Assembly: GCA_009773765.1 (NCBI GenBank)
Contig: WTWZ01000003.1
Location: 62,001-126,000 of the forward strand
From: Prolixibacteraceae bacterium
Lineage (GTDB): Bacteria; Bacteroidota; Bacteroidia; Bacteroidales; Prolixibacteraceae
DNA length: 64,000 nucleotides
Direction of reading: 5' to 3'
Notes under the pieces: model-generated
Told to the model about the DNA's origin: nothing
What the model saw: only the letters and a program-made list of their open reading frames with translations
The model's database searches: none
Made by a program: the position numbers and the translations under genes
Shown here: positions 1 through 64,000 of the stretch, piece after piece
Layout of the letters: every line of letters starts with the position of its first letter
Position numbering within the stretch: position 1 is the first letter of the stretch

Positions 1-1080
1 TATGCCATATAAGTCGCCACTTAATCCGCGCCCGATAAATGTTTCGATATGGATTTTCGGGTACGTAATACGGTCGTCCGATTTTTCCGAGAGCCAGATT
101 GCATCGCTCGCACCAGTATCAACCAACAGTTTTACCGGCACTTTGTTATCATCTTCGGTTAAAATGCTTGTGTTCACAAAAGGTTTGTTTCCATCGAAAT
201 GCAAAGGCATAATTATGTCTTTTTTCCGATCGCGATATTTATAATACTCGGGTTTGTGAAGCTTTAATTTTTCGTCTATGTAATCAATTTCAACGATGTA
301 ATCTTTAAAAAGGTTAAACCCGATTAAACCATGCACAGGTATTCCGAGTATGTGCGAAATCTGGAAATTCTCATCAATAATCATCTGAACTTCCTGGTTT
401 TGGGCAGTTAATCCCTTTATATTTATTGTGTTATTGGCCGAGCGGTAAGCAGTAAGTTCCACACCTTCGCCTAAACCTTTTATTTTTACCGGCATCAAAT
501 AATTCAGGTTTAACTTGTTAACAAAGGGCAATTCGGTAATTATCGGGTATCTTACCCCTGTATCCAAAATAAAGTTCAATGTGTCTGATTCATTTATGGT
601 TACCGGAATAATGATGAGATTACTTGATGATTTGAACGGAATGGTAATCGATTTATTCCTCGGATTATCGAATAAAAATCCCCGGTTGTTGACAAAATAC
701 TGTCCCGGACTATCACCGTATTGCATACTCTTGTCAAGCGGGACATATTCGCGTACAACCAGAATATTGTCTTCTATTTCGAAAAGCAGGTAATAATCGT
801 TCATTAATTTATCGAGTACAAATTTAACCGGTTTGTTCGACACATTAATACTCACTTTTTTGTTTGCCAGCACATCGGAGTTGTACTTGTAATCGATGTT
901 CAGGTACTTGCAAATTTTCTCGATTACGCTCGACAGCGATTCGTCTTCAACCGAAATACTGATATTTTGGTCGAGTGCAGCCGATTTTGTATCCTGTGCA
1001 AATTGCATTTTTGGGACAAAAACCAGCATTAATGCTGCAATTAGCATTGAAATTCTAATATTGTTTACTATTGTTTTCAT
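1..1080 (-). CDS. Exported STN-domain aspartyl protease, 3' end outside window
   Basis: About 360 codons are visible from the ATG at 1080; the C-terminus lies beyond the window start. A signal peptide ends near residue 29 (MQFAQ/D). Residues about 35-110 look like a secretin/TonB short N-terminal (STN) domain of the kind found at the front of FecR-regulated SusC receptors. The rest is a retropepsin-like aspartyl protease region with two DTG motifs, ILDTGVRYP near residue 173 and LLVDTGASDAIW near 320, and a GLIGFNLF segment typical of such folds. It begins 8 bp after the FecR gene, so it is probably in the sigma/anti-sigma operon. The domains are seen; a role in signalling or in cleaving an envelope partner is inference. 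Confidence 0.75.
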   Translation of the reverse strand, partial: MKTIVNNIRISMLIAALMLVFVPKMQFAQDTKSAALDQNISISVEDESLSSVIEKICKYLNIDYKYNSDVLANKKVSINVSNKPVKFVLDKLMNDYYLLFEIEDNILVVREYVPLDKSMQYGDSPGQYFVNNRGFLFDNPRNKSITIPFKSSSNLIIIPVTINESDTLNFILDTGVRYPIITELPFVNKLNLNYLMPVKIKGLGEGVELTAYRSANNTINIKGLTAQNQEVQMIIDENFQISHILGIPVHGLIGFNLFKDYIVEIDYIDEKLKLHKPEYYKYRDRKKDIIMPLHFDGNKPFVNTSILTEDDNKVPVKLLVDTGASDAIWLSEKSDDRITYPKIHIETFIGRGLSGDLYGI

Positions 1081-1088
1081 TTTATTAT

Positions 1089-2138
1089 TTAATTGTTTAA
1101 ACGGTTCGAAAAAATATATTGTTCATTCTCAACTTTTAACTCCAGGTTAAATGTGAGCCCAACAACATTCAAAATAAATTCAATTGGTTTTTTGTCGAAT
1201 TGAGCGTTGAGTTTTAAATCATTTAGCTGTGGGTCAGCCACATTAATATCAACATGATAGGTTTTTTCCAAACACCGGAATACTTCATTCAGAGGGGTTT
1301 CGTCAAATATAAAATCGCGGGTTTTCCAGGCCAGGTAATTCGGGTTTCTGTTTTCCGATTTTTCCAGTACACTGCTTTTATTGAAAAAAGTACATTTTTC
1401 ACCGGGAACCAGAAAAACCCCGTTCTTATTGGTTATTGTTTCGTTATATTTACTGAGTACATGTACTTTGCCTGTTTCAACGACCACTTCAACAGTTTCG
1501 GTTTCGGGGTAAGCGCAAACGTTAAACGTTGTTCCAATTACTTTAACCAGCGCATTTCCGGCGTTAATAACAAACGGTTTTTCAGCATTGGGTTTTACAT
1601 CGAAAAATGCTTCTCCCTCAATGGTAACTTCCCTTGTATCTCCCTTAAAATGTTTCGGGAAAACCAGTTTCGAGTTACTGTTTAACGCAACCACCGACCC
1701 GTCGGGCAGTATATACTCATTAATAACCTGGGTTGGTGTCGAAATAATTTCGCTGTAAACTTCGATTATGTTATTTCTGAAACCAAAATAATATCCGGCA
1801 GAACCCAGTAAAACAGCAAACACGATTATTGCAGCATATTTATAAAAACGTGTAACAACCTCCTTTCTGACATTTTTGCGCTGAATAACTTTCATTTGCG
1901 TCGGGTTTATTATTGCGCTGATATTTTCCCAGCCAAACTTCGAATTAAAACTTCCTGCTTTGTAATAAGCATCAACAGAATCGAGCATTTTCCGGCTTTG
2001 CTCCAGTTCTTCCCGGTTTTCAACCGAATGGTTAATCCAGGTTTCCACTTCCAATTTTTCAAGGTCGTTTACCTCGTTACAGAGGTATTTGGCCAATAAC
2101 TCCCTGTTAAAAAATTCGATGTTTTTCTTTTCTTTCAT
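1089..2138 (-). CDS. FecR-family anti-sigma factor
   Basis: A 349-residue inner-membrane anti-sigma protein. The N-terminal cytoplasmic part (about 1-94) would bind the sigma factor. One membrane helix lies near 95-118 (YAAIIVFAVLLGSAGYYFGF). A periplasmic FecR domain follows, with LPDGSVVALNSNSKL, EVTIEGEAFFDV and VIGTTFNVCAYPE. The end (about 275-345) matches the DUF4974/STN-like domain (FIFDETPLNEVFRCLEKTYHV). The length is normal. It lies just downstream of the ECF sigma gene on the same strand, the standard Bacteroidota cell-surface signalling order. The next gene is an STN-protease rather than a TonB receptor, so the signal source is uncertain. Confidence 0.93.
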   Translation of the reverse strand: MKEKKNIEFFNRELLAKYLCNEVNDLEKLEVETWINHSVENREELEQSRKMLDSVDAYYKAGSFNSKFGWENISAIINPTQMKVIQRKNVRKEVVTRFYKYAAIIVFAVLLGSAGYYFGFRNNIIEVYSEIISTPTQVINEYILPDGSVVALNSNSKLVFPKHFKGDTREVTIEGEAFFDVKPNAEKPFVINAGNALVKVIGTTFNVCAYPETETVEVVVETGKVHVLSKYNETITNKNGVFLVPGEKCTFFNKSSVLEKSENRNPNYLAWKTRDFIFDETPLNEVFRCLEKTYHVDINVADPQLNDLKLNAQFDKKPIEFILNVVGLTFNLELKVENEQYIFSNRLNN

Positions 2139-2194
2139 GATACTGTTATGACAAAGCGGTTTGGTTTTACCCCTAATTCTTTTTTATTTCAGCT

Positions 2195-2755
2195 CTAAAA
2201 AAATGAAAAAAAGGTGGTATAGTTTTTTAGTTTGTCTCGTAATGTTTTAATTGCCAGGCTCATTTGGGTTTCAACAGTTTTTACGGAGATGTTTAATTTT
2301 TGGGCAATTTCCTGATATTTTAATCCTTCCTGCCGACTCAACCTGAAAATTTCACGCCTTTTTTCGGGTAAGGATTTAATACTTTCTTCTATTTTTTCAT
2401 ACAAGCCGGGTTCAGGATAATTATTGTCGTCTGAAAAATTGTTTTCCACTTCCGACAGTAATTTTTGAGCATGGGCAATTTTGGTTTTATTGTGCTGAAT
2501 AAAATTAAGACAAAGATTTTTAACCGAACGAAAAATGTAGTTTTTAACCGAAGAATCGATTGAAATCTGTTCCCTTTTTTCCCAAAGCTTTACATAAAAC
2601 TCCTGAACGATTTCCTCTGCGGCAACATCGTCATGAACCAGTTTAGTGGCAAACGAACAAAGTATTCCGTAGTATTTGTGGAAAAGTATTTCGAAAGCTT
2701 TTTCGTCACTTTTGTTTATTCTTTCGAACAATTTATTTTCTTCCTGTTGATTCAT
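2195..2755 (-). CDS. ECF RNA polymerase sigma-70 factor
   Basis: A 186-residue sigma factor of the Bacteroidota FecI-like (RpoE-type) group. Region 2 is visible as the stretch FEILFHKYYGILCSFATKLV followed by AAEEIVQEFYVKLWEKR. Region 4 is SLPEKRREIFRLSRQEGLKY followed by QEIAQKLNISVKTVE, ending in a helix-turn-helix. The ATG at 2755 (MNQQEENKLFERINKSDEKAF) was chosen because it gives the family length; a longer frame runs upstream to near 2953 but shows no domain and reaches the tRNA gene. It precedes the FecR anti-sigma gene by 56 bp and would be held inactive by it until an envelope signal arrives. Confidence 0.93.
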   Translation of the reverse strand: MNQQEENKLFERINKSDEKAFEILFHKYYGILCSFATKLVHDDVAAEEIVQEFYVKLWEKREQISIDSSVKNYIFRSVKNLCLNFIQHNKTKIAHAQKLLSEVENNFSDDNNYPEPGLYEKIEESIKSLPEKRREIFRLSRQEGLKYQEIAQKLNISVKTVETQMSLAIKTLRDKLKNYTTFFSFF

Positions 2756-2962
2756 TTTACCTGTACTTTCATCAAAAGCTAAGGTAGGAAAAAACTGTTT
2801 TTCTTTTCGAAAAGTGTTCAGAATTAAGTTTTTCAGGAAAATGGATATTGAATTTGTTGTATTTATAGGTTTCTTGACTGGTTGAAAAATAGTTCCATCA
2901 GGAATTTTGTCAATTCCGTTGAAATAATTAGTTTTGCGAACCAATTTCAACACAAGGAACTT

Positions 2963-3046
2963 GCCCGGGTGGCGGAATTGGTAGACGCGCTGGATTCAAA
3001 ATCCAGTTCTGGCAACAGAGTGCGGGTTCGATTCCCGCCCCGGGTA
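2963..3046 (+). tRNA. tRNA-Leu (anticodon CAA)
   Basis: An 84-nt class II tRNA. The acceptor stem pairs 2963-2969 (GCCCGGG) with 3039-3045 (CCCGGGT, with a G-T first pair), followed by discriminator A at 3046. The anticodon stem CTGGA/TCCAG encloses loop TTCAAAA, so the anticodon is CAA, reading UUG. A long variable arm, as in leucine tRNAs, and a T-arm GCGGG-TTCGATT-CCCGC are clear. CCA is not encoded. Confidence 0.97.
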
Positions 3047-3060
3047 CTTTTAGAAGTATA

Positions 3061-3086
3061 AAAGCCGCTGTTCATGCGGTTTTTTG
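3061..3086 (+). terminator. Rho-independent terminator after tRNA-Leu
   Basis: Stem AAAGCCGC (3061-3068) pairs with GCGGTTTT (3076-3083) across a 7-nt loop and runs into a T tract. It sits 15 bp after the tRNA. Confidence 0.8.
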
Positions 3087-3196
3087 CTTTTAACAGGGAT
3101 TCTATCAGGAAACTTTTTCATTAATCCATATTATGATTGGCAATTTCTGTTAAATTCGTTTGACAAAACAATCAGCTAATTTTTAAATTGTAAGCA

Positions 3197-5902
3197 ATGA
3201 AAAAACACATTTTACTATCACTGATTCTTGTATTTGCTTTTTTACTTCCCTGTAAATCAAAAGATAATGAAGCCGCTTTTTCAATTAAAGCTGAAAAATA
3301 CATGCTCGAAAACGGGTTAACCGTGGTGTTGCACGAAGACAAATCAGACCCGATTGCATCGGTTGCAGTTTATTATCATGTGGGTTCTTCGCGCGAAACC
3401 GAAGGGAAAACCGGGTTTGCCCATTTATTTGAACACATGATGTTCCAACGTTCTGAAAATGTCCAGGAAGATCAGTTCTTTAAAAATATTCAAGGCGCAG
3501 GCGGAACTTTAAACGGAAGCACCAGTCAGGACAGGACCAATTACTTCGAAGTGGTTCCGAAAAATGCGCTGGAAATGGTCTTATGGATGGAATCGGACCG
3601 CATGGGATATCTTGAAAACACCGTGACCCAGGCTTCCCTCGTCAACCAGCAAAATGTTGTTCAAAACGAAAAACGCCAGGGTTACGATAATGCACCCTAT
3701 GGATTTAACCAGGGTTTGATACTTAAAAGTCTTTACCCCAAAGGACATCCGTACAGTTGGACTGTGATAGGCGAGATGGGAGACCTAACCAACGCAACGG
3801 TTGACGATGTTAAATCTTTTCACCGGAAATTTTATTCTCCAAACAATGCTTTCCTGGTGATAACCGGCGACTTTGACAAAGCTGAAGTAAAAAAATGGGT
3901 TGAAAAATATTTTGGGGAAATTCCGAAAGGTGAAAACATTGAAAAAAGAAAACCAATGAACGTTACACTTTCTGAAACCAAAAAACTATTTCACGAAGAT
4001 AATTTTGCCAAAGCCCCGATGCTGACAATAGTTTTCCCTACTGTTGAAAGGTATTCCAAAGATTCGTACGCACTCAACTTTCTGGGCGAATTGCTGGCAG
4101 GCACAAAAAAATCGCCGCTTTACACGGTTCTCGTTAAGGACAAAAAACTTACATCGAGGGTGATGGCGCGTAACGGTTCGCAGGAACTAGCAGGCGCTTT
4201 CACCATTTCGGTAACTGCTAACCCCGGCGTTAACCTCACCGAAGTTGAAAATGCAATTTTTGAAGGTTTTGCCAAATTTGAAAAAGATGGGTTCGCCGTT
4301 GAGGATTTGGAACGGATAAAAGCCGGTTACGAAACCAGCTTTGTCAGCCGTTTTTCGAGTGTTCAGGGAAAAGCATTTACGTTGGCTGAATATACGATGA
4401 ATACCGGAGACCCGCTGTATTATGAAAAGGAACTTGCTGGTTTTATGAATGTTACAGCAGGAGATATTAAATCGGTTTATGAAAAATACATAAAAGGGAA
4501 AAACTTCATCGAAACCAACTTTGTCCCGAAAGGGCAGGCAAACCTGGCGGTAAAAGACGCTGTAAATGCAGGAATTGAAGAGGAGGACCCATCTAAAGCT
4601 GCCGAAGTGAAAACAGCGGCAGTTGAAGAAGGGCCCATCATAAAAACTCCTTCAAAAATCGACCGCTCTGTAATGCCGCCCATTGGTCCCGACCCAGAGG
4701 TTTCTAATCCAAAACCCTGGACAGGTTCTCTTTCAAACGGCATGAAACTGATGGGAATCAAACAAAGCGAACTCCCGATGGTACAGTATTCAATTACCAT
4801 TGAGGGTGGCCGGTTGTTTGACAGTGTTGAAAAAGCCGGAGTTGCAAGCCTTCTGGGGTCGATGATGAACGAAGGCACCAAAACCAAAACACCCGAAGAA
4901 CTTGAACTGGCAATCGGACTTCTCGGTGCTTCGATTTATTTTTCATCGGGCGATGAAAATATTTCAGCCAATGTCACCACTCTCGAAAAAAACTTTGAAA
5001 AAACACTTGTTTTGGTTGAGGAAATGTTACTTGAACCTCGCTGGGATGAGGAACAGTTTGGGTTGGCAAAAAGCAGGGTTGTAAACAATTTGAAACGTAA
5101 CGCAGGCAATCCCGATTATCTGGCTTCGGGCAACCTGAACAAACTCATCTATGGCGATAATATTCTGGCAATAGATGCCTCGGGAACGGAAGAAACTGTT
5201 GCCTCAATCACCATTGGCGATTTGAAAGATTATTACAACAAATATTTTTCACCGTCAATATCTCAATTCCTAATTGTTGGCGATATTGAAAAACAGAGGG
5301 TTGAAAAAGCGCTTGCCAGCCTGAACCGCAAATGGAAAGCAAAAAAGGTTGAGGTCCCGGAATTCACGCTGCCTGAACCGCCTGCAAAATCACAAATTTA
5401 TTTTGTCGATATGCCGGGGGCCAAACAGTCGGTTATCAGTATTGGCGCGCCGGGACTTCCGCGTACAAACCCCGATTTTTACGCGGCAACAGTTGCCAAT
5501 TACACAGGCTCTTTTGTTGCCTCTTCGAAAGTAAGAACCAATTCAACCCTTGAATCGGTCAACATTTTTAAAACCGAAATGGAAAAATACCGGAATGAAA
5601 TTCCGCAGGAATATGTTGATTTTACGAAGTCGGCGCTGATGAAAGGAAACGCCCTTAGATTTGAAACCCCGGGCGATTTACTGGGTATAATAAGAAATAT
5701 TTCTTCATACAACCTGCCCTTTGACTACATCAAAAAGGAAGAGGCTTTTGTAAAGGAACTTACACCTGAAAAGTTACGCCGATATGCTGTAAAATACATC
5801 GATCCTGCCAAAATGTATTATGTGGTGGTGGGCGATGCTGCAACTCAGTTAAATGAACTTGAAAAGGTTGGTTTAGGGAAACCTGTTTTGATTGAGAATT
5901 GA
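3197..5902 (+). CDS. M16-family zinc metallopeptidase, two-domain
   Basis: A 901-residue exported insulinase/pitrilysin-type peptidase. The N-terminus is a signal peptide (MKKHILLSLILVFAFLLP); a Cys near residue 19 follows but is preceded by Pro, so lipidation is doubtful. The first M16 half holds the inverted zinc motif HLFEH (H76, E79, H80) and the distal glutamate in QNEKR (E158). The second half, from about residue 510 (WTGSLSNGMKLMGIKQSELPM), has the same fold without HxxEH and would be the inactive partner that closes the clamshell. It probably degrades peptides in the periplasm. It stands alone, convergent with the M48 gene. Confidence 0.93.
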   Translation: MKKHILLSLILVFAFLLPCKSKDNEAAFSIKAEKYMLENGLTVVLHEDKSDPIASVAVYYHVGSSRETEGKTGFAHLFEHMMFQRSENVQEDQFFKNIQGAGGTLNGSTSQDRTNYFEVVPKNALEMVLWMESDRMGYLENTVTQASLVNQQNVVQNEKRQGYDNAPYGFNQGLILKSLYPKGHPYSWTVIGEMGDLTNATVDDVKSFHRKFYSPNNAFLVITGDFDKAEVKKWVEKYFGEIPKGENIEKRKPMNVTLSETKKLFHEDNFAKAPMLTIVFPTVERYSKDSYALNFLGELLAGTKKSPLYTVLVKDKKLTSRVMARNGSQELAGAFTISVTANPGVNLTEVENAIFEGFAKFEKDGFAVEDLERIKAGYETSFVSRFSSVQGKAFTLAEYTMNTGDPLYYEKELAGFMNVTAGDIKSVYEKYIKGKNFIETNFVPKGQANLAVKDAVNAGIEEEDPSKAAEVKTAAVEEGPIIKTPSKIDRSVMPPIGPDPEVSNPKPWTGSLSNGMKLMGIKQSELPMVQYSITIEGGRLFDSVEKAGVASLLGSMMNEGTKTKTPEELELAIGLLGASIYFSSGDENISANVTTLEKNFEKTLVLVEEMLLEPRWDEEQFGLAKSRVVNNLKRNAGNPDYLASGNLNKLIYGDNILAIDASGTEETVASITIGDLKDYYNKYFSPSISQFLIVGDIEKQRVEKALASLNRKWKAKKVEVPEFTLPEPPAKSQIYFVDMPGAKQSVISIGAPGLPRTNPDFYAATVANYTGSFVASSKVRTNSTLESVNIFKTEMEKYRNEIPQEYVDFTKSALMKGNALRFETPGDLLGIIRNISSYNLPFDYIKKEEAFVKELTPEKLRRYAVKYIDPAKMYYVVVGDAATQLNELEKVGLGKPVLIEN

Positions 5903-5921
5903 TAATTAAATACTTAAAATA

Positions 5922-5955
5922 CAAAGGGCACAGTTTTTACAGACTTTGCCCTTTG
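5922..5955. terminator. Shared terminator between convergent peptidase genes
   Basis: A perfect 9-bp stem CAAAGGGCA (5922-5930) / TGCCCTTTG (5947-5955) with a 16-nt loop lies between the convergent M16 and M48 genes. Flanks are T-rich on the plus side and A-rich on the other, so it could serve both directions. Confidence 0.6.
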
Positions 5956-5967
5956 GTTCTGTTCTTT

Positions 5968-7434
5968 TTATTCCCCAATTATCTTAACCAGTTTCCCTTT
6001 TGCAATCTGGTCAGTCAGTTCAATATTATTGAGCAGCGCCAACTCCTTCATCTGGCCGTCAGAAATTTTAAGGTTTTTAAAGGTTTGCGATAAAGTTCCG
6101 GCAGCCGGGGCCTGAACTATCTTTATCCGTTTTGGCTTTACGTTCAGTTTTGCAGGGTCAGTTAAACGGCTGAAGTTGGCCATGGTTGATTCGAAAATGC
6201 GGAAATAATTATTAAAGTTGGCATCGTCAGAAACACCATGAAAAATGTAAATTGAATTGTTGTCCTGAATCAGGTACGACATCACTTTAAACACCTGCTG
6301 AGCGCCGGTTTGCCGGTTTTGCGAAACTTGCTGTGAAACGGCGGCAATTGCCGGGAACCCGTTTACAGTTGTTCGTTTACTGTCTAAAACATCCAGTTTT
6401 AAATCGGCCAGATTTTTTTGTGCCGCTTCTTCAAGTGTTTTTTGCCGCGCCATCATAAAAACAATCATCGCGCTTCCATCTTTGGGCGCCATTTGCACCT
6501 GCATCGGTGAGTTTTGCAACTGCCATCCCCCAGGAATTGGATATTTGAATTTCATATCAGGATGATAAAATACATTTGCTTCAACAAATCCCTGCCGCGG
6601 ATCTTCGCCATAAACCATACCGTCAACCATGCGCAGGTAACTATCGCCATTTACTTTCCAGTTGGTATAATTTAAACTATCCTGCCATTGCGCTGCCTGA
6701 CTTTTAACTGCATTGTAACGGTCGCCCGGATCGGGATGGGTTGACAAAAAAGTAGGTACACCGTTGTGTTCGCTTCCCATCGACATTTTATTCAGCACAT
6801 TGAAAAAATCGGCCATTTTTTTTGCATCATAACTGATTTTGGAGGAATATTCAACGCCCAAACGGTCGGCCTCGCGCTCATTGTCGCGGCTGAATTTCAG
6901 AAAAAGCAGTTCCATCCCCTGCATGGCGTAACCGGCAAACTGGCTGAACTCTTTTGATGCAATCATCCCCCCCATGAGCAAAACCTGTCCGAGTTGCTGT
7001 TTGCTTTGCTGATTGGCCGTGTGACGGGCAGTTATATGCCCCATTTCATGCCCGAGTACCCCAATTAATTCGGCTTCGTTGTTGAACTTAGCTAAAATGC
7101 CTCGTGTAAAATATATGTAACCTCCCGGCACTGCAAAAGCGTTTATAACTGGCGAATCCAAAATTTTAAAATGATATTGCAGGTTAGGACGATGCGAAAT
7201 TTTGCCCATTTCTGTACCTTTTTCCCTCATAAAAGTTAAAAGTTCCTGATTTTGATATTCCCCAAAAGTGGAAATAACACGGGGATCATATTGTGCGCCA
7301 AGCTCAACTTCCTGTGCCTCTGTCATTAGCATAAGTTGCTTTTTCCCGGTAACCGGGTTAACCGCGCATGAAGGGATTAATACAAGCAGTATTAAAATTC
7401 CGAAAAGGATTTTTGTAATTTTAATCGATTTCAT
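5968..7434 (-). CDS. M48-family zinc metalloprotease lipoprotein
   Basis: A 488-residue lipoprotein peptidase. The signal peptide ends in a lipobox IPSC (Cys23). The catalytic motif is HEMGH at 129-133, with the third ligand E186 in the DNEREADRLG segment, as in BepA/YfgC and HtpX-like M48 peptidases. The middle region (about 270-400) is the one seen in many Bacteroidota M48 lipoproteins. The last 50 residues (TLSQTFKNLKISDGQMKELA) look like a LysM-like or similar small fold, which I could not place firmly. A role in outer-membrane protein quality control is inferred from the family. Confidence 0.92.
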   Translation of the reverse strand: MKSIKITKILFGILILLVLIPSCAVNPVTGKKQLMLMTEAQEVELGAQYDPRVISTFGEYQNQELLTFMREKGTEMGKISHRPNLQYHFKILDSPVINAFAVPGGYIYFTRGILAKFNNEAELIGVLGHEMGHITARHTANQQSKQQLGQVLLMGGMIASKEFSQFAGYAMQGMELLFLKFSRDNEREADRLGVEYSSKISYDAKKMADFFNVLNKMSMGSEHNGVPTFLSTHPDPGDRYNAVKSQAAQWQDSLNYTNWKVNGDSYLRMVDGMVYGEDPRQGFVEANVFYHPDMKFKYPIPGGWQLQNSPMQVQMAPKDGSAMIVFMMARQKTLEEAAQKNLADLKLDVLDSKRTTVNGFPAIAAVSQQVSQNRQTGAQQVFKVMSYLIQDNNSIYIFHGVSDDANFNNYFRIFESTMANFSRLTDPAKLNVKPKRIKIVQAPAAGTLSQTFKNLKISDGQMKELALLNNIELTDQIAKGKLVKIIGE

Positions 7435-7582
7435 GGTTTATTGAATTTATTACAGGCCATAAATTTCATCAAAAAAAACAGAACGGCAAAAAATTAAATT
7501 TGCACTTCTGTTCCGAAGTGTTAATTTTAGCCAGTCGGGGTTAAGTTATTTTCAGGGGGTAATATCAATCGGGGATATAAGA

Positions 7583-9160
7583 ATGATTCAAAGAATTGCG
7601 CTGTTTTTTTTTCTTTTTAACTTTTTTTATCAGGGTATTTTTGCACAATATTCCGGATTGGAAAAGATAGATATTGCTGATTTAAAGCGCCATTTAAGTT
7701 TTTTGTCATCCGATAGTTTACAAGGCCGTGCCTTTGGAACACCGGTTCCGGGTTTGGATTTGGCAGCAGGCTATCTGAAAAAATGTGCAGCGGAAATGGG
7801 TTTGTCAGCCGGCGCTGATGGTTTCTTTCAAATAGTCCCAATCATTTCCTCAAAACCCGATATCGAAAATACTTTTTTGGAATTAACCTGTTCTGAAGGA
7901 AACACTTTATTCAAAACTGATTCAATCGTTGGGTTGCCTTCAGGAGCCAATATTCGTATTTCGAATGCCGAAATTGTATTTGCCGGTTTTGGGTTTAAGG
8001 ATGATAAAACGGGTTACAATGATTTTCAAGGCATTGACGTTGAGGGTAAAATTGTCATTTTTACCACCGGTACGCCTGAATCGTTTCAAAAAAAAGAACT
8101 ACCGCGATGGAACAACTCATTGGAAACGGCGAAAATAGAAAATGCAACCAAAGCCGGTGCTGAATTGGTTTTAATCATCAATAATCCTTTGGATGAAGCC
8201 AGTTCAGTTTTTAACAGAATCAGCCGTTGGAACAACCGCAACGATTTTAGCCTGGAAACCATTAAAAATAAAGATGATAAAAGCCATTTTGTTTTAACTA
8301 CCTCCACTTTTGCCAACGCCTTGCTGGGAAGGAAAGGAAAATTGGTTGAACTACTGGAAAAAATTTCCACCAAAAACCGCCCAAATTCTTATCTTGTTGA
8401 AAAGATGCGCATTAACTTAAGTATTAGCCGAAAAACGGATTTAATTCAAGGCAAAAATGTAATGGGGTTTGTTGAAGGCAGCCATCCTGAATTAAAAAAC
8501 GAATGCATTGTATTTATGGCGCATTACGACCATTTGGGAATTGACGCCAGTGGCAGTATTTTCAATGGCGCCGATGACAACGGCTCGGGAACGGTTACAC
8601 TGCTTGAAGTTGCCGAAGCGTTTATAGGTTTGAAAGAAAAGCCAAAACGAAGCATTGTTTTTTTATGGGTTACTGCCGAAGAAGAGGGATTGCTGGGTTC
8701 ACAGTATTACGCTCAAAACCCGGGTTTCCAGATAGAAAAAACAATGGCTTGTATTAACATAGACATGAACGGACGTGTTTTTGAACAACGCGACACGGTT
8801 TGGAACAAGTCGCCAAAAAGAGTAAAAGATTTTAACGGACTTTACACCCTGACTAATGATTTTTGGCCCGGGTTGAAGGAAATAAACAGCGAAGTATGTG
8901 TCCGTATTGGGTTGATTCCCGATTATTCACTTCCCCCCTACTTTTTACAAAGCAGCGACCATTTTTCGTTTCACCGGCTGGGAGTGCCCATTATCAATTA
9001 TTCAACAGGTTATCATGCTGATTACCATAAAACTACCGATGAAATTACGAGGATTAATTTCGACAAAATGAAACGGGTGGCCGACCTCTGTTTTTTGGTA
9101 GGTTTCGAAATTGCCAATTACGGGAAAATTGAAATTCCCAAAAATGAAAAAACAAACTGA
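7583..9160 (+). CDS. Exported M28-family aminopeptidase (first of a tandem pair)
   Basis: A 525-residue exported peptidase with a signal peptide ending near FYQGIFAQ. The M28 di-zinc core is visible: MAHYDHLG (first His), NGADDNGSGT (bridging Asp), TAEEEGLLGS (catalytic and metal Glu), NIDMNG (Asp) and GYHADYHKTTDE (last His). An inserted PA-like domain lies around residues 120-250. It is followed at once by a paralogue of the same length that shares the motif order, pointing to tandem duplication. It probably removes N-terminal residues from peptides in the periplasm. Confidence 0.92.
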   Translation: MIQRIALFFFLFNFFYQGIFAQYSGLEKIDIADLKRHLSFLSSDSLQGRAFGTPVPGLDLAAGYLKKCAAEMGLSAGADGFFQIVPIISSKPDIENTFLELTCSEGNTLFKTDSIVGLPSGANIRISNAEIVFAGFGFKDDKTGYNDFQGIDVEGKIVIFTTGTPESFQKKELPRWNNSLETAKIENATKAGAELVLIINNPLDEASSVFNRISRWNNRNDFSLETIKNKDDKSHFVLTTSTFANALLGRKGKLVELLEKISTKNRPNSYLVEKMRINLSISRKTDLIQGKNVMGFVEGSHPELKNECIVFMAHYDHLGIDASGSIFNGADDNGSGTVTLLEVAEAFIGLKEKPKRSIVFLWVTAEEEGLLGSQYYAQNPGFQIEKTMACINIDMNGRVFEQRDTVWNKSPKRVKDFNGLYTLTNDFWPGLKEINSEVCVRIGLIPDYSLPPYFLQSSDHFSFHRLGVPIINYSTGYHADYHKTTDEITRINFDKMKRVADLCFLVGFEIANYGKIEIPKNEKTN

Positions 9161-9170
9161 ATATACTTTT

Positions 9171-10748
9171 ATGATGAATTTAAAAATCGCCGGAACACTC
9201 CTGTTACTAATAATATTTAAAACCGGTTTTGCACAGAAAAAAGAACTCCAGTCGATTACCGAGCACGAATTAAAAGCGCATCTGGAGTTTATTGCCAGCG
9301 ACTTTATGCAGGGACGCGATTTTGGAACAAAAATCCCCGGGTTGGAGATTACGGCTGATTATCTAAAAAATCAGTGCATTGAAATGGGATTGAAAACCTT
9401 CGAACAATCTTTTCAAATGATTTCGGTAAAAACCCAAAGCGAAAGCACTTACCTCAAACTTAAAAACAATGCCGGCGAAGAAATTTTTAAAAGCACTGAT
9501 ATTTATACGTTTCCGGGATCGGTGAAAAACGATACAATAAATGCAAAAATAGTATTTGCGGGTTATGGTTTTGTAAACGAAAATACCGGATATAATGATT
9601 ACGAAGGAATCGAACTGAAAGACAAGATAGTGTTGGTTATGGCGCGGAACAGGGAAATTTCCGTTGACACGACAAATAAGGAAGAAAATACAAATCTGGA
9701 AATGACAAAACTCGGACGGATTTTTTTATCGGGGGCCAAGGCAGTTATTTTTGTCGCCGACCCATTAAACACATATAACCATTGGTTTGAAATGTTACAG
9801 GAATATTCGGCATCAGGCAAATACCTCCTGGAAGGTTATGAACATGAGGAGTTTCCGGCAAATATTATACTGGCATCCTCAGAAATTGCCGATGCAATTT
9901 TAAAAGAAAGCGGAAAAACACTCAGGGAAATTCAGGGGGAAATGAACCGGTCAGGAAATCCAAATTCGTTTGAAATAGAGAATTTAAACGCGGAAATTCA
10001 AATCACAAAAAAAACTGAAAAAGTTGAAGGCAAAAATATTATTGCAATTATCGAAGGCAGCGACCCTGTTTTGAAAAACGAATGTGTGGTGCTTACCGCT
10101 CATTACGACCATGTTGGAATTAACAGCAAAGGTGAAATTAATAATGGCGCCGATGATAATGGTTCGGGAACGGTTGCGCTTCTCGAAATAGCCGAAGCTT
10201 TTTCGCAAATGAAAAAGAAACCATTGCGGAGCATTGTTTTTGCCTGGGTAACCGCCGAGGAAAAAGGATTAATAGGTTCGGAATATTACACTAAAAATCC
10301 GGTTTTCCCGCTCGATAAAACTTTGGCCAACATCAATCTCGATATGGTTGGGCGTTCGGCTGAAAAAGAACCTGAAGATTTGGTAGATGTTGGAAAGAGT
10401 CTGGCTGGGCCTGATGGATTTTACATTATCACCGGAGGGAAAAATCCGGGGCTAACTGAAATAACCAGGAAAATCAGCCGCAAATTAAACCTGGTTCCAA
10501 ACGATGCCTTGTCTGAAGAATTTATAAACGGCAGCGATCACTTTCATTTTCACAAAAATGGAGTTCCGGTTTTGGGGATAACCACCGGGCTGCACGAAGA
10601 TTACCATACTCCGGCCGACGATGCTGAAAAAATTGATTACCTGAAAATGAAACGAATGGCCGGTTTTACGTTTTTAGTTGCGTACGAAATTGCCAAAAGA
10701 AAAAAAGGACTTAAAAAAGAACCTGAAACCGGCATTTATTTAAAGTGA
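9171..10748 (+). CDS. Exported M28-family aminopeptidase (second of a tandem pair)
   Basis: A 525-residue paralogue of the preceding gene. Motifs: TAHYDHVG, NGADDNGSGT, TAEEKGLIGS, NLDMVG and GLHEDYHTPADD. The frame is open further upstream, with an ATG at 9144 inside the previous gene. I chose 9171 because it starts a clean signal peptide (MMNLKIAGTLLLLIIFKTGF, then AQ) and gives exactly the paralogue's length. Only 10 bp separate the genes, so they are co-transcribed. Different substrate specificities for the two copies are possible but unproven. Confidence 0.9.
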   Translation: MMNLKIAGTLLLLIIFKTGFAQKKELQSITEHELKAHLEFIASDFMQGRDFGTKIPGLEITADYLKNQCIEMGLKTFEQSFQMISVKTQSESTYLKLKNNAGEEIFKSTDIYTFPGSVKNDTINAKIVFAGYGFVNENTGYNDYEGIELKDKIVLVMARNREISVDTTNKEENTNLEMTKLGRIFLSGAKAVIFVADPLNTYNHWFEMLQEYSASGKYLLEGYEHEEFPANIILASSEIADAILKESGKTLREIQGEMNRSGNPNSFEIENLNAEIQITKKTEKVEGKNIIAIIEGSDPVLKNECVVLTAHYDHVGINSKGEINNGADDNGSGTVALLEIAEAFSQMKKKPLRSIVFAWVTAEEKGLIGSEYYTKNPVFPLDKTLANINLDMVGRSAEKEPEDLVDVGKSLAGPDGFYIITGGKNPGLTEITRKISRKLNLVPNDALSEEFINGSDHFHFHKNGVPVLGITTGLHEDYHTPADDAEKIDYLKMKRMAGFTFLVAYEIAKRKKGLKKEPETGIYLK

Positions 10749-10755
10749 TGAATTA

Positions 10756-10856
10756 TTCGTGATAGAAGAATATTTTAAATTTCAAACCAAATGTTTCGTG
10801 TATAGACGAATATTTTCTGTTTTTTGAAGAAATTTTCGTGTATGGACGAATATTTT
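10756..10856. repeat. Three palindromic repeats at 40-bp period
   Basis: Units end exactly 40 bp apart (10776, 10816, 10856). Units two and three read TTCGTGTATAGACGAA and TTCGTGTATGGACGAA, each followed by TATTTT, and are separated by 18 unrelated bases. Unit one (10756-10776) is diverged by one deletion and a few changes. TTCGT...ACGAA is near-palindromic. The array lies between the M28 pair and the toxin-antitoxin genes. It could be operators or hairpin-forming elements. Confidence 0.7.
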
Positions 10857-10877
10857 AGCAGAAGCCACAATCATATT

Positions 10878-10923
10878 AAGGCATTTTTTTTTGGATATAT
10901 TATAATTCAGGGATGCCTTTTTT
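10878..10923 (+). terminator. Possible terminator after the M28 pair
   Basis: AAGGCAT (10878-10884) pairs with ATGCCTT (10913-10919) and is followed by a T run. The 28-nt loop is long, so this is a weak call. Confidence 0.4.
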
Positions 10924-10967
10924 GCAGGAATAATTCCTTATTTTTGATTGATTAAAAATTGTAAAAA

Positions 10968-11177
10968 ATGAAAGTGCTTGTGGAAATCGCTGACAAGGAA
11001 GCTGTATTCGGAATGAAGGTTTTAAAAAGTCTGTCTTTTATAAGAAAAGCAAAACCTGTAACATCGGCTTCAGCACAACTGCTGAAAGATTTAAATGAAG
11101 CAGCGGAGGAAGTTCGCCTTCATAAAGAGGGGGAAATTAAGTTAAAAACAGCTGAGGAATTGTTGAATGAACTATAG
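10968..11177 (+). CDS. Putative antitoxin of a RelE-type pair
   Basis: A 69-residue acidic small protein with no transmembrane or signal sequence. It begins MKVLVEIADKEAVFGMKVLK and ends in a helical, charged tail (EEVRLHKEGEIKLKTAEELL) of the type that wraps around RelE/ParE toxins. The next gene starts 11 bp before this one stops, the tight overlap usual for type II toxin-antitoxin pairs. I recognise the context better than the sequence family; no ribbon-helix-helix or XRE motif is obvious. Confidence 0.72.
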   Translation: MKVLVEIADKEAVFGMKVLKSLSFIRKAKPVTSASAQLLKDLNEAAEEVRLHKEGEIKLKTAEELLNEL

Positions 11178-11499
11178 TGTCATTGCTACCCAACGTTTTG
11201 AGAAGGAATTAAAGCGCCTTGCAAAAAAGTATCCTTTTTTAAAAGCAGAATTCAGCATTTTGATTCATCAGATGAACCAATTCCCGGAAAAAGGAGTTTA
11301 TATCGGAAATAACTGCTATAAAATCAGGTTAGCAATATCAAGCAAAGGCAAAGGTAAAAGTGGCGGAGCCAGGGTCATTTCGTACGTTTATAGTTTTAAG
11401 GAAACTGTTTATCTGTTAACTGTTTACGACAAAAATGAAAAATCAGGTTTAAAGCCAAACGAATTAAAAGAAATGATTGAAAACCTTGTTTTGGATTAG
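11167..11499 (+). CDS. RelE/ParE-superfamily toxin
   Basis: A 110-residue basic protein with the RelE/ParE layout: an N-terminal helix pair (FEKELKRLAKKYPFLKAEF), then strands with the hallmark segment CYKIRLAISSKGKGKSGGAR, and YLLTVYDKNEKSGL near the end. Family members are mostly ribosome-dependent mRNA interferases or gyrase inhibitors; which applies is not decided by sequence. It overlaps the antitoxin gene, so translation is probably coupled, and it is followed by a strong hairpin. Confidence 0.85.
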   Translation: MNYSVIATQRFEKELKRLAKKYPFLKAEFSILIHQMNQFPEKGVYIGNNCYKIRLAISSKGKGKSGGARVISYVYSFKETVYLLTVYDKNEKSGLKPNELKEMIENLVLD

Positions 11500-11508
11500 G
11501 TCACGTTA

Positions 11509-11544
11509 AATGATGGCATTCGCCAGTTGGCGGATGCCATCATT
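11509..11544. terminator. Strong hairpin between toxin and GH2 genes
   Basis: A 16-bp stem (11509-11524 with 11529-11544, one G-T pair) encloses a 4-nt loop. It lies between the convergent toxin and beta-galactosidase genes and probably terminates both, although no long T tract follows. Confidence 0.6.
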
Positions 11545-11547
11545 CAT

Positions 11548-14500
11548 TCAGAATGGTTTAATAATCAACTTATAATTACCTGCTTGCGGCATTACACGGT
11601 ATCTCTGCAACTGCCGGGTAGCGGTATCGCCAACGCCGGTTACTTCGTAATCCACATTCAGAATTGTGTTTTCCGATTCCTGCAATTGATAAGTGTAAAC
11701 CGCGCGGTCGAGATTGTCGGGTGCATATTTGTGCAAACTGAAATTCAATGGTTTATCCCCGCTAATCAACAATCCTTTACCATCTTCATTCTGCACTTTT
11801 AACCAGCGCACATCGCAGCGGTTGCCATACTCCTGCGGAAAAATATACGGCTCGTACATTTCATCGGCATTCGATTTGTAATGACCGATTTTTGCGCCGG
11901 TTTTCCGGTCGGGGTAGTTCTCGAACGGGCCGCGGCCATACCATTCAACATTGCTGAACTGTTTTGGCAGTTGAAACTGCAACCCGATTTTTTGCAGCAT
12001 TTCGGGCATCGGTCCGTGCGGGATGATTTCCTGTTCAAGTTCAATTGTTCCGTCGGCCAGAAAAGTCCAGGTTTCATTACGTTCGAAAGCTGAAGAGCCA
12101 TTCCACGAATTCATAATCCGGTTGGCAGGCAGCGAAGAGTTTGAATATGCTTTTATCCGGACAACGATTTTAGTATCCGATTTTTTAACTACTTCAGTTT
12201 CATCCACCTCCGTGACCAAATCGCGCATTCCCAGCGTTCGGAGCTGGTTGTCGATACTTCTGCCAAAACCGGGAGTAAAATGTTTATTTTTAAAATTTTC
12301 GCTTCCCCACGGGTCTATATCGTTGGCAAGCGGCGCACGCCAAACATTAAATGCCGGCCCGCTTTCAAGATATTCGGTTCCGTTGAATTGAAGTGAAACG
12401 AATTCACCGGTTTTTTTGCTGATGACATATTTAAACTTTTCCCCTGAAATCGAAATCTCTTTTTCGTTTTCCGATACTGTTACCTTTCCATTTAAAACCG
12501 GTTGTTCTTTAGAATAAACCGGGGTTTCAACAATCATTTCATCCCAGGCAATTTCGTGGCCGGCTTCTGCCCATTTGGTCTTTTCTTTTAACAGAAACGA
12601 AACAGTTAAGATACATTCTGAACCAGCTTCTATGGTTGGCATTCTGAATGGGATAGAATCAACAACCGATTGGCCGGCAGGCAAATCCAATTCGAAAAAA
12701 CCGCGCTGAATGGTATCCCCGTTTACGCTTAACTGCCACATCCCTATAAGTTCTTTTAAGTTTTTAAACTCATGCCGGTTGGTAATTTTTACCATCCCGT
12801 TTTCAACATCAACAGGTTCTGTTTTAACAGGCTGCCCCGATTTTTTTATCTGGTAAATTTCAGGCTGAATTTCACGGTCGGGCCAAACTATTCCGTATGT
12901 TCTTCCTCCAAGTCCAACAGCATAAAAATCTCCCCCCTTTTTATCGGTTTCGAAATCTAAAGCAAGTACTGCATTTGTTGTATCGTTTTTCAATTCAGCT
13001 AAAGAAACCGTTTTGCCAAATATTTTCAAATCATCAATAACCATTTTCGACATTCGTCCCGAGTATTCACCCTGATCCTGTGTTTCGGCTTCGCGGCCAA
13101 TACAAAGCGGGAAAGGCGTGTCGCTGATGTTTCCGCTGAAACTGGTTTGGGCTACGGGCTTATCGTTGATATAAAGCTGGAGTTTGCTGCCATCGTAAAT
13201 TCCTGCAATGAATTGCCAGTTGTCATAAAAATCGGTTCCAACTTTTGCTTTTGCCGAAATACGTTTGCCGCTGTGAATATAAAACTCCAGCGTTTCCGGG
13301 TTTTCCATGATGATTCCAAATCCGTGTTTTCCTTTGGTAACAAAGCAATTGGGTTGCGGGATCTTTGACGGTTTCACCCAGAAACCAATGGAAAGCTGGT
13401 TTCCGGTAATATCGAGGCTGGGGTCGCGGTAAAATTCCACCCAGTCGTCGTGGCCCGAAAATTCAAGCCCGCGGCCATTTTTACCTTCAACAAATGTTGG
13501 ACGACCCATTATTTGTCCGTTGTTTTTCTTTGGTGATAAATCATGCAAAATCCAGCGGGGAGTTTTTATTCCAGGGCTAATCCAGTCCCAAATAGCGCCG
13601 CCGGAAAGGCGCGGGTGCTTCCAAATCAGTTCCCAGTATTCGTCGAGGCCACCCAAACCGTTTCCGGTGGCAGCAAGGTATTCGTCCATAAACGAGGCAC
13701 GCTTGTCGTTTTCGGGAAGAACTTTTCCTTCGGCCAGATTTTTATAGTCGATGGGAATCCAGTAACGCGGACCCACAATATCTTCAAACGGGATGTAAAA
13801 ATCGTTTCCTCCATACATCCAAGCCGGGCGGCTGGGGTCGATGGCTTTACCGGTTTTTATCACCTCATCAATATTAAATCCGCTGCCCGATTCGTTTCCG
13901 GCACTCCAGAAAATTACCGACGGATTGTTCCGGTCGCGGTAAACCAGTTTACGGGTGCGGTCGCGGTACATTTCGGTCCATTTCGGGTCTTCCGATAAAT
14001 ATTCGTTGGCATGGGCTTCAACACCCACTTCGTCAACAACATACATTCCCAGTTCGTCGGCCATTTCAATGTATTCGGGTGTGGGCGGGTAGTGGCTGGT
14101 GCGTACGCAGTTAATGTTAAACTGTTTCATCAGAATCAGGTCTTTTCGCAGCGTTTCCAGCGGAACTGCCTGTCCGTGTTCAGGATCGTGCATGTGGCTG
14201 TTTACTCCGTTTAACTTCACCGGAATCCCGTTTACCGTGAGGATTTTATTTTTGTATTCCACCTCCCGGAACCCGATTTTTTTAGTGAACGTTTGAATTG
14301 TTGTTCCTTTATTATCTTTTAAATGAAAAAGAAGGGTGAATAAATTCGGGTATTCAGCCGACCATTTTGGCGGATCGACGACCAGAGTGGAAATGGTTAC
14401 TTTTTTTGTTGAAATAGAATCAACTCTTAATTTGACAGATTGTACCCCATCTTTTAAAATCGATTCAAGATTTTCATCGAAAACATCAATTTCCAGTTTG

Positions 14501-15318
14501 CAGTTTACAGAATCGGGAATAGTATTTATAATGTCGGCTTCAATAATCAGGTTGGCATCTTTGTAATCCTTGTCCAAGTCGGTAACCACATAAAAATCGT
14601 GAATATAGGTTTTTGGCAGCGCGTAAAGTTTTACATCGCGGTAAATCCCCGAAAGCCGCCACATATCCTGGTTTTCGAGGTATGAGCCATCGGAAAAACG
14701 CATCACCTGGACTGCCAGATCGTTTTCGCCCTTCACTAAAAACGGGGTAATATTAAACTCGGCAGGTTCAAATCCACCCTCGTTGTAACCCACGCGTTTT
14801 CCGTTCACCCATAAGTATGACGCCGATTTTATTCCTTCGAACCGTAACATAATTTCTTTATTGCCCCAGGTTTTTGGCAGGGTAAATTTTCGTTTGTAAC
14901 ATCCTGTCGGGTTAAAATAATCGGGAATTTTTGGTGGATCGCTCTCAAATGTCAGTGCAATATTCCTGAACTTTGGGTGGTCGTAACCTTCCATCTGCCA
15001 GTTAGATGGAACTTTTATTTCAGCCCACCCCTTTACATCATATTTGGGATTCCAGAAATCTGCCGGAACCTGTTCCGGCGTTTCAACGAGTTTAAATTTC
15101 CACTGGCCATTCAGCAACTGGTAAAAAGGGCTTTTTTTGTTTTTCAGCGCGTCATCTGCCGAAATGTATGGAATGTAAAAAGCATGTGGCGCGGTTTGTC
15201 CTTTCTCAAAAACTGCCGGGTTTTGCCAGTCTGAAGGGAGAAATTCAATTTCTTGCTGGGAAACTATAGTTTGTGAAATTAAAAAAAATGAAATGAAGAT
15301 TAATAAGTACCGATTCAT
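11548..15318 (-). CDS. GH2 beta-galactosidase with inserted LamG-like domain
   Basis: A 1256-residue exported enzyme (signal peptide MNRYLLIFISFFLISQTIVS). Residues about 60-350 are the GH2 sugar-binding and immunoglobulin-like domains. The TIM barrel follows, with acid/base E476 in WSAGNESG and nucleophile E546 in FMDEYLAATGN. Residues about 590-785 form a concanavalin/LamG-like domain (LSIGFWVKPSK, YINDKPVAQTSF) placed after the barrel. The LacZ-type C-terminal domain follows (EWYGRGPFENYPDRKTGAKI). It would hydrolyse beta-galactosides outside the cytoplasm; the LamG domain may bind the polysaccharide. It is far longer than E. coli LacZ (1024 residues) because of the insert. Confidence 0.93.
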   Translation of the reverse strand: MNRYLLIFISFFLISQTIVSQQEIEFLPSDWQNPAVFEKGQTAPHAFYIPYISADDALKNKKSPFYQLLNGQWKFKLVETPEQVPADFWNPKYDVKGWAEIKVPSNWQMEGYDHPKFRNIALTFESDPPKIPDYFNPTGCYKRKFTLPKTWGNKEIMLRFEGIKSASYLWVNGKRVGYNEGGFEPAEFNITPFLVKGENDLAVQVMRFSDGSYLENQDMWRLSGIYRDVKLYALPKTYIHDFYVVTDLDKDYKDANLIIEADIINTIPDSVNCKLEIDVFDENLESILKDGVQSVKLRVDSISTKKVTISTLVVDPPKWSAEYPNLFTLLFHLKDNKGTTIQTFTKKIGFREVEYKNKILTVNGIPVKLNGVNSHMHDPEHGQAVPLETLRKDLILMKQFNINCVRTSHYPPTPEYIEMADELGMYVVDEVGVEAHANEYLSEDPKWTEMYRDRTRKLVYRDRNNPSVIFWSAGNESGSGFNIDEVIKTGKAIDPSRPAWMYGGNDFYIPFEDIVGPRYWIPIDYKNLAEGKVLPENDKRASFMDEYLAATGNGLGGLDEYWELIWKHPRLSGGAIWDWISPGIKTPRWILHDLSPKKNNGQIMGRPTFVEGKNGRGLEFSGHDDWVEFYRDPSLDITGNQLSIGFWVKPSKIPQPNCFVTKGKHGFGIIMENPETLEFYIHSGKRISAKAKVGTDFYDNWQFIAGIYDGSKLQLYINDKPVAQTSFSGNISDTPFPLCIGREAETQDQGEYSGRMSKMVIDDLKIFGKTVSLAELKNDTTNAVLALDFETDKKGGDFYAVGLGGRTYGIVWPDREIQPEIYQIKKSGQPVKTEPVDVENGMVKITNRHEFKNLKELIGMWQLSVNGDTIQRGFFELDLPAGQSVVDSIPFRMPTIEAGSECILTVSFLLKEKTKWAEAGHEIAWDEMIVETPVYSKEQPVLNGKVTVSENEKEISISGEKFKYVISKKTGEFVSLQFNGTEYLESGPAFNVWRAPLANDIDPWGSENFKNKHFTPGFGRSIDNQLRTLGMRDLVTEVDETEVVKKSDTKIVVRIKAYSNSSLPANRIMNSWNGSSAFERNETWTFLADGTIELEQEIIPHGPMPEMLQKIGLQFQLPKQFSNVEWYGRGPFENYPDRKTGAKIGHYKSNADEMYEPYIFPQEYGNRCDVRWLKVQNEDGKGLLISGDKPLNFSLHKYAPDNLDRAVYTYQLQESENTILNVDYEVTGVGDTATRQLQRYRVMPQAGNYKLIIKPF

Positions 15319-15376
15319 TGTTTCTTGATTTTTACTTGTTCTACAAATCTAACAAAGAAATTGTAAACTTCGGGCT

Positions 15377-15482
15377 GGGACATGGACTTTCCAAAGTCCA
15401 CGTTTTCTTCCACTCAAATAACTTTGACTTGGGAAAGTCAAAGTCCCAAAAGAACCGGAACATGGACTTTCCTAAGCCCATC
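15377..15482. repeat. REP palindromes upstream of and inside the RAYT gene
   Basis: Three imperfect units in alternating orientation: 15377-15402 (stem TGGACTTT/AAAGTCCA), 15421-15447 (stem ACTTTGACT/AGTCAAAGT) and 15457-15482 (degenerate). Read on one strand, each is a stem with a GGGAA-like loop followed by GTCCC. The third unit supplies the ATG of the transposase frame. Confidence 0.75.
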
Positions 15483-16052
15483 ATACTTCATCCTGAACAA
15501 AATGAAACCAAGAACCTTGAGTTAGGAAACCCGACGGCTATCGGGTCAAAGTCCCAGAAAGAAGAAGCAAAAAAAGCTTATCTCGAAGCCATTCGCAATT
15601 ATCGGCTGGCATACGATAAGTTCCTTCATAAATCAACAGAACCAACCATTTCACTAATAAACCCATCAAATAGAGAAATAATTGAAGATGCATTACATTT
15701 TTGGGAAGGTAAAAGAATAAATTCTCATGTATGGTGTATAATGTCTAACCATTTTCACTGGGTACTAACAGTATTAGAAAAGGATGAAAATGGTGAACCA
15801 ATTTATTTACAGGATATACTTCATTCGGTTAAGCAGTTTACTGCCAAAAAGATAAACAAGGCTGAAAATAGAAATGGCCAATTGTGGGAACACGAAAGTT
15901 TTGAAACTACCATCAGAAATAATGAACATTACGCCAATGTTTTCAATTATGTAATCAATAATCCAATTTCATCTGGATTGGTTAAAAGTTGGGTTGAATG
16001 GCCGGGAACATGGACGGAGGATATGGATTTTCCCAGGCTTACCGCATTTTAA
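15462..16052 (+). CDS. REP-associated tyrosine transposase (RAYT), probably degenerate
   Basis: A Y1/HUH transposase of the IS200-like RAYT group, 196 residues from the ATG at 15462. The HUH pair is H97/H99 in CIMSNHFHWVL, and the likely catalytic tyrosine lies in YVINNPISSGLV (Y163). The family segment REIIEDALHFWEGKRINSHV is intact. The usual first beta-strand of such proteins (an FHVTFRL-type motif) is missing, and the N-terminal codons are REP sequence. The frame extends upstream only from a TTG at 15318. The C-terminus (EDMDFPRLTAF) is also REP-derived. It probably no longer mobilises itself but documents how REPs spread here. Confidence 0.72.
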   Translation: MDFPKPIILHPEQNETKNLELGNPTAIGSKSQKEEAKKAYLEAIRNYRLAYDKFLHKSTEPTISLINPSNREIIEDALHFWEGKRINSHVWCIMSNHFHWVLTVLEKDENGEPIYLQDILHSVKQFTAKKINKAENRNGQLWEHESFETTIRNNEHYANVFNYVINNPISSGLVKSWVEWPGTWTEDMDFPRLTAF

Positions 16053-16181
16053 TCAGTTACTGAGAATGAAGATCTTTGACTTGGGAAAGTCAAAGTCCCG
16101 GCTGCTTGGGACATGGACTTTCCCAAGTCCATGAATTTCCAAATCAATAAAGATCTTTGAGTTGGGAAAAGTCAAAGTCCC
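16003..16181. repeat. REP cluster downstream of the RAYT gene
   Basis: Clear units at 16074-16099 (stem CTTTGAC/GTCAAAG), 16108-16133 (opposite orientation, stem CATGGACTT/AAGTCCATG) and 16155-16181. A degenerate trace lies at 16003-16038. Loop GGGAA and tail GTCCC are conserved while stem bases change in pairs. The alternating inverted arrangement resembles a BIME. Confidence 0.8.
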
Positions 16182-16190
16182 AATCTCAAA

Positions 16191-17060
16191 CTATTTTTTG
16201 TGAAACTCACCAAAATAGTTGGTTGGGGTATAACCAGTATGTTTTTTAAAAGTTCGGTTAAAATTGGAAAGGTTGTTAAACCCGCTTTCGTATGAAACTT
16301 GCGAAACAGATAATTTTCCCTCGATAATCAAACGGCAGGCATATCCAATTCGCATATCGTTTACATATTCTGAAAGTGATTTACCCGTTTTCTCCTTAAA
16401 AAAACGGCAAAATGCCGCCGGATGTAAATTTGCAATTTCAGCCACAGTTTCCAATTCAATTTTCCGTTGATAGCTGGTGTTTAAGAACTGAAGTACCTTT
16501 GTCAGCCTGAAATTGGTAAAAGTATGATTTTCATGTTGATATAATTCTCCGGCCAGAAGTTTGAAATTGTCAGTTTTTGCCAAAGCCTGTAAAAGTTCCT
16601 GTAAATGTATAATCCTTTCAAAGCCATTACTTTTTGTAAGTTTCATGATTTTTTTTTCTATTCCCCGTGCAAAATCAGCAGAAAACCTTATTCCTCTTGA
16701 AGCGCGTTCAAGTAAGTTGCCAATTAAATGGTATTCAGGATAATTTGCAATCTCATATTTTAAAAAATCATTGGGGAACTGAATTACGGTGTACTTCACT
16801 TTCAAGATGCCTCCGCTGTTCAGGTATTTATCCTCGCTGCGCCAAAAGTGGGGAAGAGTGCTGCCAATTAAAGTTAAATCACCCGATTGAAATTCCTCGA
16901 TACTGTCGGCAACGAAACTGGTTCCTGAACCATCTATAACATAAAGTATTTCATATTCAGGATGAAAATGCCAGGGGTAGGTAAAGCGGGGCATTTCGCG
17001 CAGTTTTACCTTTACGGCCGAACGTCCGGGGAAATCGATTTGTTCATGCATTATCTTCAT
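16191..17060 (-). CDS. AraC-family transcriptional regulator
   Basis: A 289-residue regulator with an N-terminal cupin sensor (about 20-100, PWHFHPEYEILYVIDGSGT) and a C-terminal double helix-turn-helix (about 185-285; LETVAEIANLHPAAFCRFFK and VSQVSYESGFNNLSNFNRTF). It is divergent from the URO-D-type gene at 17168, 107 bp away, so it probably controls that gene and the DUF6807/oxidoreductase genes after it. The ligand is unknown but sugars are usual for this layout. A REP cluster begins just after its stop codon. Confidence 0.93.
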   Translation of the reverse strand: MKIMHEQIDFPGRSAVKVKLREMPRFTYPWHFHPEYEILYVIDGSGTSFVADSIEEFQSGDLTLIGSTLPHFWRSEDKYLNSGGILKVKYTVIQFPNDFLKYEIANYPEYHLIGNLLERASRGIRFSADFARGIEKKIMKLTKSNGFERIIHLQELLQALAKTDNFKLLAGELYQHENHTFTNFRLTKVLQFLNTSYQRKIELETVAEIANLHPAAFCRFFKEKTGKSLSEYVNDMRIGYACRLIIEGKLSVSQVSYESGFNNLSNFNRTFKKHTGYTPTNYFGEFHKK

Positions 17061-17137
17061 AATCCAATAATAGTAAAATTGTTAATTAAGTACAAATCAT
17101 TGCAAAAAGAATACTGAAAAAATAGCTTTGTTAAAAC

Positions 17138-17145
17138 TAAATTTG
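17138..17145 (+). promoter_or_regulatory. Possible -7 box for the URO-D gene
   Basis: TAAATTTG matches the Bacteroidota TAnnTTTG -7 consensus and lies 22 bp before the ATG. No convincing -33 element is seen at the usual spacing. Confidence 0.4.
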
Positions 17146-17167
17146 TAAGCACACTAAATTCAAAAAC

Positions 17168-18229
17168 ATGACAAACGAACAATGGGAACTGTTGCTTGCC
17201 ACAGTCAGGGGGAAAATCCCGGCAAAGCCCGTAACCGGTTTTATTGTTGACAGCCCATGGATTCCGGGCTGGGCAGGTGTTTCTACGCTTCAGTTTTATT
17301 CTTCCGAGGAAATCTGGTTTCATGCCAACAAAAAAGTAATTGAAACTTTCCCCGATATTATATTTCTGCCCGGGTTCTGGTCAGAATTTGGCATGTGTAC
17401 CGAACCCTCGGCATTTGGCGCTAAAATGGTTTGGAACAGTTACAACCTGCCTCATGCCGAAAGAATTATGACCGACATTTCGGAGGCCGGCAACCTGAAA
17501 CTTCCCAACCCAAAAACCGACGGCCTTTTGCCGTTTGTCATTCAGCGCATGGCAAATTACCAAAAACCTATCCGGGAAATGGGGCACGAAATAAAATTCG
17601 CTGTTGCCCGCGGACCGCTGAATATTGCATCGTTTTTAATGGGGACAACCGAATTGATGATGGGTTTCATGATGGACCCGGAAAACAGCCACCGTTTGCT
17701 TGAAACGATTACACAGTTTTCAATTAACTGGATCCAGCATCAGAAAGAGATGTTCCCGGATATTGAAGGAATTCTGGTTTTAGACGATATTGTTGGTTTT
17801 ATTGGCGACGATGAATGTAAGGAATATGCAGTTCCATACATAAAAAGGATTTTTGATTCGTTCGATTCGAAGTTGAATTTTTTTCACAATGATGCGCAGG
17901 GTTTGGTTTCGACTCCCTATTTGAAAAAAATGGGTGTTGACCTTTTCAACTTTAGTTTCGAGCACACCATGAAAGAAATACGCAGGTTGGCTGGTCATGA
18001 AATTGCATTAATAGGCAACCTGCCCCCCCGCGATGTACTGGCTGCCGGAACGCCTGACCAGATAAGGGAAGAAACACGGAAAATGGCAAATGAATTTGGC
18101 GATAGAAACAGGGTAATCTGGTCGTGTGGCGGCGGAATGCCACCCAATGTAACCACCGAAAACATTCTGGCGTTTAAGGAGACAATTGATGAAGTGGCCT
18201 CTCCCGGCCTCTCCAAAGGAGAGGAGTAA
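17168..18229 (+). CDS. Uroporphyrinogen decarboxylase-fold methyltransferase-like protein
   Basis: A 353-residue cytoplasmic protein of the URO-D superfamily (MtaA/MtbA/CmuA group) rather than heme-pathway HemE. The region TEPSAFGAKMVW and the C-terminal barrel strands (ALIGNLPPRDVLAAGTPDQI, VIWSCGGGMPP) are typical. At the zinc site of the MtaA type the residues are H240, D242 (FFHNDAQG) and C320, so one Cys ligand of the usual H-x-C...C is replaced by Asp. It heads a probable operon with two DUF6807 genes. The last residues (ASPGLSKGEE) come from an intergenic-type repeat. Likely roles are methyl transfer to a corrinoid protein or an unrecognised lyase. Confidence 0.82.
   Translation: MTNEQWELLLATVRGKIPAKPVTGFIVDSPWIPGWAGVSTLQFYSSEEIWFHANKKVIETFPDIIFLPGFWSEFGMCTEPSAFGAKMVWNSYNLPHAERIMTDISEAGNLKLPNPKTDGLLPFVIQRMANYQKPIREMGHEIKFAVARGPLNIASFLMGTTELMMGFMMDPENSHRLLETITQFSINWIQHQKEMFPDIEGILVLDDIVGFIGDDECKEYAVPYIKRIFDSFDSKLNFFHNDAQGLVSTPYLKKMGVDLFNFSFEHTMKEIRRLAGHEIALIGNLPPRDVLAAGTPDQIREETRKMANEFGDRNRVIWSCGGGMPPNVTTENILAFKETIDEVASPGLSKGEE
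18196..18226. repeat. GC-rich dispersed repeat overlapping a gene end
   Basis: A CCTCTCC...GGAGAGG inverted repeat, similar to copies at 20588, 29895 and 36401. It encodes the last codons of the URO-D-type gene. Confidence 0.6.
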
Positions 18230-18264
18230 GAAAAGAAAAAACAATTCAACAAAAAGTATTAATA

Positions 18265-19569
18265 ATGAGAAATATATATAATCTGAAGCAATCAAATCAC
18301 CGCTGCAAAAAGTCCCCCTTCGGGGGATTTAGGGGGCTTTTGTTTTTATTACTTTCATTTGCTAACCCGGTTTTTGCTCAGCAATTAGCAAAGCTCAGCG
18401 TTAAAATTTCAGAGGAAAGAATCGATGCGCCGGTGTCGGTTTCTTTGGATGGAATAAACTATAATACCGACAAAGGGAACCTGGCGCTTTACGAAATCAC
18501 TTCAACCGGAGAAAAGCCGGTTTCAAGCCAGGTGGAAGCTGGTCATTCTGCCCGGCTTTGGTTTATTTTGAATGGCGTTTCAGCAAAAAATACTGAACGG
18601 ACATTTGTGTTGAAACTGGAAGAAAAAGCTGCAACAGCACATTCAAAAGTTTTACTAAAAAGAGACCACAAAGATTTAAGTTTGCAGATGAACGAAAAAC
18701 CAATTCTGAGCTATCGGTTTGCGACAACCTATCCACCTGATACAATAAACCCGCTTTTTAAAAGGTCAGGGTTTATTCATCCGCTTAGTTCCCCGGGAGG
18801 CGAGGTTTTATCGCGAATTCAACCGCCCGACCATTATCACCATTACGGAATATGGGGACCGTGGACAAAAACAACTATTGCAGGCCGCGAGGTGGATTTC
18901 TGGAACCTTTTTTCAGGTCAGGGAACTGTAAAATTTACAGGATTTCTTTCCGAGGCTGAAGGGGAAATCTTCAGCGGATTTCAGGCATTGCAGCAACACA
19001 TTGATTTTGGGGCAAAAGGCGAAGACCAGATTGCAATGAACGAAATTCTGGATGTACGTGCCTGGAATATTGGCGAAGGAGTTTGGATGATTGATTACAC
19101 CACTTCGCTGAACAGCCCGCTGAAAAACGGAATTATGCTCAACGCCTATCGTTACGGCGGAGGAATTGGTTTTCGGGCCACCGAAAAATGGCATAAAGAC
19201 AATTGCACTGTACTGACTTCAGACAATAAAACCCGGATTGATGCCGATGGGTCGTTTGCACGGTGGTGCATTGTGGAAGGCGAATCGGCTGCAAAAGAAG
19301 GCCGGTCGGGAATTTTGTTTCTGAGCCACCCATCGAACCGGATGCACCCCGAACCGATGCGCATTTGGCCGCTCGATGCAAATGGCGGGCGGGGCGATAT
19401 GTATTTCGAGTTTGTTCCAATCCGTCACCACGATTGGAAAGTTGAACCAAAACAGAATTACACCTTAAAATACCGGATGATTGTATTTGATGGGAAAATG
19501 GATGCTGCTACTGCTGAAAAATACTGGAACAGTTTTGCGAAAAATCCACAGATTGAAATATTAAAATGA
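18265..19569 (+). CDS. Exported PmoA-like (DUF6807) protein
   Basis: A 434-residue exported protein of the DUF6807/PmoA-like family common in Bacteroidota and Planctomycetota glycan loci. Family marks are PPDHYHHYGIWGPWTKTTIA, GREVDFWNLFSGQGTV, GILFLSHPSNRMHPEPMRIW and a C-terminal LKYRMIVFDGKMD. The biochemical activity is not established. The N-terminus is unusual: the signal peptide (to NPVFAQ) carries the insert KKSPFGGFRGLLF, encoded by a dispersed GC-rich hairpin. A second DUF6807 gene follows 124 bp later. Confidence 0.82.
   Translation: MRNIYNLKQSNHRCKKSPFGGFRGLLFLLLSFANPVFAQQLAKLSVKISEERIDAPVSVSLDGINYNTDKGNLALYEITSTGEKPVSSQVEAGHSARLWFILNGVSAKNTERTFVLKLEEKAATAHSKVLLKRDHKDLSLQMNEKPILSYRFATTYPPDTINPLFKRSGFIHPLSSPGGEVLSRIQPPDHYHHYGIWGPWTKTTIAGREVDFWNLFSGQGTVKFTGFLSEAEGEIFSGFQALQQHIDFGAKGEDQIAMNEILDVRAWNIGEGVWMIDYTTSLNSPLKNGIMLNAYRYGGGIGFRATEKWHKDNCTVLTSDNKTRIDADGSFARWCIVEGESAAKEGRSGILFLSHPSNRMHPEPMRIWPLDANGGRGDMYFEFVPIRHHDWKVEPKQNYTLKYRMIVFDGKMDAATAEKYWNSFAKNPQIEILK
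18307..18341. repeat. GC-rich hairpin repeat inside a signal-peptide coding region
   Basis: AGTCCCCCTTCGGGGGATTT followed by AGGGGGCTTTT forms nested hairpins. It is in frame within the signal peptide of the DUF6807 gene at 18265. Confidence 0.65.
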
Positions 19570-19576
19570 AAATTGA

Positions 19577-19623
19577 TGCCACAGATTCACAGATTGGAGA
19601 ATAAAATCTGTGAATCTGTGGCA
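19577..19623. repeat. Perfect 19-bp inverted repeat
   Basis: Arms 19577-19595 and 19605-19623 are perfectly complementary with a 9-nt loop; the core reads CACAGATTCACAG. Part of the arm (ATCTGTGG) recurs at about 19662. It lies between the two DUF6807 genes. It may end or attenuate transcription, or be a mobile repeat. Confidence 0.75.
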
Positions 19624-19693
19624 AATGATATAATAAAGTGGCGAATTATAACCTAAGAATCTGTGGTATAAAATAAAAATCAATAAAATAAAA

Positions 19694-20587
19694 ATGAAAA
19701 AATCTATCTTCTTTATTATCAGTTTTTTTATCATTGTTTCTGCGGCACTTGCACAAACCAAAGTAACCGCCGAAAAGGTGGGCGATAAAATTGAGTTCAG
19801 GGTAGATGGCAACCTGTTTACAAGCTACATATTATCGGACTATGAGAAATACCCTTTCTTTTTTCCGGTAAATGGCCCATCGAATGCAGGCGTAACTTCG
19901 ATGCGCAACGCCAATTACCCACACCACAGTTCGCTGTTTTTTGGCTGCGACAAGGTGAATGGAGGCAATTACTGGCAGGAAAAACTAACTGACGGCCAGA
20001 TTATTTCGTTACGGGCAGATATCGTTGAAACCGGCGGCAACAAAGCTGTGGTTGAAAATGAATGTATCTGGCGCCGTCCGGGTGCCGATTCACCGATTAA
20101 AGACAAACGTAAAATTACGGTAACAAATCCTTCGAAGGATAAATTCATTATCGATTTTGATGTAACCATGGAAATGCTGATGGATGTAACCATCGAAAAA
20201 ACAAACCATTCGCTTTTCAGCGGCAGGATGGATACCGATTTGGCAGTAACCAACGGCGGCACAATGATAAATGCAGAAGGTGAAACTTCAGAAAAGGGCA
20301 CTTTTGGAAAACCATCGCCCTGGATTGATTTTTACGGACAGCGAATGGGAAAAACCGAAGGAATGGCGATTTTACAGCACCCTTCAAACAAATGGTTCCC
20401 GACGCCATGGTTTACCCGCGACTACGGTTTCTTTTCGCCAACACCCATGTACTGGCCTGCGAACGATAAAAATACAAGATTGAAAAAAGGAGAACATATT
20501 AAATTGCGCTACCGTGTAATTGTACATTCGGGGAACCATATTGAAGCCGGGATTGCTGAGGAGTTTGCAAAATACGCGAAAGAATAG
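19694..20587 (+). CDS. Exported PmoA-like (DUF6807) protein, second copy
   Basis: A 297-residue exported protein (signal peptide to SAALAQ). It belongs to the same DUF6807 family as the previous gene but is shorter. Marks are NYPHHSSLFFGCDKVNGGNY, WIDFYGQRMGKTEGMAILQH, PSNKWFPTPWFTRDYGFFSP and LRYRVIVHSGNHIEAGI. Conserved histidines (HHSSLFFG, QHPSNKW) are shared with the family and could form a site. The catalytic function is unknown. It precedes an exported Gfo/Idh protein, a pairing that suggests a joint role in oxidised or unusual sugar processing; this is inference. Confidence 0.82.
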   Translation: MKKSIFFIISFFIIVSAALAQTKVTAEKVGDKIEFRVDGNLFTSYILSDYEKYPFFFPVNGPSNAGVTSMRNANYPHHSSLFFGCDKVNGGNYWQEKLTDGQIISLRADIVETGGNKAVVENECIWRRPGADSPIKDKRKITVTNPSKDKFIIDFDVTMEMLMDVTIEKTNHSLFSGRMDTDLAVTNGGTMINAEGETSEKGTFGKPSPWIDFYGQRMGKTEGMAILQHPSNKWFPTPWFTRDYGFFSPTPMYWPANDKNTRLKKGEHIKLRYRVIVHSGNHIEAGIAEEFAKYAKE

Positions 20588-20620
20588 GAAGCCTCCCCCG
20601 ACCCCTACGAGGGAGGGGAG
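20588..20620. repeat. GC-rich dispersed repeat
   Basis: GAAGCCTCCCCCGACCCC followed by a GGGAGGGGAG arm, directly after the DUF6807 stop codon. A further hairpin GCGGTT/AACCGC lies at 20668-20682. Both look like intergenic repeats. Confidence 0.6.
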
Positions 20621-20731
20621 TTCGGAAAGAAAAAATGCAAGAATGAGAAAATGCGAGAATAGGTGTAGCGGTTTTCAACCGCGAATTTTAAGCGGTTCAG
20701 AGCCCATACTTTAAACTTTAAACTATTATAT

Positions 20732-22105
20732 ATGAAACGAAGAACATTTTTAAGAAATGCCTCGGCTGCAACAGCCGGCGCAATTGTAATCCCAACCATT
20801 GTTCCTTCCTCCGTATTTGGTAAAAATGCGCCAAGTAATACAATACAGTTAGCACAAATCGGATGTGGCCGCATTGCCCGGGTGCATGATATGGCCGATT
20901 TATTCCGCTACGAAAATGCCCGTTTCGTTGCCGTTTGCGATGTTGACAAAAACCGCATGGCCGATGGAAAAAAACTTGTGGAAGACACCTACAGCAAGAA
21001 ATATGGCAGTAACAGCGCTGTTGATGTAAAAATGTATGAAGATTACCGTGAAATTCTGTTACGCAGCGACATTGATGCAGTGGTAATAAGCACGCCTGAT
21101 CATTGGCACTCGCAACCCGCCATTGAGGCAGCGCTTGCCGGAAAAGACATTTACCTTCAAAAGCCAACTTCGCTTACTGTTACCGAAGGCCGTTTATTGA
21201 GCGATATTGTTCACCGGCAGGGGGTGATCCTGCAGGTTGGAACACAGCAACGTTCTGATGCCCAGTTCAGGGTGGCAGCAGAATTGGTTCGCAACGGGCG
21301 GATTGGTAAAGTTCATACCGTAAAAATTGGCTTGCCGGGCGATCCTTCAGGCCCGCTTTTTGAAAAAATGCCAGTTCCTTCGGCTTTAAATTTCGATATG
21401 TGGCTGGGTTCCACCCCCGAAATTGACTATACCGAACAACTGGTCCACCCTCAAAAAGGGTACGACCGTCCGGGGTGGTTGCGCCACGAAAATTATGGCG
21501 CGGGAATGATAACCGGCTGGGGCCAGCACCACTACGACTCTGCGGCCTGGGGAATGGATACCGAATTTACAGGACCAGTTTCTGTAGAGGCTGTAGCCCA
21601 GTTTCCGAAATTCGGAAGCTGGAATGTACACGGCGATTTTATGGTAAAACACGAATATGAAAACGGGATTACTGTTTATACCAGCGGAGGTTTCCCGAAC
21701 GGAATACGCTATGAAGGGACAGATGGATGGGTTTTTGTAACCCGAGGCGCTTACCGAGCCACTGCCAGCGACCCGGTTCCTGCCGGGGCAACCAAAGCGC
21801 TCGACGCCAGCGACCCGAAAATTCTTGAATCAAAAATTGGCGAAAACGAAATTCACCTTTACCAAAGTAAGGAACAGCACCTTAACTGGCTGGATTGTAT
21901 CAAATCACGCAAGCCGCCAATTTCACCGGTTGAAATCGGGCACCGCGCCTGCACGGTTTGTTTAATCAGTCATATTGCAATGAAAGTTCCGGGAATATTA
22001 AAGTGGAATCCCAAAACCGAACGATTTGTTGATAACGATTTGGCAAATTCGATGTTGAGCCGTCCGCAACGATATCCTTACGGAACTGATTATATAAAAC
22101 GATAG
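20732..22105 (+). CDS. Gfo/Idh/MocA-family oxidoreductase with Tat signal
   Basis: A 457-residue NAD(P)-dependent oxidoreductase. The N-terminus has a twin-arginine signal (MKRRTFLRNASAATAGA), so it is exported folded with its cofactor. The Rossmann part starts at IQLAQIGCGRIARVHD and contains AVVISTPDHWHSQPAIEAAL and AGKDIYLQKPTSLTVTEGR, where the family's EKP is QKP. The C-terminal substrate domain includes GWGQHHYDSAAWGM. Members of this exported group act on glycosides or sugar acids, some by 3-keto intermediates; the substrate here is unknown. It ends the rightward operon. Confidence 0.9.
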   Translation: MKRRTFLRNASAATAGAIVIPTIVPSSVFGKNAPSNTIQLAQIGCGRIARVHDMADLFRYENARFVAVCDVDKNRMADGKKLVEDTYSKKYGSNSAVDVKMYEDYREILLRSDIDAVVISTPDHWHSQPAIEAALAGKDIYLQKPTSLTVTEGRLLSDIVHRQGVILQVGTQQRSDAQFRVAAELVRNGRIGKVHTVKIGLPGDPSGPLFEKMPVPSALNFDMWLGSTPEIDYTEQLVHPQKGYDRPGWLRHENYGAGMITGWGQHHYDSAAWGMDTEFTGPVSVEAVAQFPKFGSWNVHGDFMVKHEYENGITVYTSGGFPNGIRYEGTDGWVFVTRGAYRATASDPVPAGATKALDASDPKILESKIGENEIHLYQSKEQHLNWLDCIKSRKPPISPVEIGHRACTVCLISHIAMKVPGILKWNPKTERFVDNDLANSMLSRPQRYPYGTDYIKR

Positions 22106-22112
22106 AAATCAG

Positions 22113-22146
22113 AGAGGCTACTCATAAAAAGTGTAGCCTCTTTTTA
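22113..22146 (+). terminator. Rho-independent terminator
   Basis: A 9-bp stem AGAGGCTAC (22113-22121) / GTAGCCTCT (22133-22141) followed by a T run, 8 bp after the oxidoreductase. It overlaps the stop codon of the convergent mtgA gene. Confidence 0.88.
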
Positions 22147-22869
22147 TAACCAGGGCAGCGGACTGTGCAGCCTCATTTGCCGCTGAATCCAGTCTATCCG
22201 GCTTCTGACATACGGCCCGGGATTGCTGGCATTCCATTTTCGCGGGCTTGGCAATATGGCAATTATTGATGCCGATTGATATTTGGACAGTTTAGAAGCG
22301 CTCGTGCCAAAGTAGTTTTTAGCGGCTGCTTCAACCCCATAAATCCCGTTGCCCATTTCAATGCTGTTCAGGTAAACTTCCAGAATCCGTTTTTTTCCCC
22401 AGATGAGTTCGATTAAACCGGTAAACCAAACTTCAAGGCCTTTTCTCACCCAGCTTCGCTGCGGCCAGAGAAAAACATTTTTTGCCGTCTGCTGCGAAAT
22501 GGTACTTGCCCCGCGTAATCTCCCGTTTTTCTTTTGCGACTCCTTTCTTGCTTTTTCAATCGCCTTAAAATCAATCCCGCGATGGTTAAGAAAATTCTGA
22601 TCCTCGCTGCATACCGCTGCCAGTTGCAGGTGCGGAGAGATTTTTTTCATTGGCTCCCAATCGTGTTTTAATACCACTTTTTGTCCCGATGTTATTTGCT
22701 GGGCAGATCGAATCAACATTAATGGGGTAACCGGAACCGGAACCCATTTTAAAATAATTACCAAAAACAGGGACATACAAACAAAAAAAATGGAGATTTT
22801 AAAAATGAGCCTCACTAAATATTTTAATGCGTTCTTTTTAATCCATTCCAATTTTTCCGTATTACTCAT
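22144..22869 (-). CDS. mtgA: Monofunctional peptidoglycan glycosyltransferase MtgA
   Basis: A 241-residue GT51 enzyme that polymerises lipid II into glycan chains at the outer face of the inner membrane. One N-terminal membrane helix is present (about 15-40). GT51 motifs: the catalytic glutamate in [13 protein letters not shown], then [40 protein letters not shown] and [11 protein letters not shown]. No transpeptidase domain follows, so it is the monofunctional type of normal length. It faces against the surrounding carbohydrate genes and looks like an unrelated housekeeping insert. Confidence 0.95.
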
Positions 22870-23236
22870 TGTTTCAAATTTTGTTAAATGTTAAATCTGA
22901 TTTCTTGCAAATATAATATCATACTTTGCAAAATATGGACATCAGTATATTCACTATTCCTTATACATTTAGACGTTGAATTTAAACGAAAAGAAAGAAA
23001 ACAACCAGCGCGATGTGACAATTATAAGTCAATTCGCCCAAAATTGTTTTTAAAATATTACTAATCAATACCTAAAAGTAAATTTATGAAAGAAACCATC
23101 TTCTATTTTTCCTGTTGTTTTAGTTGAGTTGATGAACACATTTGTGTAAATGATTTATCTTAGAACGATTGTTACTATTCGGATTTTTTTGTAATATCCA
23201 ATATAAAATTTCATTTAACCTATTAAATTTTAATTT
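22870..23236. other. Intergenic region between mtgA and susC
   Basis: No gene is seen in these 367 bp. On the minus strand TATATTTG (22908-22915) matches the -7 consensus for mtgA. The susC side is AT-rich with a long leader but no promoter that I can place with confidence. Confidence 0.4.
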
Positions 23237-26200
23237 ATGCGAAAACTACTGTTTTTATTAATGGTGTTCGTTGTGTTTATAAGTAGCACAATGGCACAAA
23301 AAACGGTTACAGGCACTGTAACCGCCGAAGACGCCCCGCTGCCAGGGGTAGCGGTAATTGTGAAAGGAACAACCGTAGGGACTGTAACCAATCCCGACGG
23401 CAATTACTCGCTCAGCGTTCCTGCTAATGCAAAAACTCTATTGTTTTCCTTTATCGGTATGAAACCCCAGGAAATCGAAATTGGCGAACAAAGTACCATC
23501 AGCGTAAAAATGGAGGCTGATGTTATTGGTTTGGAAGAGGTTGTAGCAATTGGTTACGGGACCATGAAAAAAAGTGACCTTACCGGAGCTGTTTCCACAG
23601 TGAAGGCAAGCCAGGTTGAAAACGAAAAACCACAGGCACTACAGGATATGTTACGTGGTAACATTGCCGGTTTGCAGGTTGGATTTTCAACAACTGCAAA
23701 AGGTGGCGGCGATATGGAAATCAGGGGTGACAATACCTTGAAAGCCGCTTCCAATCCGTTAATTGTTCTGGATGGTGTAATTTATCAGGGAGCGCTTGAA
23801 GATATTAACCCGAATGATATTGAAAGTATCGATGTTTTAAAAGATGCTTCTTCGGCAGCGGTTTATGGTTCACGGTCGGCCAACGGAGTTGTTTTGGTTA
23901 CCACAAAAAAAGGGGTAAAGGGAAAACCCGTTATTAATGTAAACTCAAGTGTTGGGGTAGCTACCATGGGAACTTTGGAGGATGTTTATGATCCTTATGG
24001 ATTTGTATCCTGGAGAACAGAAGTTATGCAGTCTCTTAATTATTACAATGCTGCTACAAATAAAAAACTGTATAAATTTGAAGATCCAGACAATCTGCCC
24101 GAAGGTGTAACCAAAGAAATGTGGCTCGATGGCAGTGCCGGCAATGAAACAGATATATGGCTTGCACGTCTTGGTATGCTCCCTGTGGAAATTGCCAATT
24201 ACAAGGCAGGGCAATCGGTTGACTGGACCGACATGGTGTTTCAGAATGGTTTACGTCAGGATTACAACATTTCATTATCAGGGAAATCGGATGCTGTTAC
24301 TTACTACATGTCGCTGGGATACAACAATAACCAAGGCATTATTGTGGGCGACGGATTTTCAACCATCAGGGGAAGGGTAAACCTCGATGCAAAAGTAACC
24401 GATTGGCTGACTGTGGGCATGAATACCCAGTTCTCTGACCGTGACGAAAGCCGCATGAACCGTGCAAATGCTGATGGTTCAAATCCCGATCCAACCATTC
24501 AGGCTGACTGGGGTACGAGAATTAATAATTCGCCATGGGGCTCTATTTATAACAATGATGGCGTTACCTGGCGAATCAGCCCTGTTGACGACCTTGGCCG
24601 CGGGGCAAGGCACTCATTATATGATATGACTTTTCAGGAGAGAAGACGTTTTTATAATACCCTAAACGCTAATTTATATGCAACCATTAAACTGCCTTTT
24701 AATATTTCGTACCAGATAAATTTTGCACCTCGTTACCAGTGGTACGAATTTATGAACCACCAATCAACCAAGCACGAAGAATGGGCAAGATTCGGGGGCC
24801 AGGCCAAACGTCTTCAGGAAAAAATTTATAGCTGGCAGGTTGATAATTTGATTAAATGGAACCAGACTTTTAATGAAATCCACAAGTTCGATGTTACATT
24901 ACTTGCCAACTCTGAAAAGTTTCAAAGCTGGCAGAATTACATGTCGGCCCAGAATTTTCAGCCAACCGATGCTTTAGGTTTCCACCGTATGGAAGCAGGC
25001 ACGGGATCTACGTTTCAGATTACCAGCAACGATGAATACGAAACAGCCAACGCGCTTATGGGCAGAGTATTCTATTCTTTGCAAGACAAATACATGTTAA
25101 CAGTTACCATGCGCCGCGATGGTTATTCGGCATTTGGACAGGAACATCCCTATGGTTATTTCCCCTCGGCTGCTTTGGGCTGGGTTTTTACTGACGAAGG
25201 ATTTACAAAAAATAATATTCTTACCTACGGAAAACTTCGTGTTTCTTACGGAAGCAACGGTAACCGTGCCATTGGCCGTTACGAAGCCCTTTCAGATATG
25301 GCCACTGGCAAATATCCTTATCAGACTTTAACTGGTACTGTTTATGAAGGTACTCAGCTTTACGTGAACCGAATGGCCAACTCGGAATTGAAATGGGAAC
25401 AGACAGAATCGTTAAACTTTGGATTGGACTACGGAATACTTGATGGATTGTTCGACGGATCAATAGAGTTTTATACCGCCAGAACAAAAGATGTTTTGGT
25501 TGACCGCAGGCTGCCCGATATTCTTGGTTTTAACTCGGTAGCATCGAACCTTGGGCAGGTTGACAACTTTGGTGTTGAAATCGTGTTCAATGCGAGGGTA
25601 ATGGACCGTGAAAATTTCAACTGGAATATCAATACCAACTTCACGCTGAACAGAAACGAGATTGCACATTTGTACGGCGATATGGTTGATGTGAAAGATG
25701 CACAAGGGAATGTAATCGGACAGAAAGAAGGTGATGATTACACCAACGGATGGTTTATCGGTGAAGCAATCGATGTGATTTGGCAGCCAAAAATTCTGGG
25801 TGTATGGCAAATCGGCGAGGAAGATCAGGCCAAAAGGTATGGACAGTTCCCGGGCGATTTCAAACTTGAAGATGTAAACGATGATGGTAGGATAAACGAC
25901 CTCGACAGACAGTACCTTGGGTACCGCACTCCCCGGTTCCGCTGGAATATGCGCCAGGAATTCAATATTTACAGAAACTTTGATATATCTTTCATGATTT
26001 ACTCCTACTGGGGACACAAGGGAACCATGAATTCTGCCAAAAACAGGGATAGTTTTCCGGAAAGGGTAAATTCATATAAAATTCCATTCTGGACACCTGA
26101 AACACCTCACAATGATTATGCACGTATATATTCGGCAGAGGGGGGCGCTGTTTTTGATGTTTGGAGAGATCGTTCTTTTATCCGGCTTGATAACATTTCA

Positions 26201-26374
26201 CTGGCCTATACTGTGCCAAATTCTTTATTAAGCAAAGCAAATATTGCCAATCTGAAAATATTTGCCACAGCCCGTAACGTAGGTTGGTGGGCGCCTGAAT
26301 GGAACTTCTGGGATCCGGAAAACAGTGGCCCGAATCCACGTATTTTCACTCTTGGAGTTAATTTAACGCTATAA
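23237..26374 (+). CDS. SusC/RagA-family TonB-dependent outer-membrane transporter
   Basis: A 1045-residue outer-membrane glycan transporter. A signal peptide (to STMAQ) is followed by a CarboxypepD_reg-like domain (VTGTVTAEDAPLPGVAVIVK), the TonB box region (VVAIGYGTMKKSDLTGAVST), the plug domain (LQDMLRGNIAGLQV, NPLIVLDGVIYQG, DIESIDVLKDASSAAVYGSR) and a 22-strand barrel ending NPRIFTLGVNLTL. There is no extra STN domain, so it is not the FecR-signalling type and is more likely controlled by the AraC genes nearby. susD follows 12 bp later. Substrate cannot be read from sequence. Confidence 0.97.
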   Translation: MRKLLFLLMVFVVFISSTMAQKTVTGTVTAEDAPLPGVAVIVKGTTVGTVTNPDGNYSLSVPANAKTLLFSFIGMKPQEIEIGEQSTISVKMEADVIGLEEVVAIGYGTMKKSDLTGAVSTVKASQVENEKPQALQDMLRGNIAGLQVGFSTTAKGGGDMEIRGDNTLKAASNPLIVLDGVIYQGALEDINPNDIESIDVLKDASSAAVYGSRSANGVVLVTTKKGVKGKPVINVNSSVGVATMGTLEDVYDPYGFVSWRTEVMQSLNYYNAATNKKLYKFEDPDNLPEGVTKEMWLDGSAGNETDIWLARLGMLPVEIANYKAGQSVDWTDMVFQNGLRQDYNISLSGKSDAVTYYMSLGYNNNQGIIVGDGFSTIRGRVNLDAKVTDWLTVGMNTQFSDRDESRMNRANADGSNPDPTIQADWGTRINNSPWGSIYNNDGVTWRISPVDDLGRGARHSLYDMTFQERRRFYNTLNANLYATIKLPFNISYQINFAPRYQWYEFMNHQSTKHEEWARFGGQAKRLQEKIYSWQVDNLIKWNQTFNEIHKFDVTLLANSEKFQSWQNYMSAQNFQPTDALGFHRMEAGTGSTFQITSNDEYETANALMGRVFYSLQDKYMLTVTMRRDGYSAFGQEHPYGYFPSAALGWVFTDEGFTKNNILTYGKLRVSYGSNGNRAIGRYEALSDMATGKYPYQTLTGTVYEGTQLYVNRMANSELKWEQTESLNFGLDYGILDGLFDGSIEFYTARTKDVLVDRRLPDILGFNSVASNLGQVDNFGVEIVFNARVMDRENFNWNINTNFTLNRNEIAHLYGDMVDVKDAQGNVIGQKEGDDYTNGWFIGEAIDVIWQPKILGVWQIGEEDQAKRYGQFPGDFKLEDVNDDGRINDLDRQYLGYRTPRFRWNMRQEFNIYRNFDISFMIYSYWGHKGTMNSAKNRDSFPERVNSYKIPFWTPETPHNDYARIYSAEGGAVFDVWRDRSFIRLDNISLAYTVPNSLLSKANIANLKIFATARNVGWWAPEWNFWDPENSGPNPRIFTLGVNLTL

Positions 26375-26386
26375 TTTTGTAAAAAG

Positions 26387-28282
26387 ATGAATGATATGAA
26401 AACGATAAGATATAAAACAAAAATAGTTCTGTTACTTTTTGTTTCCCTGATTTTGGGAACAACAGGATGCGATGACGAATATCTCGAACCGAAACCGCTC
26501 TCTTTCTTTTCTCCCGAAAATGCATTGATTGATGCAAAGGGTATGTATGCAGCGCTGACCGCCTGCGAACGCAACATGCGTTTCGAGTGGTCAGGCGATG
26601 CAGCGCCAATTATTACTGAACTTGTATTCTCCGAAGTTTGCGTTGAAGGAACAACCGATAAACCCGGTCCTGCTCAAAACCTGAATATACAAATTACCCC
26701 GACTTCGCAGTTGAACCACACCGACTTTAATAAGATTGGGTGGTACTGGTATGAAGGTTATAAGGGGATTAAATATGCCAACGTGGTAATTGACCGCATT
26801 GATGATGCCACCTATAAAGATGAGGCAGAACGCAATGCCGTTCTTGGTTCAGCCTATTTCCACAGGGCTTTCCGTTATTACAGGTTAACCCAGCAGTTTG
26901 GGGATGTGCCTTTTATCGGCCGCGAAATTACAGCGCCGAAACTCGATTTTTACTCCACTGATCGTGAAGTAATCCTTCGGAAAATGCAGAAAGACATGGA
27001 ATTTGCTGCCCAGTATTGCCTGGATAATGTTGATCGTGGCCGCGTAACAAAAGGCGCTGCAGCTCATTTGCTAACGAAAATCAACCTTGCTCTTGGCGAC
27101 TTCGATAAAGCTATTGCATCTGCATCAGCAGTTATTGATGGAGGAGTGTATAGTTTAATGAAATCGCCTTTTGGGCAGGTTCCAAAAGAAGATGGGGATT
27201 TTTTGACGAAACAGGGAATTGTTCGCGACGATGTAATAGCCCGTCTGCATGGTTGGCAGAACAAAGCCATCGCGGCCAATAAGGAAGTGTTGTTTATGGT
27301 CTTGTCGCGTGAAGATTTAGTAGATTCACGACTTGATCTGCAAATTATGCGCAATGCAGTTCCTTTCTGGGGTGTTTCAAATTCAAACATGTTATACACC
27401 CCAGATGGTTTTGGGCCCGGAACTGCAGATATTGCCAACCAGGAAATTAAACTTGTAGAAACCTTTGGCCGCGGCATAGGCCGGGCAAGGGGAACATCGT
27501 ACCATACCAAAAAGATTTGGGACGATGCAAATGATCTGCGCCGCAAAAAAGGAAACTGGATAAACATGGAAGATCTCGTTTATAATAGGGCAAATCTTAA
27601 AACGACCAGTAAATATTATGGCAAACCATTGCAGTTGTACCGGGAAAACGGTCAGATTTCTACCACCGATACCATTAGGAACTGGTTTGGCTGGCCACAT
27701 TATAAGCTTTATTCTCCTGATCCGCGCAGAACCCAACCTCAGGGTGGATCTTTTGACTGGTATGTTTTCCGTTTGGCAGAAACTTATCTGCTGCGTGCTG
27801 AAGCATACTGGTGGAAAGGTGAAACAGCACTCGCCATGGCCGATGTAAACGCTGTTCGCACAAGGGCCGGCGCCGCCCCATATACCGATATTTCAAAATT
27901 CGATATAGGTACCATACTTGATGAACGCGCCAGGGAACTTTACTGGGAAGAGCCAAGGAAGACAGAATTAAACAGGATAGCTTTCCTTTTTGCCAAATTC
28001 CCAAATAAGTCATACCGGGGAAAATCGTATTCAAAAGCTACTTTTGGCACAAGCAACTTCTTCTATGACAGGGTAATGGAAAGTACTGATTTCTATAATA
28101 AAGGTGTTAAAGCCAACAACGGGCAGGAATATACCATGAGCCCTTACCATGTTTTATGGCCGGTACCGCAGGCAGCTATCAGCTCGAATACGCAGGGACT
28201 ATTAAACCAGAACTACGGATATGATGGATATGGGAACAACGTTCCGCCACTTACTGCCATTCCACCTGAGGATGATTTATAA
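26387..28282 (+). CDS. SusD/RagB-family surface glycan-binding lipoprotein
   Basis: A 631-residue lipoprotein that forms the lid of the upstream SusC transporter. The signal peptide ends in lipobox GTTGC. The N-terminal SusD part contains YANVVIDRIDDATYKDEAER and LGSAYFHRAFRYYRLTQQFG, a TPR-like helical region. The C-terminal RagB region has VFRLAETYLLRAEAYWWKGE and ILDERARELYWEEPRKTELN. An ATG at 26396 is an alternative start. A hairpin terminator 45 bp after the gene ends the SusCD unit. Confidence 0.96.
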   Translation: MNDMKTIRYKTKIVLLLFVSLILGTTGCDDEYLEPKPLSFFSPENALIDAKGMYAALTACERNMRFEWSGDAAPIITELVFSEVCVEGTTDKPGPAQNLNIQITPTSQLNHTDFNKIGWYWYEGYKGIKYANVVIDRIDDATYKDEAERNAVLGSAYFHRAFRYYRLTQQFGDVPFIGREITAPKLDFYSTDREVILRKMQKDMEFAAQYCLDNVDRGRVTKGAAAHLLTKINLALGDFDKAIASASAVIDGGVYSLMKSPFGQVPKEDGDFLTKQGIVRDDVIARLHGWQNKAIAANKEVLFMVLSREDLVDSRLDLQIMRNAVPFWGVSNSNMLYTPDGFGPGTADIANQEIKLVETFGRGIGRARGTSYHTKKIWDDANDLRRKKGNWINMEDLVYNRANLKTTSKYYGKPLQLYRENGQISTTDTIRNWFGWPHYKLYSPDPRRTQPQGGSFDWYVFRLAETYLLRAEAYWWKGETALAMADVNAVRTRAGAAPYTDISKFDIGTILDERARELYWEEPRKTELNRIAFLFAKFPNKSYRGKSYSKATFGTSNFFYDRVMESTDFYNKGVKANNGQEYTMSPYHVLWPVPQAAISSNTQGLLNQNYGYDGYGNNVPPLTAIPPEDDL

Positions 28283-28326
28283 TGGATAAGTTAAACTTAT
28301 AAATTGTTTAGTTAGAATAGTATTTA

Positions 28327-28360
28327 AAAGCGTCATCCGGCAACGGGTGGCGCTTTGTTT
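28327..28360 (+). terminator. Terminator after susCD
   Basis: A 12-bp stem (28327-28338 with 28345-28356, two G-T pairs) and a 6-nt loop GGCAAC, followed by GTTT. Confidence 0.75.
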
Positions 28361-28487
28361 ACAGATTATTGCCAACCAATGTAAAATCTGATATCATAAT
28401 ATGTTTACTTTTAAAGTCGGGCAACATTCATCACCTAAAAAATATAAATTTGTGGTACTGTTTGAAAATTTAAAAATCCATATAAAA

Positions 28488-29894
28488 ATGAAAAAAATAT
28501 CTTTTCTTGTTCTTTCAGGTTCAATAATTTTGGCTGCCTGTACCGGTGGCGGTCAAAAATCAAAAACAACCCGAGAAACCAAAACCATGTTTACAGGAGC
28601 AAAAGGCGAAGTCAAAATCATGACCCTCGACCCGGGGCACTTTCATGCCGCGCTGGTACAAAAATCGATGTACGAAATGGTTGATTCAACAGTTTATGTT
28701 TATGCACCTGAAGGCGACGATTTGCAGGGACATCTTGCACGTATTAACAGTTTCAATTTACGCGCTGAAAACCCGACTGCATGGAATGTAAAAATTTATA
28801 CCGGAATAGATTTTTTTGAAAAAATGCTGGCCGAAAGACCTGGGAATGTGATGGTAACGGCAGGTAATAACGCAATAAAAACCGATTATATACTGAAGGC
28901 AATTGAAGCCGGAGTAAATGTGCTGGCCGATAAGCCAATGGTAATTACCCCCGATGAGTTTCCAAAACTTGAACAGGCATTTAAACTTGCAGAAGAAAAA
29001 GGAGTGCTTCTGTACGATATCATGACCGAACGCCACGAAATAACAACGATCCTTCAGCGCGAGTTGTCGAAAATTATAAATGTGTTTGGCACGCTGCAAA
29101 CCGGAACTGCCGAAGAACCGGCCATTACAAAAGAAAGTGTCCATCATTTTTCAAAAATGGTTTCAGGCAACCCGCTCAAACGCCCGGCATGGTTTTTCGA
29201 CACCAAACAACAGGGAGAAGGAATTGTGGATGTAAATACCCATTTGGTTGACCTTATTCAGTGGGAAGCTTTTCCCGGTGTCATCCTTTCAAAATCGGAT
29301 GTTGAAATTGTATCGGGCCGTCGCTGGACAACCGACCTCACACCCGAAATGTTTAAAAAAGTTACAACGCTCGACCAATACCCTGAGTACCTGCAAAAAG
29401 ATGTGGTTAACGGCGTTTTGAAAGTTTACAGCAACGGCGAAATTAACTATAAACTGAAGGGTATCCATGCAAAAGCATCGGTCATCTGGAATTACGAAGC
29501 GCCCCAGGGCGCCGGCGATACCCACTATTCAGTTATGCGCGGTACCAATTGCAAGCTGGTAATTAAACAGGGCGCTGAGCAAGGCTACAAAACAACTTTA
29601 TATATTGAGGCAATTGCAGAAAGCGATGCTACTTTGGAAGCAAACCTCACAAAAGCCGTAAACGAAGGGTTGCAGGCTGATTATCCGGGAATCAAACTGG
29701 TAAAACAGGCTGAAAATATTTGGATGGTCGAAATTCCTGACAGCTACAGGGTTGGCCACGAAGCCCACTTTACCCAGGTTACCGAAAAATACCTTCAGTA
29801 TTTAAAAGATGGAAAACTTCCGGAGTGGGAAGTGCCAAACATGATTGTGAAATATTACACCACTACCGAAGGATTAAAGGCGGCTTTGAGGTAA
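28488..29894 (+). CDS. Gfo/Idh-like oxidoreductase lipoprotein
   Basis: A 468-residue lipoprotein from the ATG at 28488. The frame is open upstream to 28401, but the signal peptide with lipobox LAAC starts here (MKKISFLVLSGSIILAACTG). The N-terminal fold is Gfo/Idh-like: KIMTLDPGHFHAALVQKS in place of the usual GxGxxG, VMVTAGNNAIKTDYILKAIE, and AGVNVLADKPMVITPDEFP with the conserved DKP lysine. The C-terminal part belongs to a putative oxidoreductase C-terminal domain family. The HFHA segment and lack of a clear dinucleotide loop leave cofactor use uncertain. It follows susCD with its own upstream region. Confidence 0.83.
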   Translation: MKKISFLVLSGSIILAACTGGGQKSKTTRETKTMFTGAKGEVKIMTLDPGHFHAALVQKSMYEMVDSTVYVYAPEGDDLQGHLARINSFNLRAENPTAWNVKIYTGIDFFEKMLAERPGNVMVTAGNNAIKTDYILKAIEAGVNVLADKPMVITPDEFPKLEQAFKLAEEKGVLLYDIMTERHEITTILQRELSKIINVFGTLQTGTAEEPAITKESVHHFSKMVSGNPLKRPAWFFDTKQQGEGIVDVNTHLVDLIQWEAFPGVILSKSDVEIVSGRRWTTDLTPEMFKKVTTLDQYPEYLQKDVVNGVLKVYSNGEINYKLKGIHAKASVIWNYEAPQGAGDTHYSVMRGTNCKLVIKQGAEQGYKTTLYIEAIAESDATLEANLTKAVNEGLQADYPGIKLVKQAENIWMVEIPDSYRVGHEAHFTQVTEKYLQYLKDGKLPEWEVPNMIVKYYTTTEGLKAALR

Positions 29895-29931
29895 AGAAGC
29901 CTCCCCTGGCCCCTCCGAAGGAGGGGAAAAA
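29895..29931. repeat. GC-rich dispersed repeat
   Basis: AGAAGCCTCCCCTGGCCCC followed by TCCGAAGGAGGGGAAAAAG: inverted arms CCCCTCC/GGAGGGG around GAA. Similar to the copies at 20588 and 36401. Confidence 0.65.
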
Positions 29932-29938
29932 GAAAGAA

Positions 29939-29976
29939 ATAAAATAAGCTGTCCTGATCAGGCAGCTTATTTTATT
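29939..29976. terminator. Bidirectional terminator hairpin
   Basis: AAAATAAGCTG pairs with CAGCTTATTTT around the palindrome CCTGATCAGG, giving a very long AT-flanked stem between the convergent oxidoreductase and AraC genes. Confidence 0.85.
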
Positions 29977-30832
29977 TCCCTACCCTGTTGCGGTATTGAC
30001 GGGGCGGCATTCCCATTTTCTTTTTAAAATCTTTTGTGAAATAGTAAGGATCGGTAAAACCAAGTGTAAACGAAATTTCTTTTACTTTAATCTGCGTATA
30101 ATCAAGGAATTCGCATGCTTTCACGATTTTAAGGTGAGAAAAATAACTTAGTGGCGGATAATTGGTTTCCTTTTTAAAAAGTGTTGTGAAGTACGTTGGA
30201 GAATAACCTGCCTCTTTTGAAATCTGTCCCAATGTAAGTTTCTCCCCAAGGTTTCTGTTCATAAAATCGATTGAACGCCTGATGCCCGGGTTCGATTCGT
30301 CGGCTAAATCGTCACTGGTTTTGCTGGCATAAATAAAAGTGGCCAGTAAATGCCCGAAACAAAAATTGACATATTCGAGGTTTTCATCATGAAACCCCTT
30401 GGAAAGGTTATTAAAAATCTCGTCAAAAAGAATTTCGCGATTGGCAACCAGGTTGTTTACCGATGGAATCAGGTTTCGGGCCACCGAAAACTCCTTCCCC
30501 ATCAATTGTGAATTCCTTCCATCATAATGTATCACCAGAAAACGGGAGTTTACATCAATAACCGAATAGAATTTAAAACTGTTTTGTTTGGGAATAATAA
30601 AAAACTGCTCTCCTGAAACCGGGATTTGTTCGCCCGAAATCATTACAATCCCACTTCCTTTTGTACAAAAGACCAGCATATTATTTTCCAGTTTTTTAAC
30701 CGGACTCCAAATAGTGCCACATTCAACTTCAATTTCACCAATTTCGGTTAAATATAAATTGCTGGTCAGTGGATTCGCCTTTTGCCCTTCAATCAGCGAA
30801 ACCGGTATTTTAAAATATCTGATTTCTTTCAT
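29972..30832 (-). CDS. AraC-family transcriptional regulator
   Basis: A 286-residue regulator with an N-terminal cupin-type sensor (about 20-110, LVFCTKGSGIVMISGEQIPV) and a C-terminal AraC DNA-binding domain (LTLGQISKEAGYSPTYFTTL and VKEISFTLGFTDPYYFTKDF, ending GMPPRQYRNRVGK). It is divergent from the corrinoid protein gene, with 105 bp between the starts, so it probably regulates that gene and perhaps the convergent oxidoreductase. It is distant in sequence from the AraC protein at 16191. Confidence 0.93.
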   Translation of the reverse strand: MKEIRYFKIPVSLIEGQKANPLTSNLYLTEIGEIEVECGTIWSPVKKLENNMLVFCTKGSGIVMISGEQIPVSGEQFFIIPKQNSFKFYSVIDVNSRFLVIHYDGRNSQLMGKEFSVARNLIPSVNNLVANREILFDEIFNNLSKGFHDENLEYVNFCFGHLLATFIYASKTSDDLADESNPGIRRSIDFMNRNLGEKLTLGQISKEAGYSPTYFTTLFKKETNYPPLSYFSHLKIVKACEFLDYTQIKVKEISFTLGFTDPYYFTKDFKKKMGMPPRQYRNRVGK

Positions 30833-30901
30833 AATCTAAATAAAGTAATATATTCCATCTTTTTCAAAGAAAATACTATTTTTTAAGATTAACGATAAGG
30901 A

Positions 30902-30909
30902 TACTTTTG
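30902..30909 (+). promoter_or_regulatory. Likely -7 promoter box for the corrinoid protein gene
   Basis: TACTTTTG matches TAnnTTTG, 28 bp before the ATG at 30938. A T-rich stretch lies about 20 bp upstream. Confidence 0.5.
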
Positions 30910-30937
30910 TGAATCGAAAAAATCTAAAAATTAAACC

Positions 30938-31603
30938 ATGTGCGAAATTTTACAAAAACTGGCAGATTGTATCGAATTCGGAAAAATAAACAAAGCGGCC
31001 CCGTATCCACCCCAGATGAAAGGGCTGGACGGCGCTGACGAAATCACAAAACAAGCATTGGACGAGGGTGTTAATGCCCAGCAGATACTAACCGGTGGAC
31101 TAATGGTTGGGATGGAAAAAGTAGGAATCAAATTCCGCGAAAACAAGGTTTTTGTCCCACAGGTTTTAATGTCGGCAAAAGCAATGAGTACGGCAATGAT
31201 TCATTTAAAACCCTACTTTCTTTCAGGCGAAGTAAAACAAAAGGGAACATTTATCATCGGAACTGTTGAAGGCGATTTGCACGATATCGGCAAAAACCTT
31301 GTTTCGATGATGGTTGAAGGAAACGGGTGGAAGGTTATCGATTTGGGAACCGACGTAAAAGCTGAACAGTTTGTGGCAGCTATCAAGGAACATGAAAATG
31401 CTATTGTTGGTTTATCAGCTCTGTTAACAACCACAATGGTAAACATGGAAAAAATTACGAAGGCAATTAAAGAAGCCGTTCCGGAAGCAAAAGTTGCCGT
31501 TGGCGGCGCGCCCGTAACTGACGATTTCAGAAAAAGAATTGGCGCCGATGCCTATTCAGCCGATCCGCAGGGTTTGGTTGAATACCTGAATGCGAATGTG
31601 TAA
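30938..31603 (+). CDS. Corrinoid (methyl-carrier) protein
   Basis: A 221-residue cytoplasmic B12-binding protein of the MtaC/MtmC/MtbC group. The N-terminal helical cap (residues 1-95) contains ILTGGLMVGMEKVGIKFREN and FVPQVLMSAKAMSTAMIHLK. The Rossmann domain holds the base-off cobalamin signature DLHDIGKN (D113, H115, G118), then VGLSALLTTTM and VAVGGAPVTDDF. It would carry a methyl group on cobalt between a substrate methyltransferase and an acceptor enzyme. The next plus-strand gene is a homocysteine S-methyltransferase, a fitting acceptor. No reductive activation protein is seen in the window. Confidence 0.93.
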   Translation: MCEILQKLADCIEFGKINKAAPYPPQMKGLDGADEITKQALDEGVNAQQILTGGLMVGMEKVGIKFRENKVFVPQVLMSAKAMSTAMIHLKPYFLSGEVKQKGTFIIGTVEGDLHDIGKNLVSMMVEGNGWKVIDLGTDVKAEQFVAAIKEHENAIVGLSALLTTTMVNMEKITKAIKEAVPEAKVAVGGAPVTDDFRKRIGADAYSADPQGLVEYLNANV

Positions 31604-31756
31604 TTAGTACAGAGATTATTTGTATTGAGTATCAAGACTAAACAAATTCCCCGATTGATTTTAGATATCTTTTATACTTTATCACTATGAACGTGCGTGT
31701 GGGTTCCGTTTGTGTTTGTTCATCACCGTTTTTTAGTAATTTTGCTGTTTGACTAA

Positions 31757-31798
31757 CCCTGGCTTTCCTGCCCGACTGGCCAGGCGGGTATGCCAGGG
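31757..31798. repeat. GC-rich cruciform repeat between corrinoid and methyltransferase genes
   Basis: Outer arms CCCTGGC (31757-31763) / GCCAGGG (31792-31798) enclose TGCCCG/CGGGTA and a central CTGGCCAG palindrome. It looks like a dispersed intergenic repeat and could also modulate read-through. Confidence 0.65.
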
Positions 31799-31848
31799 CA
31801 GAACTGTAACAAACGACAAACCAGGCTTTAACTCAAAAAAATATTAGT

Positions 31849-32730
31849 ATGGGAAAAATAACCGACCAGATAAAAGCCGGAAAAATATTTGTTTCCGACG
31901 GAGCGTGGGGAACTTTTCTGCAGCAAAAAGGGCTGAAATTGGGGGAATGCCCCGAGGAATGGAACATCACCCACCCTGAGGAAGTTTTCGATATTGCCAA
32001 AAGTTATATCGATGCCGGCGCTGATATGATTGAAACCAACAGTTTTGGAGGAACCATTTTTAAAGTTGAAAAATACGGGCTGGCCGACAAAGTTTTTGAG
32101 CTAAATAAAGCTGCCGCCGAAATCAGCCGGAATGCTGCCGGCGATAAATTTGTGATTGGCTCGGTTGGCCCGACCGGCAAAATCCTGATGATGGGCGACG
32201 TAACCGAAGAAGAACTGTACGATGCTTTTAAAGAACAGGTTCTTGGCCTCGAAGCCGGTGGTGTCGATGCCATTATGATAGAAACCATGACCGCCCTCGA
32301 CGAAGCGCGGCTGGCAATACGGGCTGCTAAGGAAAACACAAAATGCGAAGTTTTTTGCACCATGACTTTCGACAAAACTGTTCAGGGCGAGTTCCGCACC
32401 ATGATGGGCGTTTCACCAACAGAAATGGTGGAAACCCTGGTGGAAGCAGGTGCTGATATGATTGGGGCCAACTGCGGAAACGGCATTGCCGATATGATTG
32501 GGATTGTGAGAGAAATACGCCGGGCAAATACCGAAATTCCTGTTTTGGTCCATGCCAATGCAGGGATGCCGCATTACCACAACGGGCAAACTGTTTTCCC
32601 GGAAACGCCCGATGAAATGGCAGTACTTGTACCCAAAATTATTGCTGCCGGAGCCAATGTGATTGGCGGGTGTTGCGGAACAACGCCGGGGCACATTTGC
32701 AGGGTGCGGGAAATAGTGGATAGAAGTTAA
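31849..32730 (+). CDS. Homocysteine S-methyltransferase (MetH N-terminal-like)
   Basis: A 293-residue zinc enzyme matching only the homocysteine-binding domain of methionine synthase. Seen are the start strand DGAWGTFLQQKGL, ADMIETNSFGGTIFKVEKYG, and the zinc ligands C209 (IGANCGNG) and C275/C276 (GGCCGTTPGHI). The folate, cobalamin and reactivation domains are absent, so it needs a separate methyl donor, and the corrinoid protein encoded upstream is the obvious one. The inferred product is methionine. The genes are 245 bp apart with a GC-rich hairpin between them. Confidence 0.92.
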   Translation: MGKITDQIKAGKIFVSDGAWGTFLQQKGLKLGECPEEWNITHPEEVFDIAKSYIDAGADMIETNSFGGTIFKVEKYGLADKVFELNKAAAEISRNAAGDKFVIGSVGPTGKILMMGDVTEEELYDAFKEQVLGLEAGGVDAIMIETMTALDEARLAIRAAKENTKCEVFCTMTFDKTVQGEFRTMMGVSPTEMVETLVEAGADMIGANCGNGIADMIGIVREIRRANTEIPVLVHANAGMPHYHNGQTVFPETPDEMAVLVPKIIAAGANVIGGCCGTTPGHICRVREIVDRS

Positions 32731-32922
32731 CTGTTTGGTTTTTGTCTTTGTTCATGAATTTTTAAATAGAAAATACAGTTTTTTTATTCTGCCGGTTTAA
32801 AAGCGCTATTGGTTAGCAGGGGAATTACCTTCTGTCGGGAACATTTATCACAATCATTTGCCAGATATTTTATGTGAGTTGGCTTGCCTAAAATATCAAT
32901 CGGTTGGTTATGTGAAGTAGTT

Positions 32923-33858
32923 TTACCCGCCAATCTCGACCTCAATCCCAAATTTCCCAAAAATTTCTGCGGCGGTTTTCAGGTCTTCAGCGGTGGGTTC
33001 ATCCATTTCGTCAGAATTATATAACATTTCAAGTTTTTTGTACTTGCCGCTGGCAATGTTGTGGTACGGAAGAAAATTCACAATAGGTTTTCCGGGAGCC
33101 GCAGTTTCCAAACTTCGGCATTTAAATTTTAGTTTCGAAACAAACTCAGCCATCCCCGTTATTTCTTCAATCCCGGTATTCACATTTTTTATGAATGGAA
33201 TACGAATGTTGATTTTTGCCCCGGTTTCGGCCAAAACTTTAAGGTTTTTAAGAATCAAACGGTTGTCAACTCCGGTCCATTTTTTATGTTGAACAGGATT
33301 CATCATTTTGAGATCGTACAAAAACAGGTCGGTATGTTTAGCAACTTCCAGCAGGGTTTCGGTTGAAGCATAACCACAGGTATCCACCGCTCGGTGCAAA
33401 CCTTTTTCGCTGCACGCTTTCAGCATTTCAACTAAAAACCCAGGGTGCATCAATGGTTCCCCACCAGAAAAAGTTACGCCGCCATTTGAGTGTTCAATGT
33501 GTACCCGCTCGCGTTCAATTATCCGCATCAAATCTTCAACTCCGTACAGTTTTCCAGACATTTCGATGGCTTTGGTGGGGCAGGCCCCGGCACATTTTCC
33601 GCACAAATTACAGGCTTCGGTATCGGTTACAATCCCTTTGGGTGTAAGAGCCAGTGCATTTTCGGGGCAAACTTCGATACAATCCTGAGCCCCGATGCAT
33701 TTTGAAGCCGTGTATAATTTCTGCACTTCGGGCAACTGGCTTTCGGGGTTGTGGCACCACGTACAGCGCAGTGGACAACCTTTCATAAAAATGGTTATCC
33801 TGATGCCCGGCCCGTCGTTGATGGAGTAGCGGCGAATATCGAAAATAAGTGGAGTCAT
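32923..33858 (-). CDS. Glycyl radical enzyme activase (radical SAM)
   Basis: A 311-residue radical SAM enzyme that installs the glycyl radical on the neighbouring HypD-like protein. The SAM cluster motif is CPLRCTWC (Cx3Cx2C) near residue 30, after GPGIRITIFMKG. An inserted double ferredoxin domain follows, with CIGAQDCIEVCPENA and ACNLCGKCAGACPTKA, as in activases of the non-PFL glycyl radical enzymes. VTFSGGEPLMHPGF and DLFLYDLKMMNP are family motifs. It starts 3 bp after the HypD-like gene stops, so the two are translated from one message. Confidence 0.95.
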   Translation of the reverse strand: MTPLIFDIRRYSINDGPGIRITIFMKGCPLRCTWCHNPESQLPEVQKLYTASKCIGAQDCIEVCPENALALTPKGIVTDTEACNLCGKCAGACPTKAIEMSGKLYGVEDLMRIIERERVHIEHSNGGVTFSGGEPLMHPGFLVEMLKACSEKGLHRAVDTCGYASTETLLEVAKHTDLFLYDLKMMNPVQHKKWTGVDNRLILKNLKVLAETGAKINIRIPFIKNVNTGIEEITGMAEFVSKLKFKCRSLETAAPGKPIVNFLPYHNIASGKYKKLEMLYNSDEMDEPTAEDLKTAAEIFGKFGIEVEIGG

Positions 33859-33861
33859 TGT

Positions 33862-36321
33862 CTAAAACGCCTCATTTTCCGTTCTCTCAATCACCTCATT
33901 TTGCAAATCGGCATTCATGTCGTTGAAGTAGTCGCTGTAACCGGCCATACGCACGAGCAAATCGCGGTAATCTTCGGGGCATGCCTGCGCTGCAAGCAAA
34001 GTAGCGGTGTCAACCACATTAAACTGAATGTGGTGGCCTCCCAGCGAAAAATAACTGCGGATAAGTTGCCCGAGTTTTTCAATGTCTTTTTCGCGTTTCA
34101 GCAGGCCCGGTACAAAACGCAGGTTGAGCAGCGTACCGCCCGATTTTACCTGGTCGAGTTTGCCAAGCGAACGGATGACGTTGGTAGGCCCGTGTGTGTC
34201 GTAACCGTGCGATGGCGAAGTTCCGTCGGAAATCGATTTCCCGGCAAAACGCCCGTTGGGAGTGGCGCCCAGCACTTTGCCAAAATAAACGTGACAAGTA
34301 GTTGAAAGCATATTCAGGTGAAACGATCCGCCTTTTGTATTTGGTTTTCCGTCGATGGCAGCCAGCAAATCGTTGTAAACCCGAACAGCAATTGTGTCTG
34401 CAATTTCGTCGTCATTGCCAAAAAACGGGGTATAATTGATGATGCGCTGCCGGAGTTTTTCTTCACCTGCAAAATTCCTGGCTACCGCGCCAAGCAAAGT
34501 GTCCATGCTAAATATTTTATCTTCGAAAACATGTTTTTTCAATACCGAAAGGCTGTCGGTAACTGTTCCCAAGCCCGTGCATTGAATATAATTGGTATTG
34601 TATCGCGGGCCGCCGTTGTAATAATCCTTGCCTTTCTGGATACAATCTTCGATAACCACCGAAAGAAACGGTGCAGGGGCATAACGTGCAAACATTTTGT
34701 CGATGTAATTGCTGACACGGATTTTCTGGTCAACCACAAAATTGAGCTGTTTATGAAAAGCGTCATACAATTCTTCGAAATTCTGGAAGTCGCGCGGGTC
34801 GCCGGTTTCGATGCCTGCTTTTTTCCCTGTCAGCGGGTCGGTACCATTGTTTAGTGTAATTTCCAATATTTTCGGAACATTCAGGTAGCCGGTCAGAACA
34901 TAGGCCTCCTTACCAAAAGCGCCAACTTCGATACAACCGCTGCAACCGCCTTCGTAAGCGTCCAGTTGCGATTTTCCCTGTCGAAGCAGTTCCTGCACAT
35001 AAATATCGGGGTTAAAAACCGAAGGATAACCGTGACCCTGGCGGATGACGTGACAAGCCGCGTTCAGAAATTTATCGGGTGTATTTTTGCTGATATGCAC
35101 CGAATTACCGGGTTGCAAAATGTGCAGTTCTTCAATCACTTCGAGCATGAGGTACGAGATTTCACTCACACCATCGGTTCCGTCGGGGCGCAATCCACCA
35201 ATATTGATGTTGGTAAAATCGTTAAAAGTTCCGCTTTCGCGGGCGGTGATTCCCACTTTTGGCGGTGCGGGATGGTTGTTTACTTTCACCCAGAAACAAC
35301 TGATAAGTTCTTTCGCATCTTCGCGGGTGAGTGTTCCTTCTGCAATTTCCTTTTCGTAAAACGGCTGCAGATGCTGGTCGAAATGACCGGGGTTCATGGC
35401 GTCCCAGCCGTTGAGTTCGGTAATGGTGCCGAGATGGACAAACCAGTACATTTGGTTGGCTTCCCACAAATTTTGCGGTGCGTGCGCCGGCACCCGGCAA
35501 CAAACTTCAGCAATATGTTTCAACTCTTTTACCCGCTGCTGATTAGTTTCGGTGTTAGCCAGTTTTTCAGCCAAATCAGCGTGACGTTCGGCAAAAACAA
35601 TCACTGCATCGCACGAAATGGCCATCGCCTTCAGTTCTTCCAGCTTTTCGGTGGCTTCGGGGTCGTTCAGAAAATCGAGCCGTGCAATATGGTCTTCAAT
35701 CTCTTTTTTGAAATCGAGCATTCCCTTGCGGTAAATTTTCCCGTCGAGGGTGGTGTGCCCGGGTGCGCGCTGCTCCATAAATTCGGTGAAAACACCGGCT
35801 TCGTACGCTGCTTTCCATTCAGTAGGAACATGGCTGAAAATGCGTTCGCGCATGGTACGGCCTTTCCAGAAAGGAATCACGTCGCGTTCGTAAGTATCAA
35901 TGTCTTCCTGCGGAATAGTGTATCGCTGCTGGTCGCGTGAGTTTAAAACATGAAAATCATCAACACTGTGGCAGGTGAGTTCAGGGAAAGTGGGAACTGA
36001 TTTTGGCCGCGGACCGCGTTCGCCCACAATCAGTTCATCATCGCCAATATAAATTGTTTTTTGTTTGCAGATTTCGAGAAAATTAAGCGCCCGCATTACC
36101 GGTTCAGAATATTTGCCCAGGTTTTCGCGATAAAACCGTGTGGTAATCAGCGCCCGTTCGATGGAAAGCGATTCGGGTGTTTCAACACTATGTTTTCGTA
36201 AACGGCGCACACGGTCGTTCATGCCGGGCAGTGCGTTCTTTTTTTCGGGACTGTAAAAATTGCCTTCAGCGCGGGCAGGCCGCTCGGGAATTTTGGTAGT
36301 TTTTGTAATTGTTGCGGTCAT
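33862..36321 (-). CDS. hypD: Glycyl radical enzyme, probable trans-4-hydroxy-L-proline dehydratase
   Basis: An 819-residue glycyl radical enzyme from the ATG at 36321 (MTATITKTTKIPERP). An upstream in-frame extension encodes repeat sequence and was not used. The thiyl Cys is C463 with general base E465 in GGCSGCIEVGAFGKEAY; the radical Gly is G794 in VRMAGYSDYF. With a constant offset of 29, the active-site residues I recall for C. difficile HypD all line up: F181, H189, D307, S363, D368, F369, C463, E465, Y479, T674, G794. GCIEV differs from the GCVEP of choline, glycerol and propanediol enzymes. The product would be pyrroline-5-carboxylate; ProC is not in the window. Confidence 0.85.
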   Translation of the reverse strand: MTATITKTTKIPERPARAEGNFYSPEKKNALPGMNDRVRRLRKHSVETPESLSIERALITTRFYRENLGKYSEPVMRALNFLEICKQKTIYIGDDELIVGERGPRPKSVPTFPELTCHSVDDFHVLNSRDQQRYTIPQEDIDTYERDVIPFWKGRTMRERIFSHVPTEWKAAYEAGVFTEFMEQRAPGHTTLDGKIYRKGMLDFKKEIEDHIARLDFLNDPEATEKLEELKAMAISCDAVIVFAERHADLAEKLANTETNQQRVKELKHIAEVCCRVPAHAPQNLWEANQMYWFVHLGTITELNGWDAMNPGHFDQHLQPFYEKEIAEGTLTREDAKELISCFWVKVNNHPAPPKVGITARESGTFNDFTNINIGGLRPDGTDGVSEISYLMLEVIEELHILQPGNSVHISKNTPDKFLNAACHVIRQGHGYPSVFNPDIYVQELLRQGKSQLDAYEGGCSGCIEVGAFGKEAYVLTGYLNVPKILEITLNNGTDPLTGKKAGIETGDPRDFQNFEELYDAFHKQLNFVVDQKIRVSNYIDKMFARYAPAPFLSVVIEDCIQKGKDYYNGGPRYNTNYIQCTGLGTVTDSLSVLKKHVFEDKIFSMDTLLGAVARNFAGEEKLRQRIINYTPFFGNDDEIADTIAVRVYNDLLAAIDGKPNTKGGSFHLNMLSTTCHVYFGKVLGATPNGRFAGKSISDGTSPSHGYDTHGPTNVIRSLGKLDQVKSGGTLLNLRFVPGLLKREKDIEKLGQLIRSYFSLGGHHIQFNVVDTATLLAAQACPEDYRDLLVRMAGYSDYFNDMNADLQNEVIERTENEAF

Positions 36322-36400
36322 TTTTTCAGAATGAATATTGAATAAGAAATAAGGAATAACGAATAAGAAATATGAAATCAGAAAAATTAAGGAGGCACTT

Positions 36401-36448
36401 TCTTTCTCCTCACCCTCGGGGGAGGCAGGGAGGGGGCTGTGGGCTTCT
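36401..36448. repeat. GC-rich dispersed repeat, minus orientation
   Basis: On the minus strand it reads AGAAGCCCACAGCCCCCTCC, then CCCCCGAGGGTGAGGAGAAAG, a diverged copy of the repeat at 29895. Confidence 0.55.
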
Positions 36449-36597
36449 ACAACATCAAACAGCAAAACAGGCAGCGGTAAGCCCCGGTGAGGTTGTATTT
36501 ATGCGGTTTTGACGACATTTTTGCCTGATTAAAATATGGGGTAAAATTATTAAAATTGAGTTACTTAAAATAAAGTAAAGGTTGATTTTGCGAATAA

Positions 36598-36634
36598 AAT
36601 AAAACTGCCTGAAATATCAACAGGCAGTTTTATT
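36598..36634 (-). terminator. Terminator after the OsmC-family gene
   Basis: A perfect 14-bp stem (36598-36611 with 36621-36634; core AAAACTGCCTG) with a 9-nt loop lies 29 bp beyond the OsmC stop. AT-rich ends give a T tract in the minus direction. Confidence 0.88.
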
Positions 36635-36662
36635 GATTATTAAACACAGTTAATCTGCTAAT

Positions 36663-37103
36663 TCAACCTTTTTTCAACTTTATCGATACCGGTGTCGGGT
36701 TTATTAGATTATCGTTTACCGGGCAGCGGCTTTCTATAATTTCGAGCCATTTTGCCAAAGTCTGTTCATCGGTGTCAGCATCGGGAATGATATTAACCCT
36801 GATTTCCTTATAACCCGCGCGGTCAGTTGTTGGTTGTCCAAAAACCTTTGCGGGATTGAGGTTGCCCTCCAACTCAATTCTTAAACTGTTTAATTTGAAA
36901 TTCAGTTCGTTGGCAATAATATGCCCCATAACATTTAAACATCCGGCGTAGGCCGCCAGCAAAAATTCAACCGGATTGGCGGCATGGTCTGTTCCGCCTA
37001 ATCCCTCCGGTTCATCGATGGTTAATGTAAACTGTCGTGTTTTTGCCACAAATTTTGTGGGGTTTTCGTTTTGTCCTGATAATGAGAAATTTAAATCTGC
37101 CAT
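36663..37103 (-). CDS. OsmC/Ohr-family redox protein
   Basis: A 146-residue cytoplasmic protein of the OsmC family. The two redox cysteines are in LLAAYAGCLNVMGHI and IIESRCPVNDNL, and ANPVEFLLAAYAGC is the family core. Such proteins reduce organic or lipid hydroperoxides; this subgroup, annotated simply as OsmC family, is less well studied than Ohr. It is monocistronic, bounded by terminators on both sides. Confidence 0.93.
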   Translation of the reverse strand: MADLNFSLSGQNENPTKFVAKTRQFTLTIDEPEGLGGTDHAANPVEFLLAAYAGCLNVMGHIIANELNFKLNSLRIELEGNLNPAKVFGQPTTDRAGYKEIRVNIIPDADTDEQTLAKWLEIIESRCPVNDNLINPTPVSIKLKKG

Positions 37104-37146
37104 TTTGTAATTTTTAATGTTAAAAACCGGTTAGAGAAATCCAAGA

Positions 37147-37177
37147 AAAAGGCCCTCCCAATACGGAAGAGCCTTTT
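37147..37177 (-). terminator. Terminator after the LytTR regulator gene
   Basis: AAAAGGC (37147-37153) pairs with GCCTTTT (37171-37177), with inner TCC/GGA pairing. Downstream on the minus strand it runs into T residues. Confidence 0.7.
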
Positions 37178-37312
37178 AAGCAAATATAGAAACTGTTTTA
37201 TAAAAACAAGCGATAGAAGCTTATTTAGGTATGCTGTTATATGTCAGATTAACAATTTACATTGGCCATTTATAATTTTCCAGTTGCCAGAAGCAAGATG
37301 ACAGTCGCCCGT

Positions 37313-38056
37313 TTACCTGTCCATCCATTTCTTAAAATCTGCCACCTTTTCGCGGCTTACAATCTGCTCGGTTTTGCCCACCTTGATTTTTAAGCGGTTG
37401 GTTGAATAACTGATGATTTCTTCGATACAATTGATGTTTACAAGGTAATTGCGGTTAATCCGGAAAAACTGGCTGGGATTGACCATATTCTGAAGTTGAT
37501 CGAGCGAGTAGTCCAAATCGTAGGTTTTATCCTGATTGGTTTTTAAAAAGGTGCTGCGTTCTTCAACAAAAAAGCTACAGATATTTTCCACCTGAATGGA
37601 AATAAACCGAACTCCAATCTTAACAAAAAACCTGGATTTATATTTTACCGAAATCTGCCCGAAAACTTTTGCAATTTTTTCTTCAAAATCGTGATTACCT
37701 GTAAACAGATTTTTAAATTTCTGAATGGCCAATGCAAGCGCTTCCTGTTCAATAGGTTTTAAAAGATAATCGACACTGTTTACCTTAAAAGCCCTGATTG
37801 CATATTCGTTGTAGGCCGTGGTAAAAATCACCGGGCAATCAATTTTTACAGCATCAAAAATTTCGAACGAAATACCGTCGTCGAGCTGGATATCCATAAA
37901 AATGAGGTCGGGTTTTGTGTTTTGTGAGAACCAGTTAACTGCATCGTCAACCGACTCAAGAATCTGTAAAACCTCAATATTTGGTTCCACTTTTTTCAAC
38001 AGTTGCTCCAGACGTTTCGACGCCAGGCGTTCATCTTCAACAATTATAACTTTCAT
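37313..38056 (-). CDS. LytTR-family response regulator
   Basis: A 247-residue response regulator. The receiver domain (1-120) has acidic residues in VEDER, phospho-acceptor D55 in LIFMDIQLDDG and K105 in VDYLLKPIE. The C-terminal LytTR DNA-binding domain (about 145-245) has FFRINRNYLVNINCIEEIIS and ends SREKVADFKKWMDR. It starts one base after the sensor kinase gene ends, so the two form a two-component system. The adjacent exported protein gene may be a target, but that is only inferred from position. Confidence 0.95.
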   Translation of the reverse strand: MKVIIVEDERLASKRLEQLLKKVEPNIEVLQILESVDDAVNWFSQNTKPDLIFMDIQLDDGISFEIFDAVKIDCPVIFTTAYNEYAIRAFKVNSVDYLLKPIEQEALALAIQKFKNLFTGNHDFEEKIAKVFGQISVKYKSRFFVKIGVRFISIQVENICSFFVEERSTFLKTNQDKTYDLDYSLDQLQNMVNPSQFFRINRNYLVNINCIEEIISYSTNRLKIKVGKTEQIVSREKVADFKKWMDR

Positions 38057-38057
38057 A

Positions 38058-39104
38058 TCAGACCAATTTTACAGGTACTTTCACAATAAACTCATCGGCT
38101 GTTTCCAAAATTTCAATTTCCCGGTTAAGAATCAGGCGGCAACGTTCATTCAGGTTTTTTAAACCGATTTTTGATGAGTCGGCCAATTGTGTTTTCACCT
38201 GCAAATTATTCCTAACAATCAGTTTATCAATCCCTTCGTTATGAATTACAATTTCCAACGGTTGTTTACGTGTTGATGTGTTGTGTTTCAGCGCATTTTC
38301 GACTAAAAGTTGTAGCGAAACTGGCACAATTAATGCGTTTTTGCTGATATTCAGTTCTGTTTTCATTTCTATTTTTTCGTTGTCCCTTATTTTCTGAAGG
38401 TAAAAATAGTCGTTTACAAAATCGAGTTCTGCCGAGAGGGGGACCAATTCCTTTTCCCTGTTTTCCAAAGTATAACGATAAATCGACGATAGCTTCTGAA
38501 CAAATTTCTCCGACAATTCAGGCTCACTTCGAACCAACGATAAAAGTGAGTTCAGACTGTTAAAAAGGAAATGCGGATTTACCTGGCTTTTTAATGTTTC
38601 GTATTGAAAAATGAGTTTTTCCTCCCTTAACTTTTGCACCCGATCAACCGCTTCTGACCACAACACAAAAAAGAAAAACAGCGCGCCAATACCAAATCCG
38701 ACAAATGTGGCGATAAAGAATCCCCTCATTTCCATGTTTAAAAGTGTTGGGAAAAACTGGCTGAAATTTTCGGAATGAATAATATACTGAATGGCGTACA
38801 CAACCACAAAAAGAGCAATTGCCAGCAGCAGAACACATACATAAAAAATAATCAGCCTGACAACGATTCGCTGCTTGAAACCGGGTGCATCAACCTGTAT
38901 CGATTTAAAGAACCAGTTGCCCAGCCAAATGAATATTTCGAGTTGCATAAAAGTTAGCACCAGAGGCATAACCATTAAACCGGTGGTAATTTGCTGGTTG
39001 AGTACAAAAGCAAAAACGAGTGAGATAAACACCGCACCGGCTAACACTTTCAGATGCCAAAGCAGCTTTTGTTTCAAAGTTCTGTTATAGGTTGGATGTT
39101 GCAT
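38058..39104 (-). CDS. LytS-type sensor histidine kinase
   Basis: A 348-residue membrane histidine kinase. Four membrane helices are visible (about 20-38, 44-66, 83-108, 128-150), without a large periplasmic sensor. The His_kinase domain has phospho-acceptor H178 in QVNPHFLFNSLNSLLSLV, and the ATP-binding region includes SLQLLVENALKHNTST. This is the LytS/YehU type normally paired with LytTR regulators, which is the next gene. The signal is unknown; with so little outside the membrane it may sense a membrane state or a partner. Confidence 0.95.
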   Translation of the reverse strand: MQHPTYNRTLKQKLLWHLKVLAGAVFISLVFAFVLNQQITTGLMVMPLVLTFMQLEIFIWLGNWFFKSIQVDAPGFKQRIVVRLIIFYVCVLLLAIALFVVVYAIQYIIHSENFSQFFPTLLNMEMRGFFIATFVGFGIGALFFFFVLWSEAVDRVQKLREEKLIFQYETLKSQVNPHFLFNSLNSLLSLVRSEPELSEKFVQKLSSIYRYTLENREKELVPLSAELDFVNDYFYLQKIRDNEKIEMKTELNISKNALIVPVSLQLLVENALKHNTSTRKQPLEIVIHNEGIDKLIVRNNLQVKTQLADSSKIGLKNLNERCRLILNREIEILETADEFIVKVPVKLV

Positions 39105-39211
39105 TAATAAATTTTTAGATGTTGAAATTACAAAAAAGTTGTGGTTTATTTAGTTACAGGTTACAGGTTGCATGTTTGATAAACTTGGAACCCGAAACCT
39201 GCAACCATTCT

Positions 39212-40051
39212 TCAAATCACTTTTACAAAACTTATTTCACGCGTGGCATCCATAATTTGTTTATTGGTTTGTCCCGGCAAATTCATTTCCATCACCACAT
39301 CTTCAAACAAAACAGCATGTTCAATTTGTTTGTCCTCCAGCGAAACCCAGATGGTTCCCCAATAGTGGCTGCGCCCTTTCATTGACATTCCATCTCCTGA
39401 ATATTCAAGAGGATTATTCATTGTGCGGAATTCAATAACTGCACAGTTTTCGCTATTTCGCTTCGAAATCCCGGTCCATGTTAAAATCACATCCTTGTTT
39501 TCGAAAGAACCCTGCCCTGCCAAATCCATTTTTCCGTTAAAATCTTTTGCTGAATATGGCTCGTTCAGCTTTAGTTTATCCCAGGCAGACCAGCCAAAAC
39601 CCTCGATGGCCATCATATCCCAAATCAGGTTTTTGGCAAAAGCGCTGTGTTCGGTAAACGTTGTAAAATTTTCAGGTTTCAGCATATCTTCCGAAACGGA
39701 ATAACTAAAATCTTCCATGTATTTCAGCGGTGTACCTTGCTCAAATTCGGCATCACGCGACATTGACATGGCAACCGAACAGTTGCTCCATTTTACTTTT
39801 CCGTTTTCCAGCCCGCGGGTGTATTCGCCTTTCACCCTCATTTTATTGAAGAAATTACCGAAAATATCGGAGTTGAAATGGTCAGTAGTAACTACATACT
39901 TTTGAAGTTCATCCTTTAATTTAAGGTTTTGAGGCAGCAATTCGGCAGTAAGCTGTTCATTTACATTTGAATCGGTTTTCTTTTGGCTAAACGCCATTAA
40001 TCCTGTTGTTAAAACCAGGATTGTTACTAAAAAGAATTTCTGTGTTTTCAT
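39212..40051 (-). CDS. Exported protein of unknown function
   Basis: A 279-residue protein with a signal peptide (MKTQKFFLVTILVLTTGLMA, then FSQ). I do not recognise a family. The mature part is rich in aromatic residues and probable beta strands (KWSNCSVAMSMSRDAEFEQG, VILTWTGISKRNSENCAVIE, HYWGTIWVSLEDKQIEHAVL). Two cysteines (in WSNCSV and SENCAV) could form a disulfide. There is no lipobox or catalytic motif. It lies downstream of the sensor kinase start on the same strand but ahead of it, so it could precede the two-component genes in one transcript. Confidence 0.7.
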   Translation of the reverse strand: MKTQKFFLVTILVLTTGLMAFSQKKTDSNVNEQLTAELLPQNLKLKDELQKYVVTTDHFNSDIFGNFFNKMRVKGEYTRGLENGKVKWSNCSVAMSMSRDAEFEQGTPLKYMEDFSYSVSEDMLKPENFTTFTEHSAFAKNLIWDMMAIEGFGWSAWDKLKLNEPYSAKDFNGKMDLAGQGSFENKDVILTWTGISKRNSENCAVIEFRTMNNPLEYSGDGMSMKGRSHYWGTIWVSLEDKQIEHAVLFEDVVMEMNLPGQTNKQIMDATREISFVKVI

Positions 40052-40185
40052 TTTTCTGAATTTTAAATTGTTTAACGATTCAAAATTCAGCTATTCTCCC
40101 ATTTCATGAAAATAAAGGTTGCAGAGTTGTTGTTTTTGAGGTACGAACGGGAAATAAAATGCAGGGATAGTTCAAAAATGTATAT

Positions 40186-41418
40186 TTATCGCGATAGATT
40201 TTGACTGACAATTTTGTCAATATTCTTCTTCGAAACTGGAGTTACACCACACACAGAAGCATATTGATTCCATGATGACACTACATTTTTTACCTGTTCA
40301 ATTGTTGTTGCAGCGTTTTCTATTCCGAAATGATTTGCCAAATCGAGCAGATGTTTTTTGCCCGGAAATTTGCTTTCGCCGGCCACCATTGTACTGTGCA
40401 TCCCGTTAAACGAGAGGGAAAAGGTTAAATCGTAGGCAGGCGACATTTCCCATTTCCCCGATTCATCCAACAAAAAAGCGAAGTTTTTGCTATGGTCGTC
40501 GCAGTTGTTGGCGAAAACATTGAATGCCGCAATCCGTAGTACTTTTTCGCAGGCGTTTTTGTGCTTCTCAAGCCGAAATGCACAATCCATCAGGTTTCCG
40601 TAATCCATGGTACTCATGCGGAAATTATCGTGCATAAGTCCGCTGGCCGAGTGCATGTGTAACCGTTTTTGCCGCTCGCGATCGAACCGCTTTGTTGCAA
40701 AATAGTTCCTGCCCGGGTTTCCCGTTAAAAGTTTACATGGGTTCATTTTAATTCCGGCATCCGTAGCCATTTTATAATATGCAAATTCAATGTTGGCAAT
40801 ATCGGCAAAGTCGCTGCCCGATGGAAATTTAACCATCCAGTTTTCAAAATCTTCGGGTAAATTATTTGCACCAAAAATTATCTGGCCGCTTTCGGGTTGA
40901 AAGCCAACCATTATTTTCGGTCTTGCCCCGTTCGACGAACCTCCCAAACGGTAAAGTTCATCAAGTATTTCGGTACTTGTTCCTTCGATAATTTGCTGAA
41001 TATGACCAGCAATAACATCAAGTTCAAGTGTTTCAATCCCATCTGTTTCTTCTGAAAAACCGGGTTCGTAAACCAACGCCCCCATGCCATGCCGACCTAC
41101 AAAAGCTAACCTGTCGAGCGCGGTAACTTCCTGTAACGAAATTCCCTTCGAAATGAGGGTTCTGTCGAGCAAAAGCCTGCCCCATCCATCGGGAAGTGAA
41201 TCGTTAAACAGACCAAAAAGGCCATCGAACGGATAACTTTCAGCAGTATAAATTTTGTTGCCTAAAGGCAGTTTAAATGGCGAAAGCTCAATTTCTCTGG
41301 TTATAAAATCAGTATCGTATTTGAACCAGATTTTTGATTCTGATAAAACCATTTCACCAACCTGAACATCCTCTTTCCCGAAATTTACTGACACTTTTAA
41401 TTTTTTGATTCCAGTCAT
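40186..41418 (-). CDS. hipA: HipA-family Ser/Thr kinase toxin
   Basis: A 410-residue HipA kinase. An N-terminal HipA_N subdomain (SYPFDGLFGLFNDSLPDGWG) precedes the kinase core. Gly-rich GGSSNGARPKI (159-169) matches the loop holding the autophosphorylated Ser. NCDDHSKN has catalytic D307, and SPAYD has Mg-binding D330. In E. coli, HipA phosphorylates GltX and causes persistence; other HipA proteins use other targets. The N- and C-terminal parts are on a single chain, unlike the split HipST type. The gene follows the HipB-like antitoxin gene by 5 bp. Confidence 0.94.
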   Translation of the reverse strand: MTGIKKLKVSVNFGKEDVQVGEMVLSESKIWFKYDTDFITREIELSPFKLPLGNKIYTAESYPFDGLFGLFNDSLPDGWGRLLLDRTLISKGISLQEVTALDRLAFVGRHGMGALVYEPGFSEETDGIETLELDVIAGHIQQIIEGTSTEILDELYRLGGSSNGARPKIMVGFQPESGQIIFGANNLPEDFENWMVKFPSGSDFADIANIEFAYYKMATDAGIKMNPCKLLTGNPGRNYFATKRFDRERQKRLHMHSASGLMHDNFRMSTMDYGNLMDCAFRLEKHKNACEKVLRIAAFNVFANNCDDHSKNFAFLLDESGKWEMSPAYDLTFSLSFNGMHSTMVAGESKFPGKKHLLDLANHFGIENAATTIEQVKNVVSSWNQYASVCGVTPVSKKNIDKIVSQNLSR

Positions 41419-41423
41419 TTCTT

Positions 41424-41705
41424 TTATTTTAAGGTGAAAAGTTTCTCAACGGCGGTAAGGTTTTCCCCCGGTTGTAATATGGCGTCGAATTCTTCAAGAC
41501 GGTCGAGAATGTGAAGCAGTTTCAGAAACGATTCGAGTGAAATCAGGCCTGTGGTTTCAAAGCGCTTCAGGCTTCCGAGCGACACCCCTGAACGGCCGGC
41601 CAGTTCAGACTGTGAGTACTTTCTTTGTCTGCGCAAATCGCGTACTTTTATTGCCGTGCTTTTTAAAACCGACCGGGGTGTTTTTATGACACTGTAATCT
41701 TTCAT
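41424..41705 (-). CDS. hipB: HipB-like XRE antitoxin
   Basis: A 93-residue XRE helix-turn-helix protein starting at the ATG at 41705 (MKDYSVIKTPRSVLK); an upstream TTG in the same frame would place the start inside the operator. The HTH is IKVRDLRRQRKYSQSELAGR followed by SGVSLGSLKRFE. It would neutralise HipA and repress its own operon. A 14-bp inverted repeat lies directly upstream and is the likely binding site. Confidence 0.9.
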   Translation of the reverse strand: MKDYSVIKTPRSVLKSTAIKVRDLRRQRKYSQSELAGRSGVSLGSLKRFETTGLISLESFLKLLHILDRLEEFDAILQPGENLTAVEKLFTLK

Positions 41706-41714
41706 GAAAAAGTA

Positions 41715-41765
41715 TAATATATTAGCCAAATATACCGATTATTATCTGAAATGGCTAAAATATTA
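41715..41765 (-). promoter_or_regulatory. Candidate HipB operator (inverted repeat)
   Basis: TAATATATTAGCCA (41715-41728) and TGGCTAAAATATTA (41752-41765) are inverted repeats with one mismatch, separated by 23 bp, ending 10 bp before the hipB ATG. A further hairpin (TTCAG/CTGAA around GGTGAT/ATCACC) lies at 41786-41816. Confidence 0.65.
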
Positions 41766-41834
41766 TCTTATTTTGGGTTAATTTATTCAGCAGGTGATGG
41801 AAAATCACCAACTGAATCACTCGAAAATAATGAA

Positions 41835-42836
41835 TTATAAGAAAGTGGCTTCGCTCATTGCTTTCAGGTTTTCGGGAGGTGTTAGCACCGAAATTTCGCA
41901 GCCGGCAGAAAGTATGTAACGTTCGTTTTTGTGCTTTTCAACCAGGTTTCTGCTCATTTCAAATACCTCATCGCGCGATTTATTCTGAACTAAAACAGGA
42001 TTGATATTTCCTGCAAAAATTACTTTTTCGCCCAAAATTTCGCGGGCATTTGCAATATCAACCTGCCAGTCGAGGTCGAGAATATCGAGATTAAAATTTT
42101 TGTAAGAAGTCAATAAATGATTAGTATCGCCACAAATGTGGAGCTTTATTTTACCGCCCAGTGAGTGAATATAATCTATCAATTCCTGGTGCCTTTCGCG
42201 AACAAAAAAGTTATAGGTGTCAACATCAATTTGCGAGCAAACAGCATCACCCATTCCAATAATTTCGCACCCGGCCTCAATTTGCGCTTTGGCAAAATCT
42301 TTGGCGGTAATCATACATTTATCCATCAGCCGGTTGGCAAAATCGGGGTCCATCATCAATTGTAACATCATGTTTTCAACCCCAGCCAAATCGCAAGCTT
42401 CTGCCAACGGGCCTTCAATCCATCCGATAATTGGAATATTTCCCTGAGTTTTTTTCGACAGCAGTTCGGCAGCTTTTATCCTGTCCAAAGTTCTTTCCGA
42501 TTGATAAACATCCGGATTATTCAGATTGATTACATCGTCAATTGAATTAACAACCAGGTTCAAACACCTCGGAACACCGTTGGAAATATACTGAATTTTT
42601 GCACCAAAAGCGCTGGTTTCCCGGTATGGGTCTGAAATCAATCCAAGCAAATCAAGATCAAAATCATCCATACAACGCAGGTTGGCTTCAACCAAAACCT
42701 TGTAATCCGAAGCAAACAATCCGTAATTACTGCCAATGTATTCGGCAGCAAACTGCATGAGAATGGGGCGGAACAGGACTTTGCCATCTGATTTTCCGGT
42801 TGTAATGAGCTGGTGAAATTGTTGCGTTTTATTCAT
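41835..42836 (-). CDS. URO-D-fold methyltransferase (MtaA/MtbA-like)
   Basis: A 333-residue cytoplasmic protein of the URO-D superfamily, methylcobamide-type branch. The zinc site of this branch is complete: H233-x-C235 in IKLHICGDTNH and C313 in ILSAGCEI. Other marks are ETSAFGAKIQYI, IIGWIEGPLAEACDLAG and VIFAGNINPVLV. MtaA-type enzymes move methyl groups between a corrinoid protein and a thiol such as coenzyme M. Bacteroidota lack coenzyme M, so another thiol, or a demethylase role, is likely. It could partner with the corrinoid protein at 30938, although it lies 10 kb away. Confidence 0.86.
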   Translation of the reverse strand: MNKTQQFHQLITTGKSDGKVLFRPILMQFAAEYIGSNYGLFASDYKVLVEANLRCMDDFDLDLLGLISDPYRETSAFGAKIQYISNGVPRCLNLVVNSIDDVINLNNPDVYQSERTLDRIKAAELLSKKTQGNIPIIGWIEGPLAEACDLAGVENMMLQLMMDPDFANRLMDKCMITAKDFAKAQIEAGCEIIGMGDAVCSQIDVDTYNFFVRERHQELIDYIHSLGGKIKLHICGDTNHLLTSYKNFNLDILDLDWQVDIANAREILGEKVIFAGNINPVLVQNKSRDEVFEMSRNLVEKHKNERYILSAGCEISVLTPPENLKAMSEATFL

Positions 42837-42957
42837 AGTAGCAGTTGGTTTTTATAAGTTTGAAAATTAGTAAAAATAGTTGGGGCCCGAACCTGCAAAT
42901 TCAAAAAATAAAGGCTGGTTTTAACTTATTGCAACCCTGCAAAACCCTACAAAAAAA

Positions 42958-45276
42958 TCAAAATGAATAATTTACGCCAAAATTAATGCTGATTCCGGGT
43001 TCATCGGCAAAATAGCGCATCCGGTTGAGATAGTCGCGGTACGAAACATTTAAAAGATTATTCAGGAAAACAGAAAATTTAAGCATTGATTTCGACAATT
43101 CCTTTTTTGCCGAAGCCTCCGCCGATAAAAGAAAATAGCCCTCAGGAGGAGGTAAAAAATCCTGTTCTGTATGCAGGTTTTTTTGTTTGAACACATATTT
43201 ACCTGAAAGTGAAATTTCGCTGTTCTTCAAATTCATAAAATCGCGGGGGAAAAAGGCTAACGTTCCAAAAAGATTGGGTGCCGGAATGTTTACCAATGGA
43301 ATACTTTCATCCAGATTCCATCCGTTTACAAAAGCATATTTAGCAGTTAGCCGCAGGCGGTAATATGGTTCGTACGAAAACAGTAAATCGGCGCCATAAA
43401 TTCGCGAATCAGCCTGGTGATAAATATAAACCGGAAAAGCGCCCCTGAGTGTTAAACGAAACTCCTGTTGTGACTGAAGGTAAATAAAATCTTTGATATG
43501 CTGATAATAACCCAAAACCTGAAAATTTACTTTGGGCGGAATTTTCCAGTCGGTGTTAACAACAATTTTTACTGATTTCTCTGCCGAAAGGTTGGGGTCG
43601 CCTTCTTCGATACCGCTAACACCCTGGTGCAGGCCAAAACTGTAAAGCTCGTTAATTTCGGGAGAGCGGCTGGTGTAACCAATATTTGCATTCATCGAAA
43701 TCAAATCTGAAAACGGGTAACGGCTACCGGCAGAAAAACTTATATCATTAAAAGTATGCTGATGCTTTTCAACTTTCCGTGGCAGTGTTTGCGAAATTGC
43801 CCACACATTTATTTTATCAAAGCCGTACCTTCCGCCAAATTCATAGAAAAGTTTTCCGGCCTTATTTTGATAAATGGCATAACCGGCAGCCTGAGCGGAC
43901 TGATAATCGGGTATCAATGGTAAAATTCCGGTTTCAGGAACGTTTGTGTTATCGGTATAATTTCCGGAAACGCCAGCCTTAAAAGTTGCATTGGCAGAAA
44001 TATTCTGATAAAGCGAGGCCTGCAAAAAGTGGCTGGCCTGTTTAAGGCTCAACGCCGGGATATCAGAACGCCCGCTGCGTCGCACATCATATTCTCTACG
44101 ATTGTTGATTTGGCCGCCATAGGTAAAATCGAAAAAAGTCTTTTCCCTGGGTTGGTATTTTGCCTTCATCTTCAACAAATGGTGAGTAACCTTTTGCGAA
44201 GGCGGTTCAATTTGATACGAAAAATTAGGCTTTGTGAAAAATGGAACATCCCGTGACATGGCTTCTTCCAAATCGGTTAAATTACTTATATGCGAACCCC
44301 TTAAAATTCCAATTTCTGTTTCGAAAAGACTATAATAGAGTTCTGTGTTCAACTTTTGGGCCAGTTTTTTTTCGAGTTGAACAGCCATGTTTGCTTCTTT
44401 TTTTCCGGTATTGGCCAGAAAATAACCGGGAGCTTTTGCATCACCAAATAATTTCAATGTCCCGGTAACACGCCAAAAAACCCATTTACCGCCTCTTTCA
44501 AGCTGGGTATTTAGCGTATTTCCCCTTCCGTTCGACTGAAAAATATAATTTACATTTCCTTTTAACATTGGGCCGTTGTCAATATTACGGGTATCGGCCA
44601 ACACAACCCCACCCAGCGAGCTCCCCGAATATTGCAAGGCAGAAGTGCCTTTTATAACCGAAAGGTAATCGGCAATGTAAGGATCGATTTCAGGTGCGTG
44701 GTCGTTTCCCCACTGTTGTCCGCTTTGAGCAATTCCGTTGTTGAGTATCGTTACCCTGTTTCCGTACAGCCCGTGAATGACAGGTTTTGAAATGCCGATT
44801 CCATTTCGTAACGAACTGACACCCTGAATACTTTCTAAAATATTAGCAAGATTTTCATTGCTTTTCTTTTGAATCTCATTATTGGCAATTGTAGAGCTGA
44901 TTTGAGTGGTATTGTCACCATTTTTCCCATGTACCACTACTTCATTCAGAAACTCTGAAAAATGGTTCAACGAAAAAACCACCTGCTTATCCTTATCTAA
45001 AAACAACTGGATCCTTTTTGGTTCGCATCCTATATGGCTTACTTTTACCCAATAATTGCCCGGACAAAGGGTTTCGATTCTGAAAAAACCCGCGCTATCG
45101 GTTACTGCGCCTGTTTTTTTATTTTCGAGATAAACCGTTGCAAACGGCAATGCAACTCCCGTGCTTTCGTCAGTCACCCGGCCTGTAAATACAACAGAAC
45201 AAGTTTGAGCTTCTGAAAATACGGGAAATGCAAAAATAAAAAAGACCAGGAAAAAATATCTATTGTACAACAACAT
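42958..45276 (-). CDS. TonB-dependent outer-membrane receptor, probable metal uptake
   Basis: A 772-residue receptor from the ATG at 45276 (MLLYNRYFFLVFFIFAFPVF signal peptide); the frame is open further upstream inside the preceding gene. A CarboxypepD_reg-like domain (FTGRVTDESTGVALPFATVY) precedes the plug (IQGVSSLRNGIGISKPVIHG, LYGNRVTILNNGIAQSGQQW, YSGSSLGGVV) and the barrel ending ISINFGVNYSF. The plug resembles receptors of the ZnuD type. It overlaps the upstream lipoprotein gene by 17 bp. Palindromic Fur/Zur-type operators in front of the operon point to zinc or another metal. Confidence 0.92.
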   Translation of the reverse strand: MLLYNRYFFLVFFIFAFPVFSEAQTCSVVFTGRVTDESTGVALPFATVYLENKKTGAVTDSAGFFRIETLCPGNYWVKVSHIGCEPKRIQLFLDKDKQVVFSLNHFSEFLNEVVVHGKNGDNTTQISSTIANNEIQKKSNENLANILESIQGVSSLRNGIGISKPVIHGLYGNRVTILNNGIAQSGQQWGNDHAPEIDPYIADYLSVIKGTSALQYSGSSLGGVVLADTRNIDNGPMLKGNVNYIFQSNGRGNTLNTQLERGGKWVFWRVTGTLKLFGDAKAPGYFLANTGKKEANMAVQLEKKLAQKLNTELYYSLFETEIGILRGSHISNLTDLEEAMSRDVPFFTKPNFSYQIEPPSQKVTHHLLKMKAKYQPREKTFFDFTYGGQINNRREYDVRRSGRSDIPALSLKQASHFLQASLYQNISANATFKAGVSGNYTDNTNVPETGILPLIPDYQSAQAAGYAIYQNKAGKLFYEFGGRYGFDKINVWAISQTLPRKVEKHQHTFNDISFSAGSRYPFSDLISMNANIGYTSRSPEINELYSFGLHQGVSGIEEGDPNLSAEKSVKIVVNTDWKIPPKVNFQVLGYYQHIKDFIYLQSQQEFRLTLRGAFPVYIYHQADSRIYGADLLFSYEPYYRLRLTAKYAFVNGWNLDESIPLVNIPAPNLFGTLAFFPRDFMNLKNSEISLSGKYVFKQKNLHTEQDFLPPPEGYFLLSAEASAKKELSKSMLKFSVFLNNLLNVSYRDYLNRMRYFADEPGISINFGVNYSF

Positions 45277-45814
45277 TAAACTCAATTTCGATATCGGTTT
45301 CACCTCCGGCATTTGTAATGACGCCATTCGCAACGCCGCTTGCATTTTTATCGGGCAGATGCCGTAAAATAATTTTAATCTTTCCGGTTCCGGCAATCCC
45401 TGTTGTTAAAATCGTTTTTAGGCCTACCGGTTTTCCGTTCAAATCGGAATCGTCGTATTTAACCGAAATGTTATTAGTTGAAGTAAAAAAGAACTGGTGT
45501 TCATTTCCTTCATTTTCAACCTCTTCGGTAATATCCTCAACTGGCATTTCGGCTTCGTTCAGTAACTCAAGCGTGCCCGAATAAATGGTTTCCGGTTTCA
45601 AAGGGCCGGTTGTAATTACCGGCGGATTACCGCCATCGCCATCCAAATCCCTGAACAGAAAAACAACAGAGTTTCCATCAGGTTGTGGTTTTAACGTGTA
45701 TTTAACCGTTGTAATTAATTCTCCTTCGTTTGGAATTTCGGGATCACCTTTTTCGCACGATAAAAAAGCTAAAGCCCCGGCAAGTAAAATAAATAAAAAT
45801 CTAATAGTTTTCAT
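45260..45814 (-). CDS. Lipoprotein of unknown function in a metal receptor operon
   Basis: A 184-residue lipoprotein from the ATG at 45814 (MKTIRFLFILLAGALAFLSC, lipobox FLSC). An upstream TTG would fall inside the operator and was rejected. The mature part is beta-rich and acidic (FLFRDLDGDGGNPP, NEHQFFFTSTNNISVKYDDS) with no catalytic motif. It is the first gene of an operon whose second gene, overlapping by 17 bp, is the TonB receptor. An accessory role in metal capture at the cell surface is plausible; I do not recognise a characterised family. Confidence 0.82.
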   Translation of the reverse strand: MKTIRFLFILLAGALAFLSCEKGDPEIPNEGELITTVKYTLKPQPDGNSVVFLFRDLDGDGGNPPVITTGPLKPETIYSGTLELLNEAEMPVEDITEEVENEGNEHQFFFTSTNNISVKYDDSDLNGKPVGLKTILTTGIAGTGKIKIILRHLPDKNASGVANGVITNAGGETDIEIEFNVVVQ

Positions 45815-45834
45815 CCGTAAAATTTTAAATTTGC

Positions 45835-45884
45835 GCAACAGTGTTGCAAATGTAATTCATTTTTTATTAACGCAACAGTGTTGC
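45835..45884. promoter_or_regulatory. Two identical Fur/Zur-type operator palindromes
   Basis: GCAACAGTGTTGC occurs at 45835-45847 and 45872-45884, 37 bp apart, with matching flanks (TTGCAAAT). They lie between the divergent lipoprotein/receptor operon and the Fur-family gene, one close to each start. Confidence 0.8.
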
Positions 45885-45888
45885 AAAT

Positions 45889-45896
45889 TAAATTTG
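45889..45896 (+). promoter_or_regulatory. -7 box for the Fur-family gene
   Basis: TAAATTTG matches TAnnTTTG. It begins 5 bp after the second operator palindrome and 14 bp before the ATG, so regulator binding would block this promoter. Confidence 0.55.
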
Positions 45897-45902
45897 ACAC
45901 GA

Positions 45903-46274
45903 ATGATAAAATCATTAAATAAAAATCAGATAAAAGAGCTGATTGATAACTCCGATATTGCATTGTCACATCAGGAAATCAGTAAAAGGCTTGAACGACA
46001 GTGCGACAGGGTTACTATTTATCGCGCATTGGATAAATTAATGGAAGAAGGATTTATACACCGGATTGTTGATGTGGATGGTGTGTCGAAATTTGCAGCT
46101 TGTCATGGTTGCACCAAAAACCATCATCATCAGCATGTTCACTTTAGTTGTTCAGTTTGTTCCTCGGTAACCTGCCTCGAAGAAATTGAGCCGGATTTTT
46201 CGCTGCCTGAAGGTTATCAGGTGCAGGAAATGAATATTACTTTAAGCGGGGTATGCCCCGTTTGCTCGGCTTAA
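45903..46274 (+). CDS. Fur-family metal-responsive repressor (Zur-like)
   Basis: A 123-residue regulator from the ATG at 45903; the frame is open upstream but covers the antisense side of the lipoprotein gene. The N-terminal winged helix has ISKRLERQCDRVTIYRALDK. The metal-binding half has HHHHQHVHFSCSVCSSVTCL-type His and Cys residues and a second pair, GVCPVCSA, forming the structural Cys4 zinc site. The length is slightly short for Fur. The divergent receptor operon and the paired palindromes suggest zinc-dependent repression of both sides. Confidence 0.92.
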   Translation: MIKSLNKNQIKELIDNSDIALSHQEISKRLERQCDRVTIYRALDKLMEEGFIHRIVDVDGVSKFAACHGCTKNHHHQHVHFSCSVCSSVTCLEEIEPDFSLPEGYQVQEMNITLSGVCPVCSA

Positions 46275-46333
46275 AATTAAAGTATGAAAGATTATCTTCA
46301 GCAAGCTTTAAAAATATCAGATTTCAAAATTAC

Positions 46334-47131
46334 ATGAAAGAACTTTTAATCAAAGCATTGCACGAAGCAGGCTATATTTTGCTCGGTTACAGCGGCAAAA
46401 TAAGCGAATACACCATCAAAGAAAGCCAGAGCAGCATCGTTACAAAAGCAGATATCGAGTCGGAGAAAAAAATCATCGATATCATTTTGGAAAAATTTCC
46501 TGAACATAACACCCTTGGCGAAGAAACCGGTTTTCAAAACCGAAGCTCAGAATTTACCTGGGTGATTGATCCGCTTGACGGAACTTCGAATTTTGCTGCC
46601 GGAATTCCGTGGTTTGGCGTAATAATTTGTGTATTGAAGAACTCAATTCCTGTGATGGCCGGATGTTTTCTGCCGGTTCAAAACGAAATATATTTTGCCG
46701 AAAAAGGGAAAGGCGCCACCCGAAACGGAGAAAAAATTAAAGTTTCAAGTGAAACAGAACTTAAAAATATACTGGCTGCCTATTCACTCGATTATTCCGA
46801 TGAACCTGGCAAAACTGAACGCGAAGCAAAATTGATTCAGCAAGTGGTTTCAAGTATCCGAAATCTGCGTTCGACCAACAGCTTGATCGATTTTTGTTAC
46901 ACTGCCGATGGAAAACTGGGCGCCTGCATGAACCAAACCACAAAAATATGGGATATTGCCGCGCCGGGACTCATTATTGAAGAAGCCGGCGGGATAGTAA
47001 CTGACTTTCAGGGAAATCCGTTTGATTTTAGTTTGAATGCAGGCAATTACGGACGAAACTTTACAATTATCGGTTCAAATAAAGTTCTTCATTCTGAGCT
47101 GATTAAAATTCTGAATAATGGCTTACAGTGA
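46334..47131 (+). CDS. Inositol monophosphatase-family phosphatase
   Basis: A 265-residue Mg-dependent, Li-sensitive-type phosphatase. The ATG at 46334 (MKELLIKALHEAGYILLGYS) gives the family length; the frame runs on upstream into the Fur gene. Motif A is EFTWVIDPLDGTSNF (metal ligands D79, D82), with upstream E63/E64 in LGEETGF. Motif B is KIWDIAAPGLIIEEAGG. Substrate could be inositol phosphate, fructose-1,6-bisphosphate or PAP (CysQ-like); sequence does not decide. It overlaps the start of a TfoX fragment. Confidence 0.93.
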   Translation: MKELLIKALHEAGYILLGYSGKISEYTIKESQSSIVTKADIESEKKIIDIILEKFPEHNTLGEETGFQNRSSEFTWVIDPLDGTSNFAAGIPWFGVIICVLKNSIPVMAGCFLPVQNEIYFAEKGKGATRNGEKIKVSSETELKNILAAYSLDYSDEPGKTEREAKLIQQVVSSIRNLRSTNSLIDFCYTADGKLGACMNQTTKIWDIAAPGLIIEEAGGIVTDFQGNPFDFSLNAGNYGRNFTIIGSNKVLHSELIKILNNGLQ

Positions 47132-47285
47132 GTATCTGGCCGACGGTGTCCGCCATTCATTAAAAGAAAATAAAGCAGCTTTTGAAGAAAAGAAAATGTT
47201 TGGCGGACTTTGCTGGTTTGTTGAATTTATTTCCCTTTTGCAATATCAATCCCAATTCGCTGGCCTTTGTATGTGGCATCTTTAA
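47118..47285 (+). pseudogene. Truncated TfoX N-terminal-domain gene
   Basis: The ATG at 47118 overlaps the IMPase stop and begins a recognisable TfoX_N sequence, MAYSEYLADGVRHSLKENKA, continuing to KKMFGGLCWFV at about 47222. Homology then stops where the 3' end of the convergent helicase gene begins; the frame ends at 47285 after 55 codons. A complete TfoX_N domain is about 100 residues, so roughly one third survives. It looks like a deletion joint between this gene and the helicase region. Confidence 0.75.
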
Positions 47286-48972
47286 AGGCTTTTAGAACCT
47301 CGGTTTCAAATCGTTTGTCGATTTCAAAAAACGAGAATCCCTTTAAAACTTCAATGCTGCCAATTTCAATATTTTTATTCGGGAGGTTTTGGTTTATCAT
47401 ATCAATGATGGTGCGTTTGCCAATACCATTCTTTTTGCCCATGTTAAAAAAGAACCTCGAAAATTCGTAATTTCCTCTTCCTCCCCTATCAGTTTTGACT
47501 GCGAAACTGTCGCGTCCGTCGCGATCCTTGCGCTTTCCACGATCGCCGCGTTCTCCCCTTTCCCTGCGTTCACCACGATCGCCCCTGTCTCCCCGGTCCT
47601 TTCTTTCGCCGCGGCCTGAAAAATCGCGTTCGTTGTGATGCGATTCGTCAACATTAATGTCTGGAGCATTTTCGTAATAGGTCAGAAAACGGTTAAATTC
47701 AACCGAAACAAAATGTTTGATGAGCTCTTCGCGATCGAGCCACGCCAGTTTTTTGTAAATAACCGGCATAAATTCGGCAATCTGCTCATTATTAACTTCA
47801 ATATTCTCAACCTTGTCGATTAGGCTGAACAACTGTTTCTCGCAAATTTCCTTGCCCGAAGGAACTATTTTTTTTATAAATGGCTGGTTAACTGTGCGTT
47901 CAACCTGTTTCAGTTTTCCTTTTTCGCGAAGGTGGATCAATGTAACAGAAATACCTTTTTTACCGGCCCGCCCTGTTCTTCCGCTGCGGTGGATATATAT
48001 TTCGGGATCATCGGGCAGGTTGTAATTGATTACATGGGTTAAATCGTTCACATCCAACCCGCGTGCGGCAACATCGGTTGCAACCAGCATATGCAGGTGC
48101 TTTCCACGGAAACGCTGCATCACAAAATCGCGCTGAGATTGAGAAAGGTCGCCATGCAAAGCATCGGCGTTATACCCGTCTTCCATTAGCTTATCGGCCA
48201 CTTCCTTGGTTTCCATGCGGGTGCGGCAAAAAATTATCCCGTAAATATTCGGATTAATATCGGCAACCCGTTTTAGCGCAATATAGCGGTCTTTCGCGTG
48301 GACAACGTAGTAATGATGCTCAACATCCGCTGTACCTGTATTTTTCTTGCCAACCGAGATTTCGAAAATATTGCTCATATACTTTTTCGAAATCTGAACA
48401 ATTTCCTGTGGCATAGTAGCCGAGAATAAAAGTGTTTGTTTTTCGGCAGGCGAAGTTTCAAGAATCGCATCTAAATCGTCTTTAAAACCCATCGAAAGCA
48501 TTTCATCGGCTTCATCGAGCACAACCCAACGTATTTCGTTAACTTTCAGCTTTTTACGTTTAATTAAATCGAGCGTGCGGCCGGGTGTTCCCACCACAAT
48601 CTGCGCACCGTTTTCAATATCGCTGATTTGCTTCCGGATATCGGAACCTCCATAAACAATTGCAATTTTAATTTTACCCAAATTTTTTGAGTAATTTTCA
48701 AGGTCGCTGCCAATTTGCATGGCCAATTCGCGTGTTGGACTTAAAATTAAAACCTGTACCGATTTTTTTTGCAAATCAATTTGTTGGATAATTGGCAGCC
48801 CAAAAGCGGCTGTTTTACCTGTTCCGGTTTGGGCAAGGGCTACCATATCGTGGTTGCTTTCCAGCAAAAACGGAATAACTTTCTCCTGAATAGGAGTGGG
48901 CTGCTCAAATCCTAAATCTTCAATCGCCGATTGAATTTCGGCACAGAGGCCCATTTCATTAAATAATATCAT
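47227..48972 (-). CDS. DEAD-box RNA helicase (CsdA/DbpA-like)
   Basis: A 581-residue ATP-dependent RNA helicase from the ATG at 48972. Motifs in order: the Q motif region FEQPTPIQEKVIPF, motif I AQTGTGKTAAFGLP, PTRELAMQI, VGTPGR, DEADEMLSMGF, SAT, and VI HRSGRTGRAGKKG. A charged RGD/RGE-rich linker (about 465-500) is followed by a DbpA-type RNA-binding domain (FFNMGKKNGIGKRTIIDMIN). It would unwind structured RNA in ribosome assembly or cold adaptation. Another Met 6 codons later (MGLCAEI) is a possible start. Confidence 0.95.
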   Translation of the reverse strand: MILFNEMGLCAEIQSAIEDLGFEQPTPIQEKVIPFLLESNHDMVALAQTGTGKTAAFGLPIIQQIDLQKKSVQVLILSPTRELAMQIGSDLENYSKNLGKIKIAIVYGGSDIRKQISDIENGAQIVVGTPGRTLDLIKRKKLKVNEIRWVVLDEADEMLSMGFKDDLDAILETSPAEKQTLLFSATMPQEIVQISKKYMSNIFEISVGKKNTGTADVEHHYYVVHAKDRYIALKRVADINPNIYGIIFCRTRMETKEVADKLMEDGYNADALHGDLSQSQRDFVMQRFRGKHLHMLVATDVAARGLDVNDLTHVINYNLPDDPEIYIHRSGRTGRAGKKGISVTLIHLREKGKLKQVERTVNQPFIKKIVPSGKEICEKQLFSLIDKVENIEVNNEQIAEFMPVIYKKLAWLDREELIKHFVSVEFNRFLTYYENAPDINVDESHHNERDFSGRGERKDRGDRGDRGERRERGERGDRGKRKDRDGRDSFAVKTDRGGRGNYEFSRFFFNMGKKNGIGKRTIIDMINQNLPNKNIEIGSIEVLKGFSFFEIDKRFETEVLKAFKDATYKGQRIGIDIAKGK

Positions 48973-49143
48973 TAAAATTCTTATAAAAATTGGGCGCAAA
49001 TGTACTCTTTTAAAATGAATTTCAGTTGTTTACGGTTTTTTCTTTTGTTTATTAATTTAAAATATCCTTTTCATTCAACAAAACTTATAATCTCACTTTT
49101 TCATTTTTAACAGCTTTTAAAATTTTATTCAACTCTATTCTGT

Positions 49144-49151
49144 TAAATTTG
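49144..49151 (+). promoter_or_regulatory. Likely -7 box
   Basis: TAAATTTG, 37 bp before the beta-barrel protein ATG; matches TAnnTTTG. Confidence 0.45.
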
Positions 49152-49188
49152 TTGTTACATCACAATTCTGGTCGGAATAAACGAATGT

Positions 49189-50010
49189 ATGAATATTAAA
49201 AAGCCATTTAACATTAGCAGACTTTGTCGCCAATCAGTTGCATTGATATTTATGATCATATTAATTAATTTCTTTTCCAAGGCACAGGAGACCGATTCAA
49301 TCAAACCTATTGGCAAAAATGCGGAAGAAATTCTCAAACATATAAATTTAAATTCCGAAGGGTTTAACTTTTGGAAAGACAATTTCTCGGGGCATTGGGC
49401 AGGTATCGATATTGGTTTTAATACTTTCCTGAACCCTGATTATTCTGGTTACGATTCCAAATTTATGAAAAACGATATTTTGCATTCAAATTCTTTTCAT
49501 CTGAACCTGATTCAGCAAAGTATCGGATTGCAACGCAACCGGAATAATTTTGGTTTGGTTACAGGAATTGGTGTTTTATTACAGGACTATCGGCTTGATG
49601 ACACCATAACAATTGTTAGAACCGGGGATGATCAAATAATGCCCAAATCATTTCATTACAGTAATAATCAAAAGTCTAAGCTATTTCTATTTTCTGTTAC
49701 TGTGCCAGTACTTGCAGAAATTCAGATTCCTGTTAATAATTACAGAAACCGGTTTTACTTTTCGTCGGGCATATATTTTAGTTACCGGATTGGCAGCTAC
49801 ACCAAAATTAAATACAAAGTAGAACACAATCAGAAATTAAAAATAAACGATAACTATTCGTTGCAGGATTTCAGGTACGGTATTATGGCCCGAACCGGTT
49901 ACCGGTGGATTAACTTTTTTGCCATGTTCGAACTGACGCCATTTTTTCAGGAAGAAAAGGGGCCTGAACTAACCCAGCTTATTTTTGGAGTAACCCTTCT
50001 GCAGTTTTAA
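49189..50010 (+). CDS. Outer-membrane beta-barrel protein
   Basis: A 273-residue exported protein with an N-terminal signal (IFMIILINFFSKAQ). The mature part alternates hydrophobic and polar residues, with repeated aromatic-ended strands (WAGIDIGFNTFLNP, FHLNLIQQSIGLQRNRNNFG, RFYFSSGIYFSYRIGSYTKI) and a final strand ending in Phe (LIFGVTLLQF), the outer-membrane insertion signature. It resembles the small PorT/OmpA-barrel-like proteins of Bacteroidota. The function is unknown. Its stop codon overlaps a possible start of the next frame by one base. Confidence 0.8.
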   Translation: MNIKKPFNISRLCRQSVALIFMIILINFFSKAQETDSIKPIGKNAEEILKHINLNSEGFNFWKDNFSGHWAGIDIGFNTFLNPDYSGYDSKFMKNDILHSNSFHLNLIQQSIGLQRNRNNFGLVTGIGVLLQDYRLDDTITIVRTGDDQIMPKSFHYSNNQKSKLFLFSVTVPVLAEIQIPVNNYRNRFYFSSGIYFSYRIGSYTKIKYKVEHNQKLKINDNYSLQDFRYGIMARTGYRWINFFAMFELTPFFQEEKGPELTQLIFGVTLLQF

Positions 50011-50042
50011 TGCCATTATCAAAATTAAATAACCACACTTTT

Positions 50043-50807
50043 ATGAAACCATATATTTTGGAACAAACCAACTGGAAACAGGTAAAAAACGAAAAATACG
50101 ACGTTGCAATTTTGCCCTGGGGAGCAACTGAACCACACAATTACCATTTGCCCTACGGGACAGATTCGCTGGAAACGGCTAAAATTGCAGAAGAAGCAGC
50201 AGAAAAAGCATGGAAAAAAGGGGCAAAAATAATGGTGCTTCCAACCATTCCGCTGGGTGTTCAAAACCCGGGGCAAATCGATTTGCCGTTTTGTTTGCAC
50301 ACCAAACCTTCAACACAAACACTCATATTTCAAGATATTGTTGAAGCGCTTTACAAACAGAAAATCAGAAAACTGGTACTATTGAATGGGCACGGAGGTA
50401 ATGATTTTAAACCAATGGTTCGCGAAATACAACCCCAGTTTCCTGAAATGCTGATAAGTTTGGTTGAGTGGTTCAAAATATACGACCTTTCGGAATATTT
50501 TGAAGAAGACGGCGACCACGCAGGAGAAATGGAAACCAGCGTAATAATGCACTACTACCCGCATTTGGTTTTACCGTTGGAAGAAGCTGGCGATGGTAAT
50601 TCAAAATCTTCGAAACTGAAAGGTGTTTTAAATAAAACTGCCTGGATACCTCGGCAATGGAACAAGGTTTCATCTGATACAGGAGTTGGAAATCCCCAAA
50701 AAGCCACAGCCGAAAAAGGGAAAAAATACCTTGAAGATGTTACTTCAAGTATCGCTGATTTTTTAGTTGAAATGGCGGAGTGTAATTTTGAGGATTTGTA
50801 TAAGTGA
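50043..50807 (+). CDS. Creatininase-family amidohydrolase
   Basis: A 254-residue cytoplasmic metal hydrolase of the creatininase/ArfB family. Motifs: LPWGATEPHNYHLPYGTD (metal Glu, His, Asp), KLVLLNGHGGND, and EDGDHAGEMETSVIMHYYP (metal His and Glu). Members cleave cyclic amides such as creatinine or formamidopyrimidines; the substrate here is unknown. The ATG at 50043 (MKPYILEQTNWKQ) fits the family. An in-frame ATG at 50010 overlapping the previous stop would add 11 residues and allow coupling. Confidence 0.9.
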   Translation: MKPYILEQTNWKQVKNEKYDVAILPWGATEPHNYHLPYGTDSLETAKIAEEAAEKAWKKGAKIMVLPTIPLGVQNPGQIDLPFCLHTKPSTQTLIFQDIVEALYKQKIRKLVLLNGHGGNDFKPMVREIQPQFPEMLISLVEWFKIYDLSEYFEEDGDHAGEMETSVIMHYYPHLVLPLEEAGDGNSKSSKLKGVLNKTAWIPRQWNKVSSDTGVGNPQKATAEKGKKYLEDVTSSIADFLVEMAECNFEDLYK

Positions 50808-50882
50808 TTTTATCCTGTTGAAAGTCATTTTCCTCCTTTTTAAAAATTTGTTTATTTGATGGATAAATTAAAACTTCGAAAG

Positions 50883-51587
50883 ATGAAACTACTATTGATT
50901 AGCAATTCTACCATGCCAGGCGAACTTTATCTGGATTATCCGAAGCATGAAATAAAAAAATTCCTTGGGGAAATACCGGTTACTGCTGTATTTATTCCTT
51001 ATGCTGCAGTTACCTTTTCATTCGATGCTTATTGTGAAAAAGTGGAGGAACGGTTCTCCGAAATTGGTCATCATGTTGTTGGTATTCACACTTTTCCAGA
51101 CCCGGTTAAAGCCATTTACAATGCAGAAGCCATTGTGGTTGGCGGAGGAAATACATGGCAACTGGCAAGAATGATGCATGACAATAAAATAATGAACCCT
51201 ATCAGGGAAAGAGCATTTAATAACGTTCCTTACATAGGATGGAGCGCCGGGGCAAATGTTGCATGCCCAACTCTCAGAACAACCAACGATATGCCGATTA
51301 TCGATCCTTTGGGTTTCGATTGTATAGGACTTGTGCCTTTTCAGGTTAATCCACATTATTTGGATGCAAATCCGGCAGGCCACGGAGGAGAAACCCGAGA
51401 ACAGCGCATAGAAGAATTTCTGGAAATCAACCCAAATATTTATGTTACCGGGCTTCGGGAAGGTACAATGTTCAAACTTGATAACAAAAATCTGACATTA
51501 ATCGGTGAGCGTAGCTGTCGTATTTTTAAAAAAGGAAAAACTCCGGTTGAACTTTCGGCAAAAGATGACTTTAGTTTTCTTTTATGA
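50883..51587 (+). CDS. pepE: Dipeptidase E (S51 family)
   Basis: A 234-residue cytoplasmic serine peptidase matching PepE in length (229 in enterobacteria). The nucleophile is S121 in YIGWSAGANVACPT, with likely partners D136 (NDMPIID) and H158 (VNPHYLD). VVGGGNTWQLARMM is conserved. PepE cleaves dipeptides with N-terminal aspartate. The ATG at 50883 was chosen; an ATG at 50859 would add eight residues. It ends 4 bp from the convergent GH32 gene. Confidence 0.95.
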   Translation: MKLLLISNSTMPGELYLDYPKHEIKKFLGEIPVTAVFIPYAAVTFSFDAYCEKVEERFSEIGHHVVGIHTFPDPVKAIYNAEAIVVGGGNTWQLARMMHDNKIMNPIRERAFNNVPYIGWSAGANVACPTLRTTNDMPIIDPLGFDCIGLVPFQVNPHYLDANPAGHGGETREQRIEEFLEINPNIYVTGLREGTMFKLDNKNLTLIGERSCRIFKKGKTPVELSAKDDFSFLL

Positions 51588-51591
51588 CATG

Positions 51592-53043
51592 TTATTTCGT
51601 TTTCCAGATCGATTTCATTTCATAAACAATCAACTTATCAACTCCTAATTCGCCGCCATTGGTGTAGATTACCAAATCTTCAGCTCCTTCAGCGGGTGTG
51701 AAACAATTGGAAATAACGGCCTGGCCTCCGTTCAGAAAAATTTCAACCGATGACCGGTCAAGTAGAATTTCAAATGAAATTTTATTACCGATTGGAACAA
51801 CCGGAATGGTTGTATTTAAAACAGTAAGTGTTCCCCGCTTAACATTATACAGAATTTCGGTTCCTGGTGTTTTTTTACCGTGCCTGACGATAAAGCCAAA
51901 ATTATCGGAAGTTTTTAAGTCCAAATCAGCAATAATATGAAAACAATCGCCTTTAACACTTTTTGTTATATTTTCGTTGATTCCCGGTATTAAAATCTTA
52001 TTCTCCCAACTTTGATTTTTTCCGTGTAATTTTTCGATTTCTTTAATCGGGTTGCGAACCAACTTATATCCAAAACTAAACTTTGTTAACGAAATTTCGC
52101 AAGGAAACGACATCTGGCCGTTGAACGGCATCTCCGGAAATTCTCCTCCTCTCATCCAGGCAATCTGGATGGTCCGTCCATCAGCCTTTGGTATATTGCT
52201 CCAGGTTTGGGGGGCATAATAATTATTTCCAAAATCACTTTTTATTTTAGCCGATTCAGCAGTGAAAGTTTCTCCATCAAAATCGCCAATTAAATAGCTT
52301 CCATCCCCATCGAAAAGAACCCATTTAAACTCGCCGGGACGATTGGAGACCTGTAATTTTACCAAATCCGGACATTCATAAAATCCATGAATATGGCTTT
52401 CCCATTGCCAGTCAACCAGGTTTTCAGAAGTATAAAACGAAATTCCCTTCGATTTTTCATCCTCAGAACTTTTCCGGTACAAAACCATAACCCACTTTTT
52501 TGTTTCATCATGCCAAATTACTTTTGGGTCGCGGGCATCGTCTTTTTCATCAAAAGGAATAATCGGGTTCCCAATGAATTTTTCCCAGGTTCTTCCCTTA
52601 TCTGTACTGTATGCTATTCGTTGTCCGCATTTTTGACTGGTATAAAAAGCAACTAATGTCTTACTATCACCATTTTGCTTGCCCAGAATATTGTTTTCAT
52701 CAACAATGGCTGAACCCGAAAATACTGTGCAAAACTCCTTATCTTCTGAATATTCATCTGGGTAAAGAGCCACAGGCAAATGCTCCCAGCGGATCAAATC
52801 TTTGCTAACCGCATGCCCCCAATGCATATATCCCCATTCCGTGCCTTTTGGATTATACTGATAAAACATATGATATTCACCATCGTAAAAAACCAATCCG
52901 TTTGGATCATTATGCCAGTTTTTTTCGGGAGTAAAATGAAACTGTGGCCGGTACAGTTCGTTGTAAAATTCTTTCGACTGAGAAAATGAAGAATGATTAA
53001 AAATCAATAAAACAGCCAGAAAGGTTGTTGATAAAAATCTCAT
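51592..53043 (-). CDS. GH32 fructan hydrolase (levanase/invertase-like)
   Basis: A 483-residue exported enzyme (signal to SSFSQ). The five-bladed propeller has nucleophile D46 in WHNDPNG, transition-state Asp D172 in DARDPK and acid/base E223 in FYECPDL, the three GH32 catalytic marks. FYQYNPKGTEWGYMHWGHA and the C-terminal beta-sandwich (LDRSSVEIFLNGGQAVISN) are typical. It would release fructose from fructans or sucrose in the periplasm or at the surface. No fructokinase or SusCD lies next to it, so it is an isolated gene in this window. Confidence 0.96.
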   Translation of the reverse strand: MRFLSTTFLAVLLIFNHSSFSQSKEFYNELYRPQFHFTPEKNWHNDPNGLVFYDGEYHMFYQYNPKGTEWGYMHWGHAVSKDLIRWEHLPVALYPDEYSEDKEFCTVFSGSAIVDENNILGKQNGDSKTLVAFYTSQKCGQRIAYSTDKGRTWEKFIGNPIIPFDEKDDARDPKVIWHDETKKWVMVLYRKSSEDEKSKGISFYTSENLVDWQWESHIHGFYECPDLVKLQVSNRPGEFKWVLFDGDGSYLIGDFDGETFTAESAKIKSDFGNNYYAPQTWSNIPKADGRTIQIAWMRGGEFPEMPFNGQMSFPCEISLTKFSFGYKLVRNPIKEIEKLHGKNQSWENKILIPGINENITKSVKGDCFHIIADLDLKTSDNFGFIVRHGKKTPGTEILYNVKRGTLTVLNTTIPVVPIGNKISFEILLDRSSVEIFLNGGQAVISNCFTPAEGAEDLVIYTNGGELGVDKLIVYEMKSIWKTK

Positions 53044-53149
53044 AATTTTCTATAAAGTATTTTTTTTGTGACTAAACTAAAAAAAAGCTTGGAATAAAAA
53101 AATATTATTCATATATTTACACCTGCAAACCCATAAAATAAAAACTGTC

Positions 53150-53389
53150 ATGAGACAGACGCTTTTGAATCTCTTAGTTTTGTAGTTTACAAAAAAGGAT
53201 CAAAAGTATTTATAAAAAATGAAATTGACGCCGAGGGCTCAATTGCGATGCTTTGAAAAATGAAATAGGTTTTTACAAACCCACTGGTTGAAACAACTTT
53301 TACAAACCTATTCAACCACGTCAAAAACTTATTAAACGAAAGCAAATATACCGCCCTGGCGGCGTAAGTAATGTTCATTACTGTCTCAT
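53150..53389. mobile_element. MITE-like element with 9-bp terminal inverted repeats
   Basis: ATGAGACAG (53150-53158) and CTGTCTCAT (53381-53389) bound 240 bp without a supported gene. A 63-codon minus-strand frame fills most of it but has no recognised domain. It contains internal inverted-type repeats of TTTACAAACC. No target duplication is evident. It could be a non-autonomous element or an insertion-sequence remnant. It fills most of the 392-bp gap between the GH32 gene and the first protease. Confidence 0.45.
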
Positions 53390-53435
53390 TGAGTTTGATT
53401 TAACGGTTTGATTTAACGCATTAAATCGAATTGAA

Positions 53436-54719
53436 ATGAAAAGGACGCTTATTTCTATTCTGTGCTTTACAATTATTATTCATGCATCAGGGCAACAATT
53501 CTTAACAGAGGAAATCGCTGAAGCTCAAACTCCTGTAAACATTGGGCTGGAAGAAGTTAATAAATTGTTTACACCACCGGCGACATTTTCAAAAACCTTA
53601 AAATCGGGTGGTACAAAAACTGGTAACATATCAGTTACCTATCTAAATTTCCCGGAAGAGGCAAAAGTTGCGTTTGAATATGCTGTTTCTATATGGGAAA
53701 AAAGTGTTTTTTCGCCTGTTCAAATTAACATCCATGCCAACTGGAAGAATTTATCGGAGAACTTACTCGCAAATGGAAAACCATCTCTTTTCTATCGAAA
53801 TTTTAAAGGTACACCTCAACCCAACATATTTTATCCGGTTGCATTGGTCGAAAAGATAACCGGAAAGGAATACAATAGTCCCACAGAGGCGGACATTACC
53901 TGTAACTTTAACAAATCGAAATCATGGTATTTTGGAACTAACGGAAAAACACCTACTAATCAATATGATTTTGTAACAGCGGTATTACATGAAATTGGGC
54001 ATGGATTAGGAATTTCAGGATTCTTCACGTTCGAAAACGGAGTTGGCAAGTACAGCAACTCAAGCAATTCGCCAAGCGTTTATGACTATTTTGTTTTTAA
54101 TACAAATCAGCAGCGGATTACGGACCAATCATTGTTCCCAAGTCCATCACTGGAACTTACGGAACAACTCACATCAAATTCATTGGTTTTTAATTATACA
54201 ACTGATAATAATGTGATATCCGACGTTTCAGTTTATGCCCCAACATCATGGGTGAATGGAATTAGTATTTATCATCTGAAAAAAAGCAATTTTTCAACAG
54301 GTGTACCAAGCGAATTAATGAGTGCCCATGCTTATAAAGGAGAAGCTATTCACAACCCGGGCGAAAAAACACTTTATGTTTTATCTGAATTAGGCTGGAC
54401 AGTGAATGCTCCTGAAAAAGAAGCAATAGCAGTAAATGGCAATAACAAAGAAAAACCGGCAATTGAAAGTGTGAATGTGTATCCAAATCCTTTCTCAGGG
54501 AATTTGACTTTTGATTTTGAAAAAATTAACTACCAGACATTAGTTGATATAACTATTACCGATTTAATGGGGAAAACAGTTTTCCGCCAAAAAATGAACG
54601 ATATTAAATACAATCCCAAATTACAAGTTGACTTATCGATGATTAAATCAGGAATTTACATGGCCATTTTAACCGATTCAAATCAAAAAACCATATCTAA
54701 AAGAATTATAAAAAATTAA
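53436..54719 (+). CDS. T9SS-secreted zinc metalloprotease (leishmanolysin-like site)
   Basis: A 427-residue secreted protein with signal peptide (MKRTLISILCFTIIIHASGQ). The zinc motif is HEIGHGLGISGF (185-196). The usual third His of metzincins at motif position 11 is Gly; a conserved ISIYHL (H280) followed by ELMSAH (Met295, possible Met-turn) may supply it, as in leishmanolysin-type enzymes. The last 75 residues are a type 9 secretion sorting domain (VYPNPFSGNLTFDFEK, MIKSGIYMAILTDSNQKTIS). A larger paralogue lies downstream. A propeptide or other regulation is not evident. Confidence 0.85.
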   Translation: MKRTLISILCFTIIIHASGQQFLTEEIAEAQTPVNIGLEEVNKLFTPPATFSKTLKSGGTKTGNISVTYLNFPEEAKVAFEYAVSIWEKSVFSPVQINIHANWKNLSENLLANGKPSLFYRNFKGTPQPNIFYPVALVEKITGKEYNSPTEADITCNFNKSKSWYFGTNGKTPTNQYDFVTAVLHEIGHGLGISGFFTFENGVGKYSNSSNSPSVYDYFVFNTNQQRITDQSLFPSPSLELTEQLTSNSLVFNYTTDNNVISDVSVYAPTSWVNGISIYHLKKSNFSTGVPSELMSAHAYKGEAIHNPGEKTLYVLSELGWTVNAPEKEAIAVNGNNKEKPAIESVNVYPNPFSGNLTFDFEKINYQTLVDITITDLMGKTVFRQKMNDIKYNPKLQVDLSMIKSGIYMAILTDSNQKTISKRIIKN

Positions 54720-54722
54720 ATT

Positions 54723-54833
54723 ATGAAAACATTATTATTAATTGCTTTTGCAGCCGCAGTAATTGGTCTTATCATTTCCATGGTAATACTGTACAACTTG
54801 ATTTTTAAAAATAGAAAACAGCTTATGTGTTAG
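54723..54833 (+). CDS. Small hydrophobic peptide, 36 residues
   Basis: The ATG lies 3 bp after the protease stop and encodes MKTLLLIAFAAAVIGLIISM plus VILYNLIFKNRKQ and a short end. One membrane helix with a basic C-terminal tail is predicted by eye. It is too short for family assignment. A terminator follows 53 bp later, so it would share the protease transcript. It could be a membrane peptide or chance. Confidence 0.5.
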   Translation: MKTLLLIAFAAAVIGLIISMVILYNLIFKNRKQLMC

Positions 54834-54885
54834 TTTGATGATGATTGGTGATTAAACTCTTGTGTAAACACAGAGTACGTTGGTT

Positions 54886-54917
54886 AAAAAATGCTGAATT
54901 TATTTCAGCATTTTTTT
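54886..54917 (+). terminator. Rho-independent terminator
   Basis: A 13-bp stem AAAAAATGCTGAA (54886-54898) / 54904-54916 with a 5-nt loop and T run. Confidence 0.9.
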
Positions 54918-54997
54918 ATTTAATTCCACCGGCATTGTTGCAATACTGAACATTGTACAGTATAAGAATATTTTCCCTTCCAAAACAATTATCCTGC

Positions 54998-55005
54998 TAA
55001 ATTTG
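54998..55005 (+). promoter_or_regulatory. -7 box that helps place the next start codon
   Basis: TAAATTTG matches TAnnTTTG. The inferred transcription start near 55012 leaves only a few bases before the TTG at 55019, which favours the GTG at 55034 as start. Confidence 0.45.
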
Positions 55006-55033
55006 TCATTTTAATCTATTGAAATCGGAACAG

Positions 55034-57514
55034 GTGAAAAAAATAATATTTCTGTTGGCTATTTACAGTTTAATCGATATTCGTTTTGTTAATGCTCAGA
55101 ACGAAACCAAAATGAGAAAATTAAGAGTTCCCCATCCTGTATGTTATGCCTCTGAAAATGTGGAAAAATCATATATTCCTCCTCCCAGGGAGTTTCTGTT
55201 AAAATCGAATGCTGAGAAAAAATCAAACATTGTTGTTAGTTACAGTTTGTTCCCGGCAAATGCAAAAGAAGCATTTGAATACGCGGTAAGTATTTGGGAG
55301 CATATTATTGAATCAGATATACCAATTTATGTTGAAGCCAGATGGCGTACAATGGATAATAATATTTTGGGAAGTGCAGGCCCATCAGACTATTACGCCA
55401 ATTTTGAATATGCACCCCGAAAAAATCGTTTTTATCCAATTTCAGTTGCCGAAAAAATAACAAAATCTGAAATTTCAGGCCCCGGATCACCTGATATTGT
55501 CGCAACGTTTAACAAAGAAACCAAATGGTATTTTGGTACTGACGGCAAAACCCCTGAACTGCTTTACGATTTTGTAACCGTTGTTTTACACGAAATTGGC
55601 CATGGCCTCGGTTTTACCGGCTTCTTTTTTGTGACTGGCAATGTTGGCGGCTACGGAAATGACAATGCAGGAGATGCCGCAGCTTTTGATATAATGGTTA
55701 TAAACGATAAAAATGAACAGTTAACCGACAAAAATATTTTTAATATGCCCTCCACAGGCCTATACAACGCTTTTGTTTCCAATCAATTGTTCTCCAACAG
55801 CCAGGCAGCAATCGCCGGTAATACAGGAAATAAAGCCCGATTATACGCTCCTTCAATATGGAACGATGGTTCAAGCATTTATCATTTAAACGAATCAACA
55901 TATCCATCCAATACCGAAAATTCGCTGATGACCCATGCCATTGGGAAAGGCGAAGCAGTACACAATCCGGGGCCAATAACAAGGGGAATACTCGCTGATA
56001 TTGGTTGGAAACACATGAAAATCAAACTCGATAAACCCAAAGATATTGAAGAAAAAAAACCAATTTCTTTCATTCTATCCATTGAAAGTGATACTGAAAC
56101 GGATTCAAATGCGGTTATTCTCCACTTTTCACCCGACGGTTTTAAGAGTAAAAAGGACTCGTTAAAATTGGTATCAAACCCAACTAAAGGACAGTTTTCA
56201 ACAACCTTAAACCCCACTATAGATTCGGGCAAAATTGATTATTACATTGTTGCCAGGGACAAAATGGCGCGTGCTTTTTCAGTACCCACAGAAGCCCCTT
56301 CAGAATTATATTCGGTAAAAATCGGGCCCGATAATGAGCCTCCAGTAATCAGTCACAAACCAATACCGTATTTTGTTTCAAATAAAAATGACATCGTAAT
56401 TTCCACAATTGCCGATGATAATCTTGGATTAGATTCAGTTTATGTAGAATTTTCAATTAACGATATCCAGCAACAATCATTTGATTTAAAACTTGATTCG
56501 AATACCATTTATTCCGGATTTTTTAAACCCGGTTTTAACCTTCTAAATGATGGAGACATAATAAAATACCGGATTTATGCCATTGATTCGTCGAAAGTAA
56601 AAAACAAAACAGTAAGCCCGGTTAATAATTATTACAGTTTCAGGATTGAAAAAATATTTGAGCCGATTGACGGTTATTATAATGATTTCAACATTTCATC
56701 AAAAGATTTTATCATCTCCGACTTTGATATTTATACCGAAAAGGGATTTGAAAACGGATCCCTTCACAGCCCTCATCCTTACCGTAGCCCCAATAAAAAC
56801 AATACAACCTTTAATTTTACCACTTTGCTTAAATATCCTGTTATTCTGAAGGAAAGCGGAACAATGAGTTTTGATGAAATAGTGCTTGTAGAACCTGGTG
56901 AAAATCTCTCGAAATTTGGAGACGATGATTTTTGGGATTATGTAATTGTTGAAGGAAGTAAGGATAACGGGAAAACCTGGCTCCCACTGGCTAATGGTTA
57001 TGACTCGGGGGCCAATGCAACATGGAAAATAAATTACAATAAGAATTTGGTAAATCAGGTTTCAACCACCGTGGGAATCCCTGAATGGTATGTAAACCGC
57101 GAAATAAAGCTACTCGAAAACGGTAACTTTAAAGCTAACGATACCATTTTAATACAATTCAGGTTATTTTCCGATCCGTATGCAAACGGCTGGGGCTGGA
57201 CTATAGATAATTTACGCATTCAAACACCCGTTTCATCACAGGCATTGGTGTTATCTCCCGGAAATATTTTGGTTTATCCCAATCCATTCAGCAATGTTTT
57301 AAATGTTAATGTACAGGCTAAGAACAATATTGATGAATTAACCCTTGAAATATTCAGCCTATACGGACAAAAGGTAGCATCGGCTCAAAAGAAAAACTTT
57401 TTTGGTGAAATTAAGTTTGAGGTTAATTTAAGCCATCTTTCCATCGGTATGTATTTGTTAATTATCAGGGAAAACGGCAAACAGGTTTTTTCAAAAAAAA
57501 TAATCAGAAATTGA
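55034..57514 (+). CDS. T9SS-secreted zinc metalloprotease, large paralogue
   Basis: 826 residues from the GTG at 55034; a TTG at 55019 is the alternative, and no ATG fits. A signal peptide ends near RFVNAQ. The protease domain shares the layout of the upstream paralogue: HEIGHGLGFTGF (186-197), SSIYHLNE (H284), NSLMTHA (Met299). Then come about 430 residues of beta-sandwich modules (GPDNEPPVISHKPIPYFVSN, WDYVIVEGSKDNGKTWLPLA), the second resembling immune-type or MAM-like adhesion folds. It ends in a type 9 sorting domain (VYPNPFSNVLNVNVQAKNNI, LSIGMYLLIIRENGKQVFSK). It is secreted or surface-anchored; the substrate is unknown. Confidence 0.85.
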   Translation: MKKIIFLLAIYSLIDIRFVNAQNETKMRKLRVPHPVCYASENVEKSYIPPPREFLLKSNAEKKSNIVVSYSLFPANAKEAFEYAVSIWEHIIESDIPIYVEARWRTMDNNILGSAGPSDYYANFEYAPRKNRFYPISVAEKITKSEISGPGSPDIVATFNKETKWYFGTDGKTPELLYDFVTVVLHEIGHGLGFTGFFFVTGNVGGYGNDNAGDAAAFDIMVINDKNEQLTDKNIFNMPSTGLYNAFVSNQLFSNSQAAIAGNTGNKARLYAPSIWNDGSSIYHLNESTYPSNTENSLMTHAIGKGEAVHNPGPITRGILADIGWKHMKIKLDKPKDIEEKKPISFILSIESDTETDSNAVILHFSPDGFKSKKDSLKLVSNPTKGQFSTTLNPTIDSGKIDYYIVARDKMARAFSVPTEAPSELYSVKIGPDNEPPVISHKPIPYFVSNKNDIVISTIADDNLGLDSVYVEFSINDIQQQSFDLKLDSNTIYSGFFKPGFNLLNDGDIIKYRIYAIDSSKVKNKTVSPVNNYYSFRIEKIFEPIDGYYNDFNISSKDFIISDFDIYTEKGFENGSLHSPHPYRSPNKNNTTFNFTTLLKYPVILKESGTMSFDEIVLVEPGENLSKFGDDDFWDYVIVEGSKDNGKTWLPLANGYDSGANATWKINYNKNLVNQVSTTVGIPEWYVNREIKLLENGNFKANDTILIQFRLFSDPYANGWGWTIDNLRIQTPVSSQALVLSPGNILVYPNPFSNVLNVNVQAKNNIDELTLEIFSLYGQKVASAQKKNFFGEIKFEVNLSHLSIGMYLLIIRENGKQVFSKKIIRN

Positions 57515-57578
57515 AGAGGGGTATTTAAACAATTCAAAGCAAATTCTAACGAAATGAATCAATTTCAAAATATATCTC

Positions 57579-57586
57579 TATATTTG
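57579..57586 (+). promoter_or_regulatory. -7 box of the tyrA operon
   Basis: TATATTTG matches TAnnTTTG and lies 18 bp before the leader-peptide ATG, so transcription would begin just ahead of the leader. Confidence 0.55.
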
Positions 57587-57604
57587 CCGTCATAATAATT
57601 AAAA

Positions 57605-57673
57605 ATGAAATCAAATTTTAACAATTCCTATTTTTACTTTTATTATGGTTCAAAAACCGGGATCAAAGAGTAG
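57605..57673 (+). CDS. Phe/Tyr-rich leader peptide of an attenuator
   Basis: A 22-codon frame with an aromatic run NNSYFYFYYG: six of seven consecutive codons, after an earlier Phe, are UAU/UAC or UUU, in all four Tyr and three Phe codons. The frame stops at 57673, 30 bp before a terminator hairpin, and the next gene is tyrA. This is the layout of classic translation-coupled attenuators such as pheL. Stalling at low charged tRNA-Tyr or tRNA-Phe would allow read-through. The antiterminator partner was not resolved by eye. Confidence 0.82.
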   Translation: MKSNFNNSYFYFYYGSKTGIKE

Positions 57674-57702
57674 GGTATTGTTGTTATCGAAAATATTTTA
57701 CC

Positions 57703-57735
57703 AAAAGGTCTCGAAAAAATCGGGGCCTTTTTTTT
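57703..57735 (+). terminator. Attenuator terminator before tyrA
   Basis: A 12-bp stem AAAAGGTCTCGA (57703-57714) / TCGGGGCCTTTT (57720-57731), two G-T pairs, A-rich loop, then a run of eight T residues (57728-57735). It ends 13 bp before the tyrA ATG. Confidence 0.9.
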
Positions 57736-57748
57736 ATGTAGCAAACAA

Positions 57749-58651
57749 ATGAATATAACAATTATTGGACTAGGGTTAATTGGCGGTTCGCTGGCTATTG
57801 ATTTACGAAAAAACAAATTTGCCACCGAGTTAATTGGTGTTGATTCCAGTGATGAAAATGCCGGACAGGCGTTGAAAATTGGATTGGTTGATCGCATTGA
57901 AAACCTGGAAGATGCGGTAAAAAATGCCGACATTGTTATTATTGCCATTCCGGTTGACAAGGAAGTAACTGTGCTTCCCAGGGTACTCGATTTAGTTAAC
58001 AGCACTACAACTGTCACCGATATGAGTTCAACCAAAAGGGTAATCATTGAGTCGGTCAAAAATCATCCGTCCCGAAAAAACTTTGTTCCGGCCCACCCCA
58101 TGTCGGGCACCGAAAATTCAGGGCCAAACGCCGCGCTCGAAGGCCTTTTCAAAGGTAAAATAACCATATTGTGCGATCAGTCCGACTCCGGCCCACAACA
58201 CCTGGCGTTAATTGAAAAAATGTTTCAAACCCTGGGAATGAGTATTGCCTATATGTCTGCCGACGAACAGGACCACAGCACAGCTTTTGTTTCGCATCTT
58301 CCCCATGCCGCGGCATACGCTCTTGCAAATGCCGTACAATCAAAAGAAGACCGAAATATTATTTTCGATTTGGCAAGCGGCGGATTTAATTCCACAGTGC
58401 GTTTGGCAAAAAGTTCGGGTACAATGTGGCACCCGATTTTTCAACAAAACCGCAATTACGTTGTTGAATCGCTGGACGTTTACATCAAACATTTGCAGGA
58501 ATTTCGTGATTGTCTGCAAAACGGGGAAGACGACAAACTTCACGATTTAATTGTAAATGCAAATAAAATAAGGGGAATCCTCGAAGGTGAAAATCCCCAT
58601 CTCATAAAAAATGAAGAAAAATTTGTGAAACTTTATACCAAAAAAACATGA
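57749..58651 (+). CDS. tyrA: Prephenate dehydrogenase
   Basis: A 300-residue NAD(P)-dependent enzyme converting prephenate to 4-hydroxyphenylpyruvate in tyrosine synthesis. The dinucleotide loop is GLGLIGGSLA at the N-terminus. The active-site region FVPAHPMSGTENSGPNAA has the conserved His, and HLPHAAAYALA follows. FDLASGGFNSTVRLAKSSGT is in the helical dimerisation part. It has no fused chorismate mutase; that activity is in the next gene, which overlaps by four bases (ATGA). The leader peptide and terminator upstream indicate attenuation by aromatic amino acid supply. Confidence 0.96.
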   Translation: MNITIIGLGLIGGSLAIDLRKNKFATELIGVDSSDENAGQALKIGLVDRIENLEDAVKNADIVIIAIPVDKEVTVLPRVLDLVNSTTTVTDMSSTKRVIIESVKNHPSRKNFVPAHPMSGTENSGPNAALEGLFKGKITILCDQSDSGPQHLALIEKMFQTLGMSIAYMSADEQDHSTAFVSHLPHAAAYALANAVQSKEDRNIIFDLASGGFNSTVRLAKSSGTMWHPIFQQNRNYVVESLDVYIKHLQEFRDCLQNGEDDKLHDLIVNANKIRGILEGENPHLIKNEEKFVKLYTKKT

Positions 58652-59739
58652 CATTAAAATTAGATATTAATCCGATAAAAATATGGTTGCCAAAATTGGA
58701 CAACCCTCTGTTAATTTCAGGCCCTTGCAGCCTTGAAACGGAAAAACAGGCTCTCGATACTGCCAGATTACTGGCTAAAGACAAACGGGTATTTGTTTAT
58801 CGCGGTGGAGTTTGGAAACCCCGGACCCGCCCCGGAATGTTTGAAGGTGTTGGATCGGTAGGTTTAAAATGGCTTCAATTGGTGAAACAGGAAACCGGGT
58901 TCCCGGTAGGTACTGAAGTTGCCAATGCCCAACATACCGAAGAAGCCTTGAAAGCCGGATTAGACGTGATTTGGATTGGCGCTCGCTCCACGGCCAGCCC
59001 GTTTGTGGTTCAGGAAATTGCTGATGTAGTGAAAGGCAGTAACGCTGTTGTAATGGTAAAAAATCCGGTAAATCCCGATGTGCAGTTGTGGATGGGTGCC
59101 ATTGAAAGGGTTTATCAGGCAGGCATTAAAAATATTGTTGCCATTCATCGTGGATTTACCCCTTTCAGGGAAACCAAATACCGGAATTATCCCAACTGGC
59201 AAACTGTTATTGAACTGCGAAGGTTGATGCCAAACCTGCCAATTATATGCGACCCAAGCCACATTGCCGGTAAACGCGAATACCTGTTCGAAATTTCACA
59301 AAAAGCTTTCGATATGGGCCTGGAGGGTTTGATGATAGAATCCCACATCGACCCGTCATGTGCGTTAAGTGATGCAGCGCAGCAACTTACGCCCGCCGAT
59401 TTGGCCAAATTACTCGACCGGCTTATAATCAGGCACGAAAGTGCAAACAACCCTGAATTTGAAAACCAATTGGATGTTTTGCGAAACCGTATCGATGCTA
59501 TTGATGTTGAATTGCTCGAAACACTATCGTCGAGGATGGAAATTGTAAAAGAAATTGGACGTTACAAAAAAGAGAACAATGTAACCGCTTTACAAATCAA
59601 CCGTTGGGCGCAGTTAATGGACGACAGGGTCAACCTGGGCAAAAAACTGGATTTAAACGATACTTTTGTGAAGATCCTTTTCCAGTTGATTCATGAAGAT
59701 TCAGTGCGGATGCAAACCGAAATAATGGACGAAGGGTAA
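58648..59739 (+). CDS. Bifunctional DAHP synthase / chorismate mutase
   Basis: A 363-residue fusion. Residues 1-265 are a type Ibeta DAHP synthase (ISGPCSLETEKQALDTA, YRGGVWKPRTRPGMFEGVG, MVKNPVNPDVQLWMGAIERV, ICDPSHIAGKREY), the first shikimate-pathway step. Residues about 272-360 are an AroQ-type chorismate mutase (LDVLRNRIDAIDVELLETLS, SRMEIVKEIGRYKKENN). This order (synthase first, mutase last) is the Bacteroidota form, in which the mutase domain can mediate feedback inhibition by prephenate. It overlaps tyrA and so is under the same attenuator, controlling both entry to the pathway and the branch to tyrosine. Confidence 0.96.
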   Translation: MTLKLDINPIKIWLPKLDNPLLISGPCSLETEKQALDTARLLAKDKRVFVYRGGVWKPRTRPGMFEGVGSVGLKWLQLVKQETGFPVGTEVANAQHTEEALKAGLDVIWIGARSTASPFVVQEIADVVKGSNAVVMVKNPVNPDVQLWMGAIERVYQAGIKNIVAIHRGFTPFRETKYRNYPNWQTVIELRRLMPNLPIICDPSHIAGKREYLFEISQKAFDMGLEGLMIESHIDPSCALSDAAQQLTPADLAKLLDRLIIRHESANNPEFENQLDVLRNRIDAIDVELLETLSSRMEIVKEIGRYKKENNVTALQINRWAQLMDDRVNLGKKLDLNDTFVKILFQLIHEDSVRMQTEIMDEG

Positions 59740-59793
59740 AAATACCCGAAATATAAAATCTGCAAGCTTTGAAGGTGATTTATCCGGGGTTTT

Positions 59794-60213
59794 TTATTTG
59801 TCGGCTTTTATTTCAGAAAGCAACTTTCTCATCCCCTTTTTAATCGCTGTCTCAATTTGGCTATATTCCGAAATAGCCTTACCTGTATAAATAAAAAAAA
59901 CAGCCACCTGTTTCTCTCCAATTTCATCGAAGAAGTCCGATTTATTTAACCGGTAAGCTTCCCGCATCCTGCGTTTAATCAAATTTCGCTGAACTGCCCT
60001 TTTAAAGTTTTTTTTCGACGCGGTAAATGCAGCCTGAACCAGATAACCGGAAGGAAGTTTGGTTTCGAGATAAACTATTTTTACCGGGAACACAAAAACT
60101 GATTTGCCCTGCACAAATAATTTGTCTATTATCTTTTTACTACAAAGCCGTTCAGCTTTTTGAAAAGAAAAATTCAATTTTTCCCTGTCAGTATTTCCAG
60201 ATATATTATCCAT
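59794..60213 (-). CDS. rnpA: Ribonuclease P protein component
   Basis: A 139-residue basic protein that binds the RNase P RNA in 5' maturation of tRNAs. The family signature is KRAVQRNLIKRRMREAYRLN, with the N-terminal core FSFQKAERLCSKKIIDKLFV. Its length is normal for Bacteroidota. It lies downstream of hemD on the same strand but a terminator separates them; it is not next to rpmH here, as is usual in this phylum. Confidence 0.95.
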   Translation of the reverse strand: MDNISGNTDREKLNFSFQKAERLCSKKIIDKLFVQGKSVFVFPVKIVYLETKLPSGYLVQAAFTASKKNFKRAVQRNLIKRRMREAYRLNKSDFFDEIGEKQVAVFFIYTGKAISEYSQIETAIKKGMRKLLSEIKADK

Positions 60214-60221
60214 CCTGAATC

Positions 60222-60256
60222 AAAAAAGGCTACCCGCCAAATGGTGGACAGCCTTT
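60222..60256 (-). terminator. Terminator after hemD
   Basis: AAAGGCT (60225-60231) / AGCCTTT (60250-60256) with inner CCGCC/GGTGG. On the minus strand the hairpin runs into TTTTTT. Confidence 0.85.
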
Positions 60257-60277
60257 CAAAATTATATATATTTCCGA

Positions 60278-61024
60278 TTAAGTTTTATTATTCTTTTTAA
60301 TAAACTGTTCCAGCGCCATTGTCATCGAAGGTGCCTGTGACGTCGGTGCCTCAATATCCAGCCTTAACCCTGCATCGCGGACCGCTTTGGCAGTCGTTGG
60401 CCCAAAACAGGCAATTTTTATATCGTTCTGCACAAAATTGGGAAAATTCTGAAACAGCGATTTTATCCCTGACGGACTGAAAAAAACAAGGATGTCGTAA
60501 TTTATTTCTTTCAAATCGGATAAATTACTGCATACGGTGCGGTAAAGAATAGCTTTTGTGTATTTGTACCCCTCGGCTTCAAGCAATTCCGGAATTTCCT
60601 GTTTGTGAATATCTGAAAGCGGAACCAAAAAATTTTCTTCCTTATGCTTTTTCATTACGCTAATCAGATCAGAGAACCTTCCGTCGCCGTAAAAAATTTT
60701 ACGTTTACGGTAAACAATGTATTTCTGCAGGTAGAAAGCGGTTGCTTCAGAGATACAAAAATATTTCATCGTATCGGGAATGGCCAAACGCAATTCCTGG
60801 CTTATCCTGAAAAAATGATCGATGGCCGTTCTGCTTGTAAAAATGACAGCAGTGTAATCGAGAATGTAAATACGCGAATTACGGAACTCTTTAGCCGGGA
60901 CTCCTTCAACCTGAATAAAAGGCCGGAAATCAATTTTCAAACCATATTTTTCAGCCAGCTCAAAATACGGTGACTTTGCCGTGTTTGGATCCGGCTGCGA
61001 AACGATGATGCTCTTAACTTTCAA
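60278..61024 (-). CDS. hemD: Uroporphyrinogen-III synthase
   Basis: A 248-residue enzyme that cyclises hydroxymethylbilane to uroporphyrinogen III for heme and corrinoid synthesis. The two-domain fold shows YTAVIFTSRTAIDHFFRISQ and DILVFFSPSGIKSLFQNFPN, then IACFGPTTAKAVRDAGLRLD. The start is a TTG at 61024 (KVKSIIVSQPDPN), the only start giving the expected N-terminal strand. It sits in the usual Bacteroidota neighbourhood with DUF4271 and rnpA. Confidence 0.93.
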   Translation of the reverse strand: MKVKSIIVSQPDPNTAKSPYFELAEKYGLKIDFRPFIQVEGVPAKEFRNSRIYILDYTAVIFTSRTAIDHFFRISQELRLAIPDTMKYFCISEATAFYLQKYIVYRKRKIFYGDGRFSDLISVMKKHKEENFLVPLSDIHKQEIPELLEAEGYKYTKAILYRTVCSNLSDLKEINYDILVFFSPSGIKSLFQNFPNFVQNDIKIACFGPTTAKAVRDAGLRLDIEAPTSQAPSMTMALEQFIKKNNKT

Positions 61025-61057
61025 AATATCCTGTTTTTAGTGAACCTTATCCCTTTC

Positions 61058-61981
61058 TTAACCAACTGCTATTTTATAAATCAAAAGCAAGGGTAAAAAT
61101 TCTATGGTGCAAAGGTATAAAAAGAGATAAAATATTGGAAACTGTTTTTTTAATAAAATTGATACACCGCGTTTTAGTAACATGATGTAAAAAGCCAAAG
61201 TGGTGAAAACTCCCAAAACAACGGCAATTAAAGGGTTTTCAGAAGGAAAGTAGGCAATTAAAGCGACTATCGGAAACAAAATAATTCCAGCCCCCCGGTG
61301 AAAATTATCCATATTAAACAGAAATTCAGCAGTGTCGGAAGTGTCAATAAAGATTGAACCAAGCGCGTGATAAGCCAGTTTTTTAGCCAAAAAATAAACA
61401 ACTACAACTGCAAAGGTTTTCCCAAAAACAGAGATATTATAAAATGAATTGGTTTCTGATGCCAAAACAATCATTTGAAAAACAAAAATTGAAAAAATAA
61501 AGTAAAATAACACTTCCAACCTAAAAGCCCCATGTAGAATAGAATAGTTTTTCTCGCGAAACATACGAAATGCAGTAGGGTAATTGATAAGTGACTGGAA
61601 CAATGATCTGATGTATTTCGAAAAACCAGCACTTACACTGGCTAAAATCACAAAAGCCAGAAACAGCATAATGGTAAGCCAGTCTGTACCGGGAGTTGTG
61701 ATTTCGCGGGGGGTAATTCTAAGCCCTTTCCACGAAATGCGTTCAAGGTAAGTTGAATCGGGCAGGTAGCGCAAATCTCCAACGAAAATTTTTTCCTCCA
61801 ACTCAACTTCCCAAAAGCGAAATGCAGTATCCGTTGGAACAAGTAACGCTGAATCTGTCTGAACCATTGACGGACCGGAATAAAATGCGGTGTCAGGAAT
61901 TCCAACAGGGTTGACATTGTTCAACGTATTATGCCCGGGATGATTAGGCTGATTAGCTGTATATGTGTTAAAATTCTCCAT
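61058..61981 (-). CDS. DUF4271 membrane protein
   Basis: A 307-residue inner-membrane protein from the ATG at 61981 (MENFNTYTANQPNHPG); a GTG at 62053 would add 24 residues. The N-terminal 130 residues are soluble and rich in Pro/Thr. About six membrane helices follow (TDWLTIMLFLAFVILASVSA, VLFYFIFSIFVFQMIVLASE, FAVVVVYFLAKKLAYHALGS, IILFPIVALIAYF, LIAVVLGVFTTLAFYIMLLK, FYLFLYLCTIEFLPLLLIYK). The family is known by position next to hemD in Bacteroidota; the function is unestablished. Confidence 0.9.
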   Translation of the reverse strand: MENFNTYTANQPNHPGHNTLNNVNPVGIPDTAFYSGPSMVQTDSALLVPTDTAFRFWEVELEEKIFVGDLRYLPDSTYLERISWKGLRITPREITTPGTDWLTIMLFLAFVILASVSAGFSKYIRSLFQSLINYPTAFRMFREKNYSILHGAFRLEVLFYFIFSIFVFQMIVLASETNSFYNISVFGKTFAVVVVYFLAKKLAYHALGSIFIDTSDTAEFLFNMDNFHRGAGIILFPIVALIAYFPSENPLIAVVLGVFTTLAFYIMLLKRGVSILLKKQFPIFYLFLYLCTIEFLPLLLIYKIAVG

Positions 61982-62121
61982 TCGCTGTATTTCGGGGGCA
62001 AAGATATTAAATGTGTATGGATTGTTGTTTTCAGTTACATAGTGCTTGTTCACAAAATTTTCAGAATATAACGGTAATCAAATTCCTGATGGTTTTTTAT
62101 GTGGGCCTGGCACCGGAGCAA

Positions 62122-62280
62122 TCAACTGTCCGGGCAGTTGTTCCTTTCATATTTTTCCATTAAACCCATTAAAAGATACATCTCTTTCTCTTCTCTTTCA
62201 TTTTTTGGGCCGGAGCAAATTTCCAGGAAACGTTTTAAACCTTGCTGATAATCTTCTTCTGTTTCAATTTCGTAAATCAT
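62122..62280 (-). CDS. Small acidic protein resembling the N-terminus of HigA antitoxins
   Basis: 52 residues beginning MIYEIETEEDYQQGLKRFLE, followed by ICSGPKNEREEKEMYLLMGL and MEKYE. This matches the helical N-terminal segment of HigA-type antitoxins (xIxTEEDYxxALxRxxxL...LxxLIExYE) but the HTH domain is absent. It starts 3 bp after the polA stop, so it is co-transcribed. No toxin gene is adjacent. It could be a free-standing small protein family or an antitoxin relic. Confidence 0.65.
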   Translation of the reverse strand: MIYEIETEEDYQQGLKRFLEICSGPKNEREEKEMYLLMGLMEKYERNNCPDS

Positions 62281-62283
62281 AAA

Positions 62284-64000
62284 TTAATGTGCATCGAGCC
62301 AATTTGAGGCTGCATTCATTTCAACTGTTAGCTGTACACCAATTTTAACAGCGCCCTCCATTTCAGTTTTAACGATTTGCATAACCTGCTCCAACTCGCT
62401 TTTCACCACATCAAAATTCAATTCATCGTGTACCTGAAGTACCATTTTCGATTTCAGTTTCAATGTTTCAAATTGCCGGTAAATATTAATCATCGCAATT
62501 TTAATAATATCGGCTGCCGAGCCCTGAATTGGAGCATTTATCGCATTTCGTTCCGCCATTCCGCGCACAACGGCGTTGGCTGAATTGATGTCGGATAAAT
62601 AACGTTTTCGGCCTTTAATTGTTTGAATAAACCCCTGATTTCTTGCAAGTTCAATCTGTTTGTCCATAAATTGCCTGATTTTTGGGAAATTCCGGAAATA
62701 TCCGTCAATCAACTCTTTGGCTTCTGAACGCGGAATATTTAACCGCTGCGACAGCCCAAATGCCGAAATTCCATAAATAATCCCGAAGTTGGCGGTTTTC
62801 GCTTTCCGGCGCATTTCGCCACTAACTTCTTCTTCGGGAATCTGGTAAATTTTAGCTGCGGTTATCGCGTGGATGTCTTTGCCTTCGTTAAAAGCTTTCA
62901 GCATTTCCTCATCTTGGCTCAGCGCCGCCATAATCCGCAACTCGATTTGCGAATAGTCGGCCGATAAAAAAGTATGGTTTTCGTCAGTCGGAATAAATGC
63001 TTTACGTATTTCGCGACCGTTTTCTGAACGAATCGGAATATTCTGAAGATTCGGGTTTACCGAACTTAACCTTCCCGTTGCTGCAATCGCCTGATTGTAT
63101 GAAGTATGAATCTTACCGGTTTTTCTATCGACCAACAACGGGAGTGCCTCAACATAAGTTGAAAGCAACTTTTTCAATCCCCTGAAATCGAGTATTTTCT
63201 GAACTATCGGGTGTTTGTGAACCAACTGAACCAAGGTTTCTTCGGCAGTTGAATACTGTTTGGTCTTTGTTTTTTTTGCGTCTGAGTCAATTTTCAGTTT
63301 TTCAAAAAGAATTATTCCGAGCTGTTGAGGAGACGAAACATTGAAAGATGTGCCTGCAAGTTCGATGATCTCTTTTTCGAGTTGAATTATTTGTTCGAGC
63401 AAAACTTTTGCAAAAAGGTTTAGCTCGTCGGAATTGATTTTTACACCGGCATTTTCCATGTGTGCAAGCACTGGAATCAAATGCATTTCCATGGTTTCAA
63501 ACAACTCGCGGACACCGGATTTTTCCAAATCAGGATCGATTTTCTGTTTTAATTGGAAAGTCAGGTCGGCATCCTCGCATGAATAATCGCGCAATTTTTC
63601 GGGCGAAACCGAACGCATGGTTATCTGGTTTTTGCCCTTTTTCCCGATTAAATCGTAGGTCGGGATTTTTTTGTAGTTGAGGTAAATATCGCACAGAAAA
63701 TCGAGGTTGTGCTTTAAATCGGGCTGAATAAGATAATGCGCAATCATTGTATCGTACAATTTGCCTTTTATTTCGATGCCGTAATTGCTCAGCATCAGCA
63801 TATCGAACTTGATGTTTTGCCCGATTTTGGTAATGTTTTCGTCGGCAAATATTTCGCGAAACTCATCGATTACTTTTTGTGCTTCCTGCTGATTTTTGGG
63901 TATTGTTACGCAATATGCCTCGTGTTTTCTGAATGCAAACGACATACAAACAATATCCGACGATTGCGTGTCAAGGCCGGTGGTTTCGGTATCGAAACAA
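62284..64000 (-). CDS. polA: DNA polymerase I, N-terminus outside window
   Basis: 572 codons of the C-terminal part are visible. The 3'-5' exonuclease domain starts at the window end with motif FDTETTGLD, and continues through IGQNIKFDMLMLSNYGI. The polymerase domain shows motif A DYSQIELRIMAALSQDEEML, motif B RRKAKTANFGIIYGISAFGL and motif C QVHDELNFDV. DTETTGL indicates an intact exonuclease. The 5' nuclease domain should lie beyond the edge. Confidence 0.97.
   Translation of the reverse strand, partial: CFDTETTGLDTQSSDIVCMSFAFRKHEAYCVTIPKNQQEAQKVIDEFREIFADENITKIGQNIKFDMLMLSNYGIEIKGKLYDTMIAHYLIQPDLKHNLDFLCDIYLNYKKIPTYDLIGKKGKNQITMRSVSPEKLRDYSCEDADLTFQLKQKIDPDLEKSGVRELFETMEMHLIPVLAHMENAGVKINSDELNLFAKVLLEQIIQLEKEIIELAGTSFNVSSPQQLGIILFEKLKIDSDAKKTKTKQYSTAEETLVQLVHKHPIVQKILDFRGLKKLLSTYVEALPLLVDRKTGKIHTSYNQAIAATGRLSSVNPNLQNIPIRSENGREIRKAFIPTDENHTFLSADYSQIELRIMAALSQDEEMLKAFNEGKDIHAITAAKIYQIPEEEVSGEMRRKAKTANFGIIYGISAFGLSQRLNIPRSEAKELIDGYFRNFPKIRQFMDKQIELARNQGFIQTIKGRKRYLSDINSANAVVRGMAERNAINAPIQGSAADIIKIAMINIYRQFETLKLKSKMVLQVHDELNFDVVKSELEQVMQIVKTEMEGAVKIGVQLTVEMNAASNWLDAH

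Follow-up and report, generated by a model that had tools for sequence, protein, structure and literature searches.

We found, upstream of tyrA in a genome of the family Prolixibacteraceae, a small leader-peptide unit that, judging from comparative sequence analysis and RNA-fold modeling, is very probably a ribosome-mediated transcription attenuator of the operon encoding prephenate dehydrogenase (TyrA) and a DAHP synthase/chorismate mutase. The unit lies near the 3' end of the window, by which we mean the whole 64,000-nucleotide stretch of DNA that was analyzed (bases 62001-126000 of contig C33 of a draft genome, G000), and all its elements are on the plus strand. A TAnnTTTG box (TATATTTG, 57579-57586), which we take to be the -7 promoter motif of the Bacteroidota, stands in front of a leader ORF of 22 codons plus TAG (57605-57673, with the ATG at 57605 and the stop at 57671-57673), and transcription is expected to start a few bases 3' of the box. 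The encoded peptide, MKSNFNNSYFYFYYGSKTGIKE, contains the run YFYFYY, specified by the consecutive codons TAT TTT TAC TTT TAT TAT (57629-57646), the putative regulatory codons. The leader is followed by an intrinsic terminator (57703-57735) whose stem comprises 12 pairs in the terminator scan (57703-57714/57720-57731, loop 57715-57719) and whose run of eight T residues (57728-57735) has its first four positions within the stem. The tyrA gene (57749-58651, ATG at 57749) encodes a 300-aa protein identified with Pfam and NCBIfam models (NF006307, 344 bits against a cut-off of 295), and, among named records, the tyrA genes closest to it are those of uncultured Prolixibacteraceae, Draconibacterium and Maribellus. 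It overlaps by 4 bp (58648-58651) the gene for a 363-aa DAHP synthase fused to a type II chorismate mutase (58648-59739; PF00793 and PF01817, both above cut-offs). Because the next gene, encoding Ribonuclease P protein, is on the opposite strand, the operon consists of two genes. The succession of promoter box, 22-codon leader, 12-bp terminator with eight T residues and tyrA, which an earlier sequence-only reading had placed at 57579-57748, was directly confirmed. On the other side of the unit are two genes (53436-54719 and 55019-57514) whose products look alike by eye in their N-terminal halves; the product of the second has a C-terminal sorting domain for type IX secretion, scored above cut-off, and a sub-threshold match to a metalloprotease model.

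The aromatic run alone proves nothing, since six consecutive Phe/Tyr codons gave 31 matches in the genome of the window (some of them overlapping, and the leader's own included) against 52 for the reversed control pattern in the same AT-rich genome. A genome-wide search for such runs was discarded as useless for detection, the runs being no commoner than the control in the window's genome and matches being many across the taxonomic class. It is the leader, the terminator and the following gene taken together that are unusual. A combined scan, which required an ORF of 9-45 codons in which five or more of eight residues are aromatic, a terminator at most 110 nt past the stop codon and a gene start after it, detected, for F/Y/W, one place on the plus strand of the 64-kb window, the tyrA leader, and none on the minus strand; no second aromatic leader-terminator-gene arrangement was found in the window. 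With six other residue classes, the same scan gave two places on the plus strand and one on the minus strand, and the window holds 10 intrinsic terminators per strand. That the observation is real follows from its conservation: the unit is present in front of tyrA in every genome of the genus that gave a tyrA match (34/34). Draconibacterium orientale (L090), which is a named species of the genus, carries it as well.

These 34 genomes come from a genus sample of 37 that includes the window's own. The tyrA match was absent in G012 and weak and partial in G015 and G018; among the others, tyrA of G027 is split by a frame break and the match in G029 starts without the first 11 residues. The GGTCTCG hairpin and its T run are kept in 34/34 loci and the leader frame is intact in 33, while in the remaining locus (L023) the frame is shifted by one base and stops prematurely where the RNA arm described below begins; this leader is still aromatic. 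Typical leaders are MTTKFNNNYFYFYFYYGSENGVRK and MRTIANISYFWFYFYYGSQLGIRK; their Tyr and Phe codons differ at the third base by synonymous changes, several positions have Y, F or W interchangeably, and the codons near the N terminus drift. The window and L025 have two codons fewer in the aromatic run than the other leaders of the genus. The nucleotides of the antiterminator arm are nearly fixed. In all 21 distinct leaders of 24 codons, codon 21 is GGG or GAG and codon 22 is ATC or GTC, and these two codons hold the bases that the RNA arm requires, wobble positions included. A TAnnTTTG box was found within 60 nt 5' of the leader ATG in 33 of the 34 loci, at a distance of 18-21 bases in 31 of them; L004 has TATATTTA, which is not TAnnTTTG. 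The distance from the T run to tyrA ranges from 11 to 126 nt in the genus. The sequence-only reading had proposed looking in related genomes for conserved aromatic codons and for the leader frame and hairpin; the codons are there, with Y, F and W exchanged, and the hairpin and an aromatic leader are kept throughout the 34 loci.

Within the unit, the sequence CGGGAUC (57658-57664; CGGGATC in the DNA), located inside the leader ORF, is complementary to GGUCUCG (57707-57713; GGTCTCG), which is part of the 5' arm of the terminator. We refer to this pairing as helix A. Just inside it, GUAGGGUAUU (57670-57679; GTAGGGTATT in the DNA), which holds the UAG stop codon of the leader, pairs with AAUAUUUUAC (57692-57701; AATATTTTAC) to give helix B. 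Helix A has 7/7 pairs in all 34 loci of the genus and helix B has 7-10 of 10, with a G.G mismatch in L022, L024 and L026. The geometry is also fixed: counted between first bases, it is 14 nt from the last aromatic codon to the arm of helix A and 13 nt from that arm to the stop codon, each in 32/34 loci. Because the arms had first been located by motif patterns, further tests were run with RNAalifold and with slid and shuffled versions of the helices. For 37 sequences of the family cut before the 3' arm of the terminator (alignment A2), RNAalifold predicted helix A with no pairs supplied and predicted nothing besides it, helix B included; its covariation term was small (-0.35), and, as aligned by MAFFT, L100, L102, L104 and L126 do not conform to helix A. 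When both helices were given, 94.8% of the cells in the 37 sequences were paired (93.6% for helix B alone), compared with 33-53% when the helices were slid by 1-3 columns. The covariation score was 0.185, whereas slid versions reached at most 0.089 and shuffled ones had a mean of 0.158, with 0/500 shuffles reaching 0.185. Five pairs showed two-sided changes against a shuffled mean of 1.4 (0 of 500 shuffles), but this count alone is a weak measure because slid versions also reach 5 pairs, and the number of cells with such changes (9 against up to 11) does not discriminate either. By sequence and fold model, the unit has an antiterminator that would exclude the terminator and would in turn be prevented by a ribosome standing on the stop codon. 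Such a competing fold, which the sequence-only reading had suggested searching for, is present and conserved, and its changes track those of the terminator.

A covariance model of the antiterminator built from 37 sequences matched 35/37 genomes of the genus, once in each except G011, and gave no match in G012 (73% complete) and G018 (93%, 590 contigs). The second match in G011 is weak and lies away from tyrA (G011:C77:130604-130675, E 2.6e-4). Under stricter filters, 83/120 genomes and 17/23 genera of the family had a match. Among the 63 matching genomes outside the genus, we examined 30 loci, 10 as returned and 20 chosen by hand; three of them (L324, L335 and L350) belong to genomes used to train the model (as L105, L126 and L112) and 27 are new. 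In all 30 the match precedes tyrA and has an aromatic leader, and in 29 a 7-base stretch pairs 7/7 with the terminator arm, counted as the best of about 35 placements of 7 bases in a stretch of about 40 bases; by our estimate, a full match by chance would be expected in a few per cent of loci. The pairings include CGGGAUC:GGUCCCG, GGGGAUC:GGUCCCC, AGGGAUC:GGUCCCU, GGAGAUC:GGUCUCC and CGGAAUC:GGUUCCG, among others, and pair 1 of helix A is CG in 19 loci, GC in 8, AU in 1, UG in 1 and unpaired in 1. The leaders outside the genus contain Trp in 27 of the 30 loci, often as FYYWFYYF, and in all seven named loci; Trp occurs in 5/34 leaders of the genus. Since Trp is so frequent outside the genus, the ancestral sensor of the family probably read Phe, Tyr and Trp, and Trp was probably lost in most of the genus. 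Such a sensor fits the presence of DAHP synthase in the operon, because this is the first enzyme for all three amino acids. The unit had been described as a sensor of Phe and Tyr, which holds for the YFYFYY run of the window, but it is better called an aromatic sensor in view of the Trp codons in its relatives. At the tyrA loci of other phyla that we looked at, no aromatic leader was present (9/9).

Outside the family, we scanned 80 DAHP synthase/chorismate mutase loci of the order, hand-picked from matches in 119 genomes with a preference for loci that have upstream sequence. They represent 76 genomes (G041, G273, G286 and G331 gave two each) and include one locus, L142 (G304), from the window's own family. 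On the coding strand the scan gave 43 matches at 41 terminators in 35/80 loci, two of the matches (L197 and L205) being second frames at terminators already counted; no match was obtained on the opposite strand, and 45 loci showed no unit. A relaxed version of the scan raised the number of loci to 36/80. A stretch 3' of the aromatic run was complementary to the 5' arm of the terminator at p<0.05 in 34/41 units (20 of them at p<0.01), compared with 2/41 for control stretches 5' of the leader. The leaders of other families have little in common except their aromatic density; by sequence comparison, the units differ widely between families and share a common logic. In these families the first gene after the leader often has the length of a pheA (275-300 aa). 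In the genus, pheA lies apart from tyrA and the scan found no leader at 13/13 pheA loci (L222-L234). In a draw from the class, 14/25 pheA (PF00800) loci, the window's own excluded and 23 of them outside the order, had a leader and terminator 5' of the gene in a scan made without a control and without a distance-to-gene requirement. At trpE, a Trp leader with a terminator was found in 23/29 listed loci of the order besides the window's own (48 genomes had a match), while the same scan gave 4 loci for His, 3 for Cys and 4 for Met, and on the opposite strand 2 for Trp, 0 for His, 2 for Cys and 4 for Met. The Trp leader is about 1.2 kb 5' of trpE in eight of the order loci. The simple antiterminator test reached p<0.05 in 4/24 trp units of the genus and 1/24 of the order, so the trp leaders must use another layout; the same result indicates that leaders do not pass this test indiscriminately.

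How a ribosome on the leader might control the two folds was examined by simulation of the 34 genus sequences, in which the ribosome was assumed to cover 12 nt beginning with the A-site codon. Before the 3' arm of the terminator exists, the mean predicted chance of helix A was 0.91 with a ribosome at the last aromatic codon, 0.56 with a ribosome at the first aromatic codon, 0.17 without a ribosome and 0.00 with a ribosome at the stop codon. In L007, an extra Phe near the arm breaks this pattern. Once the 3' arm is complete, the terminator was favored in all ribosome states, with means of 0.996-1.0 and no single value below 0.92. The switch must therefore be kinetic and depend on the pacing of polymerase and ribosome. 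Without a ribosome, helix A was disfavored in 28/34 sequences and had a chance above 0.5 in the other six, among them the window's own sequence, at 0.95. Most relatives were predicted to have a fold in which CGGGAUC is hidden in the absence of a ribosome; none was predicted in the window's own sequence, which thus seems to be without the safeguard against untranslated transcripts that most relatives have.

We propose that the unit works as follows. RNA polymerase would start slightly 5' of the leader and a ribosome would follow on the leader. When both Tyr-tRNA and Phe-tRNA are well charged, the ribosome would pass the YFYFYY run and reach the stop codon, where it would cover CGGGAUC and the stop-codon helix; the terminator stem (57703-57731) could then form, and transcription would end before tyrA. 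When either tRNA is poorly charged, the ribosome would stall on the run and leave CGGGAUC free to pair with GGUCUCG as soon as the latter has been made, with helix B helping inside. Helix A would then occupy the 5' arm of the terminator, and the polymerase would read into tyrA and the DAHP synthase gene. The leader-peptide attenuation that the sequence-only reading had put forward gains support from the conserved leader, hairpin and antiterminator in the relatives.

The same data bear on three other explanations. A stalled ribosome could instead alter access to the tyrA start or protect the message, with termination being unregulated. Leaders of the erm type act by effects of this kind, and the strong preference for the terminator at equilibrium speaks in its favor; however, the alternative pairing takes the 5' arm of an intrinsic terminator that has its T run and leaves the tyrA start uninvolved, and the variable distance from T run to tyrA (11-126 nt among the genus loci) fits termination better than masking of a start site. 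We regard this explanation as highly improbable. Slightly less credit still is due to the idea that the small ORF is incidental and the hairpin does no more than terminate transcription of the upstream gene (55019-57514). That gene ends 190 bp before the hairpin, the scan shows no other terminator-like site in between, and intrinsic terminators are common in the window. Against this, the hairpin is preceded by a promoter box and a leader frame that are both conserved, all 34 genus loci have an aromatic leader and the complement needed for helix A, which co-vary across the family, and codons 21-22 keep the arm bases, including wobble positions, in each of the 21 distinct 24-codon leaders. Conservation of the small ORF for a functional hydrophobic peptide, to which the intact frame with its synonymous changes would point, is just as poorly favored, because Y, F and W replace one another and the codons at the N terminus drift, whereas the arm nucleotides stay nearly fixed, and because leaders of other families share little except aromatic density.

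We turn next to units arranged in series. In 10 of the 80 order loci, all from other families, two leader-terminator units stand one after the other in front of the aromatic operon (L162, L163, L177, L183, L184, L185, L194, L196, L197 and L214). Six of them (L162, L163, L177, L194, L196 and L214) were found by the first script. L197 came from the relaxed script, which named another frame, and its ATG frame was read by eye; L183, L184 and L185 emerged from reading 12 loci, among which L182 and L169 showed no second unit. L181 was dropped as a candidate, the other match being 3.4 kb away and having four aromatic residues. In the 10 loci the second leader starts 10-35 nt past the first terminator and no TAnnTTTG box lies between the units (10/10). 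With so short a spacer and no promoter box in it, the second unit would be transcribed only after read-through of the first. Antiterminators at p<0.05 were obtained for 6/10 first units (those of L162, L183, L185 and L196 fell short), for 9/10 second units (that of L185 fell short) and for both units in 6/10 loci; four of the second units were tested with hand-chosen segments and single-base shuffles. In L197 (about 4280-4403, oriented), the second leader has its stop codon within the 5' arm of the terminator belonging to the same unit, which would place a ribosome that completes this leader on the terminator.

Serial units also occur within the genus, at trpE. Two Trp units in series were found in 12/13 genomes, the window's own included, and the contig of the thirteenth is too short. 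In the window's own genome the units, MIKNTNTIWLPWWGLLT and MQLNNNFWWWHSNFLQP, are 17 bases apart and lie outside the window, 5' of trpE (188215-188652, minus strand of G000:C33; L246 1049-1312, reverse complement). At tyrA the window has a single unit with no second one. We lean toward the view that the Bacteroidia control aromatic synthesis by a large and fast-evolving set of leader-peptide attenuators, in which two units of the same type are often stacked for a sharper response. Under this view, read-through of two units in series would need two stalled ribosomes, and the response would be roughly squared and hence sharper and tighter. If this is true, the single Phe/Tyr unit of the window is the simple form, in a lineage that has mostly lost the Trp codon.

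The trp, his, pheA and ilv operons of E. coli are controlled by ribosome-mediated leader-peptide attenuators. Like them, the window unit has a short leader rich in codons for the product, a terminator before the first gene and a predicted, mutually exclusive antiterminator whose 5' arm would be covered by a ribosome at the stop codon. Unlike them, it would read Phe and Tyr, and in relatives also Trp, in one run; the 5' arm of its antiterminator is inside the leader ORF and the inner helix holds the stop codon; and no protector fold is predicted in the window's own sequence. Moreover, E. coli attenuates pheA, whereas the window unit precedes tyrA and the DAHP synthase gene. The mechanism class is thus a known one. 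Rfam searches were made at the gathering score with the window and 18 related loci (137 kb), and with 57540-57760 at E values up to 10. At the gathering score the sole match in the whole window was a tRNA (2963-3046), with no T-box leader among the matches, and the 18 related loci gave no match, so no Rfam family at threshold covers the window unit. The search of 57540-57760 gave weak matches below threshold. Among them, Phe_leader (RF01859), which by its description as a phenylalanine leader peptide resembles the unit, was rejected: its 22.4 bits (E 0.099) did not reach the gathering score of 55, and it ranked below a Tetrahymena snoRNA (E 0.029) and did no better than unrelated families in the list.

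What is unusual is the predicted sensing of two or three aromatic amino acids, the wide turnover of sequence with a constant logic across the order, and the arrangement of units in series, both in relatives and at trpE of the same genome. Naville and Gautheret (2010; PMC2965389), in the parts of the article available to us, were aware of no such system for amino acids beyond the Proteobacteria and Actinobacteria until their own Firmicutes case, and the main text, to the same extent, has no word beginning with Bacteroid- or Flavobacteri-. For the same phylum as the window, the accessible portions of two papers give 'strong clues' for leader-peptide attenuation 5' of amino-acid biosynthesis operons in Flavobacterium psychrophilum (PMC9723704) and mention small ORFs of Bacteroides thetaiotaomicron that resemble leaders (PMC7366714). 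The mechanism proposed in those portions is the same as that of the window unit, but they name no aromatic operon, antiterminator or tandem units, in which they differ from the present loci. More on leader-peptide attenuation may be held in Lopatovskaya (2010), as cited in an available part of PMC4833913. For the Bacteroidota, our searches of the open-licence PMC literature yielded no paper describing an aromatic or a tandem attenuator. The suggestion in the sequence-only reading that an attenuator of this kind is little described needs correction in so far as the accessible text on Flavobacterium (PMC9723704) gives clues to leader-peptide attenuation in the phylum.

According to the part of PMC9976891 available to us, ribosomes of this group do not use Shine-Dalgarno sequences. 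Conservation of the switch would be an indirect sign of transcription-translation coupling in the Bacteroidia, because the ribosome must pace the polymerase. For the Prolixibacteraceae, tyrA and the entry enzyme of aromatic synthesis gain a testable candidate RNA switch with named base pairs. As for tandem leader-ORF attenuators elsewhere, the only case that we found described in the open-licence literature is Salmonella mgtCBR, which, in the accessible text of PMC3641672, carries two leader-ORF attenuators in one leader RNA that sense two different signals, ATP and proline. Compared with that description, the tandem relatives of the window unit are distinct in that both units are aromatic (or Trp) and each has its own intrinsic terminator, the two standing in series. 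Their serial units allow one to ask what two like sensors do beyond one.
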